This document shows positions 1-64,000 of a DNA stretch of 64,000 nucleotides, piece after piece; position 1 is the stretch's first letter, and each line of letters opens with the position of its first letter. Position numbers and translations under genes: made by a program. The notes under the pieces were generated by a model that had not been told where the DNA came from, made no database searches, and was given only the letters and a program-made list of their open reading frames with translations. Source of the stretch: Triatoma infestans (Eukaryota > Arthropoda > Insecta > Hemiptera > Reduviidae); assembly GCA_011037195.1 (NCBI GenBank), contig JAAEAF010003433.1, positions 46,166 through 110,165 on the forward strand, written 5' to 3'.

Positions 1-95
1 TTTGGTACACAAACTATAAAATTTGTCAATTATAATTTTGAGAACTGGAGTAAGAGAAAGTTGTGTGAGTGTTTCACACCAGATTTTTTTTTTTT
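1..95 (-). repeat. Family D dispersed repeat, end fragment
   Basis: End fragment of the commonest repeat in the window (family D). The conserved end reads AGAAAGTTGTGTGAGTGTTT then CACACCAGATTTT on this strand, followed by a T-run. I call strand + when the motif TGTGAAACACTCACACAACT reads on the given strand. The same end recurs in both orientations near 1730, 17020, 44630 and 49590. No coding capacity is seen. Confidence 0.7.
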
Positions 96-156
96 TTAAT
101 TTAATTTTCGACCACCTTTAGTATAAAATATTCGTCAATGAAAAACAATAATTCAT

Positions 157-208
157 TTTTTTTTGCAGACGTTTCGATTATATATTTAACCTTCTTCAGT
201 GCTAAAAT
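157..208 (-). ncRNA. Hammerhead-ribozyme-like motif (type I, minimal)
   Basis: On the minus strand the order is a stem I strand (TTTTAGCA, 207-200), CTGAAGA (199-193), one extra A (192), a stem II hairpin (191-176, GGTTA paired with TAATC), GAAA (175-172), a very short stem III (AC/GU), the GUC triplet ending at 168, and TGCAAAA, which pairs with stem I (3 bp, an A-A mismatch, then 4 or more A-U). This is the conserved hammerhead core in the type I order, with predicted cleavage between 168 and 167. Minimal hammerheads with short stem III are known from Penelope-like elements and retrozymes. The extra A before stem II departs from the consensus, so activity is an inference. Confidence 0.55.
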
Positions 209-209
209 A

Positions 210-425
210 CAGATAATAAAATAACAAAATTTGGCGTGAAACATTCGCACAACTTTTTCTAATTCCAATTAATACAATTTAATAAAAATAACATTCTATA
301 ATGTTGCAAATATTTGAAAACGTTTGTTTGGGTTGGCCATAAAAAAGGTGGTAGTACGGTGGACATTGTGGGCGTCCACTGTATCAACAGCATGTAGCGT
401 CAGTTTAAATTTAAACGTGGTGGGG
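210..425. other. Unassigned AT-rich sequence
   Basis: No ORF or recognised repeat. It lies between the hammerhead-like motif and the next family D copy. Confidence 0.4.
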
Positions 426-429
426 ACCT

Positions 430-890
430 ACCAAAACGCCTCTTTTTTTTGGAAAATCAATAGCGATACGTTTTTACCTTTCCAGTGATCATTTCAAGAT
501 TATAGAAAATCTTTGCAGCCGTCTTCGAAAAAATACCAAAAAACTTCAAAACCTATTTTGTAAAGCAGCACTTCCGGTTAAGCGATTTTTTCGAATATTG
601 CTTCTTAAGTACAATAATATTATATACGTAACTGTAGTGGTACTTTAGAGGAAAGCATAATGCTAAATGTTCCCTGAGAACTCACGAAAAAATCAATTTT
701 TCAAATAAAAGTTTTAATATACGAAGTTTAAAGAAAAAGTGTTCGAGCCGTTTTTCAAGAAAATTGTGAAAAACTAAAATACCATTCAGTAAAGTCGCAC
801 TTCCAGTTAATGGTTTTTCCCCGAAATCTTCACAAGGTCAGATGCGGTGGTAGTGCTGAAGGGAACAATACCAAGTGTGAATTCCCTGTG
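430..890 (+). repeat. Family D dispersed repeat
   Basis: Contains the internal family D signatures: GCACTTCCGGTTAAGCGATT, a line of the type TACTTTAGAGGAAAGCATAA, and TTTCAAATAAAAGTTTTAAT. The copy seems to end near CAGATGCGGTGG, where a copy in the opposite orientation begins, giving a tail-to-tail arrangement. Confidence 0.65.
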
Positions 891-1760
891 ATTTAACTTT
901 CTCTAAAGTGCTGTTTCAGTTTACTACACAATTCTATCATCTAAATAATATCAATTTGAAATAAATATTTTTGTTGAAATTCCAAGTTTGAAGAAAATCG
1001 GATGACCGAGAGTGTGTTTTTACTGAAAATCATGTTTCAGTTTTTTGCTATTTTTTTTAAAACGGCTCCAAGTTTTCTTTAAAGTAAAAACGTGAACTAC
1101 ATATATAAACTTGACAAAATTTCAAAAATTATTAGTTAATAAAGGTGCTTTTATTAAATTTTAGTTACATATACCTAGTTTTTAGTTACTGCATCTTACT
1201 TACCATCAAGAATTCTTTAAATTTTTTGTTATCTATTTTTATATTTTATATTGTATATTGTAATTTTATATAGTGTATTATTTGTGTTTAATGTCCTCTA
1301 ATTACGTATTTTAATATTTTATTGGCTTTTGTATATCAATAATATGTACTTTTGTTTGTATGTTTAAGTATGTAATTGGGTTTTACCCGTTTAATAACTA
1401 AATAAATAAAGAGCTACAACTTTTATTTGAAATATTTCTCCTAGTTAAAGTCATTTAAGGGAGCTTCTGGGTGAGGAGGTTATGTTTTTCTCTAAACTGT
1501 TATCTTAGTTGATTATACAATTCTACCGACTAAACAAAATTAATTAGAAATAAATAAATTGCCAAAATTCCGAGTTTCAAGAAAATTAGTAAACTGGGAG
1601 TGCGTTTTTACTGAAGTTTTTTTTTCCAGTTTTTGCGATTTCCTCCATAAAAACCCCAGCGAATTTCATTAAATTTGGTATGCTGACTATAAAATTTGCC
1701 AGTTGCAATTATGTAAGCTGCAATAAGAGAAAGTTGTATGAGTGTTTCACACAGATTTTT
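890..1760 (-). repeat. Family D dispersed repeat, interrupted
   Basis: Reverse-oriented copy: AATTCCAAGTTTGAAGAAAA at about 980 and 1580, TCTAAAGTGCTGTTTCAGTT, and the terminal motif AGTGTTTCACACAGATTT ending near 1758. It is interrupted by an unrelated AT-rich segment (about 1140-1416) that looks like a LINE 3' end, and it is flanked downstream by a solo LTR. Confidence 0.65.
1140..1416 (+). mobile_element. Probable non-LTR retroposon 3' end
   Basis: Non-family-D sequence inserted within a family D copy and ending in ACTAAATAAATAAA, the type of A-rich tail found on LINE 3' UTRs. No coding part remains. The call rests on the interruption and the tail; target-site duplications could not be set by eye. 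Confidence 0.35.
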
Positions 1761-1776
1761 TTAACATTATTTATAT

Positions 1777-2580
1777 TGTAGTGGAATCAGATGTCTTGAA
1801 GAGGGTTATGATGCGATGAATGGTTGGGGGTTAGTTAGAGATTTTTAGAGAGTTGTTACTCGAAATATGAACTACTAATTTACGAAAATAGTCTATATTT
1901 TAACAATAATTTAAACGTTTGAAAAGATAAACTACAATTAATTTAAAATGATTTAAATGGTAACTAAGATGCATTACTATGATGAATAAATATATGTTTA
2001 AAACCTTAGATAGGGACGCGCTCGTGATGGATGAACTGATGTCGTAAATGACTGGTAGAATCCTGATGAAACGCTGATAAAATACTGAAGAATACTCATC
2101 CCCTCTTCCGGTGGAGAGACGTTTATATTGGCATCACTCACACATTGACAAGTGTGTAATTACGGGTCACACTAAAACATCTCTTGCCGTATGTTGACCC
2201 TAGGTCTTGAATAGGTCGGTGACCAGTGTGGCAACAGGTGATGAGTGTTTGTTGACCCTTGTATATCGGCCAGGTGGCTTCTTTGACCGTGTTTGATGAT
2301 GGCGGTTATCAAAAGACTGTAGCCAGGTGGACTTTTGAGTGTTTGTTGACCCTTGTATATCGGCCAGGTGGCTTCTGTATACTGACCGTATAATGACCCT
2401 TTTGAAAGGGTTCAGTTGAAAGGGTTTTAGTGTGTCTTTGGCGGTCCCTTTGACCGTGCACTGACCGCGGCTCTTGACCTGAATAATAGCGACTGGTTGG
2501 CACCACTAGTTATAATTTTTATAATTTAAAAATTATATCTTTTCCTTCTTGTTATCACTCCTACTTGTTATCACATTACA
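1777..2580 (+). mobile_element. Solo LTR, family L1
   Basis: An 804-bp solo LTR beginning TGTAGTGGAATC and ending CACATTACA, so it has TG...CA ends with the short inverted termini TGTA/TACA. It is flanked by a 4-bp direct repeat ATAT (1773-1776 and 2581-2584), as expected from an LTR-retrotransposon integrase, for example Ty3/gypsy. A second copy at 17813-18455 has the same ends and a different 4-bp duplication. A candidate TATA-like sequence occurs near 2130. No primer-binding site or internal region is next to it, so it is a solo LTR left by LTR-LTR recombination. Confidence 0.82.
2243..2376. repeat. Imperfect direct duplication inside solo LTR
   Basis: A 40-bp segment (GAGTGTTTGTTGACCCTTGT and on to GGCCAGGTGGCTTCT) occurs at 2243-2282 and again at 2337-2376, a 94-bp period. 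It accounts for part of the length difference from the other LTR copy. Tandem blocks in the U3 of an LTR often carry promoter or enhancer elements; that is an inference here. Confidence 0.75.
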
Positions 2581-2584
2581 ATAT

Positions 2585-3740
2585 ACATCATAGTGTTTAA
2601 TAATTTTAAAAGAAATAACAGTATTTTTTTAATTATTCATATTGCCATAATTATTGCAGGCCTTCAATTGTAAAAAATTCTTTTCATTAATATCAAAAGA
2701 AACCATGGAATAAAAACAATATTGAAGAAAAGCACATGGCTAACTAATCCCCAAAAAATTTATCTTTAAAAAGGCAGAAATCTTAATAAACTTAAATACT
2801 CTCATCAACATAAATATGATGGTTTCAACAAATTTACTCAATAAATAAGGAATTCCCCGAAAACAAACAAATAATAAATAAAAATGAATAATATTTTATT
2901 AAAGTTAATAAATTGTAACAATACGATGAGAATTATAATAATCAACAAAAGAGAATAATTAATATTAATATTAGCTTACATCAGGTTGGTAATATTATAG
3001 ATTTTACCTATTTTTTGGACAGTAATATTAAAAAACGAATGTAAAAAAAATTGTAAAAAATAAAATTAGGTAATCACAGTAAGTAATGTTACGTTTCAAC
3101 AAAAAATTTTTTTTAAATTGCAGAACTAAAATTATTAATTAAAATTGTTATCTTTTACAGAATAAACTATATTATAAAAAAATTACTCTTGAAACTAGCA
3201 TTAAAAACGCCGAAACGTTGAGTTCTTTGTAAAAATAAAAGAAGAAATTTGAAGGTTTTTAAGCTACATAATGTACTTGTTTTTTTATTATATAAATAAT
3301 GCAACTATAATTAGCCTATAAACCTATAAATAAATCATTTCATTCATCATAGTTTTATATATACAATTTTTTATATATAGCAAGTCTTCCGTAAGTTTCT
3401 GCGAAGGTTCCTTAGTGAACTAGCCTTTGACTATTGGTATTTCTCCCTCCAAGTATCTAATTTGCTGCGAATCCAGGACGTACAGAAATCAATTCCATAT
3501 GTAATACCTATTTTTTTTTTTTTTAGGCATTTTAACGTCTATCTAATAACTTAGGGGACAGCAATTGGGGTGGAAGTATTACTACCAATATAAATAAATT
3601 ATTCAATAAAACACTTTTCAGAGAGTGTCGAAGAAGTGTCCTTCCTTCCAATTTTAAGAGTAGGCTCACTAGTACTCTATCAAACCCTTCCCACAAAAAA
3701 ATTCTAAATTTGTTAAACAATTTCGGATTAAACAATAAAA
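2585..3740. other. Unassigned AT-rich sequence
   Basis: AT-rich, with no ORF I would support. A GCCGAAACGTTGAG segment near 3208 resembles the 3' half of the hammerhead-like motifs, but the upstream CUGANGA half is not preserved. Confidence 0.4.
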
Positions 3741-3748
3741 TAAAATAC

Positions 3749-3768
3749 ATATATATATATATATATCA
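3749..3768. repeat. (AT)n microsatellite
   Basis: About ten AT dinucleotide units seen directly. Confidence 0.9.
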
Positions 3769-3928
3769 CTTCAACAAATCGATAATTGAACAACGCTATC
3801 AAGTGTGAAAGATTGAAATACTTTTGCAACTATCTAACTAAATGGTTAAACTAACCAAAGACGAAGTAGAGACAATATCTCAATGTAAAGCCAAGTATTG
3901 CAGGATGGAGTGACGGTGAGAGAGTGAG

Positions 3929-3966
3929 GCTGTGTGTGTGTGTGTGTGTGAGAAAGAGAGAGAGAT
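3929..3966. repeat. (TG)n(AG)n compound microsatellite
   Basis: A TG run followed by an AG-rich run, in a GA-rich neighbourhood (further GAGAGA at 4053 and 4142). Confidence 0.9.
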
Positions 3967-6720
3967 GCTATACTAGAGATATGGTAGCGCTGTACTAGAG
4001 AGGTAGCAGTATTATAGATGGGTAAGGTAGGCTTTCTACACCACATACTATACAGAGAGAGTAACTGAACCTGTGATTGATTGTGCCCAACTTCCTAGCA
4101 TCATTTGTTGGACGTTTCCAATTGAACACAATACTGCGGTCAGAGAGAGAGTGAGACAAACGTTAACTCTTGGCAATGAATGGTGGGCGTTTACATCGTA
4201 ACCAACCCTCCTACTGCCTGCTGGGGTAACCCAGGCCCGCTCGGACTGAAACCATCACCCTCGATGGTCCGCCAATCTAATCCATGAAGAACCTGTTGTT
4301 GTGTGATTGTATTAGTAGAGAGTAGTATCTCTTTGTAACAAAACTTATTATCTCGGCTTTTCCACGTGCAACATATTCCAAATTAGACATTCCAAAATGC
4401 CTTGGTCAGAATATTTAAATTTATTTCCGTACAAAAGAGATGGGTCATGGACAAGAGTTTTCCAAAGAAAAAGCTAGAGATATTATGTATTGCACAGTAA
4501 GCTTCACGTCAGCATGCAAGTTGATACCTCAAAAGATGGTAAAGATCGAATTTTCTTTCTTTTTTTTCCCCCCTGTGATGTTTTGTTCACACAAATCACA
4601 CACAATATATGTAGACCATTTGCTAAAATCTTTTTTCTTCATATTCAGGAAAACCTGGAAACATAATATTGAAAGATATTTATTGTCTAATCCCTCTCTC
4701 AGAAACTCCTCCTTAATCCCTAAAATATTTGATGGGAAAAATTTATATGTCAAAACTTTTCTGGATTCATTTATCTTCCTGAATTAAAATTTTATTTATT
4801 GCAGCATTCTTTGAAATTAGAGAGCGTTATTTATCTGTATTTTTAAACCCTATTTTGCATGTCAGAAGTCTATCAGATAATGGCTGTCCGAGATTGCCAC
4901 CCAATTTTGAAAAGATGTTTCGGATTGAAGAAAACACTTGCTACTCAAAATATAGCATGAGCAATGTGCTGAAAGGCCGTGGAAATCTTCTTGAAATGGT
5001 TAGTTTTTAAACAAGTCTTAATGTTTTAACACTTCTTCCTTAAGGCTTCTTAAAGTTTAACGACATCTTCTTTTCCTACCTTTCGTTAACTGCTTTGTTT
5101 ATAGACTTCCTTTTAAGACTCGTGTTTTGTATACTCTTTATTTTAGCGCACAAATTAAATTAGACTGCGAATTGGACTGGGTATTTATTCGAAAATCTGC
5201 ATCTTGCACTTGGGGGAATTTGAAGGAGCTTGTTGTTTAAAACAGATAGCCTTGTCCGAGCTTTGGCTTTGTGCTTAGTTATGCACTGTAAGCGGTGATA
5301 GTGTTGACGTTATCAGTGGCACTGTTGTGGTAATAATAAGAAGTTCCATCACAAGAAAGTATCCTTTCACTTGACATATTGCTATTGAACTCACTCTAAA
5401 TTAAGTATGAAGTATTCATTTTAATATGAGCTAAATATCAAATAGAACTAAACTTGCTCACTTATTATTTAAAGTAAAATAGGCTCTTAATGGATTCAGG
5501 CTAACATTTTTTTATATTAAAATCGCGACAGGAGAATTGATTTATTGGAATCTTCCCGAAGATAAAGTTAACCACTTTTTTTTTTTAACAATCTAAATGA
5601 AAATCTACATATACAACAAAAATCGATTAACTAAATCTAATTAAAAAAAAAAACAGACAGAAACGAATGGGGTGAGTGGATTGCAAAGTTTGTCTAAATA
5701 ATTGCATTTTAAATCATTGTATTGTGTATGTGTGTGCACACGGAAAAGGCGGAGTTTAATCAGTATACTGTCAGTAGACAATCAGTGTGCTACCCTGCGA
5801 ACTGATTTTCTCGTCTGTTATCTGATTGTTTTCAACTCTTTCGCTTTCCCCCATCAGTGTTTTAAAAAAAAATAGGGGTTCTAAAATATAAATAACAATA
5901 ATTTGTTTAATAAGTTTCAAGTTTTAATGTTTAGTTAAACTAAGTTTTGATTTATTGAATATTTAATAAATTAATGGAATGCAGATTATCTACCACTTAT
6001 TTCATAGTTGGTAGAACCATAAATCTTATCAAAATTATAAAAAAGTTACATTTTGCTTCCTCTTAATGATATTAGAGATGAAAGTATTGCTTCACATTGA
6101 TTTTCTTAATTGACGTTTCAACGAAAACACACCCTATGAGTGCCTCATTGCAGTCTAGAAAAATTTATATTTATCTTTGATTAAATATGTGTACATTTGT
6201 TTTCTTTGATTTATTTCTAAATATATAGAATCGTTTTCTTTGTTACAACGAAAAACAAGGAATTTTGATGGAAAAATTAATCTTTTATCAATCCCAGAGA
6301 CTGCGCTAGTATCATGCTTCTTATCTGTAATTTCAGGACAGTACTACTAATAACTAAATGTGTTACGTATCTGATACGCTTTAAGCGACTCCAGCGCTTT
6401 TAAGCACCACTTTAAATCCAGCCCCTTCGAGGATTTTTATATAAATTTGGCCTCGAATATAGAGTCAAAATCAGTCATTAAATAGTCTTCAAGAATTTTT
6501 AATTAGTTTACTGGTTTTTAACGGGACAACCTGGCTGTAAGTAATTATCAGATAATCTCAGCAGAAAGAAGTCTTAATACAGTTTACAAACTCCCCAGTC
6601 TACAATGTCAAGAAGTTATCTTCGATTAACATCTTTACTCTTTACTTGAATTCTTCTAACAGTGTAAACGTATGAATATAGTACATAGTTAAGCACTTGC
6701 TTATTGTAACATATTTTAGC
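3967..6720. other. Unassigned sequence, no supported gene
   Basis: AT-rich, low-complexity sequence with poly(T), poly(A) and GA runs. An open frame at 4440-4787 (115 codons) has no recognisable domain, and its middle is a translated T/C run, so I do not call it a gene. A GC-richer patch at 4200-4290 is unassigned. Confidence 0.5.
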
Positions 6721-6725
6721 ATATA

Positions 6726-6862
6726 CGAGGGTTATTTAATAAGTAACGAGACAAATCGCTGTAGTACTAAAACGATTTATTCAATCAATACAAAACTTTG
6801 GCTACTTTTCAACATAGTCCCCAGCAACGATTTTACACTTTAAAGCTTGCGTATAGTATGCC
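6726..6862 (-). pseudogene. mariner transposase C-terminus plus terminal repeat
   Basis: Begins CGAGGGTTATTTAATAAGTA after a TA dinucleotide, the typical outer end of a mariner element. Reading the minus strand inward, the last codons spell a GDYVEK-stop ending, which matches the C-terminal end of mariner transposases. Only about 135 bp remain and the rest of the gene is missing. An old, strongly deleted copy. Confidence 0.65.
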
Positions 6863-7029
6863 AAGCATTACACTTAGTTTTATATAAACTTTGATTCACT
6901 GCGTTTGCTGCTACGTTTCTTTTATTAATTATTGATTTACCACAGTTTTAAAACAGCCCTGTACTAGAAAAGGGTACGCCCAAGTAGGTGTAAAAATTGG
7001 AAATCGACACCTGCTCTTGTTTGTAAAAA

Positions 7030-7640
7030 ATCTTCAATTTTTTTTTATTTTACCACTATTTCTAAAAAATTAGAACTTTGGTTTTTTCAATATTCTGTTC
7101 CAGCAAATTGTCCCTACAATATTCATCCAGTGCTAAAAGATTCTTTTGGAGCTCAACAAGTGTATTGGCTAACAAGACCATATTATCGGCAAATAATAAT
7201 ACAGAGAACACATTTTAGTGCGTGAACGCTACATCCTGCCACCCTTTTTGTATCAAAAAAATCATTTTACATTATCAATAAATATTACGAAAAATAATGG
7301 AGATAATTTGTCCCCTTCCAATATTACATGTGTAATACGATACGTATTTGTAGACTGTATTTGTTAACTATCGCGGAGCTAATTGCATGGCTACATAAAT
7401 CTTCAATAATCTCTATTATTTTTCGACTTATACCGAAGATAAAAAGTTTATATCATCACCAGCTGTAGTTGATATTGTCGAAAGCTTTCTTCAAATCTAC
7501 GGATACCGCGTAAATTTGCCTTATTCCGGGAAATATGCAAATTGACCAACGACGAGAGAGTAAATACGCTTAATAATTACTTTTGAAATTATCAGGAATT
7601 ATTCGACGAATCAGATTTAGTTAGAGATCAAGTTTGTATT
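7030..7640 (-). pseudogene. Non-LTR retrotransposon reverse transcriptase remnant
   Basis: The minus strand translates, with interruptions, into RT motifs in the correct order: AVSVDLKKAFDNINYSW (about 7460-7515), a G-D-LSP-like segment (about 7300), LLFADNMVLLANT (about 7160-7200, the catalytic YADD box changed to FADN) and a KTKVLIF-like segment (about 7075). The acidic residue change and several stops show it is dead. The clade is uncertain; the text fits the broad LINE RT families of invertebrates. Confidence 0.7.
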
Positions 7641-7644
7641 GTAA

Positions 7645-8184
7645 CGGAATTAAACATAGGTGGAATAGTAATACAGTTTGTGTACTTGTTGCGACGAACA
7701 GAACGACCTCAGCCATTTTCTGATAAATTGTCCTATTGACGGAGAAATATCTTAGCAGCCCTGACTTTTATAACATAACTGATTTCTTATAAATATATTC
7801 TACTGAAAATAGCAACAAAATAATAAACTTTATGGGGGACTGTACTAAGGTGGAGATCTCTTTTATATCAGTAACTATTACATACATACATAAATGCAGT
7901 ACAATGGTCCAAGCTTAAAACTAGGCACAATATTATTAACTAGGTTTCATAAATTATTAAAATTATAACTTTTATTTTCTTTTAACGTTATGTCCTATCT
8001 AGAATTTTTAAATAATTTTTGTTTGTTTTTGTTTTGCCACCAGTCTCTACTTTATGAGTTATTATACTTACAAACAGTTTATATATAAATAAAATATAGT
8101 ATCAGAATTCTTGTCTTCTTCATAGATCACATTATTACCCTACCATTAAAAAAAAAAAACCGTAACTTAGATGTAACTGGCAAA
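7645..8184. other. Unassigned AT-rich sequence
   Basis: The upstream part may belong to the degraded LINE next door, but no frame can be followed. Nothing else is recognised. Confidence 0.4.
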
Positions 8185-8186
8185 TA

Positions 8187-9490
8187 TACACAGGGTGTCC
8201 CATTTAAACGGGTCCCTTTTGAAATAACTCTTAAACGAAGAAAGATATCAAAAAAGTGAACATAACATTTGATAAAGTATTTGCGCTCTAGTTGATGATG
8301 GTGTTAATGTTATTTTATTTTATTCCCGCCTTACACCTGAAATCGGTGATTAAAAGTTGTGATTTTTTTTTGACACCCACTTTTTACTATTGTATTGAAA
8401 ACTATTAAAAAAATGAAGAATAATGCCGTTAATTTCACTTCAATATTTCAAACCGTTGCCTTACTATTATTCATAAAGTTTCAATTTTCGTCGTTTTTTT
8501 CCCTATTTTTCTGTTTCGTAAACTAAAATTAAAAGCGGATTTTCTTATTGATTTCTAATAAATAAGAGAGTTCAACACTAAAAATAAATATCTGACAACA
8601 CTTAAAAGCTATTTTAGCACAAAAAGGGATTAAAAATCAGGTAAAACATCATCAAAACAAAACAATATTCCGTTTTATTTACAAAAATCTATAAAAAAAA
8701 GATTTCTTATTTATTCAAAACCGGCACTAGCGCAGCCGCTGCCCAACAGATGAAGTTGCTAACCGTATCATGTCTGCCGGAATTGCTAAGCAGGTTTGGA
8801 TTAAGTCTTCTGTAAGTGCTTCTGGAGTTCTTGGTTCCCAGGCATAAATTTTTTCTTTGAGATATCCCCAAAGAAACAATTCAAGGGGGGTTAAATCTGG
8901 CGATATGGAAGGCCAGCTTACCGGTCCCTGTCTCCCGATACAGCGGCTACTGAACATCTCATTCACTTTTCTCCTCGCCCGATCGCCAGATTAAACCCCA
9001 GAAATATTTTTTTATAGATTTTTGTAAATAATTTGGAATATTGTTTTCTTTTAATGATGTTTTAAGTGATTTTTAAGTCACTTATGGTCTTAAGTGTTGT
9101 CAACATTTGAACTCTCTTATTTATGAGAAATAGATAAGAAAATCAGCTTTTAATTTTAGTTTCTACAAAGTAGTAGAAAAAAAAACGTCGAAAATTTAAT
9201 CTTTATGGTTGAATATCTCGGCAAAGGTTGGAAATATTGAAGTGAAATTAACGGCATTATTCTTCATTTTTTTAGTTTTCAATACAATAGTAAAAAGTGG
9301 GGGGCAAAAAATAATCGCAATGTTCAATCACCGATTTCAGGTGTAAGGCGGCAATAAAATCAAATAACATTAACACTATCATAAACTAGAGCGCAATTAC
9401 TTCAACAAATGTTATGTTCACTTTTTTGATATCTTCCTTCGTTTTAAGAGTTATTCCAAAAGTAGCCCGTTTAAATGGGACACCCCTGTA
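8187..9490. mobile_element. IS630/Tc1/mariner-type element with ~0.5-kb inverted repeats
   Basis: The two ends are inverted copies: GGGTGTCCCATTTAAACGGG at 8193 and its inverse, TTTAAATGGGACACCCCTG, ending at 9488. Similarity continues for about 500 bp on each side (to about 8702 and from about 9010), including an AACAATATTCC block and an ACAAAAATCTATAAAAAAA block. The element is bounded by TA (8185-8186 and 9491-9492), the target duplication of the superfamily. The centre holds only a transposase C-terminal piece. The repeats are much longer than the usual ~30 bp, giving a fold-back-like, internally deleted, non-autonomous derivative. Confidence 0.8.
8727..8990 (-). pseudogene. Transposase C-terminal fragment (IS630/Tc1/mariner)
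   Basis: About 80 codons remain. They contain SPDLTPLELFLWGYLKEKIY, the conserved last catalytic-acid region of mariner-like transposases (family form SPDLxPxDFFLWGxLK), preceded by GRQGPVSWPSI. The DNA-binding half and the first two catalytic acids are absent. It sits in the middle of the long-TIR element 8187-9490, so it identifies that element's superfamily. Confidence 0.8.
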
Positions 9491-9494
9491 TATC

Positions 9495-12135
9495 GATGAA
9501 TTATCAATATTTTTGCAAAACCTCCAAAAACAGATATTTCGACATGGTATTTTATCTTTATCGATAAATTTATCTGGCAAAAATTGAATGTCTGTAGTGA
9601 CGCAAACCAAATAATCAAATGTTTTTACTTTGTTGAACAAATATTCCATCAAAATTTATCTTGAATACAGCCATAGTTTATATACGTTGAATGTCTGCAA
9701 GATATATTATGCAAACATTTATTTAGTGAAATGTAGGTAAATAATAAATATTAATATTACCTGTAAATAGTATATATAATATAAAGGAGTAATATTTAAT
9801 TAGTAAATAGGATTCACATAAACATGTAATAATTTAAATAAAACATTGTACAATATGTAAAACTTTTACAATACCAATGGAATATTTTAACTACAATATG
9901 TTATTATTTAAATCTGTTTTTGCTATATAAAATTACGTATTTATTATAATTACTTTATTATTTTTCGGCTCCAAAAATTTTATTTTAACTTTCTCTTATA
10001 AGAGGAAGTTTTTCAATAGTGGAAAATTTTCAAAATCTAAATTTTCCGCCCGTAATACTTTTTTAAATGCCCTTGAATATGTAGGAAAAAAATTATGAAT
10101 GTTATTTACTTTGAACTTCACACATTAATTGCACACAAATCGGCTTAGCATTTTTAACTGCACTTTTCTTTCAGGAAAATTGATGTTTGTAGAGTGTTGA
10201 GAAAACAGCAATCTTAAACTTTTCTCAAACAATGCTTCCTTGGAAGAAATAATACTACATACAAGTATACCATCTATTTGATGGTAAGAAACCTTAAATA
10301 CACCTCTAGACTTGCAAATTTCACGCCTATGCAACCCGGAAGTGTAATTTTAAGAATAACTTTTTTAGGTTTTGTTGGAATTTTCTTGAAAACTCCTACT
10401 ACAATGATTTTATTTAAATTTGTGACAGAAACTTTGTAAGTTGAAGTAAACTCTCTACTACAAGAAACTTGATAACTATTCTTTGACAATGGCTAAGAAT
10501 TAAAAATCGGTCAGAGTCAAAGAAGTCATGCTACCTTGGATAATATTTCTGGAAAATGGTCTAAATGAATGTGTAATTGAAGTAAAGAGAATTTTGTAAA
10601 TCTTTAAACATGAGAGGACAGAATGAGTTGAGAGAGAAACTCTATTTCTTAGACAAAAAACTAAGACCTCTTTATAATCCAATAACACTCTAGGGACCAA
10701 GACTGTTTAAGCATGACAGCTATTTTGTGGGAAGAGTTTCTAAGAGAGACTCACCACCTCACCAGACATGAGATGGCTATATGAGAGAAAGAGACTGAGA
10801 GAGAGAGAGAAAAGATAAAAAAAACATAATAAAACGAAAAAAAGAATGAAGAGAAACCTGTAGGAGTAAAATAAATGGTTCTAACAGTGGCCAGCAAGAG
10901 TATATGTGAGTTGTTGAGGGTGATTGGTCACAGGAGTTTCTGGTTTGGAGAGTGGTGGTGTGTGCAAGAGAGAGTGATATTTAGGAGGGGGGGGGAGTGT
11001 AGGTTTCTAGTGGACATCAGAGAGTGCTACAGAGCGCTGGAGTGCTGGAGAGAGAAAGAAAACTCTCACGGGGAGACCTCGTTAAATTAGCTCCAGGACA
11101 TAATCCCACCACCATAGGGGAGAAAACCCAAAAGTACACCGCTGTCCAACGATAAATAGCCTTTTCGATTTACCCCTTCTTCTTTCTTTTTTTTTTTGTC
11201 GCAATAGGGGTGGAATTTTTATTAGCATACTCATTCTGTATTCGTTAAAAGAAATAACATTTTTTTTTATTTTAAGCAAACAGATTTACTTCCTATTTAT
11301 TGATTGCACTTAGTATTTAACTTTTTTTTTTCTTTTTTTTTTTTTTTTGTTATTGGCGGCAGGTGTAAGTTTATTATTGCTTTAATAGAAGAATCTCGAG
11401 CATATGCCATTTCATCCATGGAGCCTAAAACACTTGCCCAAAATCTTTTCATTATTTTTTATGTCACCAAAATTACCTGGGATTATCGTTTTTATAATGT
11501 TGGTATGTTGGTGGTTGTTTATTTTTATATTAATGTACACACCACTGACGACGCTTTACTCATCAATTTATATTTACGTCTTAGTATGAGGCGGAAAAAA
11601 AGTATAAGTGTATCTCAATAGATTTAATAGCTCACAGTATACTTATAATTAAAAGAAATGTACTATCATTTAGTTTTCGCCTTCGATGAAAAAGGCCACA
11701 ATTTTTTCTGCTTTAGCGGATTCTGTTAAGTTTTAAATGCATAAGAAATGATGCCCAAATTGATTACAGTTTTAATTATATAATTAAAATATTATTGACT
11801 ATTTAATAATAATAATAATAATAAAACAATTGCCGTCGTGATATCCCCCATAACCTTTGCATGTAACATTAATTCATTACTCCTTTAATAATGTTAGTTA
11901 TCAGATATTCATGGCATGTTTTACAAAAAAAAAAGACAATAAGGGTGGGAAAAAAACATCAAGTCTTACCATAACCTTTGCATGAGTACAATTATATTAC
12001 TGGCCCTCAATATATAAAAATTTATACGTAAGTAATTAATGTTCAATAGAAAAAAACAACAAAAAATATATTGTATTGAATATTCAAATAGAATTCAACT
12101 AGTTTTTATTATTTTTGTAACTTACGAAACTTGTT
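9495..12135. other. Unassigned sequence with small repeat traces
   Basis: A short family D end-like sequence lies at about 9990-10060 (CTCTTATAAGAGGAAG). A GA-rich tract (10794-10812), a G-run (10986) and T-runs at 11188 and 11320-11349 are present. Open frames at 10875-11090 and 11304-11621 show no domain and overlap low-complexity tracts. Confidence 0.4.
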
Positions 12136-12139
12136 CAAA

Positions 12140-13310
12140 TTGTTGGCAATGAAGTATGGTTTGAAACACTCAAATCACTTTCTATTAATCCAATTTCCTT
12201 TAAAGTTAATATATTTACTGAATGTTTAATTCCCCGTAATTCCTAACGTAAATTGTACTGATTAAGGTAAGCAAGGAGCTTCAATTCACCTAGAATTCTC
12301 TAAAATAAAATTTTACCAGAAAATTATCTCAAATATAGTAAAATTAATAGATTCATTCATGAGGAATGTTTATATTTCATTGAACAATCCTGTGAGCGTG
12401 AGATACCTAAACTGAATGTTTGAGATAATTTACATCGCATGCCAACATTCATACGACCAAATGTAGTGGAGTTTATTCAGCAAAGTAATACCTGGATTTT
12501 ACCAATTTTGAGTAAAAACTTATTTTCTAGATCTACTTTTTGAGGGCGGACCCTCTAATGAAATAATAACATTGAACTTTCTAAAGATTTTCCATTTTTC
12601 AGTTATACTGATCAGAGACACATACACAAATACGCACACACACAAACATATCGATTTCAAAAATAATATTTTTACATTCCTAGTAACGAACGTTTCAAAT
12701 CTGAATTTTCCCTGGATATACTTGTTCTGAGCTCTAGGAGTTCGGGAACAAATATTTCTGTAAAGTTACATTTCCGATTAGCCGACATTCTGCAAATTTG
12801 GAATTCTAGTAATGCTTCTTGTATATTAATATTATAAATGTTGTTGAACAATAAATTGAATTGATGTAGTAGTTTAAAAGAAAGCTTTTCCATACTGTTC
12901 CCCCTAAAAAGTCAATTTTCCCGGCTAAATATTACTAATAAAAGTGAAAATCGTTGGAGCGATTGAGAGAATCGCAAAAAACTAAAAAAAAAAAAATTCA
13001 GTGATGTAACACTTCCGGTTAATGGATTTTGACCGAAAACTTTTTGTCAGATGCGATGACAGAAGACTAAGATTGAGCTTTCCGCAACTTTTCCGTTTTT
13101 GAGATATTTTGTACACAAACACGAATATCCAGGCTATTCGCTAAAACCATTTTTTTTATCGTACTCAGAGCATGAATTTCCAATGAAAAATGAATTTCAA
13201 AAATTTGGCACGATCGTAATACTTCCCCCCATTCCCCTCAGGGTAAGAGAAGGTAAAAGTGATGAGTACTCGTCTAGATCTACTTGCTACAGCTAAACTA
13301 TTTAATTTTA
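12140..13310 (+). repeat. Family D dispersed repeat
   Basis: Begins with GGTTTGAAACACTCAAATCA, carries CACTTCCGGTTAATGGATTT near 13010 and GTCAGATGCGATGACAG near 13047, and ends near the AAGAGAAGG segment at 13246. A short ACGCACACACACA tract lies at 12632. Open frames here follow the repeat and are not genes. Confidence 0.65.
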
Positions 13311-13847
13311 CTGTTGACTAAGATGATCGTAAGAGATAATCAAGGAGAAATGCAAGCCTAAATAGTAGCTGGAGATGTATAGTGATAAACTTAACTTTGT
13401 TTTTGTAAGGATGAATCCGAATACAAATAGTATTAGCGAACGCGCTTGGAGAGAAATTAGGTAGACAAATTTATTGGCATTGCAATTGGTAAGTTTCTGG
13501 TGTGTTCACATTGTTTGTTGAATTCTCTTCAACGAACAAAGTCCAACCATTATTCTGACAGTTGGGTTCCCATTTTACAGTGATGTAAACCTTGCTAAGT
13601 TCAAACAACTCCAAGCTTTTGCTTCTTACTCCTCCTACATACATACAAGCGTATTTTCGTTTAAAGAGAGAAAGAGAGAAAGATAGAGAGAGTGAATCAC
13701 TAGTGGCATGGGCACAGACTGCTGGATGCCTATCTTGCCTACCTTGTAGAACGCCCAACTTTATTGCTCACCTCTCTAGGGCAGCCTCTCCTTCTACAAA
13801 GCTTCTCCCATCCTCATAGCAATAACATACTCGTACACTGTTGATTC

Positions 13848-13849
<2 letters not shown>

Positions 13850-13892
<43 letters not shown>
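13850..13892. repeat. (GA)n microsatellite
   Basis: Roughly twenty uninterrupted GA units. The surrounding 13.3-14.2 kb contains smaller GA runs (13664-13692) and no supported gene. Confidence 0.95.
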
Positions 13893-13896
<4 letters not shown>

Positions 13897-14189
13897 TCAT
13901 AGAAATGCAGAGCACGTGGCCTGTTATCCTTTCAGTGTTTCTACTATTCAAATACTAACCGAAATAGAGCACAGAATACAGTTTCTAACTAAAAATCCAC
14001 AAGTTACAAAGCAAAGAAAGAGAGAGTCTATATTCATTAACATACGATTACTGGCCTGTAAAAGTGATTTCAAAACTAAAAGTGGTTTTTTAATGTGAAC
14101 TTTTAAAACAAACATATTTTGCTATTAAAAAAGCAACTTAAATTTTTTTCTTGATATTCGGGTCTTCGCTTCAATATTCCTTTTATTTA

Positions 14190-15870
14190 TATAAAAAAAA
14201 GACACTAATTACTTTCTTGTATATAATGGTCTGTGTGTGTGTGTGTGTGTGTGTGAACAAAATATAACCAGATGAAAATGGATTTTTCGCTTAGGTATAA
14301 CCGTCGCATCCAATATGAAGTTTTGAGTTAAAATCCATGTTTCGGAAATGTGTCATTAAAAATCAATCAACCGTTAAGTGCTACTGATGGATTCTTCAAT
14401 TTTTTTGTGATTTTCTCGAATACGGCTCCACCAATTTGTTTTAAACTTCTTATACTTTCTCTATACACCTAAATACCTATCACATTTATTTGTAATATTT
14501 TACCCAGGGAATTTTATTTTTTTAAGGGGTTCTAGGGGAGCAGCAGTTTTCCTCTAAAGTAACCGCTTCAGTAAAATGTATGATGATTCTTGCAGTTCTA
14601 TAACATTAGAATTCCAAGTTTGAAAAGAATCGGTTAACCGGAAGTGCGACCTTAAAGAATAAGGCTCGTGAAGTTTTTTTTATTTTTCTCGAAAAAGGGT
14701 ACTATGGTTTTCTTTAATCTTGGAAAGCACAGATATAAACCAATCAGTTTTACAGGAAAAAAAAATCATTTTAGGGAGTGATCTGATCAACTGCCATTCA
14801 ATTTTTGGCTGAGGACGGATATTTTTTTAATTTTTGTGGATTTTTTCTAGCTGCCCCGGTGCTAACGCTATCGTGTGTTCAAAGTTCGATTCCTATGAAG
14901 CTCTATTAAGTCACGATTTTCAGATTTGGCCCTTTTCTCATTTGAAATATCGGATTTTAAACTTCCGCACAACAAGCTAGAACTGTCAATGATTCAAGGG
15001 TATTTTTGAGAAATAGGATAGACAGGGACAATCTAAATCTATCTACAAAAAAAAGAAAGGAGTCTTTACATATCTTTACATATTTTTCAGAACTCTGATT
15101 ATTAACAAACAAAAAAAAAAATAGGTCAGTTGTCCAAATGACTGATACAAATTTTCATGGAAACTAGAAGAATTTTAGAATTCTCACAGAGAAATAGAGT
15201 GAGAAATGTTTAAAGTAAAATTGGACGTTAACATAAAAAATTTGAAGAAATATAACGGTGGACCTAGAAATATTTGGGTGAGGAAAACTTCAACTTTGAA
15301 GGAAAAAAAACAAACAGAAACGGTGGACCAATTATGTCAAAATCTCTTATGAATGGAATCTAACCGATTTGTCAGTCAAAATTAAAGTGAAAGGCAAATG
15401 GTTAATGCTTCCCTCTAAAGTACTACGATTTTAGTTTATTATATGAACCTATTAATTCTAAATAATATTAATTTTTATTACATTATGTTGCCAAAAACCG
15501 AGTTTGAAAAAAAATCAGTTTGCTAGAGGTGCGTTTTTTAATACACAGTTTTCTCTTTTTATTTTTCGGCGATTTTTCTCCCCTAAAAACACGAACTGAT
15601 TTCATTAAAGTTTGTTTACTAAACTATATATATACATAGATCTTTTACTTTTTTTAAAAAACTTTTATCCTAGAAAGTTCATTTAAGGGGCTTTTGAGGG
15701 GTGGAATATTTTAACAATATACTATTGTCAAAACAGTGGTTACATTAATGGTTTAGATTCTGCCATTGATCTATTATAACATGGTAGGCAACTAAAATTC
15801 TGGTAAAAATTATAAATTTGATGAAGTCTTGTGAGTGTGAAACATCGGGTTTATATTATATATATATCAA
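14190..15870 (-). repeat. Family D dispersed repeat(s) with internal (TG)n
   Basis: Reverse-oriented family D sequence starting with the (TG)n-containing part (14231-14254), through ACCGGAAGTGCGACC at 14637 and TGAAAAGAATCGGTTAACCG, to the end motif CTTGTGAGTGTGAAACATC at about 15848. At nearly 1.7 kb it probably includes two overlapping copies. Confidence 0.65.
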
Positions 15871-16995
15871 AACCCTTTTCTTTCATTCGTTATTTTTTTT
15901 TGCAGTAATGTAGGTTTTCCTTTTTTTACACTTGACTTTTCGAGCTTGGCTAACGGGAAATCTCTCACATGTAATAACACAAATATGTATTATATGTATA
16001 TATATATATATATAAAATAAACAAGCGACCTCTTAAACACGTTTTGCTTTAGTTAAAATAATAAACCCAGCGAAATAATTGAACACTTCTGAAAGCACGT
16101 AACCGACGACACACACATATACACCCACACACACACACCCAATGAATTTTTTTTTTTTTAATTTGAAGTCTTCTGAAGCTGCTGTTCAATTAACGCCTCT
16201 GTTTTTTTTTTTTTACTCTCTCAAAATTCTCACACCCTTATTCAAGTTCACCACCACCACTGTCACCTATTGAATTAGTTCTCATATATGTGGAGTGAAG
16301 CGCTAGTTGGAGTAGTAGTAGTAGCCATGTAATTATTATTATTCCTTTGTGATGAGAAGAGAGTTGCTGTTGTTACGCTGTCGCTGTTGTAGTTGTTGCT
16401 GTTGTTATATACTCGCTGTTGTCATCATTTCGTTATAGTTCGGCTTGTATTGTGCACGCCAATTAGTATATGTACAATATATATATATACATAAAAGAGA
16501 GAGACAGTGGAGTGCCATATTGTTTAGTTAACAGCCTCTTGGACACGTTTCTCTCACTCAGTACGTTTTCTTCTTCACTAAATTCATGCAACGAAAAATA
16601 AAATAAAGCTCACGTGTATTGTCTTTTATTTTCTATTTTTTTTTTATACTCGTGAGATTATGTATAAAATTATTCTCTCATTATATGTATATATGTTTCT
16701 TGTAAAGCAACACATTAAATTAGCACGTTGCATGAGCTAATGAGTTGAAGCCTGTTTACTTCAATGAACTTGAATTAACCCTTAACATAATAAAACATAA
16801 TCTCGAAATCCCTTCTCAAAATGAAACATTTCTTCTTTCATCATTATATATCCACATATTTGTGAGTAAAGAATTTAAGCTGGGAAACCAATCTTGAAAA
16901 TTCACCAATCAGCAACAAGCGCTATAGACTTCATTTGTTGCTTTTAATGGCCGCTTAGGCGCTGAACGGATGAATGGGCAACAATGTGCTCAGAA
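15870..16995. other. Simple-repeat-rich unassigned sequence
   Basis: Several (TA)n runs (15857, 15997, 16472), an AC-rich stretch near 16110, T-runs, a (TAG)n patch at 16308 and a (TTG/CTG)n patch at 16365-16410. No gene is recognised. Confidence 0.5.
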
Positions 16996-16999
16996 ATGC

Positions 17000-17740
17000 C
17001 AGAAAAAAAATCTGGTGTGAAACACTCATATCACTTTCTCTTACAATGTTATAATTGACAAAAACTTCCTTCAGACATATTTTTTCTAAATATTTACTTT
17101 ATATTAATGGGAGAAACTAAACCTAATGAAATGACTTTTTGCGAAGAAAATATGAGCCCCCCCCCCAGCTCCCGGCAGAACCACTCTGAAATTAATTTTC
17201 TGAGAAAATAACTTATAAACATAAGTTAGTATATTACAGTCACCAAGCATGTACAGTTAGTATATTAAGTTTAATGAAACCTACATAGACTTTATGGATA
17301 AAATAGCTTATGGAAAATTAAAAAAAAAAACTGTTCAATAAAGTCAATCGGTTTTCCTTAAACTTGGAATTGTTTGCGAAACATCTAATTAATATTGTAT
17401 AGATGATTAGATGATAGAATTGCAAATTAAACTCAAATAATACTTTAGAGAAAAGCATACCCCCCCTAAACAAACACCCATTAAATGAATTTTCCCGTAT
17501 AAATATTTCAAAAAAAAGTCAACATCTACAAGTGCAAACACACATTCTATAAATATATAGAAAATGTATAGAAAGTTTAAAGAAAGTTTTCGGGTACAGT
17601 GGACCCCTCAAAATGTGTATTCGGGTGTAAACTTAGTATTAAAATTTTTACCCTATAGCAATAGTTCCTCTTTCCAGGAATAAGAAAATAAAATAAGACT
17701 TTATTCAAATAAAAACCAAAAATTTCCTGTTTTATATACT
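17000..17740 (+). repeat. Family D dispersed repeat
   Basis: Starts with AAATCTGGTGTGAAACACTC then ATATCACTTTCTCTTAC. It includes CTTAAACTTGGAATTG, a CTTTAGAGAAAAGCATA segment, and C-runs of 7-9 at 17158 and 17460. The copy lies just upstream of the second solo LTR. Confidence 0.7.
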
Positions 17741-17812
17741 TCACCGAATTACTTTTATACTACGAAATGGGGGTAATACTAAGAGTTTTTATAGAATAAA
17801 AGAGGTTATTTA

Positions 17813-18455
17813 TGTAGTGGAATCGTTTATTGTGATTCGTGAGTATGTAGTAGATGTCTTGAAGAGGGCGGAAGTTAGTTTAGAGATTTTTGGAAGTTAG
17901 TGCTCGAATTATTAACACGGAATTTATAAAAATAGACTGTATTTGTACAATAATTTAAACGTGAGTAATGGTAACTATTAACAAGAAATACTTAAAAATA
18001 AATAGGAGATAAATAACTAATAATTTAGAATGATTAAAATAAAATGAACTAAGATGCACAACTAAGGAAATAAGTATAAATAAAAACTGTATAGGGACGC
18101 GGAAACTGCTGCTCGTATAATAATCTTGAAGACGTACTGAAGTATAATCATATAATCATCCCCTCTTCCAATGGGGCGAAGTTTATATATTAGTGTTAGC
18201 AACACTCACACCAAGACTTCTGTCCTAGTGTGTGGCCTTGTGCGACCTTGGTCAGTTTGGTGACCAGCGATTTAAGTCAGTGGCCAGCCTTAGCGGTGCT
18301 TGCTTTGATGTAAAGCATCGACCCTCTGTTTTGTTTGTTTGGCCGCGGCCTTGTCTTGAAGACAGCAGCCGGCTAGGCCACTAGTTATAAATTATTCTTT
18401 CTTTGTTATGTGTTGTGAAGGTTTGACATTGCTATGACCCTGCCATGTCATTACA
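17813..18455 (+). mobile_element. Solo LTR, family L1, second copy
   Basis: A 643-bp solo LTR with the same start (TGTAGTGGAATC) and end (GTCATTACA) as the copy at 1777-2580. Shared internal blocks include TAGAGATTTTTGGAAG, ACTAAGATGCA, TAGGGACGCG and CATCCCCTCTTCC. The flanks are a 4-bp direct repeat TTTA (17809-17812 and 18456-18459), different from the first copy, so the two are independent insertions. It lacks the 94-bp-period duplication of the first copy. Confidence 0.82.
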
Positions 18456-18544
18456 TTTAAATGACTTAATTTGTTGTAAAAAGCCAATCAATTTGTGTTG
18501 AGTTACTTTTCTTTTCTCAGTTTATATTTTTTTTTATACTTTTT

Positions 18545-19560
18545 TTATTATTTATTTTTGTATTAGGTACAAAACCTGTTACAATGAGTTCAGTAGTCTA
18601 CAACAGTATATCAGCACAAACCGTACAAATGAAATATAAACTGTACATATTAAGGTAATAAAACAAAAATTCTCTAAATGTAACTTTAAAAATCAAAGAA
18701 ATAAACAGAAAAAAAAAATTAGCTTCCAATACAATAATAATGAGATTAAAATACAATATTTTTTACATATACATTTATTGCAGATAGTCACACACAGTTC
18801 CGGTAAAAATGTAAATATTTAATAAAGTGTTTTATATATTAAGGAGTATATACTATATAAATAAACTGCGTTACTTTTATCACTGTTTTACCTACTAAAG
18901 GAACTGCTAAGTTACAATTAATTTCCCGTAATACACTGAAATTTAGAATTTACAAGTTTTCCAAAAGAAAGGATCTCAGTTAAAATATATTTTTCAAATA
19001 ATTATAAATTCTAAACATATTTCGGTTGCTGAAATTATTGATTAAAGACAAAAGTTCTATATTAGGAGTTATTTGTTCTTACAATGTGAAGTGGCTGTCC
19101 AAATGCTTCATGGCGAGACAATCTATAAATATATGGATCAAAGTCTCTGGTTCTTTATTATTGCATATGGAGCAAGTATTTTTAGGTTTTATTACATACA
19201 TTTCGTTGTTCATTTTAAATTTATAAATAAGGCCCTGACAGTCTTATTTCAGAGAAAACCCTTATAACCCGGAAGGGAATAGTCTTATTTAAATATTGCT
19301 GAACAGTGTTATTTACTAGGCTTGAGCTTCCCCAAAATATATTATATACATTACTAAATACTTTATTTAAATCAGTTGCAATCAGGTGTTGCTTATATCT
19401 TTCTAGAATTATTTTGACATTGGTCTTAAGGGATAAACATTCCAAACTCCCTAGAACTTCCAAATTTACTTCCTTTAAACACTCAACCACTTGTAAATAC
19501 CAATTATATCTTACAATGTTTGGATAAGCTGTACTTAAGACGATCAACCTTTGTAAACAA
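18545..19560 (-). pseudogene. LINE C-terminus with zinc-binding motif
   Basis: Minus-strand frames give a 108-codon open piece (19547-19221) followed, after a frameshift, by a CSICNNKEPETLIHIFIDC segment (about 19190-19110). This C-x2-C-x8-H-x4-C pattern is the C-terminal zinc-binding motif found after the RT in many arthropod LINEs. The sequence then runs into an A/T-rich 3' region ending near 18545. The RT core is missing, so this is a 5'-truncated, frameshifted copy. Clade not determined. Confidence 0.6.
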
Positions 19561-19564
19561 ATGT

Positions 19565-20590
19565 TAACATAATTTTTGTCATTTAAGCAGCAAATTTTGT
19601 GCTAACGTTTGCTTTAGAATTTGAAACTTTAAATGAATTTGTTCAGTTTCCAGGCGTATTAAATGATTAGATGTACCTCTGGGCAGACATTCTCAGTTTA
19701 TGTATAAATTAAATAATAATTAAACGAGATAACAATTAATGAAATTATTATAATACTTACAATAAATAACCGTTTGAATTATTTTTCTAGGCGAAAATTC
19801 CCGCGCACAATGAACTCGAATCGTAGAGGCCGCGCGATGTGTTGAGCCCTGTCCCGGCCACTATCAAATTGGGTCTCACCAGAGATCCTGAAATTTTTTT
19901 TTAGCTATTTTTTTTTTTTTTTTTTTTTTACCAATTCATAAGCGCATGTTTATGTATAGGGTAAAGCTAGGGAGATGACGCACATTTCAAAGTTATGCCC
20001 TGTATCAAAATATAGGAGATATATTAAAGAGGTAATGCTTATAAAACATATGTCAACTACTATTATCTACAAAAAAACGTTATTTTTCAAAATAAAGACA
20101 TTCTCGTTTATTCCAGAAACAAAATACAAATACACTAGATTTGATCGTCTCTCCTACTGTGGTAGGATAGATGACGCACCATAGATAGGAGACCTCTCCT
20201 CTGTGAAGGTAACATGCCTGACCGACATGAAACTTGGTAAACATTATTCTCGAGTCCAACTTTAACGTCAGCAGGAAATCTTTCATTTCAATTGCAATTA
20301 ATATAGTACTAAGCGTATGAAAATTCAGGTATTCACCAGATAGCTGATGTGTATAAATGTTCGTAGAACACAGAAGAACACACAAAATAACTGAAGAATT
20401 TTGCAATACGTTCGCTTCTGATCTCTCTACTCCTGGACTAACTTACATGACGCCACGAGGTGGCAAACAGAGAAGCAAAGCCTGCGTCTTCTCTCCTACC
20501 CCCGTCTCTCTTCTAGCTTTACCATGTGTATGCACAAAATTTCTTAAAAACGAAAAATCGCAGGAAGATGGAACTTGGTATTCGCTTTAG
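19565..20590. other. Unassigned sequence
   Basis: Contains a GC-richer patch at 19795-19880, a long T-run (about 19909-19930) and open frames (19975-20184; 20357-20590) with no recognisable domain. Confidence 0.4.
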
Positions 20591-20599
20591 TTACTACCA

Positions 20600-21120
20600 C
20601 CGAATCTGACACGACGGTTTCGAGTAAATTCCACCAACCGGAAGTATAAATATACTGAAATTATTTTTTTTAGTTATTAGGGATTTTCTCGAAAACAGCT
20701 TAACGATTTTCTTTAAGCTTCGTATACTATCTACATACATAAATACCATTAGATTTACATTTTCCCGGGATAATTGAATTTTTTAGAGGTTCTGAACAGA
20801 GGCCAGTTTCCTGGCTCCATTACAATCTATGTTTTTTGCACCTATATGATATTAATAAACATAAAAAGCGTTGACAGAATTCCAAATTTGAAGAAAATCA
20901 ATTAACCGTTAGTGTGACTTTAAAGTATAGGTTTTGAGTTTCCTCGAAAATGGCAATAATGATTTTCTATGTGTAAACATCGAAATATTTATTCAAAGAT
21001 GTTGTTAAGAGAATTTCCATTAGTGATAATGGTTTTATGAGAAACTGGAAACCAGTTGTAATTCCAGAAGTTTTACTGTGACTCGACAAGGTTTTTATTA
21101 TTTCATGTGGGTAAACATTA
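20600..21120 (-). repeat. Family D dispersed repeat
   Basis: Reverse-oriented copy with AATTCCAAATTTGAAGAAAA at 20879 and the CCACCAACCGGAAGTATAAA segment at 20630. Both ends are truncated or diverged. Confidence 0.6.
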
Positions 21121-22225
21121 TATTTAACTAATTATCTGCAACATTGACCGCTAGAATTCAAGATCACTGCCCCAACCCTGATGTTGTTTGAAATAATATG
21201 TTTCCATTTAAACAGAAATAAAGAAATAAACAAAATATATTATAAATAAAATAATAAAAATAAGATCAACGAAATCATTTCATTTCGTTTAGATTGAATG
21301 TGCTTACGTCAGCTTTTATCCCCCCAAAAAAGGACTTAGTTTGGAGTTTCTTTTTTTTTTTTATTATTATTATTGGATGAGAAAAAGAAGAAGAAGTGAT
21401 CTGGATAGGACTTTACAAGATGAAGTATTATCACTTAGTTGTGTGCTTGGCGGTTTTTTTTTTTTTTTTTATATATATATAAGTAGTAGTGATGAAGGAA
21501 TGGTATGACCGGGAAGAGGGTGGATCTGGGAAGAAAATCGAGTCCACAAACCAACATCGATCAAAGGCTTTATCCGAGTGGCGGATTCGGCAAAAAAAAA
21601 AAGAAGAGTATAGAGTAAGAGAGAAGCTCTAATAGTATTATCTCACTTGATCGATGTTTATTGGAAATGTCTTTATATCGATTTTTTTTCCTTTTCTTTC
21701 TTTCCTTCCAACTTACTTCCTTCTTTTTTTTCTCTCGCTTTTTCCTTCTACTCTTCAATTACATTAAGTAAGTAGTTTAGCTTATAAATTCTTATGTTGA
21801 TATACCGTTATAAAGATAAAAGAGCTTGATAAGAAACCCTGGGTGGCGATAAAAAGAACGAAGATAAAGAGGATTCAAAGGATTTCAGTTTAAATGATTT
21901 TTTTTTTCCTTTCTTCTTCTTCTTCTTTAACTTTAATTCATTTACTCAGAGAAATTCTGAAATTCTGTTTAGTCTCACAGTCCCCAAACACTTACAAGTG
22001 CAAATGACAGTGAAACACTTAATGCATCTCTACGTAATTAAATTAATTAATTAGGTTTTTATTAAAATAAGCCATGAAATCTTTTCATTGTTTTTCAGTT
22101 TAGAACAGAAACTACCCCCTAAACTCCAACTGCCTAAAAAAAAATCTATTGTTTCCCCCTCTGGTGGTAAAATTTTGTATTTAGATTTCCTGAAATTCAA
22201 GCACGATAATCTTATTTACTTTTTT
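21120..22225. other. Low-complexity unassigned sequence
   Basis: Poly(T), (TTA)n and (TA)n runs at 21350-21372 and 21455-21480, AAGAAG tracts and T/C-rich stretches. The minus-strand open frame at 21570-21758 is a translated low-complexity run. Confidence 0.5.
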
Positions 22226-23130
22226 CTTACTTCCGGAAAGAGAAAGTAATTAATCGTTTCAAATTTTCGAAACTGCATTTTTACCGGAATCACATGTTCC
22301 GAGCCCCCCCCCCCCGCCGGTTAAGCAAAAAATCTGGTACAAAACACTCATATAACTTTCTCTTACTCCAAAATTAAAACAATTAATTAACAAATTGTCT
22401 TTAATACTGAAAAGCTTAGTTAGCTACTGTATAAACAAAAAAGAATGGTAGGAGAGTTAAACTGTTATATCTAAGTAGATTCTGTGGATGGACCCCACCC
22501 TCTTTAAAAACCAAGAAAGCTTGTGTAGTTTAAATTGAACCTAACTAACAGAACTCCGCCCCGAAACCATTCAGAACTCAACCCCCATAAAATCAATTAT
22601 TTTTTTGGAAAAATGTTTAAAAAAAATATAAGTGATATGTTTGTATTTGTCCTGCAATCCATGTTTAAAGAAAATCGTTTCAGCCGTTTTCGAGCAAATT
22701 ATAAAAATACTCAAAAACCTACTCTTATAGTCATTAACCGTTTTTCTTCACATTTGGAACACTAGCAATGCTTCTAATGCATATTAATATTATATTGGTG
22801 GTAGTATCATAAGTTTTGATGAAGTGGTACTTTAAGTTTAACGTCACTTTCCTCTTTAAGCCCCTCACCCCCATCAAATAAAAAAAAAAAACAGTTTTCC
22901 ATGGAAAATGTTTCAAATAAAAATGATAAAATGTTGTTATTGTAGAAGTTTAAAGAAAATCGTTAGAGCTGTTTTTTTCGAGAAAATTGGGAAAACCTGG
23001 AAAAAAAAATTTAGTAAACTCGAATTTCCGGTTGATGAATTTTGTCCGTCCGAAACCTTCTTGTCAGATGCGAAAGGTAATATCTTAACGGAATATCAAA
23101 TAGGAGCTTTGTGGGATTTTTGTTTTTGAG
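22225..23130. repeat. Two family D copies, head to head
   Basis: 22225-22320 is the reverse-oriented outer end (CTTACTTCCGGAAAGAGAAA and an AAATTTTCGAAACTG piece). From 22325 a forward copy begins (AAATCTGGTACAAAACACTC) and runs to about 23130, with TCGAATTTCCGGTTGATGAA and TTGTCAGATGCGAAAGGTAA near its end. A C-run of about 13 at 22303-22315 sits at the junction. Confidence 0.65.
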
Positions 23131-23400
23131 TTTTTTTTTTTAATATACCGGAAACGAATAGGGCTACCACCGATGTACACGGAATGCCAACTGCACAGAT
23201 ACAAAGCATTCATTTTTGTTGGTAACATTTTTTCAATGATATTAGCACACTCTTCTGGACTTCAATGTAAACACTTCTACTACCTATTGGATTGAAACTT
23301 GTTTTCGACATACCCTCCCCTTGAGATTTGATGTTGGTATATATGTATATTTATAGTTATAAATATATAAGATTCTAAATATTTATAAATATATCAAGAG

Positions 23401-23582
23401 TGTCAGAGACATTTTCCGTGGTAGCCTGCTTCATTTTGTGGTCATCGACCGGTTTCGGGCGTTCGCCCATCTTCAGGGTGCGTCTTTCAACAGTGTGACA
23501 ACACAGACTTGCACAGAGCAAATTTAGTTTATACACACTTTATATGTTCACATGTTTACCTCGGAAAATGTCTCTGATATAA
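23401..23582 (-). mobile_element. Short element with inverted ends and hammerhead-like core
   Basis: Ends are inverted copies: TCAGAGACATTTTCCG at 23403 and CGGAAAATGTCTCTGA ending near 23578. The element is about 180 bp, and a copy-specific core occupies 23436-23482. The same end and core recur in the fold-back at 30270-30906. No ORF is inside. A clear target-site duplication was not seen. Confidence 0.6.
23436..23482 (-). ncRNA. Hammerhead-ribozyme-like motif
   Basis: Minus strand: CTGAAGA (23476-23470), one extra T, stem II GGGCG-AA-CGCCC without a mismatch (23468-23457), GAAA (23456-23453), stem III ACC/GGU, then the triplet GUC at 23449-23447. Stem I is weak here: the 5' flank GCACC does not pair with GATGACC beyond the first base pair. 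It looks like a decayed version of the motif at 30305-30350. Confidence 0.5.
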
Positions 23583-23674
23583 GATTCATTTTGTATTTAA
23601 ATTCTATGAAGTTTCAAGGTTATATTGTAAACAGACGATGAACTACTAAAGTAAAATATAGTAACAGTCACTAA

Positions 23675-24139
23675 ATTTGTGCCTGGGTTTCTAAACGAAT
23701 TGCCCAATCAGGCGTTTTGATATTTGATGTTAAGGAATTCTACAAAGAGAATTCAAATCTAAACACCAGAGAAATTCACATTTCTTTTTGTTCAGATAAT
23801 GTAAATGTTTATTTGGATAGAATCAATGTTTTGTTTTGGTTACATAACGGAAGCACATCGTACAGAATGTTTCAAAACCAGCCTTTTATTAACAGCTATA
23901 CAAATAACAAAATTAAAACCAATAACCAATCGCTTTCAGTGTTTCTGCAATTGACTTTTGAAAACAGCAATGCGCTAAATTTGTATTCAAATTTCACGCC
24001 AAGTAGCGCCTGTGAATATTTAAAGAAAGTGCCAGATTGTAATATTTGCTGGTGGTTGGATCCAAATGAAGAACTTGCCAATGATTTCATTGATGATTTT
24101 CATTTTCCATTTAGAAATTCGCTCAGTTTTATTTATTGA
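23675..24139 (+). CDS. Uncharacterised open reading frame
   Basis: An open frame of about 155 codons without an ATG near its beginning; the frame opens after a TAA at 23672-23674. The translation is not low-complexity (for example ICAWVSKRIAQSGVLIF and CEYLKKVPDCNICWWLD), is asparagine-rich and contains several cysteines and tryptophans, unlike the shadow frames around it. I recognise no family. It could be an internal exon, a piece of an unknown mobile element, or chance. No RNA evidence is available. Confidence 0.3.
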   Translation: MCAWVSKRIAQSGVLIFDVKEFYKENSNLNTREIHISFCSDNVNVYLDRINVLFWLHNGSTSYRMFQNQPFINSYTNNKIKTNNQSLSVFLQLTFENSNALNLYSNFTPSSACEYLKKVPDCNICWWLDPNEELANDFIDDFHFPFRNSLSFIY

Positions 24140-24249
24140 ATGTATTTGTTTTTTGTTTTTTTTCAAGAATTTCGAACTCTTACTTTTCCCGGCTTCTCCA
24201 TAATTACTAGGATTACTGTCTTCAATCAAAAGTCAAAAAGCTCGTCTGC

Positions 24250-24960
24250 GTTTCTTTCTATTTTACCAGTCGCCATCCCTCAAATCTCAACCGGTTATTT
24301 CCTTTTCCAAACCATCCTTTCCACTGCTGTGGCGCTGACTGACCTCTCTTCCGCCGTCTCAGTTGCATCCACTCCTACACTTTCTTTTTGGCCATCTACT
24401 CGCACTCCTCTTTTTTATATGACCGTATTATTTAACTCTTTTTACCGTTCATTTCCTAACTTATCCAGACTGGTTTTCTTCATGGATCTTCCCCAGAACT
24501 CCATTACTACCGTCCTTATCTATTGTCTCGCTTTCTGGGAAGTCATACAGGTTTCGGCGCCTTAGACAAGAATACTCTCAACCGCGGAATAGTAAATTTT
24601 CTGTTTAGTTCCTTTGGAGAGAGCTGAACTTCACAGAACTGGATGCAAAATCCTTGTGGCTTTCTTCGCTTCTTCTTCCTTCCGTCTCCGACCCTCCTTT
24701 ACTTACCAATACCCATCCAAAATATTTAAACCAAGTTACTCTTTTAATTCTTTCCATTCAAACTTCTAGGACAAGCAGCTCTCCAGTTTCCGATGTCCCT
24801 TAGAGTTTGTTCTTTCGAAAGTTATTCTCAAACCCCAAACTCAACATTCAAACTCTTAAATTTAAGCAAAACTTTGCCAGAACTCTATTGATCCCATTAT
24901 TTATTATATAACTGGGAAAAATTCCCCAGCGCCTAGTGAGGTTAATGAAAGAATAATCCC
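24250..24960 (-). pseudogene. LINE reverse-transcriptase C-terminal remnant
   Basis: Minus strand: NFRKNKL, LLVLEV, then RIKRVTWFKYFGWVLVSKGG (about 24800-24700) and SSVKFSSLQRN. The VTxFKYLGxxLxxxG pattern is the conserved segment downstream of the YADD box in RTE- and CR1-like reverse transcriptases. Stops and frameshifts are frequent, and the stretch to 24250 follows the same degraded frame. Dead copy; clade uncertain. Confidence 0.55.
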
Positions 24961-24963
24961 TAT

Positions 24964-25700
24964 CTATCCTTTCATTCGCCTCCGTCTCTGTTCCTGCAAA
25001 CCCACATAGCAACAGGCTAAATACAAAGCATGTAAGCGAGCTAAAAAAGACTTGATACTCTCTACCATATGATACTGCGTTAAAAAAAAAAAAAAAAAAA
25101 GAAATAAGAGAATGAGATATACATATGTATATATATATATATATGAAGCCATACTTATTGTATAATACCTCCCCTGGCCAGTATTAAGTAGGGAAGTGTG
25201 TGTTTTTGTAGGTGCTCGTGCCATAGTGCCACTGTCACAGTGTTCGGGATATCCGTCTCCGCTTTATTCTTCAGTTCACGATCGCTTAACTAAAGAAACC
25301 TTATATTTGTTTCATACTTTAATAATACTTAACTTTAATTGAATTTAACTTAATAAAATAAAAAAGATTTTTTTTATTATTTTATAGTTTTTTGTTTATT
25401 ATTTGGAACATCTCAATTATTATTAATAATATTCATAATTATTATTATTGATTGAAAATTTGTTAAAGAAAAAAATCGCATAGATTTCATTAAACATATG
25501 ACAAGCAGAACGTTGATACCTACAGCTTTTGAGAACAGCAAGATTTAAATAGTTTAAATGCACTCTAAAGAAACGTAACTATATTGAAATGGTCCCTGGC
25601 AAATCACAATTGCCTAGGTCTAGGTTTCACGCTTTTTTTTTTTTACTAAAATATATTAAATTTAAAAACCGGTTTTAATGTAAAAATTATTTTTAAAAAT
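24964..25700. other. Unassigned sequence with simple repeats
   Basis: Poly(A) of 19-20 at 25081-25100, an AT run at 25127-25145, and AT-rich sequence after 25300. No gene recognised. Confidence 0.45.
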
Positions 25701-25704
25701 GAAT

Positions 25705-26953
25705 CCTATTACAACTTCCCAAGAATGCACCTATATTCATAACCTATTTATATAATGCAGTTCTCGTACCACCTACTTTCCCATCCTCTGGAAATTCTCC
25801 ACAATAAAAATGATCCCCAAACCCAACAAACCTACTCATCGCCCCAACTCCTACAGATCTATCAGCCTTCTTCCTCTAATAGGAAAAATCCTAGAAAAAC
25901 TACTTCTAAAAAGAATCCAAGTAGAAATAATTCCTCAAATTATCATTCCTGACCATCAATTCGGCTTTCGGAGTTGCCATTCGACTATCCATCAGGCGCA
26001 TCGCGTAGTTGACGTTATCGCCTCCTCTCTCGAGCTTGGACGGTATTGTCCTGGAATATTCCTGGACATTTCCCAAGCTTTTGATCGGGTATGGCACCCG
26101 TGATTGCTGTATAAGATCAAGAGCATCCTACCGTTTACCTATTACCTCATCCTTAAGTCCTACCTTTCCGAACGTTATTTTCAACAGATACAAAATGTTA
26201 AACCTCTCCCAAAAAACCTCTTCCTCGTCTATTTATCCAGTGTTTACAGGCGTCCCACAAGGGAGCATACTTGCTCCTCTGCTTTACATTATTTATACGG
26301 CTGACCTACCCACTCATCCTAATACAGTTAACTTCACCTATGCCGATAATACAGCCATTCTCTCTCATTACTCAGATCCCGTCATAGCTGCCCGTAACTT
26401 ACAAAATCACCTCCAAATCCTCGATCCCTGGCTTCGTCAATGGAAAATCGGGGTAAATCAACGAAAATTCAAATACATAGTATTTACACTAAACCGCAAA
26501 ACGCTTCCTCCTATTACCTCAATAATATTCCTATTCCCATTACAAATCAAGTGAGATATCTCGGACTCCATCTGGACAAAAGACTCACATGGAACCCTCA
26601 TAACGATTACTCGACAAACGCTCTAAACTGATACTAGCGAATAAAAGACAACTATACAATTCGTTGCTGGACATATGGACATACGGACTGAATTGTACGG
26701 GACAGCATACCAACTCTCCAATCCATAATCCTTAGAACCATAGTAAATGTTTTACGTCTCCAACCACACGATCCACTCCGACCTAAATATTCCATTCGTC
26801 TCTGATTTAGCCCAATCCCGCTACAATAAATTCCATTCCAAACTATCCTCTCACTACAATCCAATAATCCTCTCACTATCCTCCAGAACAATCCCTACCA
26901 ATCCTCTTCGAAGACTCAGGCGGCAATGGCCCCGTGATCATTTAATTGCCTAA
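25705..26953 (+). pseudogene. Jockey-type reverse transcriptase pseudogene
   Basis: RT landmarks in order: MIPKPNKPTHRPNSYRSISL (25810-25869), DHQFGFRSCHSTIHQAHRVV (25951-26010), FLDISQAFDRVWHP (26060-26100), then a TGA, GVPQGSILAPLLYIIYTADL (about 26249-26308), and FTYADNTAIL (about 26334-26363), where the catalytic YADD has become YADN. It continues with VRYLGLHLDKRLTWNPH (about 26550-26600) and a typical Jockey tail, LRRLRRQWPRDHLIA, before a stop at about 26952. At least three frame switches (near 26190, 26505 and 26640) and an in-frame stop make it non-functional. Confidence 0.9.
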
Positions 26954-27173
26954 CGTTGACCCCCTAGGTTGGCTGCCATACTGCTCTAATAGCTAACTTA
27001 CGGCTACCAACACTGGATGGTCGCCGTTCAAGTTATCACACGCTAGTGCGTTCATGTTTATTGTATGTATTATTATATATATGTATTCATGTAAGCAATT
27101 TTCATTTTATATTTTTGCTTGTTGCATTTATGTATGCAGTTGCCAAATAAAGTTAAAAAAAAAAAAAAAAAAA
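25705..27173 (+). mobile_element. Jockey-type LINE, 5'-truncated, with poly(A)
   Basis: Non-LTR retrotransposon copy carrying most of the RT domain, the C-terminal end, a 3' UTR, AATAAA at 27145-27150 and a 19-base A tail (27155-27173). The coding part begins inside the RT, so the copy is 5'-truncated, as is usual for target-primed reverse transcription. A possible short duplication of the AAATGAA type flanks it, but the A tail makes it ambiguous. Jockey elements are largely arthropod-specific. Confidence 0.85.
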
Positions 27174-27825
27174 TGAAATCTTATCTTGTCATATGCATAT
27201 GGAAATATATACATAGCAATAAAGTTATAAAATACCGATTGTGTTTCAAACAAACCGACTTTAATATAAAAACATTTACCTACGGCATTTATTCCAAATG
27301 AAGAGCCTTCCGTTTCTGTACGGTATCAGAGTGCGGCCGGCTTACAGTTCAACAAGAATTACATATTTGTTCTTACACGTTAGATCTGATCGTACGCACA
27401 TTTGATTAGATTGTAAGCACATTTTTTTTTTTTTTTTTTTATAAAACTTATCACAAAACTCTTATATAAAAAGAGTAATATTAATAAATACAAAAGAAAA
27501 ATTATCCATTGAATCATTTTTTTAATTCTGTGATCCGAATAGTGCGCATGCCTGTCATAATTACGTTGTAGTGGAAATAAGTCGGTTGTAGTTAGTATTT
27601 TGTAGACACTAAAATAAACCCACGTAAGTATGTTTACAAGTTTCGAAAAATTGTTTTGACATACATTAAAACTTTAAATATTTTTAGTTATTAAATTTAA
27701 AATATAATTTTTGTTATTTTAATCGTTTAAAAAAAAATGTGACATTTCCTAAAGTAGACACCAGTTCTCAAATTGTAGGTCTTTTTAACTGTAAATTCAT
27801 TTTCACTTTCCTACTTTAGTTATAT
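27174..27825. other. Unassigned AT-rich sequence
   Basis: Contains a T-run at 27422-27440. No gene or repeat is recognised. Confidence 0.4.
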
Positions 27826-27827
27826 CA

Positions 27828-28045
27828 GGGAAGGGATTAGCTCCAGTGGGGTAGCGTGTTTTGAACTGGCAACGCGGAGGTCCCGGATTCGAGCTCAGCA
27901 GTGCTCCCTTAGATTTTCTCTTCCTAGCAGCTCATTGTCCGGTGATAGACTATGTTGCTGTAACGAGAAAACACTGTCCAGAGGCCGCCAATACACTGAG
28001 AAGGCACCGGGCGTCAATGATTGGTAACGCGCCTTAAATTGGAAA
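27828..28045 (+). mobile_element. tRNA-derived SINE, family S1
   Basis: Begins GGGATTAGCTCCAGTGGGG, an A-box-like tRNA 5' half, then a B-box-like GGTCCCGGATTCGAGC at about 27880-27895, followed by a non-tRNA body (CCCTTAGATTTTCTCTTCC to AGAAGGCACCGGGCG). The copy at 32640-32868 shares head and body. The tRNA part is mutated and cannot be a working tRNA gene; pol III boxes of this type drive SINE transcription. Confidence 0.75.
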
Positions 28046-28399
28046 AAAAACACTATTTTTTTACAAATATTCGAGAACCGGATTTAACCGGATTTTTGAA
28101 TAAACGAAAATTATTCGAAACTGATTTTTTTTAAAAGTCAGTTTCTGTATAAACTCTACCTGCGACTAGATGCGTGCAGGGAAATGGTGACATTCAAGGA
28201 AACCATTCAAGTTGGTAGTATATTCACATATATATACATATATTTGTGTGAATGTATGAGTGCAATGGCATCTTGCTGTTTTAGTACCGTTACTTTGATT
28301 TTTATTAAACGCAAATATAATGTTCACTGATTACTAAATTGAATATTATTCTACTGTTAACTCATAACATTAACACGTTATAGACCTCTTTGCTTGTTA

Positions 28400-29590
28400 A
28401 TACCAAAACAAACAAGGAAGAAGTGGGATCGAAAATCTGGAACACTGATATTTGTTGGATGCAGTGAGAGAGCTAAATGATACAAATGTGTTGATCCACT
28501 ACCTTAGGAAGTATTTCTAGAAGAGACTCTATCTTTGTGGAGGCTAAAAAGGAACTTCTAAACAAAAGTATCATCAGAACTAAAGAAGATTGTACTGGTT
28601 GGCAAACAAAAGGGGCTTCCAGAGATAAATGATAACTCCATTCCAGGATTTAGTTCTCAAGCTGAGCTTCCTAACGATCAGTCTATTGATGAATCACAAG
28701 TAAATATACCGGTGAAAGAAGATGTCACAAGTGAGGAAGAGTAAATTTTCATTGAAGAAGAAACACAGGTTGATGACAAAGATAAAGACATAGTAACTGG
28801 AGGAGTACTAAAACGAGTTATTGCAGTTCCTGAAGGATTATAAGTCAGAAAAATAAAGATTTTGAAATTAAACCGTGCATTATATGATCTAAGGAGAAGT
28901 CCTAATAATTGGAATAATAAGTTAAATGAATTTCTTTTAACACACAGTGAACCATTACTCATTGAGTAGTGATTTCCTCACACAGCGTTACAGTATTTCA
29001 GGTTAATGACATTCTAAGATTATTCTTGAAAACCCATAACAACTTGGTCAATATAATTTCTTATAAAAATGAATGGCCCCAGCTAAGGATACTCAATGCC
29101 ATGGTCTCAGGGCTTTTCCTTCTAAGGAAATATCAATTTGTCATTTGTATATGTTTCATCTTCTTCGGGAAGTACGAGCAATATGCTCGTATTAAGTGCT
29201 CCTTAAGCATTGGTTCGATTCCCTAACATGGTACAGAACAACCTGGTCTATAAGATTTCTTACCTCTGCACTATACATTTCAAATGAGGCAGGCTTGAGA
29301 TGAATTCAAAGGGCACATCATGGAGTAAAGACTACTTTTGAAGCTCAACTTTCTTCTAAAAAAGATGTTCTAAATGTGAATCTTCACAGTGTGGAGATTT
29401 CAGCCATGAAACGTTGATTTTCACAGGAACTTTCTCTTATCGCCACGGTTTTTCTAGTGAAAATTCAATTGCTAAAATCTACTTGAAAAATTTCCTCCCA
29501 ATAGTATAAGGATTATGAGGAATTAACTGAAAAAAATAAGCTACACTAGCTTAATAATAATTTTTTTATGAATTTTCTTTGATGCTGAAA
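28400..29590 (+). pseudogene. Ty1/copia polyprotein remnant
   Basis: Plus-strand pieces in copia order: KWDRKSGTLIFVGCSERAK (about 28420-28480), the integrase C-terminal segment before the polymerase, an acidic linker (IPVKEDVTSEEE), then LKLNRALYDLRRSPNNWNNK (about 28860-28920), matching the copia RT motif K-LxKALYGLKQSPRxWN. Later pieces (VEISAMK, KIYLKNFL) fit the degraded RNase H end. Many stops and internal deletions; no LTRs were located. Dead copy. Confidence 0.7.
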
Positions 29591-30268
29591 ATAAATAAAT
29601 ACAAAAAAGAGAAAAATAAGGGAGAAAAGTAACTTCGGGCAAAATTCCAAAAGGCAATGATCAACTATGGATCTATTCAAAAAATGTATATATACAAAAA
29701 AATGCTTATCCTTCTATTTTCTATCTTTTGCCTTTTTTTTTTTGGCTTGTCACTCCTGGATCGCCCCCCCACTGTTTTCTTTTTCTTTTCTTTTTTTTTT
29801 TTTTTGAAAAGATGATACATTGATTTTGGTAAGGAAACAAAGAAGGAGAGTAGTGTAGCAAACCCAGGCTTTTTATTCAACCAAAAGGAATAGTAGACAA
29901 CAGCAGACCTACAAGGATACATTTATCCAAAAGAAGGATCTATGAAGACAATACCGATGTTCCTGGAATGTAACGTGGTATATGCTGACTGGATAGGAGT
30001 CGGCACGACGACATTTTCTACTGGACAATAAATCAAATGATACATAGACGCAGCATCTCCCTCTCTCTCTCTCCCATTCTCTCTTGAACTCTACTCCTTA
30101 CACAGTCTATATATGTATAGCAAATATATTGTATAGAGAAAAACATGACGTAAGAGATATGAGGAGATTCTTCTTAAACTTAACTATTCCGTAATACAAA
30201 AAACACCGACTACTCACTGGTGACATAGATAATATAAGTGATATGTATAAATGTATATAATTTATATA
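29590..30268. other. Unassigned sequence with simple repeats
   Basis: T-runs (29736, 29790-29806), a C-run and a TC-rich patch at 30060-30085. The minus-strand open frame at 29677-29922 is low-complexity. Confidence 0.45.
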
Positions 30269-30304
30269 TATCAGAAATATTTTCCGTGACAGCCTGCTCA
30301 TTTT

Positions 30305-30350
30305 GTGGTCATCGACCGGTTTCGGGCGTTCGCCCATCATCAGGATGTCT
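30305..30350 (-). ncRNA. Hammerhead-ribozyme-like motif, left arm
   Basis: Minus strand: CATC (30347-30344), CTGATGA (30343-30337), one extra T (30336), stem II GGGCG-AA-CGCCC (30335-30324), GAAA (30323-30320), stem III ACC/GGU with no loop nucleotides (30320-30315), triplet GUC ending at 30314, then GATG (30313-30310), which pairs perfectly with CATC as a 4-bp stem I. Predicted cleavage is between 30314 and 30313. Stem III is palindromic (ACCGGT), so a dimeric form with a longer stem III is possible, as discussed for minimal natural hammerheads. Confidence 0.6.
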
Positions 30351-30823
30351 TGATAAAACAGTGCCTTTAACACAGACTTGCACAGAGCAAAATCAGTACA
30401 ATATACACTGTTTAGAAGTGTATCCATAAGACCTTTAAAAATGGAAACATCAATAAGTGGAGATATGCAACATAAATTACGTTTTGAAAGAAATTTGCAT
30501 TATTAATTATTCCACTGTAGTCAACAACTGGCGTAGTGGTCTGTCTTGATATTACTCCTATACTCAAAGAACAGCACTTAAAAATAACTTAGAATTAGTA
30601 ATGAAAATTTCCTCCGAAACGTAATTTAAGTTTAAGCCTGTTGATGCTTTCCATTTTTAAAAGAACGATGAATAGAATTGCCTTTTAAAAATGAAAACAC
30701 CATTTGGCCTTAGTCAGGTATAGAGAACCCCGTCTTAACCTAGTTGGACATTAACAAAACACCTCCAAACTATATATAAACGATTTCGCTCTGTGCAAGT
30801 CTATATTATCGCACTGTTTTAAC

Positions 30824-30868
30824 TAAACATCCTGATGACAGGCGAACGCCCGAAACCGATCGATGATC
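30824..30868 (+). ncRNA. Hammerhead-ribozyme-like motif, right arm
   Basis: Plus strand: CATC (30828-30831), CTGATGA (30832-30838), one extra C, stem II AGGCG-AA-CGCCC (30840-30851, with an A-C mismatch at the base), GAAA (30852-30855), stem III ACC/GAU with one mismatch, triplet AUC ending at 30861, then GATG (30862-30865) pairing with CATC. Core and stem I match the left arm; stems II and III each carry one mutation. Confidence 0.55.
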
Positions 30869-30911
30869 ACAAAGTGAAGCAGGTTATCTCGGAAAATATC
30901 TCTGATGCTTT

Positions 30912-31190
30912 CTAACCTGCGCACCCAACCATAACAAATAATTATATATATGTATATATTCTTGTTATTTTCTTCAAATGAATTTAAATACTATTTTAAC
31001 AGAATAAACGGTACTAACTCAACCTCGGGCAAAAAAAAAGGGGGGTGTTCCAGTTTGTATCGAGTCTAATTGGGAAACTCTAAAATAAATGGTTATTGAA
31101 GCAAAGGTTCGCTGCACATTTGCCTGCCATTGAAAAATCTATAATTTCTTAGTCTTCCGCAGCCATTCACATGTAAAACATACAGATTTT
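30912..31190. other. Unassigned sequence
   Basis: No feature recognised apart from an A-run/G-run at 31030-31046. Confidence 0.4.
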
Positions 31191-31192
31191 CG

Positions 31193-31403
31193 GATTGAGG
31201 TCGCGTCAGTATAGTCTGATATAACCAAACGGATCGGTTATATTGCAATAGGCTTCTTCAGTGTAGTTCACCTTGAATGCCAAAGCAACACTGGCAAAAA
31301 ATAGGGTGGGCAGAACAGGGTTGCTTTGGCATTCAAGGCTGAATTACCTTGAAGAACCTATAGCAATATCGGTGAAATGTCTACGACTGATGTGGTCTCA
31401 ACC
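31193..31403. mobile_element. Fold-back element with ~90-bp arms
   Basis: A strong inverted repeat: CACCTTGAATGCCAAAGCAA (31269-31288) is inverted as TTGCTTTGGCATTCAAGG (31321-31338). Pairing continues outward through GCAATAGG/CCTATAGC and ATTGAGGTC/GGTCTCAA to about 31194 and 31402. The right arm holds CTTGAAGA, a hairpin, then GAAATGTC, and the left arm its inverse ACTGAAGAAG; these look like degraded hammerhead cores. The loop is about 30 bp. Confidence 0.65.
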
Positions 31404-31424
31404 CATAAAACTAAGTGCTTTGCA

Positions 31425-32285
31425 AATGCAAAATCTGAATCTAATGTGAAGCACTCACGTGACTTTCTCTTACTGCAATCATTACAATTCTAATTGACAA
31501 TTTTTTTCCATACAGTGATGTTTCAATCAAGTTTTTTTGTCCTTAATATTACATAAAAATATAGATTGTGAGAACTATAAATTATATTTGTTAATTTTTA
31601 GAATGTAAGAGCTAGCTAATAAGAGTATAACGTAGACCAACAGATGGTGATTGTATCAATCCGAACAATCATTTTAGAAGTAAATCTAATTCATAGAACC
31701 CCCAAAGTTCTCTAAAAAATACATCTGTCCGGAAAAAATGTTTCAGCGCATTTATTAGCATTCGAAATTGAAAGAAAAATTCTTGAAGTTGTATTCAAGA
31801 AAATCGCGACAAATTCAAAAATCTATTCAGTAATATCGCACTTTTTTGGTTACCCGATTTTTCGTCCCAATCCGAAATCTAGCATACACTTTAAGATTGT
31901 ATAAATGGTAGAACCGTATATTTTACTGAAGTAGCAGTAATTTAGCATAAAACTTAACGACGAAACTCTCACAGAACCCCGAATTATAATCAATTTTTTC
32001 TGGAAAATTAAAAGTGAAAGGCATATAGGTATATTTATAGTTAGAATGGAAAGTTTAAAGAAAATTGCGGCAAACTGAAAAAATACTGATTAAAGTCGTA
32101 CTTATTGTTGCAGGTTTTTCAGAAACCTTCACTGCATGTCCTTTTCTGTGGGACATATATCAAGTGGAAAATCTACAATTTTTGTTTTTGATTTATGAGA
32201 TCGTTTTCTTCAAATAAGTAAAAATTTGTTTCATCAATATTCGGACTAATTGCTAATAACGCACTTTTTTCGAACTCAAGAGATT
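31425..32285 (+). repeat. Family D dispersed repeat
   Basis: Starts TGTGAAGCACTCACGTGACT then TTCTCTTACTGCAATC. It contains ATCGCACTTTTTTGGTTACC and a CTTATTGTTGCAGG segment near 32101, and ends near 32285 at the SINE S1 tail. Confidence 0.65.
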
Positions 32286-32868
32286 AGATTAGATTGAAAA
32301 AGGGGTGACATAAAATTTATTCCCCACCACGATCTACACAAGGAGGTCTATTTGTGGGGTTCCTCTGTAGATAGAGTTCGTCTCTTCCAGTTTCATCCTT
32401 TTAACCAGGTATAGCAGTCCTGAAAGTCGTTCTGTCATAAAGCAGGGTGGTATCGGGATTGCCTGCTTTCAACTGTAGAAACTTTATATACGTCAGACGG
32501 GCACATTCACGGAAGGATGTGTTTCTTCCTCAAACTAACCCAATCGGCTCATTCCACTCTCAGTAAAGGTGCTTATGTCTTACAATAATTATCCATATAT
32601 CCTTCCGGCTATGGTTAGATAGTAGACTGTTGTAGGGAATATTACACTGCGACCTGAAAGATCAATTGTGCCCCCCGGAGCCTTCTCCAATGCACAGCCG
32701 GCCTCCAAGCAGTATTCTCCAGCTACAGACAACAAAGCCCACCAGCGGATAGTGAGTTGTAGGAAGGGTTTCCCTAGGAAGGGAAATCTAAGGGCAGCAA
32801 GCTGGATTCGAACCCGGGACCTCCGCGTTTCTAGTCCAGCGCTCTACCACTGAGCTAATCCCTTTCTT
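32286..32868 (-). mobile_element. tRNA-derived SINE, family S1, with long body
   Basis: On the minus strand the tRNA-like head starts near 32866 with GGGATTAGCTCAGTGGTAGA and has a near-perfect B box GTCCCGGGTTCGAATCC (32820-32804). The body continues through CTTCCTAGGGAAACCC and GGAGAAGGCTCCGGGGGG, then a further ~350 bp, and ends in a short pentamer tail (AATCTAATCTAATC, 32300-32286). Whether everything after about 32640 belongs to the SINE or to a LINE fragment is unclear. The head is better preserved than in the 27.8-kb copy. The 61-codon open frame here is a by-product. Confidence 0.7.
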
Positions 32869-32869
32869 T

Positions 32870-34005
32870 TTTCTTGGCTTTCGCCAATTAACTAGGGACG
32901 GAGACCCTAGTTTTTTGTACTGTGTTTGTCCTTGTCTGTAAAGTGTAGAGTGTATGTAGTTTAAGTGCATTTTATACTTTTCTAACAAGTGCATGGAGTG
33001 CTGAGCTGTGGTACCCGTGGTGTTGCTAATCTCCAAGTAACTGCATGCAACTGATACCCCTTGCGGGCTCCGCAAGGTTAAGTAGATATCTAAAAATGTA
33101 CGGTGAGTATTTTTCAATAAAGATTTTCGCTTTGGTCTTCCTTTCGCAGACGATGGTCCTCCTTCTGACTTTTGATGTCTATTTCTCAGGAGATATTTCA
33201 AAACTTAATTTCCGGTATAAACTCAAAAATTTTACAAGATTGCAATATTTCCACTTATTGCAGTAATAGTGAAAATGTTGCAAATTTTTGGTTTAAAAAA
33301 GTGTAAACCAGAATGTAAAAGTTATAAATCAGAAGATATTCTAATCACGTGGCATTTTAGTAACTAACATCACATCGATTTAATAAATTTTAATGGAGTG
33401 TCAAGTGAAGGATTTACAAAAAAAAACTATATGTCAGTACAGACAAACAAACATCACCAAGAGAACAGAATATTTTTAGGGATCAGTGAAAAGAACACGA
33501 GATGTTTTTTTTTCTTTTTTGTAAGAGAGAAAAATCATGAAAAATTAGTTTGAATAAGTTACGTGGGACATAATTCTATATGAGAAATAGATGTTGAAAA
33601 TCTGCTGTTCAGTAAACAAAATCCAATATGGATACTTTCCAAAATGAGGATTAAAACTTTTTTCGCAAGACACATTATTTATAGAAATACCACAATCAAT
33701 TACATTTCTGTAAGTAATCATTCACTGTTCAAACTTCTGGGATTAACTAGAAATATTACAGCTCCCGAAACAATAACATCATTAATAAAAAGAAGAGAAA
33801 AACAAAAGAAAAAAAAAATTCGACTCTATATATTTTTATTTAAATTTTAAAATGTAGATATTTTGAGACCAGAAATACTTAAGTTCTGACGTAAATAATT
33901 ATATGTCTCTTTTAATAAAATTAAAAAATTCCATCCGCTGAACTTGAGTGAAGAAAATTAGAGCGTTAAAAATAAAACTCTTGGATAATTATTATATCTT
34001 TTTGC
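32870..34005. other. Unassigned sequence
   Basis: A small hairpin (CCTTGCGGGCTCCGCAAGG, 33060-33078) and A-runs. The 137-codon minus-strand frame 33201-32788 merges SINE sequence with unknown sequence and has no recognisable domain. Confidence 0.4.
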
Positions 34006-34009
34006 TTCC

Positions 34010-34260
34010 GATGGCTTGTACTTTTCCCTTTCGATATGCTTAGATCCTCTCCACCATTCCTAGACATCAAATAAATACGATGCTTAATACGTCTGTTTAC
34101 AATTTCCCATTCTGTGTTTTGTTGAAGAACCAGTGCATTTAGGTAATGATGGTCTAAGAAATGGGTGACGACTCGAGGTTGTGCATTGTCATGGTTTGCT
34201 CCATTATTGTATAGAAGAAATCTTCAGTGAATCTTTGCACGACCAAAACTCTATTAGACC
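34010..34260 (-). pseudogene. Probable Tc1-like transposase remnant
   Basis: One minus-strand frame gives HDNAQPRVVTHFLDHHYLNA (about 34195-34136), similar to the second catalytic segment of Tc1-like transposases (DNAxPHxxxxxxxFL). Further on in the same frame is IVNRRIKHRIYLMSRNGG (about 34100-34045), resembling the C-terminal IRSMxRRxxxxIxxNGG pattern. The third catalytic acid region between them is missing, so this is an internally deleted relic. Moderate confidence only. Confidence 0.45.
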
Positions 34261-34261
34261 T

Positions 34262-35390
34262 ACATACTATTAGCATTCATCTCATAATTTCCTATTCTTA
34301 TTCGCAAAAAGGCACCTTTCTATTTGTTGCCATTCCAGCAATAGATGATCTATCTGATGCTGGACGTCTAGAGTTTGAATTTGACTCCTGCAGCCTTATT
34401 CTGATCTATTGCAGTTGATCCGTACATTATGAACTATTTGCAATTCGTCCCCGATTTTTTGTGCAGTTAAATGTCTGTACCAATGGAAAACACTACGGAT
34501 CGATCATCTCTATGCGCCTTTCAAAGGCCTCTATATTGTTAGCCCTTCGTGAATCATGGTACTTCGAAAATCGCGGCAACTGAATTCTGTGCCTCTCATT
34601 TATGTTAGAACATGTATTCTAAACCCATTTTTGTAAATTCAGATTTAACATTTTTAATCTAAAACTAAATTAAACCGAAAAAAAAAATCTAAAATTGAAA
34701 TATAAGAAGAACAATTGTTGAATGAATAAGATTTCAACAGATGCTATGTGAATCAACCTGCGAACCAATCTGTTGAATTGATAATTCAATTAACAATATG
34801 TAATTGTAAATAACAAATATAACAATTCTTTTATTTCCAGCTGCTACAGTGAAATTTTATTTTTAAAAGGAAAAAACGATTGTCCAATTTTTTTTACCAT
34901 GAGTGTATTTATAGAATTTACTATTCAAAATAAATAAATCTGAATATTTTTAGTTAATAAAAAGCAACATAATCGGAATTTATTAATATATAACAAAAAT
35001 TGATTAGTCTGAAATTGCGTAATTGTACGGGGGCATAGAGATTACGCTTTGTTTTATGATGTAAGTAGTAAAAAATTGCGTAATATTTTCTTTAATATAA
35101 AAAAAGAAATCTATCGATAGCACCAATGAAAGAATTATTATTGAACATCACTAAAATAAACAGAACTAATTACAAAGCGAATATAAAAGCATGAAATTCA
35201 ATAAATCTTTATTAAATATTGTAGTTTTATCCTTTCGTTGTATCGAATCTATTTTTTTATCGATTTTTCATTTTATTTTTCGTAATGTATCATTTTGTTT
35301 ATGAGTTTTATATATTACACTATTTCTTCCTGAACGTTTGTATTTTTCTTTTTTTCTAATTACCCCAAATTTGTACAGCTAACATTTGTA
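34262..35390. other. Unassigned AT-rich sequence
   Basis: No gene or repeat recognised. The open frame 34227-34418 shows no domain. Confidence 0.4.
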
Positions 35391-35394
35391 ATAA

Positions 35395-36080
35395 TTTATG
35401 TTTTAGATAAATGCTGTAAGAGGAAGTATTACGATCGTGTCAAATTTTCGATACACGATCACCGGAAATACACGTTTTGGGGTCTTGTGAATCCGAAAAA
35501 CCTAGTTTTTTCCGGTGTATCTGTATGTGTTTGGTTTTTTTTTCGAGGAGGAAAAATGCCCATTGGCACCTTCCGACTGCGTCGGGTGTGTGGGGCTTTT
35601 ACCCACTAAAAAACCCCCTCCTCTAAAACAGGCGTGGAACCCCCCTCTGGGACCATCGTATGTGTTTGGTTAGCATAACTCAAAAAGAAGAAGTCTCAGG
35701 AAGTTCAAACTTGATATTTAGTTGAAATACTACCATGAGACTTGACACTAAAGTTTTGAAAAAAAAAAATCGGTCAACCGGAAATAACACTATACTGAAA
35801 TAGTTTAAACTTTGATTGGTGACTGCAAAGATCAGATTCTATAATTTTTATTTAAAAAGAGTTTTGAGAAACAATTGATTTTTATGAAATTCTGCGGAAT
35901 AGATTAGCGTTAAATTTAAAATATTAATTTGAGTTCCATGAATGCTATTAACGCTGCCTTATTTAATGAAATGTAACTATTTTGAAATGACTGAGTCAAG
36001 GGTGACTACCAGCACATATACACCACCCCCTTCTGTATTTATGTTAGAGCTCTACGAAAAAAATTCCTAAGTTAAAGGAA
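35395..36080 (-). repeat. Family D dispersed repeat, interrupted
   Basis: Starts with the second conserved end of family D, CTGTAAGAGGAAGTATTACG then ATCGTGTCAAATTTTCG and CACCGGAAATACACG. It is interrupted at 35537-35657 by a poly(A) retroposon and continues with GTCAACCGGAAATAACAC at 35774. Confidence 0.7.
35537..35657 (-). mobile_element. Severely truncated retroposon with poly(A) and 14-bp TSD
   Basis: A 121-bp insertion flanked by the 14-bp direct repeat GTATGTGTTTGGTT (35523-35536 and 35658-35671). On the minus strand it ends in an A-run and includes GTGGGTAAAAGCCCCACACA and a GAGGAGGGGG run, which look like an arthropod LINE 3' UTR (R1/Jockey type by general appearance). It is the 3' end only, as expected from abortive target-primed reverse transcription. 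Confidence 0.75.
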
Positions 36081-36084
36081 ATAT

Positions 36085-37588
36085 GTCAATTTTCGTAATT
36101 GTATTAACTACAGTTTTTTTTTGGTGACAATGGCGACAGAATAGCAAACAAATTTTGACTAGACCATAAAAATTTTAAGGATAGTTGACCTAAATATTTG
36201 TTTAATGGATAGGAAAAAAATTCTCTTTTGAAAATCTATTTATAATAAGCTTGTATGGATAACAAAAAAAACGAATAAAACTAAGAAAATATGGTGTAAC
36301 AAGCAGAATAAGGGAGTTTATATTATTCATAGTAGAAGGTTGGTAACATTGAGCAGTGGTCGTCTCTTATGAATACGGTTATATAATATATGTCAGTTGT
36401 CACACTTTGTAAGGTGGATAATTTCCCTTTCTTTCGCCTTCTAGTATTTAGCTTACAGTTTATTCGCTAAACATATTGTTGAGTTCACATATGTATATTT
36501 TAAGATAAAAAAAAAAATATCTCTTTTAAGCGTATTCCTTTAGCAAAGTCAAATAAATCAAAATTTCAGAAAGAAAAATCATCAATTATTACTCAATTTT
36601 ATCAGCTGTTTTTTCTTTATTGTGAAAATGTACTAAGAAAAAAAAAAAGCGGTGAAATAAAAAGAAAATACTATATATATTTAAACATAAAGATGGGGTA
36701 TGTAAAATAATAAATTTCATTTGTGGCGCGTCTACTTTTTTTCTTTTATGGCCCGTCTATCTACAAAACAGGAGTGACGTTTCGTGTCAGTCTGTATAAA
36801 TTATAGTACGTCACCGTTCCACGGTTATACCAAAAAATAAAATAAAACTGTCTTCTTGTGCCATAGCCGTTCTTGTTCTTCTTTAACTTAAACAGTTGGA
36901 ACTTGGGGTAAAGTGAGAGAAAGCTTTGTTCACTTCTTCTCTTTTTAAAATATTTTCTCTTTCTTATTTTGTCCCTTTTTCTCTTTAAACAACCCTTTTT
37001 TTCCTTCACTATTTTCTCTCATTCTCTTTCTTTTTTACCAACTATAAAACTAAATAGCCTATGGTAACAATCTCTGTGCTAGTTTCCGTGACGAGTGAAA
37101 GATCGTGCACGCCGTCCTATGTGAAAGATCGCGTGAACTTCCCCTCTCTCCTCTTATTTGTAGGCGTGGGCTTAGCTAGAAAATGCTCACCTTGACAAGT
37201 CCTCCCACCTTCCCACTTGCTTATGATAAAAGAAATTGCTCTCCTCTTACCTGTAGTTATCTTTTTTGTCGCTTCCCAAACTTCATCGTTCCTGCTTCAA
37301 ATCTTCCCTCACTACTTTATTTGCCTATCTCCCGGCCAACCAACTCTCCATTCGACATTCTACATTTTGGTGCATTTTCTTTCCCACAGACTCTAACTTT
37401 GTTCTCACTCTTATACCAAACTAAAGGCTGTTAGGTTAGATGACTTCTGTTAGAAGAACATTTGTTGCATTTCTCTTTTACACCTCTTTTACTTGTCGTT
37501 GGCGTTCAGCTGTTGCTCGGTATATATTATCACAGCTAATTTTCTTTTCTAAGTAAAGAAATATATTTTTTGTTTTTTTTACTTTCTC
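36085..37588. other. Unassigned sequence; GC-richer part at 37050-37530
   Basis: AT-rich with A-runs up to 37000. The part 37050-37530 is richer in C and T and could be an LTR or promoter-like DNA, but no matched ends or duplication were found. Open frames 36761-37009 (minus) and 37183-37434 (plus) have no domain. Confidence 0.4.
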
Positions 37589-37703
37589 TTACGCCTTTAA
37601 GAGGAAGTATTACGATAGTGTTCAATTTTCAAAATTGAGTTTTCACCGGAAATACGTTCTTTGAGGCAGCCTGAGTATGAAAAAGTATAGTTTTTAGGGA
37701 AGG

Positions 37704-37705
37704 GT

Positions 37706-37747
<42 letters not shown>

Positions 37748-37757
37748 CGAGAGAGAG
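37704..37757. repeat. (TG)n(AG)n microsatellite inside family D
   Basis: A compound dinucleotide tract at the same relative place as the GT/CA tracts in the copies at 14.23, 45.42 and 47.63 kb. Confidence 0.9.
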
Positions 37758-38240
37758 TATGTGTTTGTATGTATGTATATGTGAACAAAAAAGCAGGAAG
37801 CTCGAACTCTACACAAGACACGAAAGTATCGGTCAAAAATCCATCAACCGGATGAGCGATTTTATTTAATTTTTATTTCCGATGTCCGCGATTTTCTTCG
37901 AATACTATCTACATATTCATAAATATCTATCACAATTATTTGAACCATTTTCCCCTGGAAAATTGGATATTTTTTGTCGGGAGTTGCGTGAGAACAGTAG
38001 CGTTAGGATTTCCTCTAATATATCTGCAACCTCAATAAATAGGAATTTTTTGTTACAACCTAAATAATATACAGAATTCTTTTACTTCAACCTCCGGCAG
38101 ACGGATTATAGTCCATGCCGATAAATAATTTTTCTTTAATAATTGATTTTAAGTTGAAAATTTTTTATAAATAAAATATTATTATTATTACAGAATTCCA
38201 AATTTGAAGAAAATAGGTTTACCTGAAGTGCGACTTCACA

Positions 38241-38489
38241 GACTAAAAAAAATACCTATGGCTCAACAGCCCATGAAGGGCCAAGGCTTGCCAGACGTGG
38301 GGGGGGGAAGCACGCCGCCGTTCCCACGCCGTTTAGTTCAGGCCTTCGCTACCAAGGGCGCTACTAACTGTAGCTTCCCATTTTTTATCACGATGCTGGG
38401 TCAAAACATCACTTTGCCCTCACGGGAATCGAACCATGAATTCTCGCACGAAAGGCGACTGCGCTAGCCACTAGACGAACGCGTGAGGA
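38241..38489 (-). mobile_element. tRNA-derived SINE, family S2, with TSD
   Basis: The minus-strand head GTCCTCACGCGTTCGTCTAG continues with an A box (TAGTGGCTAGCGCA) and a B box, GGTTCGATTCCC (near 38436-38420). The 3' end GGCCCTTCATGGGCTGTTGA then GCCATAGG and an A-rich tail resembles the 3' end of the RTE-like LINE at 50401-51383 (inverse of GGCGCTACAACCCTTGGTGG). The element is bounded by the 10-bp direct repeat CGACTTCACA (38231-38240 and 38490-38499). The head differs from S1, so this is a separate SINE family. Confidence 0.8.
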
Positions 38490-38814
38490 CGACTTCACAA
38501 AATAAGTTTTTGAAATTTTCTCGAAAACGGCTGGAACGGATGGCCTTCAAATGTGAAATGGTAACTGCACTTATCACTATTATCACTTTTATAGTTGCAA
38601 CTTTTAGTAGTACTTCTTGATTTGTGGTTTTAAATTTCAAATGTTAATTGGGGGTTGGTTCAATATTATTGTTACTTTCTTCAGAACTAGTTGGTAATCA
38701 CTTGTCTACCTCACTGAGCTGGTATTTGCCCCCATAGTAAGGTATTTGACTTACATAGTACGTCTTGTGAGTGTGTTACACCACAGAATTTTTTTTTTTT
38801 GTTTAAGTTGTTCT

Positions 38815-40135
38815 AAATGCTAAGGCCCACAAAATGCTGGTAAAAATTTGAACTTTCAAAAACTTTTAAAGACTAGAATTGAAGCTTGAATAATTGTAAT
38901 TACAATAAGAGAATTCGTGTAAATGATTCGCCCCAGATATTTTGTCTACGTTTCCTAAATAATGAAGAATTGAGAATATAAAAATTACATCTGGCTCCCA
39001 GATATTTGAACTTTATAAAATCTGGATGTTATTTATGACTCGTGGAATTTCATTATTTTGAAACATTAATTTGTTTAAAACAAAAACAATAATAAGATTA
39101 AAGAAAGTTTTAAAACGTTAACAATATCCTTGGTTACTGAACTATTCGTGATGAGTCAGTAGTATTATACTATAGAGTGGTTGGGGTTATAGTCAGGGCA
39201 CGAGGTTGTTCTCCTGTATATATCGTTCCCGGAAGTTCGTGGATATAGTTACAGGAAGCACTTCCATGAAGGGGGAAAAACAAAGATAGAGAACATTACA
39301 ACTCGCACTTACATACGAGCGTAGCCTTTTTCCCCCACCCTATTCCATACTCATCACCGCTGCCCGCACTTCTATCTATAAACTCTCACAAAAGTGAGAG
39401 CTAATGGAGCGAACCTCTTAGATCTATTCTAGAAAGAGGATGCTTCCGTTCTCAGTGCACGCCTTCCTCTTCATTCCTTCAACATATTCACACACACAAA
39501 GCAACATTATAACCTCAAATAGCTTTTGGGTTGTTGCTTTTGGTTCCATATCAAAAACTTGGCACTAACATGAGAACAGTAGAACAGTTCTAGAAACTCA
39601 ACAGATTTTGGGTCGATACAGTGAGAGTGGGAGAGAGCGAGAGAGGGAATAATGTGAACTATTTCATATAGAAATATTTTGGTATGTTAAGTTTTAGATA
39701 TAATATTCTGACTGATAAGTGTAACAGAATTTGAATATATTATTACTTAATAAAGGAAATATACAACTATAATTGGCGAAAAGATTGTTAGTTTAATAGT
39801 GGGGAGAAAGAAAGCTGTTAACAATTCAGGCGTAATTTATTTGTACAGTGTTTCTAAATATAACTTCTAGTTGCTCTAATTCACTTTTAATTGCGTTTTA
39901 ACTCTGGAAATTTAACCAAAATAGTCAATTTTGTATTATGTTTTCTAGAATTCGTAGAGAAGTTTTAGCGAGGTTTGAACAGAGAAATTTAGAAGAGAAA
40001 ACAGTATACGATTGAACACTTACTTACATATGGTATATTAATTAAGAAACAGAGGTATTGTAAATACTTTTCAGAACTGAATATAGAAATAGTGGTAATG
40101 TCTTTAAAAAAGAAACGCCAGTCTGATGTATGCTT
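38815..40135. other. Unassigned sequence with a second family D end
   Basis: A diverged family D end lies at 38905-38950 (ACAATAAGAGAATTCGTGTA). The part 39130-39660 is GC-richer with GA runs; no matched ends or coding signal were found. A possible hairpin, CTCTCACAAAAGTGAGAG, is at 39383-39400. Confidence 0.4.
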
Positions 40136-40139
40136 GTAG

Positions 40140-40480
40140 AAAACTTCCCCTATTTCTCCTTCCAGATCTGCTAGGATTCATTCCTACAGTGTTGCAATGA
40201 ATTTTTTCGGGGGAAGGGGCGTTTCCTGGGTAAAAGTAAGGTTAAATTATCCTCTAAAGTGCCACCTCGGTTCAATATTGATTCTGCTACCTAAATATTA
40301 TTATATGATATTTATATACATTAAAAGCATTGTTAGGAATTCAAACTTGAAGATACAATCATTTTCTACCTACCTCGGCGATAGGTTGTCACCTGCCGTC
40401 TCTACCACCTCTGTATTTATATTAGGACTGTAGTGAAAGAAGCAAATGCAAAAATTGAAATAATTTTGGAAAATGCATTA
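40140..40480 (-). repeat. Family D dispersed repeat, partial
   Basis: Contains CCTCTAAAGTGCCACCTCGG, a TACATTAAAAGCATTGTTAG segment and TTCAAACTTGAAGATAC. Truncated on both sides. Confidence 0.55.
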
Positions 40481-40484
40481 GTGA

Positions 40485-40875
40485 ATTTTAGCTTCAAATC
40501 AAGTGTATTTTAGTGCAGTGAAAAGAGTCAGGTACTATTAATTTAAGGTCATGCTATTGAAAAGACAAAGGGACAAGAATCCGTTAGGGCAAGACAAATA
40601 CTACTTGGCCGGGTTTTTTTGGTAGGAGAAACAAAGGCTACCAAAAAAAGCATTCTTTCTGCCATTGTCTTACAGCACAGAAGAGTCCAAAATTCGGGTT
40701 TCAACCAGAACAGTATAAATTCGACATTTAACCAGCAATCTTCGAACAGAATATCAGTGCCAATTAAAGTGTTAAACATTTGAGTTAAATCAAACTAGCT
40801 AGTTTCTATATATTCATAAAAAGCTTATTTATTGCAATTAACTTGTAGTTGTTATTGTAAGGAATGTATTTATTG
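40485..40875. other. Unassigned sequence
   Basis: No feature recognised. The minus-strand frame at 40549-40779 has no domain. Confidence 0.4.
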
Positions 40876-40890
40876 TAAGCCGTGGTGACT

Positions 40891-41240
40891 TGTGGCTTAA
40901 GGAGACATCTCTATACAATGGAACTCATGCCTGACCCCTTTTGTAGAGTTTGTGAGACGGAGGAAGAAACACCTATGCATCTGATGACGGATTGTTTGGG
41001 CTGTGAGGAGATTAGGTTTAGGACCTTTGGCCGGAATAGGATATCGGTAGAGGATCTTAAGCTATGTCCTTTTAAGGTTTTAGTTCGATTTGTTCGATCT
41101 GTGGTGAAACTTAGATGGTTAAAACCTGGGCCTGGACTTTTGTTCTAGTCCCAGTAGTTGTTATTCTTTAGGGGTAGCTATATGGGCCCAGGGAGGCTTT
41201 GGATAGCGTAGGGTTTTGCCCTCCCCTTCTTTGAATAATA
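40891..41240 (+). mobile_element. 5'-truncated LINE 3' end with 15-bp TSD
   Basis: A 350-bp insertion flanked by the perfect 15-bp direct repeat TAAGCCGTGGTGACT (40876-40890 and 41241-41255). The open part (about 40894-41145) reads MELMPDPFCRVCETEEETPM then HLMTDCLGCEEIRFRTFG. The C-x2-C-x(n)-H-x4-C pattern with EEET is the C-terminal zinc-binding motif behind the RNase H domain of I/R1/LOA-like LINEs. A stop follows at 41146, then a short 3' UTR ending TTTGAATAA. The perfect duplication and open frame suggest a fairly recent insertion. Confidence 0.85.
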
Positions 41241-41255
41241 AGCCGTGGTGACTAC

Positions 41256-41400
41256 ATTCTTATTTCTAATACGTCTCTCTCTTAAAACATGTTCACACAT
41301 AAGCCTTTTACAAAGCCGCTCGTGCTACAATACTAACATACAACACCATATCATATCAAATTCATTTCAGACTCATGAGTAAAATTTGAATTTTAAAGCA
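41256..41400. other. Unassigned sequence
   Basis: Short spacer, nothing recognised. Confidence 0.4.
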
Positions 41401-41404
41401 AATT

Positions 41405-41495
41405 TGTCATTTTATGTTAATTGAATTAAAGGAGTAAGAGAAAATCTTGTGAGTTTATACCAGATTTTTTTTTCCAAATGAATTAATAAAGTCTC
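41405..41495 (-). repeat. Family D end fragment
   Basis: GGAGTAAGAGAAAATCTTGT then GAGTTTATACCAGATTTTT, the conserved end in reverse orientation. Confidence 0.6.
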
Positions 41496-41499
41496 ATAT

Positions 41500-42255
41500 G
41501 GAGAATTTTTTTCTCAATAGTCGATTTCTTTGTGAGTGGGTATACCAATATGCCAAATAAACTTCAATTAAAAACATGGCATATATAATATACGTTGTAA
41601 CATAAAAGTAAATGTAAACTTGGATGATATTTGATTATACCCAATTATTTGCTCTCTTATTAACTTTTAACTCTCCCTTTTTTGCTTTGGGTGGCCCTTT
41701 CCCTTAAAAAAAAAAAAAAAAAAAAAAAAAATCTATTCAGATTTCACCTAATCCCTAATGTATTATCATCATATATTCTGTGTGATGAAGATTGGCGCCA
41801 CATTTTTTTTTTTTTAAATCAATCATGCCAATCATTCCCATTACTACCCACATAAAATAACTGACAGCCTGATTTTTTTTTTCCATCATATCCGCTTAAT
41901 TCTACCGCACACTAATCAAAACTCTTCCCACCCTTATATATATATATATATATATATAATACATATAAAACTAAAAATAGAATATATAATGATTGTATGC
42001 ATTATCAAGTATATAAAAACCGTACCACTTTAATCATGTCAAATAAAAAATCATTTCACTTGATCGTTTTGATTTGTGTTCTTTATTTTATTATTTATAT
42101 GAAGTGAAATTTTTTTTTTAACTTCATTATAATTTTATGAAATAAATTGGTTTAAAACAATTTGGTAGTTATTTTCTTGACTTTTTTTGTTTACTGATTG
42201 GTTTAAATAAATCCTCAGAAAGTAGAATATTTTTTTTTTTTTTTAAGAATTATTT
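41500..42255. other. Unassigned sequence with simple repeats
   Basis: A-run of about 25 (41707-41731), (TA)n at 41935-41958, T-runs at 41805 and 42228-42244. No gene recognised. Confidence 0.5.
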
Positions 42256-42259
42256 TTAA

Positions 42260-42535
42260 AAGAAAAACCCTCATACAACTTTGTCTTACTGCAATTCTCA
42301 CTATTTCGATGGACAAATCTACTTCAAAGTCGGAATTTTTACTAAATTTTTCGTACTAAATTTCCACCCAAGATGGTGGAAATGTAAATATAGTGAAACG
42401 GCACTTTAACAGGAAGTCCAGCCTGTCAGCACCCTCAGAACCCCTTAAACATCAATATTTATCCACAATACTTTGAAATGTGAAATAGTCCACTAAAATC
42501 AGTGGCTAAAATTGTACTTTTAATCTATAGAGATT
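42260..42535 (+). repeat. Family D dispersed repeat, partial
   Basis: Begins CCCTCATACAACTTTGTCTT then ACTGCAATTC. Contains GAAACGGCACTTTAACAGG and CAGAACCCCTTAAACATC. Cut off by the LINE that follows. Confidence 0.55.
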
Positions 42536-42539
42536 AAAA

Positions 42540-43745
42540 ATAAAAACGTATTGTCGCCTTTGAAAAGACGAAAGATTTTTGCCTCTGTAGAGAGACCAGA
42601 GTCTAGTCCAGAGTAATAATAATAATATTATTAAAAAACACAAAATAAACATTTCTACAGCAAAACTGAAAACACAAGTATATACGGCTTGAGGAACCCG
42701 TCACCCGGAGGTTGATGTAAAACAAAACCAACTTAAATCCTAATACAAATGAACCAACAACTTCATATTACTAAAAACAATAAATGACATCAATCAAAAT
42801 GTAATAAATGCCAAAAGTAAGTTAATTACTGATTTAATTTAAGGAATTAATGCTGTTATTTAAATGGAAAAATAAACTTTTATCAAAATTACATAATCCA
42901 AAGAATAGTATAAAAACAACAAAAACTTATGATACATAAATAAATTATAATAATACCAATAAGTTATATGAAGAAAATTAACAACAATCAGAAATTAAAT
43001 TCCTGCACCAACTAAAAACGGTAGCGCCAAGCAGACCTGGCGAAATTTATGAGACCATGACAGTCCAGAGCATTTAAATAATCTCTCAGTGAAATCACAG
43101 CGAGGGTACCGACACCCAAATAACGTGATCGAAATTCCGTCAGTATAGGGCAGACTGCGAGAAAGTGAAGTATCTTCTCTAGCATTTAAATTGCATAGTA
43201 TTCCATAGTATGTCCATTGTCTCTAGTCCAGAGTATGTCCTGGGAATAACCAATGGTGCAGCTATCGGGGATTGGCTCCGAAGAAAGTATGAGACGCTCT
43301 GGAGTCCGAGCTCAGGGGCAATGCACAACAAAAGGATGATGCCAAAACTGTGTAAAAGTTGGACTAAAGTCTGACCCTTAGTCTGAGTAGGAACCAGATT
43401 TCCCTCTGGTCAAGGGGTTACTCATAGATCACAGTAGGTTCCGAAAACGTATGTACAAGGTGGGACTAATAAGCTCGGAACCCTTATGTGAACCGTATCA
43501 GGAGAAGGAGGAGATGGCCTAATTATTTGATTGCGTGACAATAAATAAATTGCGATACGAAACCTTTGGTACTCGGCGACCTGGGGAGATAGTAATGCAA
43601 AAAGATCTAATGGTGAAAGCCCTTAAACTCCTTAGAAGGGTTCACATTCTAGACCATCGGGGCTGGCACAATAAGCCTATACTGGCTGCGGTGCCGGGAT
43701 ATAGCCCTTCCGAGGAGATAATCTAATCTACTACCTTTGAATAAA
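42540..43745 (+). pseudogene. I/R1-like LINE 3' part, interrupted by another LINE
   Basis: Removing the inserted minus-strand LINE (42616-43222 plus one copy of its duplication) joins CCAGAGTCTAGTCCAGAGTA to TGTCCTGGGAATAACC in one element. Downstream frames give AAIGDWLRRKYETLWSP and later an open 63-codon piece (43535-43726) with NKLRYETFGTRRPGE and LLRRVHILDHRG. This resembles the region after the C-terminal zinc motif of RNase H-bearing LINEs. The 3' end CTTTGAATAAATAA matches the end of the LINE at 40891-41240, so both may belong to one family. Frameshifts and stops make it a pseudogene. Confidence 0.6.
42616..43222 (-). mobile_element. Nested LINE 3' end with 13-bp TSD and (TAA)n-like tail
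   Basis: Bounded by the 13-bp direct repeat CTAGTCCAGAGTA (42603-42615 and 43223-43235). On the minus strand the coding end reads LAVCPILTEFRSRYLGVGTL, then AVISLRDYLNALDCHG and WRYRFLVGAGI-stop (about 43180-43000). This is a typical LINE C-terminal end (CP-x-EFRxRY-x-LxDYLN). A ~400-bp 3' UTR follows, ending in a TTAATAATATTATTATTA tail next to the duplication. Its 5' truncation lies only about 40 bp before the CP motif. Confidence 0.78.
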
Positions 43746-43749
43746 TAAC

Positions 43750-44605
43750 TTCCCAGGATTGAATGAAGTGGCCTAAATATTATTAAAGTAAAGGCCTTAA
43801 ATAAAACATTTTGCAATCTGTTAAATATCAGAAAATGTAATATAATTTTGCTTAACTTGAACCTAATGTTCTACAACCTTCCGGAACGTGAATTTCCCCT
43901 TTTCAATGAACAACATTCTCTTGGAGGTGACCGTACAGATTTTACCTTTTTTATACATATATATACATTTTTGAATCTTTTAGCTGTAGTAGATTACTAA
44001 TTTATCAGTGAGTAAATCAATGCTAGTTTAAACTCGAGTTCACGTAATGGACCATACGAGCACCACGAGTGTGACAAACTGAACGTGAGTGTAAAAAATA
44101 ATATTTTACTCACCCTACGATATTAATTTTTTTCTGCAACCGCATTAATATTGGTTCTCAATTTATATGAATATAAAAAATATGAAAAGTTTTCCGCCTA
44201 TATAAATGACGGAAATTTTTCAGCTAACTTCAGAAAACTTTTTAATTCAAGGCAAATACCCCCCCCCCCGCACACACACACACTAGAACCTACGTTCTTG
44301 TTTTTAATTATTGGCTAGTTTGTGTTCAATAAAATTACTTTACTTTGTAGACAAATAAATGGCTGTTATTTTCTCACACTCGTAATTAAAAGTATAACTT
44401 TATTCACTACTATTATTTAATAATTGTTAAAACCTTATTGATGGATTTTTACCGAAACGATTGTAGAAATTAACGCGAGATTTAAGTCCTCTTACAATTC
44501 TTGTTCAGCTGCCGAACACACATTATCTTTTGCGCCCGTTTGGGCAACCTGAACTCGAGTGCGTAGAAGTTACATAGTATTCTCTTTCAAATAAATACCT
44601 TTTAC
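43750..44605. other. Unassigned AT-rich sequence
   Basis: Contains a C-run (44261-44270) followed by CACACACACA. No gene recognised. Confidence 0.45.
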
Positions 44606-44614
44606 CAAAAAAAG

Positions 44615-45570
44615 ACAATCTGATGTGAAACACTCGCACAACTTTCTCTTACTCCAGTTTTCGAAATCGAAATTGACAAATTTTATAGTTAGTGTACCAC
44701 ATTTAATAAAATTGGTCAGAGTTCGTCGAAATTGGTCGAAAGTGAAAACTATTCAGAAAAGCACACTTCCGGTTTACTAATTTCTGTTTGGATGGTAGAA
44801 TTGTATAATCAACTATGATAGCACTTTAGAGAAAACGTAACCTCACCCTTACGCTAAAAGCCCCCTTAAAAGACATTATCAGGAGAAATGTTTCAAATAA
44901 AAGTTGTAGCTCTTTATACGCATACTTTGAAGAAAATCGTTGTTGCCGTTTTCGAGAAAATACCAGAAAAGTGAAAAATACATTTCAGTAAAAACCCACA
45001 TCCGGTCATCCGATTTTTTTTAAACTCGGAATTTCAACATAATATTTAATTCTAATTAATATTATTTAGGTGACAGAATTGTATAGTAAACAGAAATAGC
45101 ACTTTAGAGGAAAACATAACCCCACCCCTCCCGCTAACTGCCTTTAAATGAATTTTCCTTGAAAAATGTTTCAAATAAATTTGTAGCTCTTTGTATGTGT
45201 ACTTGATATTGCATGTTTTAGGAAAATCGTGGGAGCCGTTTTTGAGAAAATCGCAAAAAAGTAAAAAAAAACAACTTGTAAAGTGGGTACTTTCGGTTGA
45301 GGAATTTTGACAGATGACCCACTGGTCGATCCCATGGTGATAGCCAAACGGAATATCAAGTTTGAATTTTCTCCGATTTTTCGTTTTTGAGCTATGCTGT
45401 TCACGTACACATACACGCACACACACACACACACACACTCACAGACCCTTTTCTAAAAACCATTTTTTTGGACTCAGGGGACCTCAAAACGGATATTTCC
45501 TGTGAAAACTTGTTATCGAAAATTTGTCATGATTACAATTCTTCCTCTTACTAAGAGTAAGAGATTGTAA
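44615..45570 (+). repeat. Family D dispersed repeat, near full length
   Basis: Best forward copy for defining the family. It starts TGTGAAACACTCGCACAACT then TTCTCTTACTCCAG, with CACACTTCCGGTTTACTAAT, AAATGTTTCAAATAAAAGTT, GAAGAAAATCGTTGTTGCCG and an internal (CA)n (45417-45438). It ends GATATTTCCTGTGAAAACTT, then CATGATTACAATTCTTCC and TCTTACTAAGAGTAAGAG (45543-45568). The open frames inside (for example 45438-45052 minus) are repeat-derived. Confidence 0.78.
45417..45438. repeat. (CA)n microsatellite inside family D
   Basis: Short CA run at the family's conserved microsatellite position. Confidence 0.9.
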
Positions 45571-46050
45571 AAATGTTTCCAATAAAAGCCATAGTTCGCA
45601 CTTGCGTAGTTAGCATTTTCCTTTTGTTCGAAAAAATTACAAATATCTCAGAAACCTAATCTGTGAAGAATGAATCCCGGTTAACTGATTTCCTTCAAAT
45701 TTAGAATTCTGGCAATATTTTTAATGTAGTGTAATATTAAATAGAACCATACATTATACTGAAACGCCATTTCAGAGAAAATTCTAACGTTGCATTTCCC
45801 CACAAAACCCTACAAAAATCATTTTTATCCTACAAAAATGTTTTAAAATAAAAATGATAGGCAATTAGATTTGTAAATAGTATATGAATTTAAAAAAAAT
45901 TAAAATCTATGAAGCCGTTTTCATAGAAATCGTAGGAAATTGAAAAAAACAAAAATCAAATGATTAAAGAAGCATTTTCTGTTGACAGTCTTTTTTTTTC
46001 CTGAAACCTTCTCGTCAAATGCGTCGGTGACATCTGCAGTGATGTTTTTG
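45570..46050 (+). repeat. Family D dispersed repeat, partial
   Basis: AAATGTTTCCAATAAAAGCC, GAATCCCGGTTAACTGATTT, TTCAAATTTAGAATTCTGGC, ending at CGTCAAATGCGTCGGTGACA. It follows the previous copy directly, in tandem. Confidence 0.65.
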
Positions 46051-46900
46051 AGTGGTGGACAGACGAGAAATATCTAGGTTGAGCCTAAAGTTAGACTCAC
46101 TTATCACTGTTTGTATTAACTACGAATAATAAACACTGCCTGGACTTTACTCTAATATAAGTAGCATATTAGAGTAAGAAGAGAATGACAGACTGACTGG
46201 CAGAGTGACGGTATGAGAACTAAGTGCGCTGAACTTTGACGGTTGATAGTGACTCAATAGGAGAGAGAGAGAGAGTGTGAGAGTCAGGCACGCTTTTTAT
46301 ACAGGCGGTTGGACTAGCTCCTACTTTCTTTAACTTCTCCTTCCAATTGCCCAGATATGTTTCTTAGTTTGACCCCTCTACGAACTTGAGGTAAGGAGAA
46401 AATAAGTGAACTTGAGGTAGGGAGTGGTTAGTTCCTGATTAATGATTAGTTCCAAGTGATTAGATCAACTTTAAGCTGACTGTGGTGAAAATTGGATTTC
46501 TAAAATTTGATACGATCTTATTGCTTTCTCTTTGTCGTAAGAGAAAATAAAAATATAAAAATAAAATAGTATTTGAACAATTTAATAGAATCAACAGATT
46601 TCTAAATAGGACGCCATTCCCTAGCACAGTAGTCAACAGATGTCCAATCCAAAGTCTTTGCCAGACGGAAAGAGAGAGAAAAAAGAGTGAGACAGAAGAG
46701 AGAAAAATCCCTAACAACTTTCAAGCCCATAACTAATGCCCATAACTAATGCTACAAATGTCAAAATAAATCTCATTTTCTTCTGCTAAGTTCTCCTTAT
46801 AACCACTTTTTTTTTTTTTTAGTCTTTAAATTTATTGCCTTTTAAATAAAGTCTACTTTTCAAATTTCCTTTCCACCCTCCTTCTGGATAATCTTGAGGT
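46050..46900. other. Unassigned sequence
   Basis: Includes a perfect 12-bp hairpin (46147-46177), a GA run (46261-46274) and a T-run (46807-46820). No coding signal; could be an undefined LTR or spacer. Confidence 0.4.
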
Positions 46901-47480
46901 ACTAATTTTCTTAATTGAAAAAAAAAATCTAGTTACGAAAACTCTTTCACTACGATTTTCTCAAACTACATATAATACAAATTACAAAAATTGACTAATT
47001 TTCTTTAAATTTGGAATAATTAGTTCTTCAAAGTTTAATTAATTTAACGTCTGTGCGTAAATCAAACACCAATAAGATTTAAATTCTAAAATCATAGATT
47101 ACTTAGTACAATTTTTCCGGAAAAATTTGTCAAAAAACAAAAAAAAATCGTTACAGTATTTCAAGTTTAAAGAAAATCGTAACCATTTTTACAAAAGAGA
47201 AAATTTTAAAAAAGTCAACCCCTGGTTAAACGATTTTCATCACAATTGATATTCCAGCACAGCTATTAATCTAATTTATTATTAAAAACTTTTTATATTA
47301 GTGCCATAGTTTGTGCCCCATATTGGCACTTGAAAGCATAAAGTTTACCGTTATAGTTCACCCAAAATTTCTACACAATCGTTTTCCTAGTAAAATCGTT
47401 GGAGCCATTTTTGAAATAATTGTGTAAAACGAAAAAAACAAAAACAGGAAAGCTGTACTTGCGCTTATAGTATTTAGGCA
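46900..47480 (+). repeat. Family D dispersed repeat, diverged
   Basis: TTCTTTAAATTTGGAATAAT, CAAGTTTAAAGAAAATCGTA, CCTGGTTAAACGATTTTCAT and TCGTTGGAGCCATTTTTGAA follow the family order. Both ends are lost. Confidence 0.55.
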
Positions 47481-47929
47481 AGAAATGTTCTTCCCAACTA
47501 TTGTGTTAAATGTAATTTAAATTTTTTTGTTTCCGATTACTGAGGTTTCACCGGAAATAAGTTTTGATGTATCCTGAGCACGAAAAAACTATTTCTAGCC
47601 AATGGACTGGATATATATACGTGGTGTACGTTGTGTGTGTGAGTGTGTGTGTGTTTGCGTGTCTTTATTTCGTTTACTTGGTATTCCCTACCAGACGCAT
47701 CTGACACGAAGATTTCCTGGTAAATCCATCAACAGAAAGTACGACTTTACCGAATTTTGTTTTTGTTTTCTGTTTTTCGCGATTTTCTCAAAAACGGTTC
47801 TAACAATTTTTATTAAACTTTGTTTACTACCTGCCCACATAAATGCCTATCACTTTGATTTCAATTATTTTCCTGAGAAAATTGATTTTTCGGGGGTTGT
47901 TCTAGGGAAAAAGCAGCTTTTCTCTAAAG

Positions 47930-48387
47930 CAGTGGTCCCCAAAATGTGATACGCTTACCCCTATGTCGGGGATGCGGTAGACCGCTTGAGGATACGCAAG
48001 AAATTATATTAATATTTATTGAATTATATTGATAATGGCAACAAAGTATTGTACTGAAAGTCTACTTATATCCATCTTCATTTGAACCTGATTTATAAAA
48101 ATCTAGAATTCATGAAACAAGGTGAAGGATCACATTAAAATTATTTAATGCCACAGTGGACCATTTGTATTACAAGATGAATAACTGTTATTTTAAAGTT
48201 GATGAATAATTATTGTACTTTCGTTAAAAATTATGTGGGTAATATTTTTTTAAATATTACTGAAATAACTGTAAAATAGAAAATAAAAGCCTATAAATGT
48301 CATTAGATTTTTTTTTTATTCATTTGATTATTTAATATTTTAAAATTTTGTAGGGATAAAGATAGCAGGTAATCAAAATTGAAAATT
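47930..48387. mobile_element. hAT-like insertion
   Basis: Starts CAGTGGTCCCCAAAATGTGA, like the CAGxGGTTCCCAA ends of many hAT elements, and continues with TACCCCTATGTCGGGGATGC. It is flanked by CTCTAAAG (47922-47929) and TTCTAAAG (48388-48395), an 8-bp repeat with one mismatch, the hAT target length. No matching inverted end is visible on the right, so the 3' terminus is either diverged or the call is wrong. No transposase. Confidence 0.45.
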
Positions 48388-48449
48388 TTCTAAAGTACCA
48401 ATTTAGTACAATGTATGGTTCTGCCATTCTACAATATTAATATAGAAAC

Positions 48450-49222
48450 TGTTAGGTCGCGACACCTTTGAGAGATTAACTTTGCCTCGCTATTTCTAAA
48501 TTGTATTTCATCGCCCGCATATTTTCCACGCCTTCCCGCCTTTTACCCCTCTCTCTCTCTCTCTCTTGGTGGTGGGGATTGTCGGCGTCTCTCATCTCTA
48601 GGGGTTCGCGCCTTACTTATTTTACCACACTCTTAAAACGTTCTCTTCCTATAAAATTACTTCACCTGTCTTCTGTAGTTCGCCTGAGACACACTGTTTG
48701 CGCCGTTTTTTTCTTCTTCTGTCGCCCGACTAGCTAACATCTGTTCACCAGTCTGTTAATTTCGCCTTTAAATTTTGTGTCGCCTTATACGCGCCTATTC
48801 ACCGAGTTAATTAATATTGACTCCTCGGTGAGTAATAAGACTCATCTGTACGCGCCATCACCTTCACGAGGCTATTTCACTCGCGCCTTAGTGGACTCGC
48901 CAGCACCCGCCGCTTTAACCACGGCATCAACCGCTTCTAATGGAGCATTCCAATTCCCCTTCCGCTTACCTGAGTTCCTTTCTTTAGCCACTCACGCACC
49001 CACACCCACACATGCACACTACACACACGCACGCACGCACACGCACACACATACGCCACCTTTTCCTTTCTCAGTCCGCCATTCGTCTCATCAACCCTTC
49101 TTCGATTCATCACTCACCGTCACCAAAGGGTAAGTCTCGTTTTCATTTGTTTTACATTTATTATTCATTTTGTTTTTCACCCGCTACTTGCCATCTCGCC
49201 TTGGGTGACTGCCGCGCAGGCA
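48450..49222 (+). mobile_element. Solo LTR, family L2, with 5-bp TSD
   Basis: A 773-bp block with higher GC content, inserted in a family D copy. It starts TGTTAGGTCGCGACACC and ends GACTGCCGCGCAGGCA, so TG...CA, and is flanked by GAAAC on both sides (48445-48449 and 49223-49227). Comparison with other family D copies shows the uninterrupted target (an AAGCATTGTTAGAATTCC-like line). TATAAAA at about 48650 could be the promoter. The open frames (48501-48737, 48777-49133, 49012-49296) are C/T/A-rich LTR sequence and not genes. It is unrelated in sequence to the L1 LTRs. Confidence 0.82.
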
Positions 49223-49644
49223 GAAACATTGTTAGAATTCCAAATTTGTGGAAAATCGTTCGACCGGAAGTGCGATTTTACATAAAAGGTTTTTGATTTT
49301 TTTGGTAATAGAAAGAAAACTATAGAAACGAATGCTAACTGCACAATAACATAAACCTATCACTTTTATTTGTGACATTTTTCTGGAAAAAAAAAAAAAT
49401 GTTTTTGGTTCTGAAGAATTTGAGGCGTTAAATTTCAAATTTGTTTGTTCAATATTATTGGCCTCTCTACAGTGGCCTCTGATTGCATGTTAGCACTTTT
49501 ACACATTATTGCACCTGCGTCTTAGGACCTACGAACAAAATTTGAAATTTAAAAAAATTTTTTTTTTTATATGTAACTGTATTAAGAGGAATAAGAGAAA
49601 GTTGTGTGAGAATTTTTCATACTAATATTTTTTTTTACCGAAGT

Positions 49645-50385
49645 ATGAAAAAGGAAAAACACTAACTGAAATGATATGTTCTGTGTCTGAGCAGTTAATT
49701 CAAAACACGAAACTTCACAAAAAGATCAAATTTGACTTCCTTACTGATTTTTGTTTTTCAATAGATCAAGCACTGAATATTTCTTTGTAGTCTGCTAGGC
49801 GATAGTACCTTTTTTTCTTCAATGTTTAATAGTTTTCTTAAAAAAAGGCTCCGTTGTTTTTCTGAAGACTTGGAATATGCTTTATATAATCCCATCACAT
49901 TGCGTAATATTTCTCATTTGCTCACTGTCTTACTTTCCCTATTGTTAACTGTGACAGCTATTTTGATACATGCTTCTTGTAAATAATCGAATTTACAGGA
50001 AATTGAATTATTTTAGAGAAATTCAAAGTAGTTCTGTAAACTTCTTAAAAGCCTTTAAGCGGGATTTGAATGTACGTATATTGGTTTACATATTTTGCAG
50101 CCGCTTAAAATGTATTTACTAAGTTGTAAATATAATGTTCAGATTTCTTTTTTGTTTCAGCTACTGCGCATTGTCATTGCGGATTTTAATTCCGGTTGCT
50201 CCCCTAATAAAGCAACAACGTCGATCACGAACGGGATTTACCTCATGGATTTTAAAGTTGGTGACAAAGTAGGGGGTTAATAATGGTGCGCAGGATTTTT
50301 GATTGGTAATTCGTTGGTGATAGGAACGGTTAGCATTTCTATTCTGTATGTCATAAATTCTATGACTGAGTTAAGTGTTTGTTTA
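49645..50385. other. Mostly unassigned; possible exon at 50151-50280
   Basis: AT-rich, with the only gene-like signal at 50135-50280 (separate entry). Confidence 0.4.
50152..50280 (+). CDS. Possible terminal exon (very uncertain)
   Basis: A good acceptor-like sequence (TTTCTTTTTTGTTTCAG, ending 50151) precedes an open frame of about 42 codons ending in TAA at 50278-50280. The translation starts LLRIVIADFNSGCSPNK and ends IYLMDFKVGDKVGG; it is not low-complexity. No family is recognised, no donor or upstream exon is identified, and no polyadenylation signal was noted close by. It may be chance. Confidence 0.18.
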   Translation: MFQLLRIVIADFNSGCSPNKATTSITNGIYLMDFKVGDKVGG

Positions 50386-50400
50386 GTAATGTCTACCTAT

Positions 50401-51383
50401 TTATCTATCTATCTCCATGGCGCTACAACCCTTGGTGGGTCCTGGCCTCCTGTAGGAGTCTACCCAAGAGATTTCTCGCAACGTTGGCAACACCAACCAA
50501 CCATCTTAGCTTCGGTCTGCCGACCTTTCTTGTTGTGCCCACTTCTCCTTCCAGAATTTTCCTTGGCACTTCATCTTGTTCCATTCTAATTACGTGCCCG
50601 CCCAGCTCAATCTGTTTAGCCTAATCTTCTTCACTATATCTGCTTCTCCATGCAATTCATGCAACTTCCTATTCTTTCTTCTTCTCTATAAATTACCTTC
50701 TTTAATTGGACCAAATTTTTCGGAGAATTTTTCATCAGTCTTAAGAATGGTCCAGGTTTGAGAAGCATACGTTAGGAATGTAAGAATGCGCGTTTTGTAG
50801 AGTCTGGATATCAGTTTGCTCTTCATATATTTCATTAGGCCAAACTAGCATCTATTTGCGGCTGTAATTCTTTTATTGATCCCCTGCGAGATGCTATTAA
50901 TGGAGTTAACTTGGGAGCCAATGTAGTTAAATTCGTTAACTCCCTGGAAGACGTAAGAACCGACTTGCAAATTCTCTCCCGGAGGGCCGGTGTCCCCCCA
51001 AAGTACATATAATTCGTTTTTTCCTCGTTGATAATCAGTCCCATTGATAAAGCTGTTTTTTGTAGAGAGAGGAAGGGATTCTTTAATGCAGAAAGGGTAC
51101 GAGCTATGATATCCAAATCGTCCGCATAAGCCGCATTTGGACTGATTTATTGTATATGACTCCAGAAGTCTGTACATCTGAATCCCTTATTACCTTCTCT
51201 AGGGCTACGTTAAAAAGGAGGCAAGCGAGAGCATCCCCCTGCCTCAGCCCTTTGATTGTCACAAATTCAGGGGATAATCAGATTGAATCCGAACTGAACA
51301 GGATACTACCTTCATCGTCATATGCATTAGTCTGATAAGTTTCAACGGTATATTCATCTCTTCCATAGCCTTGTACAGTTTCG
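50401..51383 (-). mobile_element. RTE-like LINE, 5'-truncated, with 13-bp TSD
   Basis: Bounded by the direct repeat AATGTCTACCTAT (50388-50400 and 51384-51396). On the minus strand it encodes part of an RT, then a 3' UTR ending GGTTGTAGCGCCATGGAGAT and a short GATA-type tandem tail (AGATAGATAGATAA). Short tandem-repeat tails in place of poly(A) are typical of RTE-clade elements. The 3' end resembles that of the S2 SINE at 38241-38489, so this LINE family may mobilise that SINE. Confidence 0.82.
50420..51383 (-). pseudogene. Reverse-transcriptase pseudogene of RTE-like LINE
   Basis: The minus strand reads LYKAMEEMNIPLKLIRLMHM, then TIKGLRQGDALACLLFNVAL (the RQGD motif; about 51270-51200). The active-site line has a frame change: an LDIIARTLSALK-like segment is present from about 51115, but the residues at the YADD position read CGLCG. 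It continues GLIINEEKTNYMYFGGTPAL, GVNEFNYIGSQVNSINSISQ, a TWTIL-like segment, and near the end IRMEQDE and GRPKLRWL. Frameshifts occur near 51100 and 51010 and in the C-terminal part. Dead copy. Confidence 0.8.
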
Positions 51384-51664
51384 AATGTCTACCTATAAAT
51401 AGACAATATTTATTATGTATGAGATTAAGATTATAACTGAAGATATATTAGGAAACTCAACAGTGAACACATGTTGCTGAAATTGAGTTTTCAGTTGAAT
51501 TTTTTTCCAATTTAACAATAGATTTTTAATAGTTTTAAACAAAACAAAACAAAAAATTCCCTACATTTTGGATATAGTTTGCTAATTATAAATAAATATG
51601 ACGTAAAGATAATATATACGATAACGTCTATTGTTTACGTTACTGAATTTTGTGTTTATGTAAG

Positions 51665-51881
51665 TGTGGTGACCTGTGTTCGTTATATTTGATATGTGCT
51701 TGTATTAGTAATCACTAGGCGGCGTTGTTGTTGTTGGCAGTGGTTCGTAAATAATTTATTATCAAGTACGCTACTCTAGCAAGGAAGGAGTGAGAGAGAG
51801 TGAGAGGAAATGGTAGCTGTCGACGGAGGGGTGAAAAAACCCTCTCCTCCGCAGTTCGAATAAAATATTAATTTATGTGCA
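51665..51881 (+). mobile_element. Candidate small solo LTR
   Basis: A 217-bp segment starting TGTGGTGACCTGTGTTCG, a start seen in many Ty3/gypsy LTRs, with AATAAAA at 51859-51865 and an end ATGTGCA. It is flanked by GTAAG on both sides (51660-51664 and 51882-51886). The end and repeat are short, so chance agreement is possible. No internal region or second copy was seen. Confidence 0.45.
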
Positions 51882-52099
51882 GTAAGGGGTCGTAAGGGAG
51901 CAAACAGACCGTACTACCCTCAGAATTGTTAGTTTGACTGGTATGTGTATGTCTGTATGTTTGTGAGCATAGAATATAGGATGATGTCGGGTATACGGCA
52001 TTCTGGCCGAGCATCCGCTAAAAGCAGCACTACTCAATGGTGGCAAACAGCGAAATAGTAAGGTTTTAATAAAACGAACAGCGAGAAATTACTGATATT

Positions 52100-52100
<1 letters not shown>

Positions 52101-52140
<40 letters not shown>
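52101..52140. repeat. (CT)n microsatellite
   Basis: About twenty CT units, directly visible. Confidence 0.95.
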
Positions 52141-52142
<2 letters not shown>

Positions 52143-52404
52143 TGGTTTATATTCCTGAAAAACAAAGTAAAAGGGGAATTTTATGAGTTTACAATGATGG
52201 GTTTTCCGATGGATTTTTGAGTGTTGTGTGTTCACAAACACAAACAAACCATATTCAGTAATATATGTGTGTGGAAATTATGACGAATTACGCGGCGCGC
52301 AAACTGTTCCAAAACAAGAAAGCTATGGGTCGGCACAAATATTTTAGTTATGGCAACTGTGCATGTTATACCCTGAGTACATAATCCATAACACCCATAA
52401 ACCA

Positions 52405-52405
<1 letters not shown>

Positions 52406-52446
<41 letters not shown>
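52406..52446. repeat. (CA)n microsatellite
   Basis: About twenty CA units, directly visible. The rest of 51.9-52.78 kb holds no recognised feature. Confidence 0.95.
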
Positions 52447-52452
<6 letters not shown>

Positions 52453-52779
52453 TATAAAACAGACAATACTACTAGTTCTGCATGAATTTCCTACGCACAA
52501 ACCACACGCACATACATTGTGTTATGTTCCCCATTAGTACGATGCTAAAACTTGGTTACCATAGTATTCGTGCCCATTGTTCCTTATATAATCCATTGTT
52601 CCTTAAATATTAGAATTATATACTCCTATTTTTTTAAGTTCCATATATTATGAAATAGTTTATATTGTTCACTAAAAATCGTATATAACAGTTTTAAGTC
52701 TAAAACTATCAACAACAAAATTTTGGATCTTGAAATCTTTGGAGTTATTAGGTATATCGATTTATTTTTATTTCTTACA

Positions 52780-53635
52780 CAATGCTGTAACAGGAAGTAA
52801 ATATTTTACAATCGTCTCATATTTTTGAAATTGAATTTTTACCGGAAATAATTTTTTGTATTCGAAAAATCTATTTTATCGTCTGTATGAGCAAAATATT
52901 ACTAAAACGAAAAATTGCAGTTTGCTCAAACTTTGCTATTTCGTTTAAACACTCCCATTGTGTCTGATTAGAAGTTTTTGGTCAAAACTAACAGACAAAA
53001 AGTTGCTACTCTATTAATAATTTTTTTTCGCGATTTTCTTAACAATTGCTTTAACCAAATTTTTTTTTTTTTACCTCCGTATAAGATCAACAGTCATAAA
53101 TACCTATCACTTTCATTTGTAAAATTTCTCTAGGATAATTATTCTGGAAGGTTTAGGGGAGCTGCAACGTTAAGATTTCCTCTGAAGTGTCTTTTCAGTA
53201 TAATGTATAAGATCTACCACCTAAATAATATTAAGAAATATTAAAAGCGTTGCCAGAATTTCAAATTAAAAGAAAATCGATAAACTAAAAGTGCCCCTTT
53301 AGAGAATAATTTACTGGTTTCGGCAGAGGGAGGAGATTTTCTTGAAAAAACCTTCAACAATTTTCTTTAAAACAGAAATGCTTACTGAAATTATCAGTAG
53401 ACACAGTTTTCCAAAAAGAAAAACGATTTAAGGGAACTCTAGGGAATTTATGATTTTCGTTTCAATTTAAAGTGCCGTTACAAGTTTTGCCGAGGGACTT
53501 AGACAGAGGATGCTGTCACACGAATCATATTCATATAAATAAATAAAATTCTCTTCATTATTTGTTATAAAGTTTAATGAAAATTTATTCCTTGTAAAAC
53601 TTCAACAATTGTGCGAAAAAGTCATATGAATATTT
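52780..53635 (-). repeat. Family D dispersed repeat
   Basis: CTGTAACAGGAAGTAAATAT, TTGAATTTTTACCGGAAATA, TAAATACCTATCACTTTCAT, AAGCGTTGCCAGAATTTCAA. Without an internal microsatellite. Confidence 0.65.
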
Positions 53636-53637
53636 CC

Positions 53638-53960
53638 TACTGCTGTAAGGGGATATATCTTGCGATCATTTCGAATTTTTGAAATTGATTATTCATCAAA
53701 AATTTGAACTGTTTGCGAATAAAATATTTTCAGCAATAGCTCTATAATGTTAAATCGCACGACGATAAAAAAGTGTGATTCCATTATATACTATCATGGA
53801 ATCGAAATACAAATGCTAGTGTCAAAATTCGTTTATCAGAAGTGCAATTAGATGAATCTTTTTTTGTTTTGTTTATAGCCTACCTCTTGGAAAACTGCTA
53901 TAAATATTCCCTTCAGACTTTAAGAATGATCGTCTTCAACTTTCTGTCAGAATGGATACC
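53638..53960 (-). repeat. Family D end fragment
   Basis: CTGCTGTAAGGGGATATATC then TTGCGATCATTTCGAATTT, the second conserved end of the family, followed by diverged sequence. Confidence 0.5.
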
Positions 53961-56470
53961 TGAAATGATGCTTTAAAAGCAAGCTCTATAATCTAACTCT
54001 GCACGTGCTGGAAAATGGTAGCGATAAATATGCACATTATTTGTTAACATCTTACATTGTACATAATTTTGATTTTTATGTACTTAATGGTCCTTTAATT
54101 ATGTCCAATATTTTAACAAAAACCAAACCAATGCTTCCTTAATTTTTTAGTGATTTGAAGGTTTTTCTCAGCACTTCATAATAATTTTTCGCTGAAACAT
54201 CGTTATTAACAATAACTTGCACGACGCCCTAACGAAAAGATCACCTTAAATTTCAATTTCATCATCAGGCTACACAAAATTTTGTCTCCACTCTAATTTC
54301 GGGTCATTATTGAAGCATTTCTGTCTGTTACTTTAAGTTAAAGTCTATTCAATTTGATTATAACATATTATTCAAATTAGACAGACAATGATAAGGTAGT
54401 TTTCAACTCTATTCAACATTAAAACTCTAAAATCTGCAAAAAAATTTGATCCATATTTCTTAGCTGATAGTTTTAAACTAATTTTAAGTTAATTATAGGT
54501 CCAATTATCGTACTAGATGAATAATACTTTTGGTCATTCTCTTTCTCTCTCTCTCACTCTTCTAAGTACTAAGTACTTTAGAGACAAAAGTATATAAAAA
54601 AAAAGCTTTCACTAAATTACTCTTATGGCTTCATAAAAATAATCGATTGGTAGAATTAGTCGAATGGAGACAACCGCAATTCACTATTAGTACGGCCACA
54701 TGTTCATTTTTATTTTCATTCTATTCAAGTAGCCGTACGCATGCGTACTTATACACATACACACAACCACATATATAAATTATCGTTAAGTGTAGGGTTC
54801 GGAAGGGGGTGTCTAGCACTCCGTTAAAAAACCTAATAGCTTCTTCAACTATCAATTCAATCGTAAGTTCATTCACTCACAATCACACACAAATTCATTT
54901 CTTCTCAGTTCATTATATCAGAATGTATGATTGCTTCAAGCTTATATATCCAACCTAATTGTTAAAAGCCGCTTGATTGTTCGAGAAAGGAACGAAAAAA
55001 AATCAAATTAGAAGTCTATTAGTTATGCTAAATTTCCATTCAATCAAATACTCATTCTCTGATTGCTTTTTATTATGGCCATTATTCATTTTATTATATG
55101 TATAATTGAAATTATTATTCAATAAATATACGATGGTGATTTTTCTTAATTTCACTATTTTTAATTGAACTTTTTTTGGTTTAAAACATTTCTGGCTACA
55201 AAATATAAAATTGTCTTTTAATGTGTTATTTAAGATTTAGTGCTCTGGAGCGTAAGGTCCTCTGTAATGTGTATTTGCTCCGTCTTTCTATAGTTCAAAA
55301 GAAATTCCTATAATATGTGGTTAGAGAACCTCTTACTGACAGATCATGTACCACTCACAACTTGGTGAAGAAAATCTTGGTGGCTTGGCCTTGAAGTGAG
55401 GAAGTGTTGAACGGAAAAAAATCCAAGGTTGTTATTGCAGAGGAAACTCCAAGGAAGGTGATGCATAGAAAGCCTAGTGTAGGAGACAGAAAGCTGATAT
55501 CCTTAGGCTTAGAATTAATAATGTGGGGTCATCAGATCATCAGATATAATAGGATACTGAAGATGAAGAGACTAATTACGGAATATCCTTGGAGGCGTTA
55601 AAGATCTCAAAGAGTCGTAACAGTAATTTAGATTTAATGAAAACATGTCTTTTTGCTTGCAGAACATTTTGTAAATTTAGCGATGTTTAATAGTGCATAA
55701 TAGTTTAATTGTAATATAATACTGTAGAGCAAGACCGTAATTTCGACTTGTTGCTTCCAAGATATAGTTGCTACCTGGCTATGACTATATTGCTGAGAAT
55801 ATCATGCATCGCTTCTGTCCATATCTCAACTATGTAGATATATTGGTACAAAAGTATTCAATGGTGTTCTCCAGTTTACAAACAAGCTTGTCTTAAGTTT
55901 TAAAATGTCCTCATGCTATTATATGTGTAATAGGATCCGAAGAGAGGGACCTAAAGCAGAGAGAGACATAAAAATTGACAGCCCCATTCGCTACTTAGGC
56001 TAGACTAGAGTGGGAACTCGGTACAGCTGAGCTAGCCCTACAGAGGAACAGTTTTTAATAACAGTTTTAGAGCAGTTACAACGTATCGGCAATCATCCTT
56101 TCTCTTAACTCACTCTAAATCTCTCACTACCAATTTCTATATTCGTGTATAGTTCTGGCAGTTTGTGTCACTTTCTGATTATACAGTGGTTAGCATTACT
56201 TTCAGTTTATTTATCTCTCAAAACCAATTCTCTCCTTTTCATACCCATTATACGTATTGTAAGTTTCAAGAATTAACAATAATATTCTATAAGAAAAATT
56301 ATATCAATAATTTGTGAGTGCGGTTTTTTTCTCTGTTCCCTAGTAGATAGTTCCATTACAAATATTTGTTGAATTAAATATGCTGTTTTCATATAATCTC
56401 TATGCTTCCTCATTAAGTGAAAAAAAGTTTAAGATGAACTACCAGCTGCAATACAATAAAAGTGACTTCT
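53960..56470. other. Unassigned sequence
   Basis: A TC run at 54538-54554 and AC-rich spots near 54755. The open frame at 55404-55601 gives a WGHQIIRYNRILKMKRL segment that vaguely resembles the C-terminal region of RTE/CR1-like LINEs (xWxGHxxRM), too weak to call. No other feature. Confidence 0.4.
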
Positions 56471-56477
56471 TTTTTCA

Positions 56478-56515
56478 GTAACGTTTCGGCAAATTTATTA
56501 CCTTCTTCAGCTTAT
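56478..56515 (-). ncRNA. Degraded hammerhead-like motif
   Basis: Minus strand: CTGAAGA (56510-56504), extra A, stem II GGTAA...TTTGCC (56502-56488, one G-U pair), GAAA (56487-56484), then CGUU in place of CGUC. Stem I does not pair (TAAG against ACTG). The core is recognisable, but this copy should not cleave. Confidence 0.4.
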
Positions 56516-56610
56516 TTTTAGTTTTTTTTCTTTTTGTTAAGGGCCAATGTATTGCGATATAAAAGATCTATTGAGCTGCTTCTCAGAGCACTGTGTGTTT
56601 CCGGGCAGTG

Positions 56611-56651
56611 TACTCTCGTTACAGAATTGTCTCAAAACTGTAACGAGAGTA
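56611..56651. repeat. Perfect 14-bp hairpin
   Basis: TACTCTCGTTACAG (56611-56624) is exactly inverted as CTGTAACGAGAGTA (56638-56651) around a 13-nt loop. It is 100 bp from the hammerhead-like motif at 56478 and may belong to the same element. Confidence 0.8.
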
Positions 56652-56654
56652 TTG

Positions 56655-57180
56655 ACTAACCAACGCAGGATAGGTAGTAGAACAATGCGCTACCATTTCC
56701 AATCCTTTCTTTCTGCAAGTTAAAACAGTGAATTCATGAAGGTAGGAGATGATGATTATCACGATCTTTCACACTTTCGCAACCATTATTATACAAAATA
56801 CTAAAGTATTCGAAAAAGATTTGGTGATATGTTTCTTTAGGATGGTTATTGGCTTGAAGTCTAGACCAACACTGAGAACTAATGGTGTTAGTCTGGTGTT
56901 GTTCTAGAACTCAAACCAGAAACTAAGCAGAAGACGCCTCCAAGAATATGGATGAAACTATGATTTATAACAAACCATTGTAGCGTTTTTAACCAGAACA
57001 CTTTTCAGTAATGAAGAGCCTCCTAAAAGCAATTTTCTCAGAAATTTTTCAATTAAAGATGTTACACTTTTTCTTTTTTTTTTTTAATTTAAGGTTTTAA
57101 AAAAATACCTGAAATCTTCTTCTGAATTCCGTAGCGTTCAGCAAATAGAAAACTAAGTTTTCAACTTTATCCATTTTTAT
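56655..57180. other. Unassigned sequence
   Basis: No gene or repeat recognised; T-run near 57075. Confidence 0.4.
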
Positions 57181-57184
57181 TTTC

Positions 57185-57320
57185 TCTTATAGAGCTGTAA
57201 GGGAAAGTATTGCGATCGTTTAATTCCAAAATTACATATATTTTTAGTCATTCTGAGTTCAAAAAAAAATCTGGTGTGAAACAAACACAAACACAAACAC
57301 TTTCTCTTACTCCTGTAAGT
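57185..57320. repeat. Short family D derivative with both conserved ends
   Basis: CTGTAAGGGAAAGTATTGCG and an ATCGTTT line at the left, AAATCTGGTGTGAAACAAAC and CACTTTCTCTTACTCC at the right, only about 130 bp apart. The outer bases GTAAGGGAAAGT and ACTTTCTCTTAC form near-perfect short inverted ends. It may be a miniature form of the family. A CAAACA tandem lies inside. Confidence 0.65.
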
Positions 57321-57324
57321 ACAA

Positions 57325-58795
57325 TTATATATAAAATAACAAATTTTACTTATTTGTTCTAACATAAATATAATTATGTTAGAGATAAGTACCTATGAAA
57401 CATAAATAAGTATAAGCAATAAAAATAATTATAATATTTCTAAATTTATTGAATATTTCTGTTGGTCATTACGGACTCTGTGTTATGTTGCTATTAATAG
57501 CCACCAGAGTACTTTGACGTACGTACGTATATTTGGAAGAAACTTTTTAATATGGTAACTTTTTGGCCAGCAAAACAACATTTATACGCAGTAAAAAGTT
57601 GGTGATACAAAAAAATAAAAAAACCGGTCGTGTACAATAAACATCACACACGCCCACACAAACTCACGCATACTTTGTATGTACTTGTGTGTGTGTCCCC
57701 CTTGATAATTGCCGCCTCCAGGCTATTGTTTGGTTTCTGGCCAACACAATACTGCCACCGTTCTCTCACCCACTCACTCTCTCGAATGCTGAACCTAGCA
57801 TTCTGCTCCAGCATCCATGCCCAGCACACTTTTAATGGGTACCAAATCAAAACGATGTATATACGTATATATATATATAAATATATATATACGCTTGTCG
57901 CTGGGCATAACAGTATCCAAACTATATACGTATAAACTTGTGATTGTAGTAGTCTTTAGGATGGAATGTCATTGTCCAGTTCCCCCAACCTATCCATCCT
58001 GTGGCTATAGAACTCTGAGACCTAATTGCGTCATCAGTCACACAGCATTGTCCCTATTTTCATCCGTAGTCGTGTCCATCTCACACTCTAGAACTAGGCG
58101 GCTATTGAGGGTTGAGGGGTTGATTCATCCCCAAACCATTTTGCCGCCCATTCAACTGGACCATACTAGCCCTGCTATCCAGCCCCCGTCCCAGGTAGGT
58201 GGCAGTAAAGAGTAATGGTTTGAAGCCGGCCTTACTGTTTGGATAAATCACCACTTGTTTCGAGTCAATTTAAGCTGAAGCTGGGAGGGGTTTCAAGTGT
58301 GGGTGGTAGGAGCCGGTAGTACACCCCACTATGTTAAGCTTTTCAAAATCTGCGGAGGATGGAGGTAAATAGGAGAGGTAGGGGAACACTAGCTGATCAT
58401 CAGGTGAATTTACAGTGATTAACTATTTTGCCCCAGTCTTTAAATCTCTATCATTTTTTTTTTTATGGCTTTATTTACTTGCAGTATTTTATCAACGCCA
58501 CCTGGTGGCCTCGCTAATTAAAATGACTAATGTTTGTTAATTTCATTCTTTGCTTTTTTTTGTTAACTCTGACTCATTTTCTTTATTCTTTTTATTTCTC
58601 ACTTTTAAATTATTGCACTTTGCTGTTAATTTAGTTCACTCGTGGTTGCAAGGTAATTGTAAAAACTTTTCTATGTCTAGTTTTAAAATTAGACTCAAAA
58701 TGCGGCATTATTTTTTTTTTTTTTCTGTCGTCCATTTGACTTTATTACTTTGATTTACCTTTGATGTTCTTTGCGACCGCAATATTTGATATTGT
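57325..58795. other. Unassigned; GC-richer block at 57960-58440
   Basis: TG/CA and TA simple repeats at 57640-57692 and 57858-57890. The block 57960-58440 has clearly higher GC than its surroundings, with an open frame to 58215, but no domain is recognised. A CAGGTAGGT donor-like sequence is at 58192-58200. It could be an exon, a promoter, or part of an unrecognised repeat. Confidence 0.4.
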
Positions 58796-58843
58796 AAAAT
58801 CGATATTGAGGTTCTGCCAGAAAACCAAATTTTTGAAATTTTC

Positions 58844-58880
58844 TATGTTTCGGCAAATTTATTGCCTTCTTCAGGGTATG
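58844..58880 (-). ncRNA. Hammerhead-like motif, left arm
   Basis: Minus strand: CTGAAGA (58874-58868), extra A, perfect stem II GGCAA...TTGCC (58866-58852), GAAA (58851-58848), then CAUAG in place of the CGUC triplet region. Stem I pairing is absent. Degraded. Confidence 0.4.
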
Positions 58881-59147
58881 TGCAAAGGTTACAAAGCACG
58901 TTAAAAAACAAAACAAAAAAATGAAGAATTCTATAGAAGTAATATATATATATATATAAAGAAATAATATAAATAATAAATAAATAAAATTATTTAAAAT
59001 ATAAAAAATTTCCATTCAAGATATTTCTATTTGTTATAAGTAATATTTTTATTTTTTATTATTATTCATTCCTTTCTTTTCTTTATATGTATATATTTTT
59101 TTACTTCTGAGAATTAGTTTGTTTGGGTTTGTAATGTGCTTTGTAAC

Positions 59148-59190
59148 AGACTCTGAAGTAGGTAAATACATTTGCCGAAACCTCGGTGTA
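59148..59190 (+). ncRNA. Hammerhead-like motif, right arm
   Basis: Plus strand: CTGAAGT (59153-59159; last A of the box changed), A, stem II GGTAAA...TTTGCC (59161-59176), GAAA (59177-59180), CCUC in place of CGUC, then GGT, which can pair with ACT before the box. Degraded, but the structure is recognisable. Confidence 0.4.
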
Positions 59191-59249
59191 AATTTGAAAA
59201 ATTTGTGTTTCTCACGGAACCTCAACCAATTTTATAATATTATTCATTT

Positions 59250-59815
59250 AATAATTTTTTTTTTTAACGTTTCTTTTGATTCATTTTTGTTTGGGAAACG
59301 TGTACAGTCTGTCTGGGTCTAATGACTCGGTCTAAATCTTAGTCCTGTATAGAACTCAAGTCTGCATAACTATAAATGAAAACTTCTACATACGATGTGC
59401 TTGTAACTGCCCATATAAATCATGATCTGAAGACGCTGCTTTCAGACAACGCAATTGAGCTTGCAAAGAGATTCTCAGAGCTAGAGTAGCAATGTAATGA
59501 ATACTTATGGCAATACTGCAAGTGTTAACAGTGACGTAGAAAGAAGTTGTTACATCAACGAAGTCTAGAAGCAACCAAACAAGAGAAACTGTGGACAAAT
59601 CTTTTACCACTCAATATTTAGTTGTTTTATTTTAGTTCTGAGTTCTATCACAAAATATATTAAATTAAGTGCCGGTGAAATGAGGCAGTATCAGATGTCC
59701 CTCCCTGACACGACCGTCTAAACATACAGCAACATTAAACACTGTTGCCGAATGTTGCAATGGTAATGGCATCGAACTGAATAATAAAAGAAAAAATGTC
59801 GGAAAAATAATTTAA
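59250..59815. other. Unassigned sequence
   Basis: No domain in the minus-strand frame 59386-59610. Nothing else recognised. Confidence 0.4.
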
Positions 59816-59818
59816 TTT

Positions 59819-59950
59819 CTTATAAGTATGGAATCCATGGGCAACCACTTGCTCGAACGGATAATGTGAGAGACTTAGGAGTAACGTTGAGTCATGACGT
59901 GTTATTCAGGAGTCATTGCTAGAAACGATGTCATCTCAAGAATTTGTAAA
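59819..59950 (+). pseudogene. LINE reverse-transcriptase fragment
   Basis: The plus frame reads YKYGIHGQPLARTDNVRDLG then VTLSHDVLFRSHC. The DxVRDLGVxxxxxLxFxxH pattern is the segment after the YADD box in CR1/Jockey-type reverse transcriptases. About 40 residues remain. It may be separate from the RNase H fragment downstream. Confidence 0.6.
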
Positions 59951-60204
59951 CAATGGAATGATTATGTACCCAGGGATGTTAATTTCTAAATAATGTCCAA
60001 TACATTGTTTAAAATATACTTTTGGTATGGATAGGCCTTGATAAGCTTAATACATTGTGTAGGATAAATCAAATTAAGTTATAAAAATTAAAAATTATTT
60101 AATTATTAATCATTTTTATAATTACATGATTATGAATGGGACTTCTTTTCCAAAGGGATCTTATGGGGTTTCTATTTACACTGAGTTTTAAGAGAGGATA
60201 TGTA

Positions 60205-60880
60205 GAAAATATAAATCGACGTATTTTTGACCCCAAAGAAGGCCATTATTTATACAGACAGTCATTGTGTTCTGGCTATGCTTAATAATCAATACAAGCT
60301 GAATATGAATGTCCAACTTGTTAGAAAACAATTGAGAAGCCTGAGAAAAGACGGTTGGAAAATAGGGATTAAGTGGGTGAAGGCAATTCAGGCATCACAG
60401 GAAATGAAGCTGCAGATCAGACAGCAAAAGCGGCGGCAATGGACATCACGCTGCAAATTCAATATTCCTTTATTCCATTAAGTTATATTTTGTTTATGAT
60501 TGCAAGGCAGAGCATAGAATGCTGGGAGGCGCAATGTAGCAATCAAAGATAGGCTCTCCTACTAAGAAATTTTTTCCGACTGTTGCCGATAGAATGCAGA
60601 CAAGCTTTAAGAAGACTTATAAAACCACAATAACCTTGAGCGGACATGGAAATTGTTGGGAATATTTATGTCATTTTAATACAATGGAAGATTCTGCTTG
60701 CCCCTACGTTCGAGTAACTATTCAAACCTGGGATAATTTTTTGTTATTTGCCTGTCCACTGTTGGAAAGAGAAACATCTGATCCGATAAAAGAAGTGAAT
60801 ATCAATAATTGAGTCTGGTCATTAGCTGCAATAATGAAACATCACTTATCAAGTTTTGTAAAATTTGTTAACAAAGTCTC
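60205..60880 (+). pseudogene. RNase H and C-terminal part of I/R1-like LINE
   Basis: 60227-60375 reads KKAIIYTDSHCVLAMLNNQY and later GWKIGIKWVKA, the middle of a LINE RNase H domain (IYTDSxxxL with the catalytic D). A frameshift leads into GITGNEAADQTAKAA (GN-x-AAD, the last RNase H motif; about 60390-60435). The C-terminal region follows: a KFFPTVADRMQ-like segment, TITLSGHGNCWEYLCHFNTM (about 60626-60690), and FLLFACPLLERE (about 60738-60775) in a shifted frame. This order is typical of RNase H-bearing arthropod LINEs. Dead copy, cut off by the Merlin element downstream. Confidence 0.75.
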
Positions 60881-60962
60881 AAATTTGATATTTTAATAGT
60901 TTCGTAAATAATAATAACTCTACAATCAATTCATATTCTATATTATAAATTAATAATTTATT

Positions 60963-62172
60963 GTTGGGGGGGGGGGGGATAGGGCTCCCATTGATATCTA
61001 GCATAGTTTTGGCTATTTTGCCACCTTTGGTCTTTCCTGTAATGTTTTATCGATGTTTATGTTTACTTTGACCCGTCTTAGTAAACCTTAGTACTTGACA
61101 GTGTTTCAGTTTAGTTTTCTGATGCTGAAGGGAAACATCATGAATATTGAAGGGATAACATCATGATTTAGCTGCTGAAGTAGATACGAAGGAAAAAGCG
61201 GTTTTGTTTTTTCAATCTGAGGGAGTATTGCACAGTGAAGGAATGTGTTGTAGTGGCCATCAAATGAAACTTTATCTAGGCAAAAACGGTAGATAAAGGA
61301 GATGCAATGTGAGAGGATGCAAACAAACCTTTGGATTGAGAAAAGGTACATTTTTGGAAAACAGGTATATATTGCCAACAACAGTCATAATTTGCCAGTT
61401 AATAAATTTGCTATATTGCTGGACAAAAGAATATTCATCTACTAAAGGTCAAGAGAAACTAGGATTAGCAACCGATGCTATTACAGATTGGAAAAACATG
61501 TTTCGAGAAGTTTGCGCAGATCATTTATTAAAAAATTTCAGAAAGATCGGAGGGCCAGGGAAAACAGATGAGGTAGGCGAATTGAGTTTTACTCGACGCA
61601 AAAATCACATTGGTAGAATTTATCCTAATCAATGGGTCTTCCGAGGTATTTGTCGAGAAGATAACCAATGCTTCATACATTGCGTGCCAGACCGTACATC
61701 GGAAACACTACTGAAAACAATATCAGAATGAATTCACCCCGGTACAACCATTATATCTGACATGTGGCTAACCTATACCGGCATTATTAACATACCAGGA
61801 ATGAATTACCAGCATTATACTGTGAATCATTCAAAAAATTACGTAGATCCCACCACAGGTAGTCATACAGAACGAATTGAGTCGTTATGGGCACAAGCAA
61901 AGGCAAGAAACAAAAAAGAACATGGTACAAGAAGAAGCGTAATAGACTCATATTTGTGTGAATTTTTATGGCGCCACAGAAATAGCGGTAATGAATCGTT
62001 CAATCAATTAATAAATGACGTAAATTTTTGGCCACCAGAATAAATACGTTCAAACATTAAAACAACTTTTACTAAACAGTTTCCCCAAACCTTTCTTTTA
62101 CAGATAATAGACTAGAGAAATGATTAAGATCAATGCTAGATATCAGTGGGATCCCTATTCCTAAAAAGACCC
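60963..62172 (+). mobile_element. Merlin DNA transposon, nearly complete
   Basis: A 1.21-kb element flanked by the 8-bp direct repeat AATTTATT (60955-60962 and 62173-62180), the target length known for Merlin. The ends are inverted repeats: ATAGGGCTCCCATTGATATC then TAGCAT on the left (60979-61004) and, inverted, ATAGGGATCCCACTGATATC then TAGCAT on the right (62133-62158), differing at two positions. The outermost left part has expanded to a run of about 15 G. One transposase-coding region fills the interior in the same orientation. With only two nonsense codons found it is one of the youngest DNA transposons here. Confidence 0.85.
61159..62043 (+). pseudogene. Merlin transposase (ISXO2/IS1016-like DDE), two stops
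   Basis: One frame runs from 61159 to the TAA at 62041-62043, broken by TAA at 61294-61296 and TGA at 61729-61731. The N-terminal part has a zinc-ribbon-like pattern (GMCCSGHQMKL, then RCNVRGCKQTF). The catalytic part has KTDEVGE (first D at 61567-61569), TIISDMW (second D at 61759-61761) and GSHTERIESLW (E at 61879-61881), with QWVFRGICR and HYTVNHSKNYVDPTTGSHTE between them. These are hallmarks of the ISXO2-like/Merlin transposase family. About 295 residues in total, close to family length. No intact start ATG was assigned, since a TAA lies just upstream in frame. Confidence 0.88.
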
Positions 62173-62184
62173 AATTTATTTCTA

Positions 62185-63350
62185 ACAATAATATTCAATA
62201 TACTGAATTCACTCCAAATGTATCACAAGAAATAATTGATTTAAAATTTTAATTGTTTTAAGCTCTAGGCATACGTGCAATTTTAAGGGGAGCACGTAGA
62301 ATAAACCTCCTCAGCGTTGGGTTACCACGTTGAGGAAAAAAAAAATTGAAGTGTTTAAAAAAAGTATTTATGTATATAATGTTTAAACATAAATGTTTAT
62401 GTTATTTATGTCTATTAAATATAAGACATAAAATATATATTTATTATAATATGATATAATGTTTAATTTATTAGGAATTATTATTCTTGAAACAGATTAA
62501 ATTCCAGAGAAGAAGATTGGATTATCTGAACCTAATAATAATCCAATACAGTTATAGCACTTCATCGTAAGCAATGAGCGCTACTTTTTCTAATCACAAA
62601 TTTCAGCCACCAAAATTGGCTCTCTCTCCAATTATTTCAGCCTTATATATATAGCTAACAATAATAATAACGCGTCTTTATTTGTGCTTGAAAAATTACA
62701 ATATTATAGCAAAATGAAAATGTTGCAGACAGACTATAGTCTTGGTCGAATGACCGTCAGTGGAGTTGCCAACTTTATAGTGAATTGTTTGAAAATAAGA
62801 ACAAAATTATATATATATATCCTTCTTCCTCCATCCATGAAGAGTGGAAGAGGTAGTGAAATTATCTAAGAATAAAGGTATTTTACCTTCCCGACAATGT
62901 TCTTTTGTGTTTATTCTACCACCTACCAAAAATTCATCCTTAAAATAATTACTATAAAATCTAAATTTTAAAGATGAATTTCGAAATCTAAAAATTGTTT
63001 TATTTTCTCCAGAAAATAAAATTAGAATCATTTTCTCCAGTCGTGTGCACATGAACAGCTTAGTGTTTTTTACGTCTGTATTTTATGTATATATTTTTTG
63101 CTAGTATTGTTGCATTTACATCAACTATTTTTGTGCTAGCCATTTTTTTAATGCAACATAAAGAAATAAATAAAGTAAAAATAATGTTGATTATATAACC
63201 AAAGTATATATATATGTCCATAATATTTATAGAAGGGAGTTAGCAAGATAGAAATGCGTGGTCAGCGCATTCTGGTATCCAGTGTAAGTAATTCAGTGAA
63301 CAGTGAGGAGGACTGTGTGATGGGCAAGTGAGAGAGTGGATGGATTTGGC
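62185..63350. other. Unassigned AT-rich sequence
   Basis: A GC-richer patch at 62265-62335 followed by an A-run may be a retroposon 3' end. The (TA) run at 62808 and open frames 62684-62869 and 63052-62807 are not convincing. Confidence 0.4.
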
Positions 63351-63354
63351 GAAC

Positions 63355-63379
63355 GAGAGAGAGAGAGAGAGAGAGAGCG
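63355..63379. repeat. (GA)n microsatellite
   Basis: GA run of about 12 units; GAGAGT-rich sequence continues to 63410. A (GTCT)n patch is at 63486-63501. 63400-63870 has no recognised gene. Confidence 0.9.
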
Positions 63380-63874
63380 GGAGAATGAGAGAGTGATAGT
63401 TAAAGAGAGATGGGTAGATTTACGCCAGGAGTAATTGCTAATCCCTTATGTCCACAGTCCGTTCATCCAATTAGTATATCGTTCTGTCTGTCTGTCTGTC
63501 TATCCCTCTGTCTGTCGTTGCTAACTTGACTGGGGAAAGCTGGGTATACTAGCTACTGTCTACTCCCTTCTTCCTCATATACTCCAGCTTCATTTACCTT
63601 CTCCCCCTACACATTTAACAAAACCTGCACCCAGAAATACCCCATACGGTACTATACATAATACTCTTGAATAATGTACAACACCAGAAATTAACAAAAA
63701 TCACGACCTCCACCACTGTTCTCTTAGTTATTCCATTCCTTTTCTATATTATAAGATTTGAATTTCAAATTAATATAAATGAGTCCATGTTTCTCTTATT
63801 TATTGAGTTAGAGAACTGCTAATATTATGTACATATTCTAAAAATTGTGAGAATATATAATAACCCAAAGACTT

Positions 63875-64000
63875 GAAAATTCTGGTATGAAGTACTCACA
63901 CAATTTTCTCTAATTGCAATTATTTCGAATCTAATTAACAAAATTTTCTTTAAATCTTTTATTAAAAATTCAATTTTGTTAGCCTATAGGTTGGTGGGGG
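63875..64000 (+). repeat. Family D dispersed repeat, cut by window end
   Basis: AATTCTGGTATGAAGTACTC then ACACAATTTTCTCTAATTGC marks a forward copy that continues beyond the window. Confidence 0.6.

What the first reader, a model, noticed from the sequence alone, without database searches (positions are those of the whole stretch)
30270..30910. Fold-back element with one hammerhead-like motif in each arm
Arms about 240-300 bp long are inverted, and each has a core with a perfect 4-bp stem I (CATC/GATG). Penelope-like elements are known for hammerheads in their LTRs and for LTRs in inverted arrangement, yet no RT lies between the arms. It may be a non-autonomous derivative or a retrozyme-like fold-back family not yet described.
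Basis: partly seen in the sequence, partly recalled or inferred. Interest (0 to 1): 0.8.

Follow-up and report, generated by a model that had tools for sequence, protein, structure and literature searches.

The report
Inverted ends of a Penelope retrotransposon
The fold-back sequence is a short insertion made of two end-pieces of a Penelope-type jumping gene, each carrying a small self-cutting RNA motif, and its sister copies appear to record how such elements copy themselves into both strands of a cut chromosome.

Summary
Window 30270-30936 holds two inverted (head-to-head) copies of a hammerhead-bearing repeat. It is not an undescribed fold-back family but the terminal repeat (pLTR) of an endonuclease-bearing Penelope-like element. 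The genome has 4,193 close matches to a 79-nt stretch of it. A related copy encodes an 841-aa frame that begins inside the hammerhead, and GIY-YIG-like sequence lies beside 10 of 29 copies. The arrangement recurs. Of 38 independent young loci, 25 have their focal arm in a head-to-head pair; these loci hold 27 pairs. Flanking duplications score above the 95th percentile of mispaired flanks in 19 of 27, and centre junctions differ between pairs. In all 27, one arm carries a 32-nt 'tail' and the other lacks it, as in the window. Of 52 arms not extending further, 22 stop at one start-like site. Inverted pLTRs, the tail and two internal RT start sites are already published (PMC3846280, PMC11167929). 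The mixed-tail rule fits reverse transcription primed from both cut strands, each at a different start site. Two counter-cases exist. Ordinary in kind; mechanistically informative.

The parts
30270..30509 (-). Left arm: partial pLTR copy, tailless end at 30270 (reads ...GGAAAATATTTCTGAT on the - strand), inner end about 30509, lacking ~88 nt present in other copies
30310..30347 (-). Hammerhead motif of the left arm, CATC-CTGATGA-TGGGCGAACGCCC-GAAACCGGTC^GATG, identical to the form used as pattern
30493..30936 (+). Right arm: longer pLTR copy ending with the tail
30828..30865 (+). Hammerhead motif of the right arm; stem II has 3 of 4 pairs, the stem III palindrome ACCGGT is changed to ACCGAT
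30907..30936 (+). Tail (optional extension after CTGAT; about 32 nt in other copies, AC-rich end, here CCATAACA), present only on this arm
   Evidence: named by analogy with PMC3846280 and PMC11167929
30262..30271 (.). Candidate left target-site duplication TTATATATAT (AT-rich, weak)
   Evidence: score 8.95; 2 of 300 shuffles reach it
30942..30951 (.). Candidate right target-site duplication TTATATATAT
23403..23578 (.). A second head-to-head pair of the same family: left arm 23403-23536 (-) with hammerhead, right stub 23562-23578 (+); both ends tailless

Best explanation
It is a small insertion consisting of two head-to-head copies of the pLTR (5'-leader region) of a Penelope/Poseidon-type PLE. 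SHOWN: copy number, head-to-head recurrence, flanking duplications around most sampled pairs, one tailed and one tailless arm, a peak of arms stopping at a common upstream site, and association of the unit with PLE RT-EN coding sequence. INFERRED: the PLE protein cuts both strands of an AT-rich target a little apart. Each 3' end primes reverse transcription at one of two internal start sites just inside the ORF of PLE RNA (tailless site or tail end, 32 nt apart). Each cDNA runs back through the hammerhead toward the RNA 5' end. The two cDNAs are then joined, leaving an inverted pair with no RT between. In the window both arms run past the presumed start site (about 277 and 103 nt by my count), so there the template was probably a tandem or read-through RNA. 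The hammerheads travel as part of the leader; nothing here shows that they act in insertion.
For:: 4,193 matches to a 79-nt stretch with up to 3 mismatches, control 0. GIY-YIG-like sequence beside 10 of 29 loci (the 84-aa query is from one of them, L023). L112 has an inverted pLTR, a direct pLTR, an 841-aa frame and a further direct pLTR; 378 homologues; the 120 listed are 30-51% identical over 57-96% of the query, most with precomputed RVT_1 and 8 with GIY-YIG; 40 of the 66 matches fetched, 38 independent; 25 pairs by script plus 2 with tail-only left arms found by eye; 27 of 27 one tailed/one tailless (script alone: 24 of 25; L095b was reclassified on reading, its tail has an internal deletion and its flanks an 11-bp duplication). 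Flank scores above the 95th percentile of 338 mispaired flanks in 19 of 27. Seven further pairs read by eye, the window included, are also mixed; these were noticed, not sampled; 67 arms, 15 scored as extending upstream; of the other 52, 22 start at probe position 1-3; own partner in the top 5 of 25 for 16 of 25 pairs. PMC11167929 (section 3 part 1 and passages): in vitro the Anolis PLE cuts and extends both strands and starts RT at two adjacent internal sites that explain the tail.
Against: Two counter-cases to the tail rule: L112 is tailed at both ends with no duplication seen by eye, and window 23403-23578 is tailless at both ends, with a 27-nt AT-rich filler between its left arm and the duplication. 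L055 cannot be classed, since its left arm stops short of both ends. 8 of 27 pairs score no clear duplication by script. The window's own duplication is weak. PMC11167929 reports no difference of RT start site between strands in vitro. Arms more alike within a pair than between pairs also fit copying of one arm from the other. The sample was chosen by near-identity to one 79-mer, and each stretch shows 800 bp upstream but only 100 bp downstream, so facing-inward partners of the focal arm could not be seen. Among 29 older loci with 1.5 kb on both sides in nearly all, only 5 are clear head-to-head pairs, so the form is not dominant there. No RNA data.
Confidence: 0.7

Rival explanations
1. Internally deleted remnant: a full element with inverted pLTRs inserted, then lost its RT-EN body.
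For: PMC3846280 (passages) describes a Penelope copy with inverted pLTRs and an internal microhomology deletion. L112 shows inverted pLTR - direct pLTR - ORF - direct pLTR. Both window arms run past the presumed RNA start.
Against: In the 38-locus sample 22 of 52 non-extended arms stop at the same start-like site; later deletions would not choose it. The one long copy seen, L112, is tailed/tailed, unlike the 27 short pairs.
Confidence: 0.15
2. Self-priming (snap-back): one cDNA folds back and copies itself into the second arm, as proposed in PMC3846280.
For: Within-pair arms are more alike than between-pair arms (median 0.917 against 0.891); several pairs are near-continuous palindromes.
Against: A copied arm should carry the same end as its template; 27 of 27 sampled pairs differ in tail.
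Confidence: 0.1
3. A self-propagating non-autonomous fold-back or retrozyme-like family with its own RNA circles.
For: Short pairs are the commonest form among the sampled young copies (25 of 38); stem I and the cut-site U are mostly kept in left arms not chosen for identity (18 of 22 and 21 of 22).
Against: Centre junctions differ between pairs. No head-to-tail arrays in the loci examined. The hammerhead core is intact in only 12 of 22 such left arms. The tail is PLE coding sequence.
Confidence: 0.04
4. Chance neighbours: two independent pLTR insertions.
For: The family is abundant; unrelated neighbours occur (the two pLTR copies of L068; facing-inward neighbours in L095, L101, L108).
Against: Flanking duplications enclose the whole pair (L069 nested in another EN sequence, L067, L084, L075 and others). 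Head-to-head neighbours outnumber same-strand ones 26 to 2 in the 38 loci, where both upstream kinds were visible.
Confidence: 0.01

Closest known systems
Penelope elements of Adineta vaga (Pen2a_Av and kin; PMC3846280, passages and Discussion read)
   Same: pLTRs direct and inverted, head-to-head most frequent; TSDs of 8-10 bp; optional 31-bp tail on one inverted pLTR; pLTR includes the first codons of the ORF; internally deleted inverted copies and solo pLTRs
   Different: That text does not mention hammerheads (0 occurrences). Its copy number is called strikingly low, whereas here the family has thousands of copies and RT-less pairs make up most of the sampled young ones
PAc, Poseidon-type PLE of Anolis carolinensis (PMC11167929, section 3 part 1 and passages read)
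   Same: Hammerhead overlapping the ORF start; two internal RT start sites that define the tail, in an AC-rich stretch; cutting and extension of both strands; AT-rich targets
   Different: There no start-site difference between strands was seen in vitro; here the two arms nearly always use different sites
Metazoan retrozymes (PMC7229834, passages read)
   Same: Type I hammerheads in short AT-rich repeats
   Different: Retrozymes are tandem and form circular RNAs; here units are single or head-to-head, with a minimal PLE-type hammerhead

Membership tests
Penelope-like element, EN+ (Penelope/Poseidon type) | RT followed by a C-terminal GIY-YIG endonuclease in one ORF | tested here: met
   841-aa frame in L112 with YVDD and GVYELKCPDC..IYVGQTGRKIKERF read by eye; 378 homologues, most of the 120 listed with precomputed RVT_1 and 8 with GIY-YIG. 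Against: Pfam gave no match at E<=0.01; NCBIfam gave one RT model (Drt3a) at 48.8 bits, below its cut-off of 200. Not testable on the window copy, which has no ORF left
Penelope-like element, EN+ (Penelope/Poseidon type) | pLTRs in direct and/or inverted arrangement | tested here: met
   L112; 27 head-to-head pairs
Penelope-like element, EN+ (Penelope/Poseidon type) | Optional 30-40 nt tail at the pLTR end, within the ORF start | tested here: met
   32-nt tail reading on in frame into the ORF of L112
Penelope-like element, EN+ (Penelope/Poseidon type) | Hammerhead motif in the pLTR overlapping the ORF start (seen in some PLEs) | tested here: met
   Motif in both window arms; frame KMGERPKPVDDHK starts inside it in L112. 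Cleavage itself not testable here
Penelope-like element, EN+ (Penelope/Poseidon type) | Target-site duplication | tested here: met
   19 of 27 sampled pairs above the null's 95th percentile; for the window copy itself only weak
Retrozyme (metazoan, non-LTR) | Tandem head-to-tail units with hammerheads | tested here: not met
   Neighbouring arms in 38 loci: 26 head-to-head, 3 facing inward, 2 same-strand (L080; L089, a fragment of one arm); in 29 older loci 6, 2 and 5. No array
Retrozyme (metazoan, non-LTR) | Circular RNA | not testable with these tools
   No RNA data
Fold-back / TIR DNA transposon | Same end sequence on both arms and one shared internal structure | tested here: not met
   Ends differ (tail) and centres differ between copies

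The most novel reading that the evidence does not exclude
In living cells this PLE inserts mainly by a coupled two-strand, two-start-site reaction: the two strand ends must use different RT start sites on leader RNA, so short capped-leader cDNAs are laid down head to head. The mini-insertions are then a genome-wide record that maps the RNA start, both RT start sites and the staggered cut, and shows that hammerhead-cleaved RNA is rarely the template.
Probability: 0.4. Interest if true: 0.65.

Novelty: new member of a known kind. Interest (0 to 1): 0.42.

Why it matters
How PLEs come to have inverted terminal repeats is left open in PMC3846280 (self-priming suggested, not settled), and the in-vitro work of 2024 covers one protein. 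A genome with thousands of copies gives a statistical footprint: 27 of 27 sampled pairs carry one tailed and one tailless arm, 19 of them with clear flanking duplications, and 22 of 52 non-extended arms stop at one start-like site. That argues for priming from both target strands at different start sites and makes the question testable on any PLE-rich genome. Only 1 of those 52 arms ends near the hammerhead cut (L082, +94; cut after +92), which fits the in-vitro finding that uncleaved RNA is the usual template.

Tried and rejected
Rfam at gathering and at E<=10: no hammerhead hit. Single-strand folding of the arms: z-scores between -0.09 and -1.67, not informative. The Jockey-like LINE beside L033/L034 was first considered as a carrier; the two loci are near-identical duplicates and the shared LINE sequence ends before the pair. 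The repeat at the far end of L068 was first read as the 5' end of a 5-kb element; on reading its translation I saw no PLE sequence between. L066, L070 and L071 show the unit inverted relative to EN sequence; read as 5'-inverted insertions, not pursued. Structure prediction was not run because sequence already placed the protein; no PDB chain matched by sequence. PMC12910113 (passages) gave nothing on inverted pLTRs. Naming the organism failed: the COX1 search did not complete.

Full report
CHECK. The arms and both hammerhead-like motifs are present. The left arm carries CATCCTGATGATGGGCGAACGCCCGAAACCGGTCGATG on the - strand (30310-30347). The right arm carries the same with changes in stems II and III on the + strand (30828-30865). 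100 shuffles of the window gave no match to the pattern.

IDENTITY. A search of the window's own 941-Mb assembly found a large dispersed family (126 matches; 40 of 7,918 first-look candidates were scored). An alignment of 29 sequences (28 copies plus the window) showed a unit with ragged 5' ends and two alternative 3' ends. One is ...GGAAAATATCTCTGAT (tailless). The other adds GCTTTCCAGCTCTGCGGACCCAACCACAACAA (tailed). GIY-YIG-like sequence lies beside the unit in 10 of the 29 loci L002-L030. An EN-directed search led to L112, which has an inverted pLTR (151-389), a direct 3'UTR+pLTR (392-867), an 841-aa frame (713-3238) and a direct pLTR ending near 4070. The frame reads KMGERPKPVDDHKMKQATTENVSDAFQLCGTNHHN, so the ORF starts inside the hammerhead and the tail is its continuation. 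The protein has 378 homologues, of which 120 were listed, 30-51% identical; the five with organism names are insects. Pfam gave no match to it and NCBIfam only a sub-threshold RT model. The unit is therefore the pLTR of an EN-bearing Penelope-like element.

RECURRENCE. The 79-nt stretch from CATC to CTGAT has 2,166 + 2,027 matches with up to 3 mismatches; the reversed control has none. With up to 1 mismatch there are 66. I took the first 40 of these 66 in list order, 979 bp each: 800 bp upstream and 100 bp downstream of the match. Two pairs of loci are duplicates (L087/L090, L086/L104), leaving 38. Pairs: 25 by script, plus L074 and L075, whose left arms are only the tail. The focal copy belongs to a head-to-head pair in 25 of 38 loci; L080 and L095 hold one further pair each. 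L110 was dropped because its second fragment is cut by the locus edge some 670 bp away. Pairs are head-to-head by definition of the count. Other neighbours in these loci were 3 facing inward (L095, L101, L108) and 2 same-strand (L080; L089, a fragment), and inward partners downstream of the focal arm could not be seen. In the 29 older loci, with 1.5 kb on both sides in nearly all, neighbours were 6 head-to-head within 1 kb, 2 facing inward and 5 same-strand; 5 of the 6 are clear pairs (the window, L010, L018, L021, L026), all mixed in tail.

TAIL RULE. The script classed 24 of 25 pairs as one tailed/one tailless. In L076 the tailless arm aligned 12 nt into the tail by chance, because its 11-bp flanking duplication TGTTGCCAGTT resembles the tail. 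The remaining one (L095b) has a tail with an internal deletion (GTTGTTGTGG-CTGGAAAGC) and an 11-bp duplication ATTGAGGCATA, and was reclassified by eye. With the two tail-only pairs the count is 27 of 27. Seven other pairs read by eye agree: the window, L010, L018, L021, L033/L034, L067 and L069 (the last is the L026 pair). Against: L112 (tailed/tailed, no duplication seen), window 23403-23578 (tailless/tailless, with a filler beside the duplication), and L055 (unclassifiable).

SINGLE EVENTS. Flank scores exceed the 95th percentile of 338 mispaired flanks in 19 of 27 pairs (10-17 bp as scored; the L107 case is mostly T and weak), with 12 above the null's maximum. Examples are TTCATGGAAAGTCGTT (L075), CCATCAATAGACTA (L084) and ACATTGCAGGGGT (L099). 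L069's pair is nested in another element's EN sequence between ATCAGTTTTATAGT and ATCAGTTTTATGGT. Nineteen duplications typed from that list (L095b in place of L107, L080 shortened) are 73% A+T. The window's own duplication is short and AT-rich. Centre junctions differ from pair to pair.

INNER ENDS. Of 67 arms, 15 were scored as extending upstream. Of the other 52, 22 begin at probe positions 1-3, AGTGTATC. Of the 16 that begin exactly at position 1, 10 have a G just before it (L077 and L092 among the 16 are misaligned; in L074, L075 and L081 the G may belong to the other arm). The clearly longer copies read GTC or CC there. I take this site for the RNA start (an initiator-like TCAGT, recalled) and the extra G for a possible cap trace; both are inference. 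Only L082 ends near the hammerhead cut.

MECHANISM. PMC11167929 (section 3 part 1 and passages) shows for an Anolis PLE that both strands are cut and extended and that RT starts at two adjacent internal sites which account for the tail. The pairs here are what that reaction would leave if each strand end used a different site and the cDNAs were joined. Self-priming, proposed in PMC3846280 (passages and Discussion), does not predict different ends. Within-pair arms are somewhat more alike than between-pair arms (median 0.917 against 0.891; the own partner is in the top 5 of 25 for 16 of 25 pairs), so both arms probably come from the same or sister RNAs.

NOVELTY. The kind is known. In searches (listings, and passages of the papers named here) I found no statement that mixed tail ends are the rule in inverted pairs; PMC3846280 says the tail is optionally present on one of them. 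The 2014 PLE-hammerhead paper (PMC4209133) is not held, and the classical Penelope papers were not looked up, so earlier notice is possible.

HOST. Not identified. The COX1 search did not complete. Insect and scorpion names among protein hits and a Jockey-like RT (label recalled) suggest an arthropod, but this is a guess.

CHANGES AFTER RE-CHECKING. The orientation count was re-done with both-sided loci and the design limit stated; identity and coverage ranges, duplication lengths and the reading of the extra G were corrected.

Noticed in passing
window 31240-31369: A long near-perfect hairpin (54-nt arms, about 22-nt loop; MFE -69.5, z -10.84, none of 200 shuffles as stable). Pre-miRNA-like or a small MITE; no Rfam gathering hit. 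The genome search for copies did not complete.
   Followed up: partly
window 23403-23578: A second pair of the same PLE family, with both ends tailless and a 27-nt AT-rich filler between the left arm and the target duplication ATAAGATTC (read by eye).
   Followed up: partly
window 26009-26554: Fragment of a LINE-type reverse transcriptase (RVT_1, E 2.9e-11), Jockey-like by recall.
   Followed up: no
window 61297-61731: 144-aa open frame that resembles ISXO2-like (Merlin) transposases by recall; no Pfam match at E<=0.01.
   Followed up: no
L066, L070, L071: PLE copies in which EN sequence is inverted relative to the 3' unit, like 5' inversions by twin priming.
   Followed up: partly
copies listed: Many of the listed copies read AAAAAG in place of AAAATG inside the leader, a likely subfamily marker of this PLE.
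   Followed up: no
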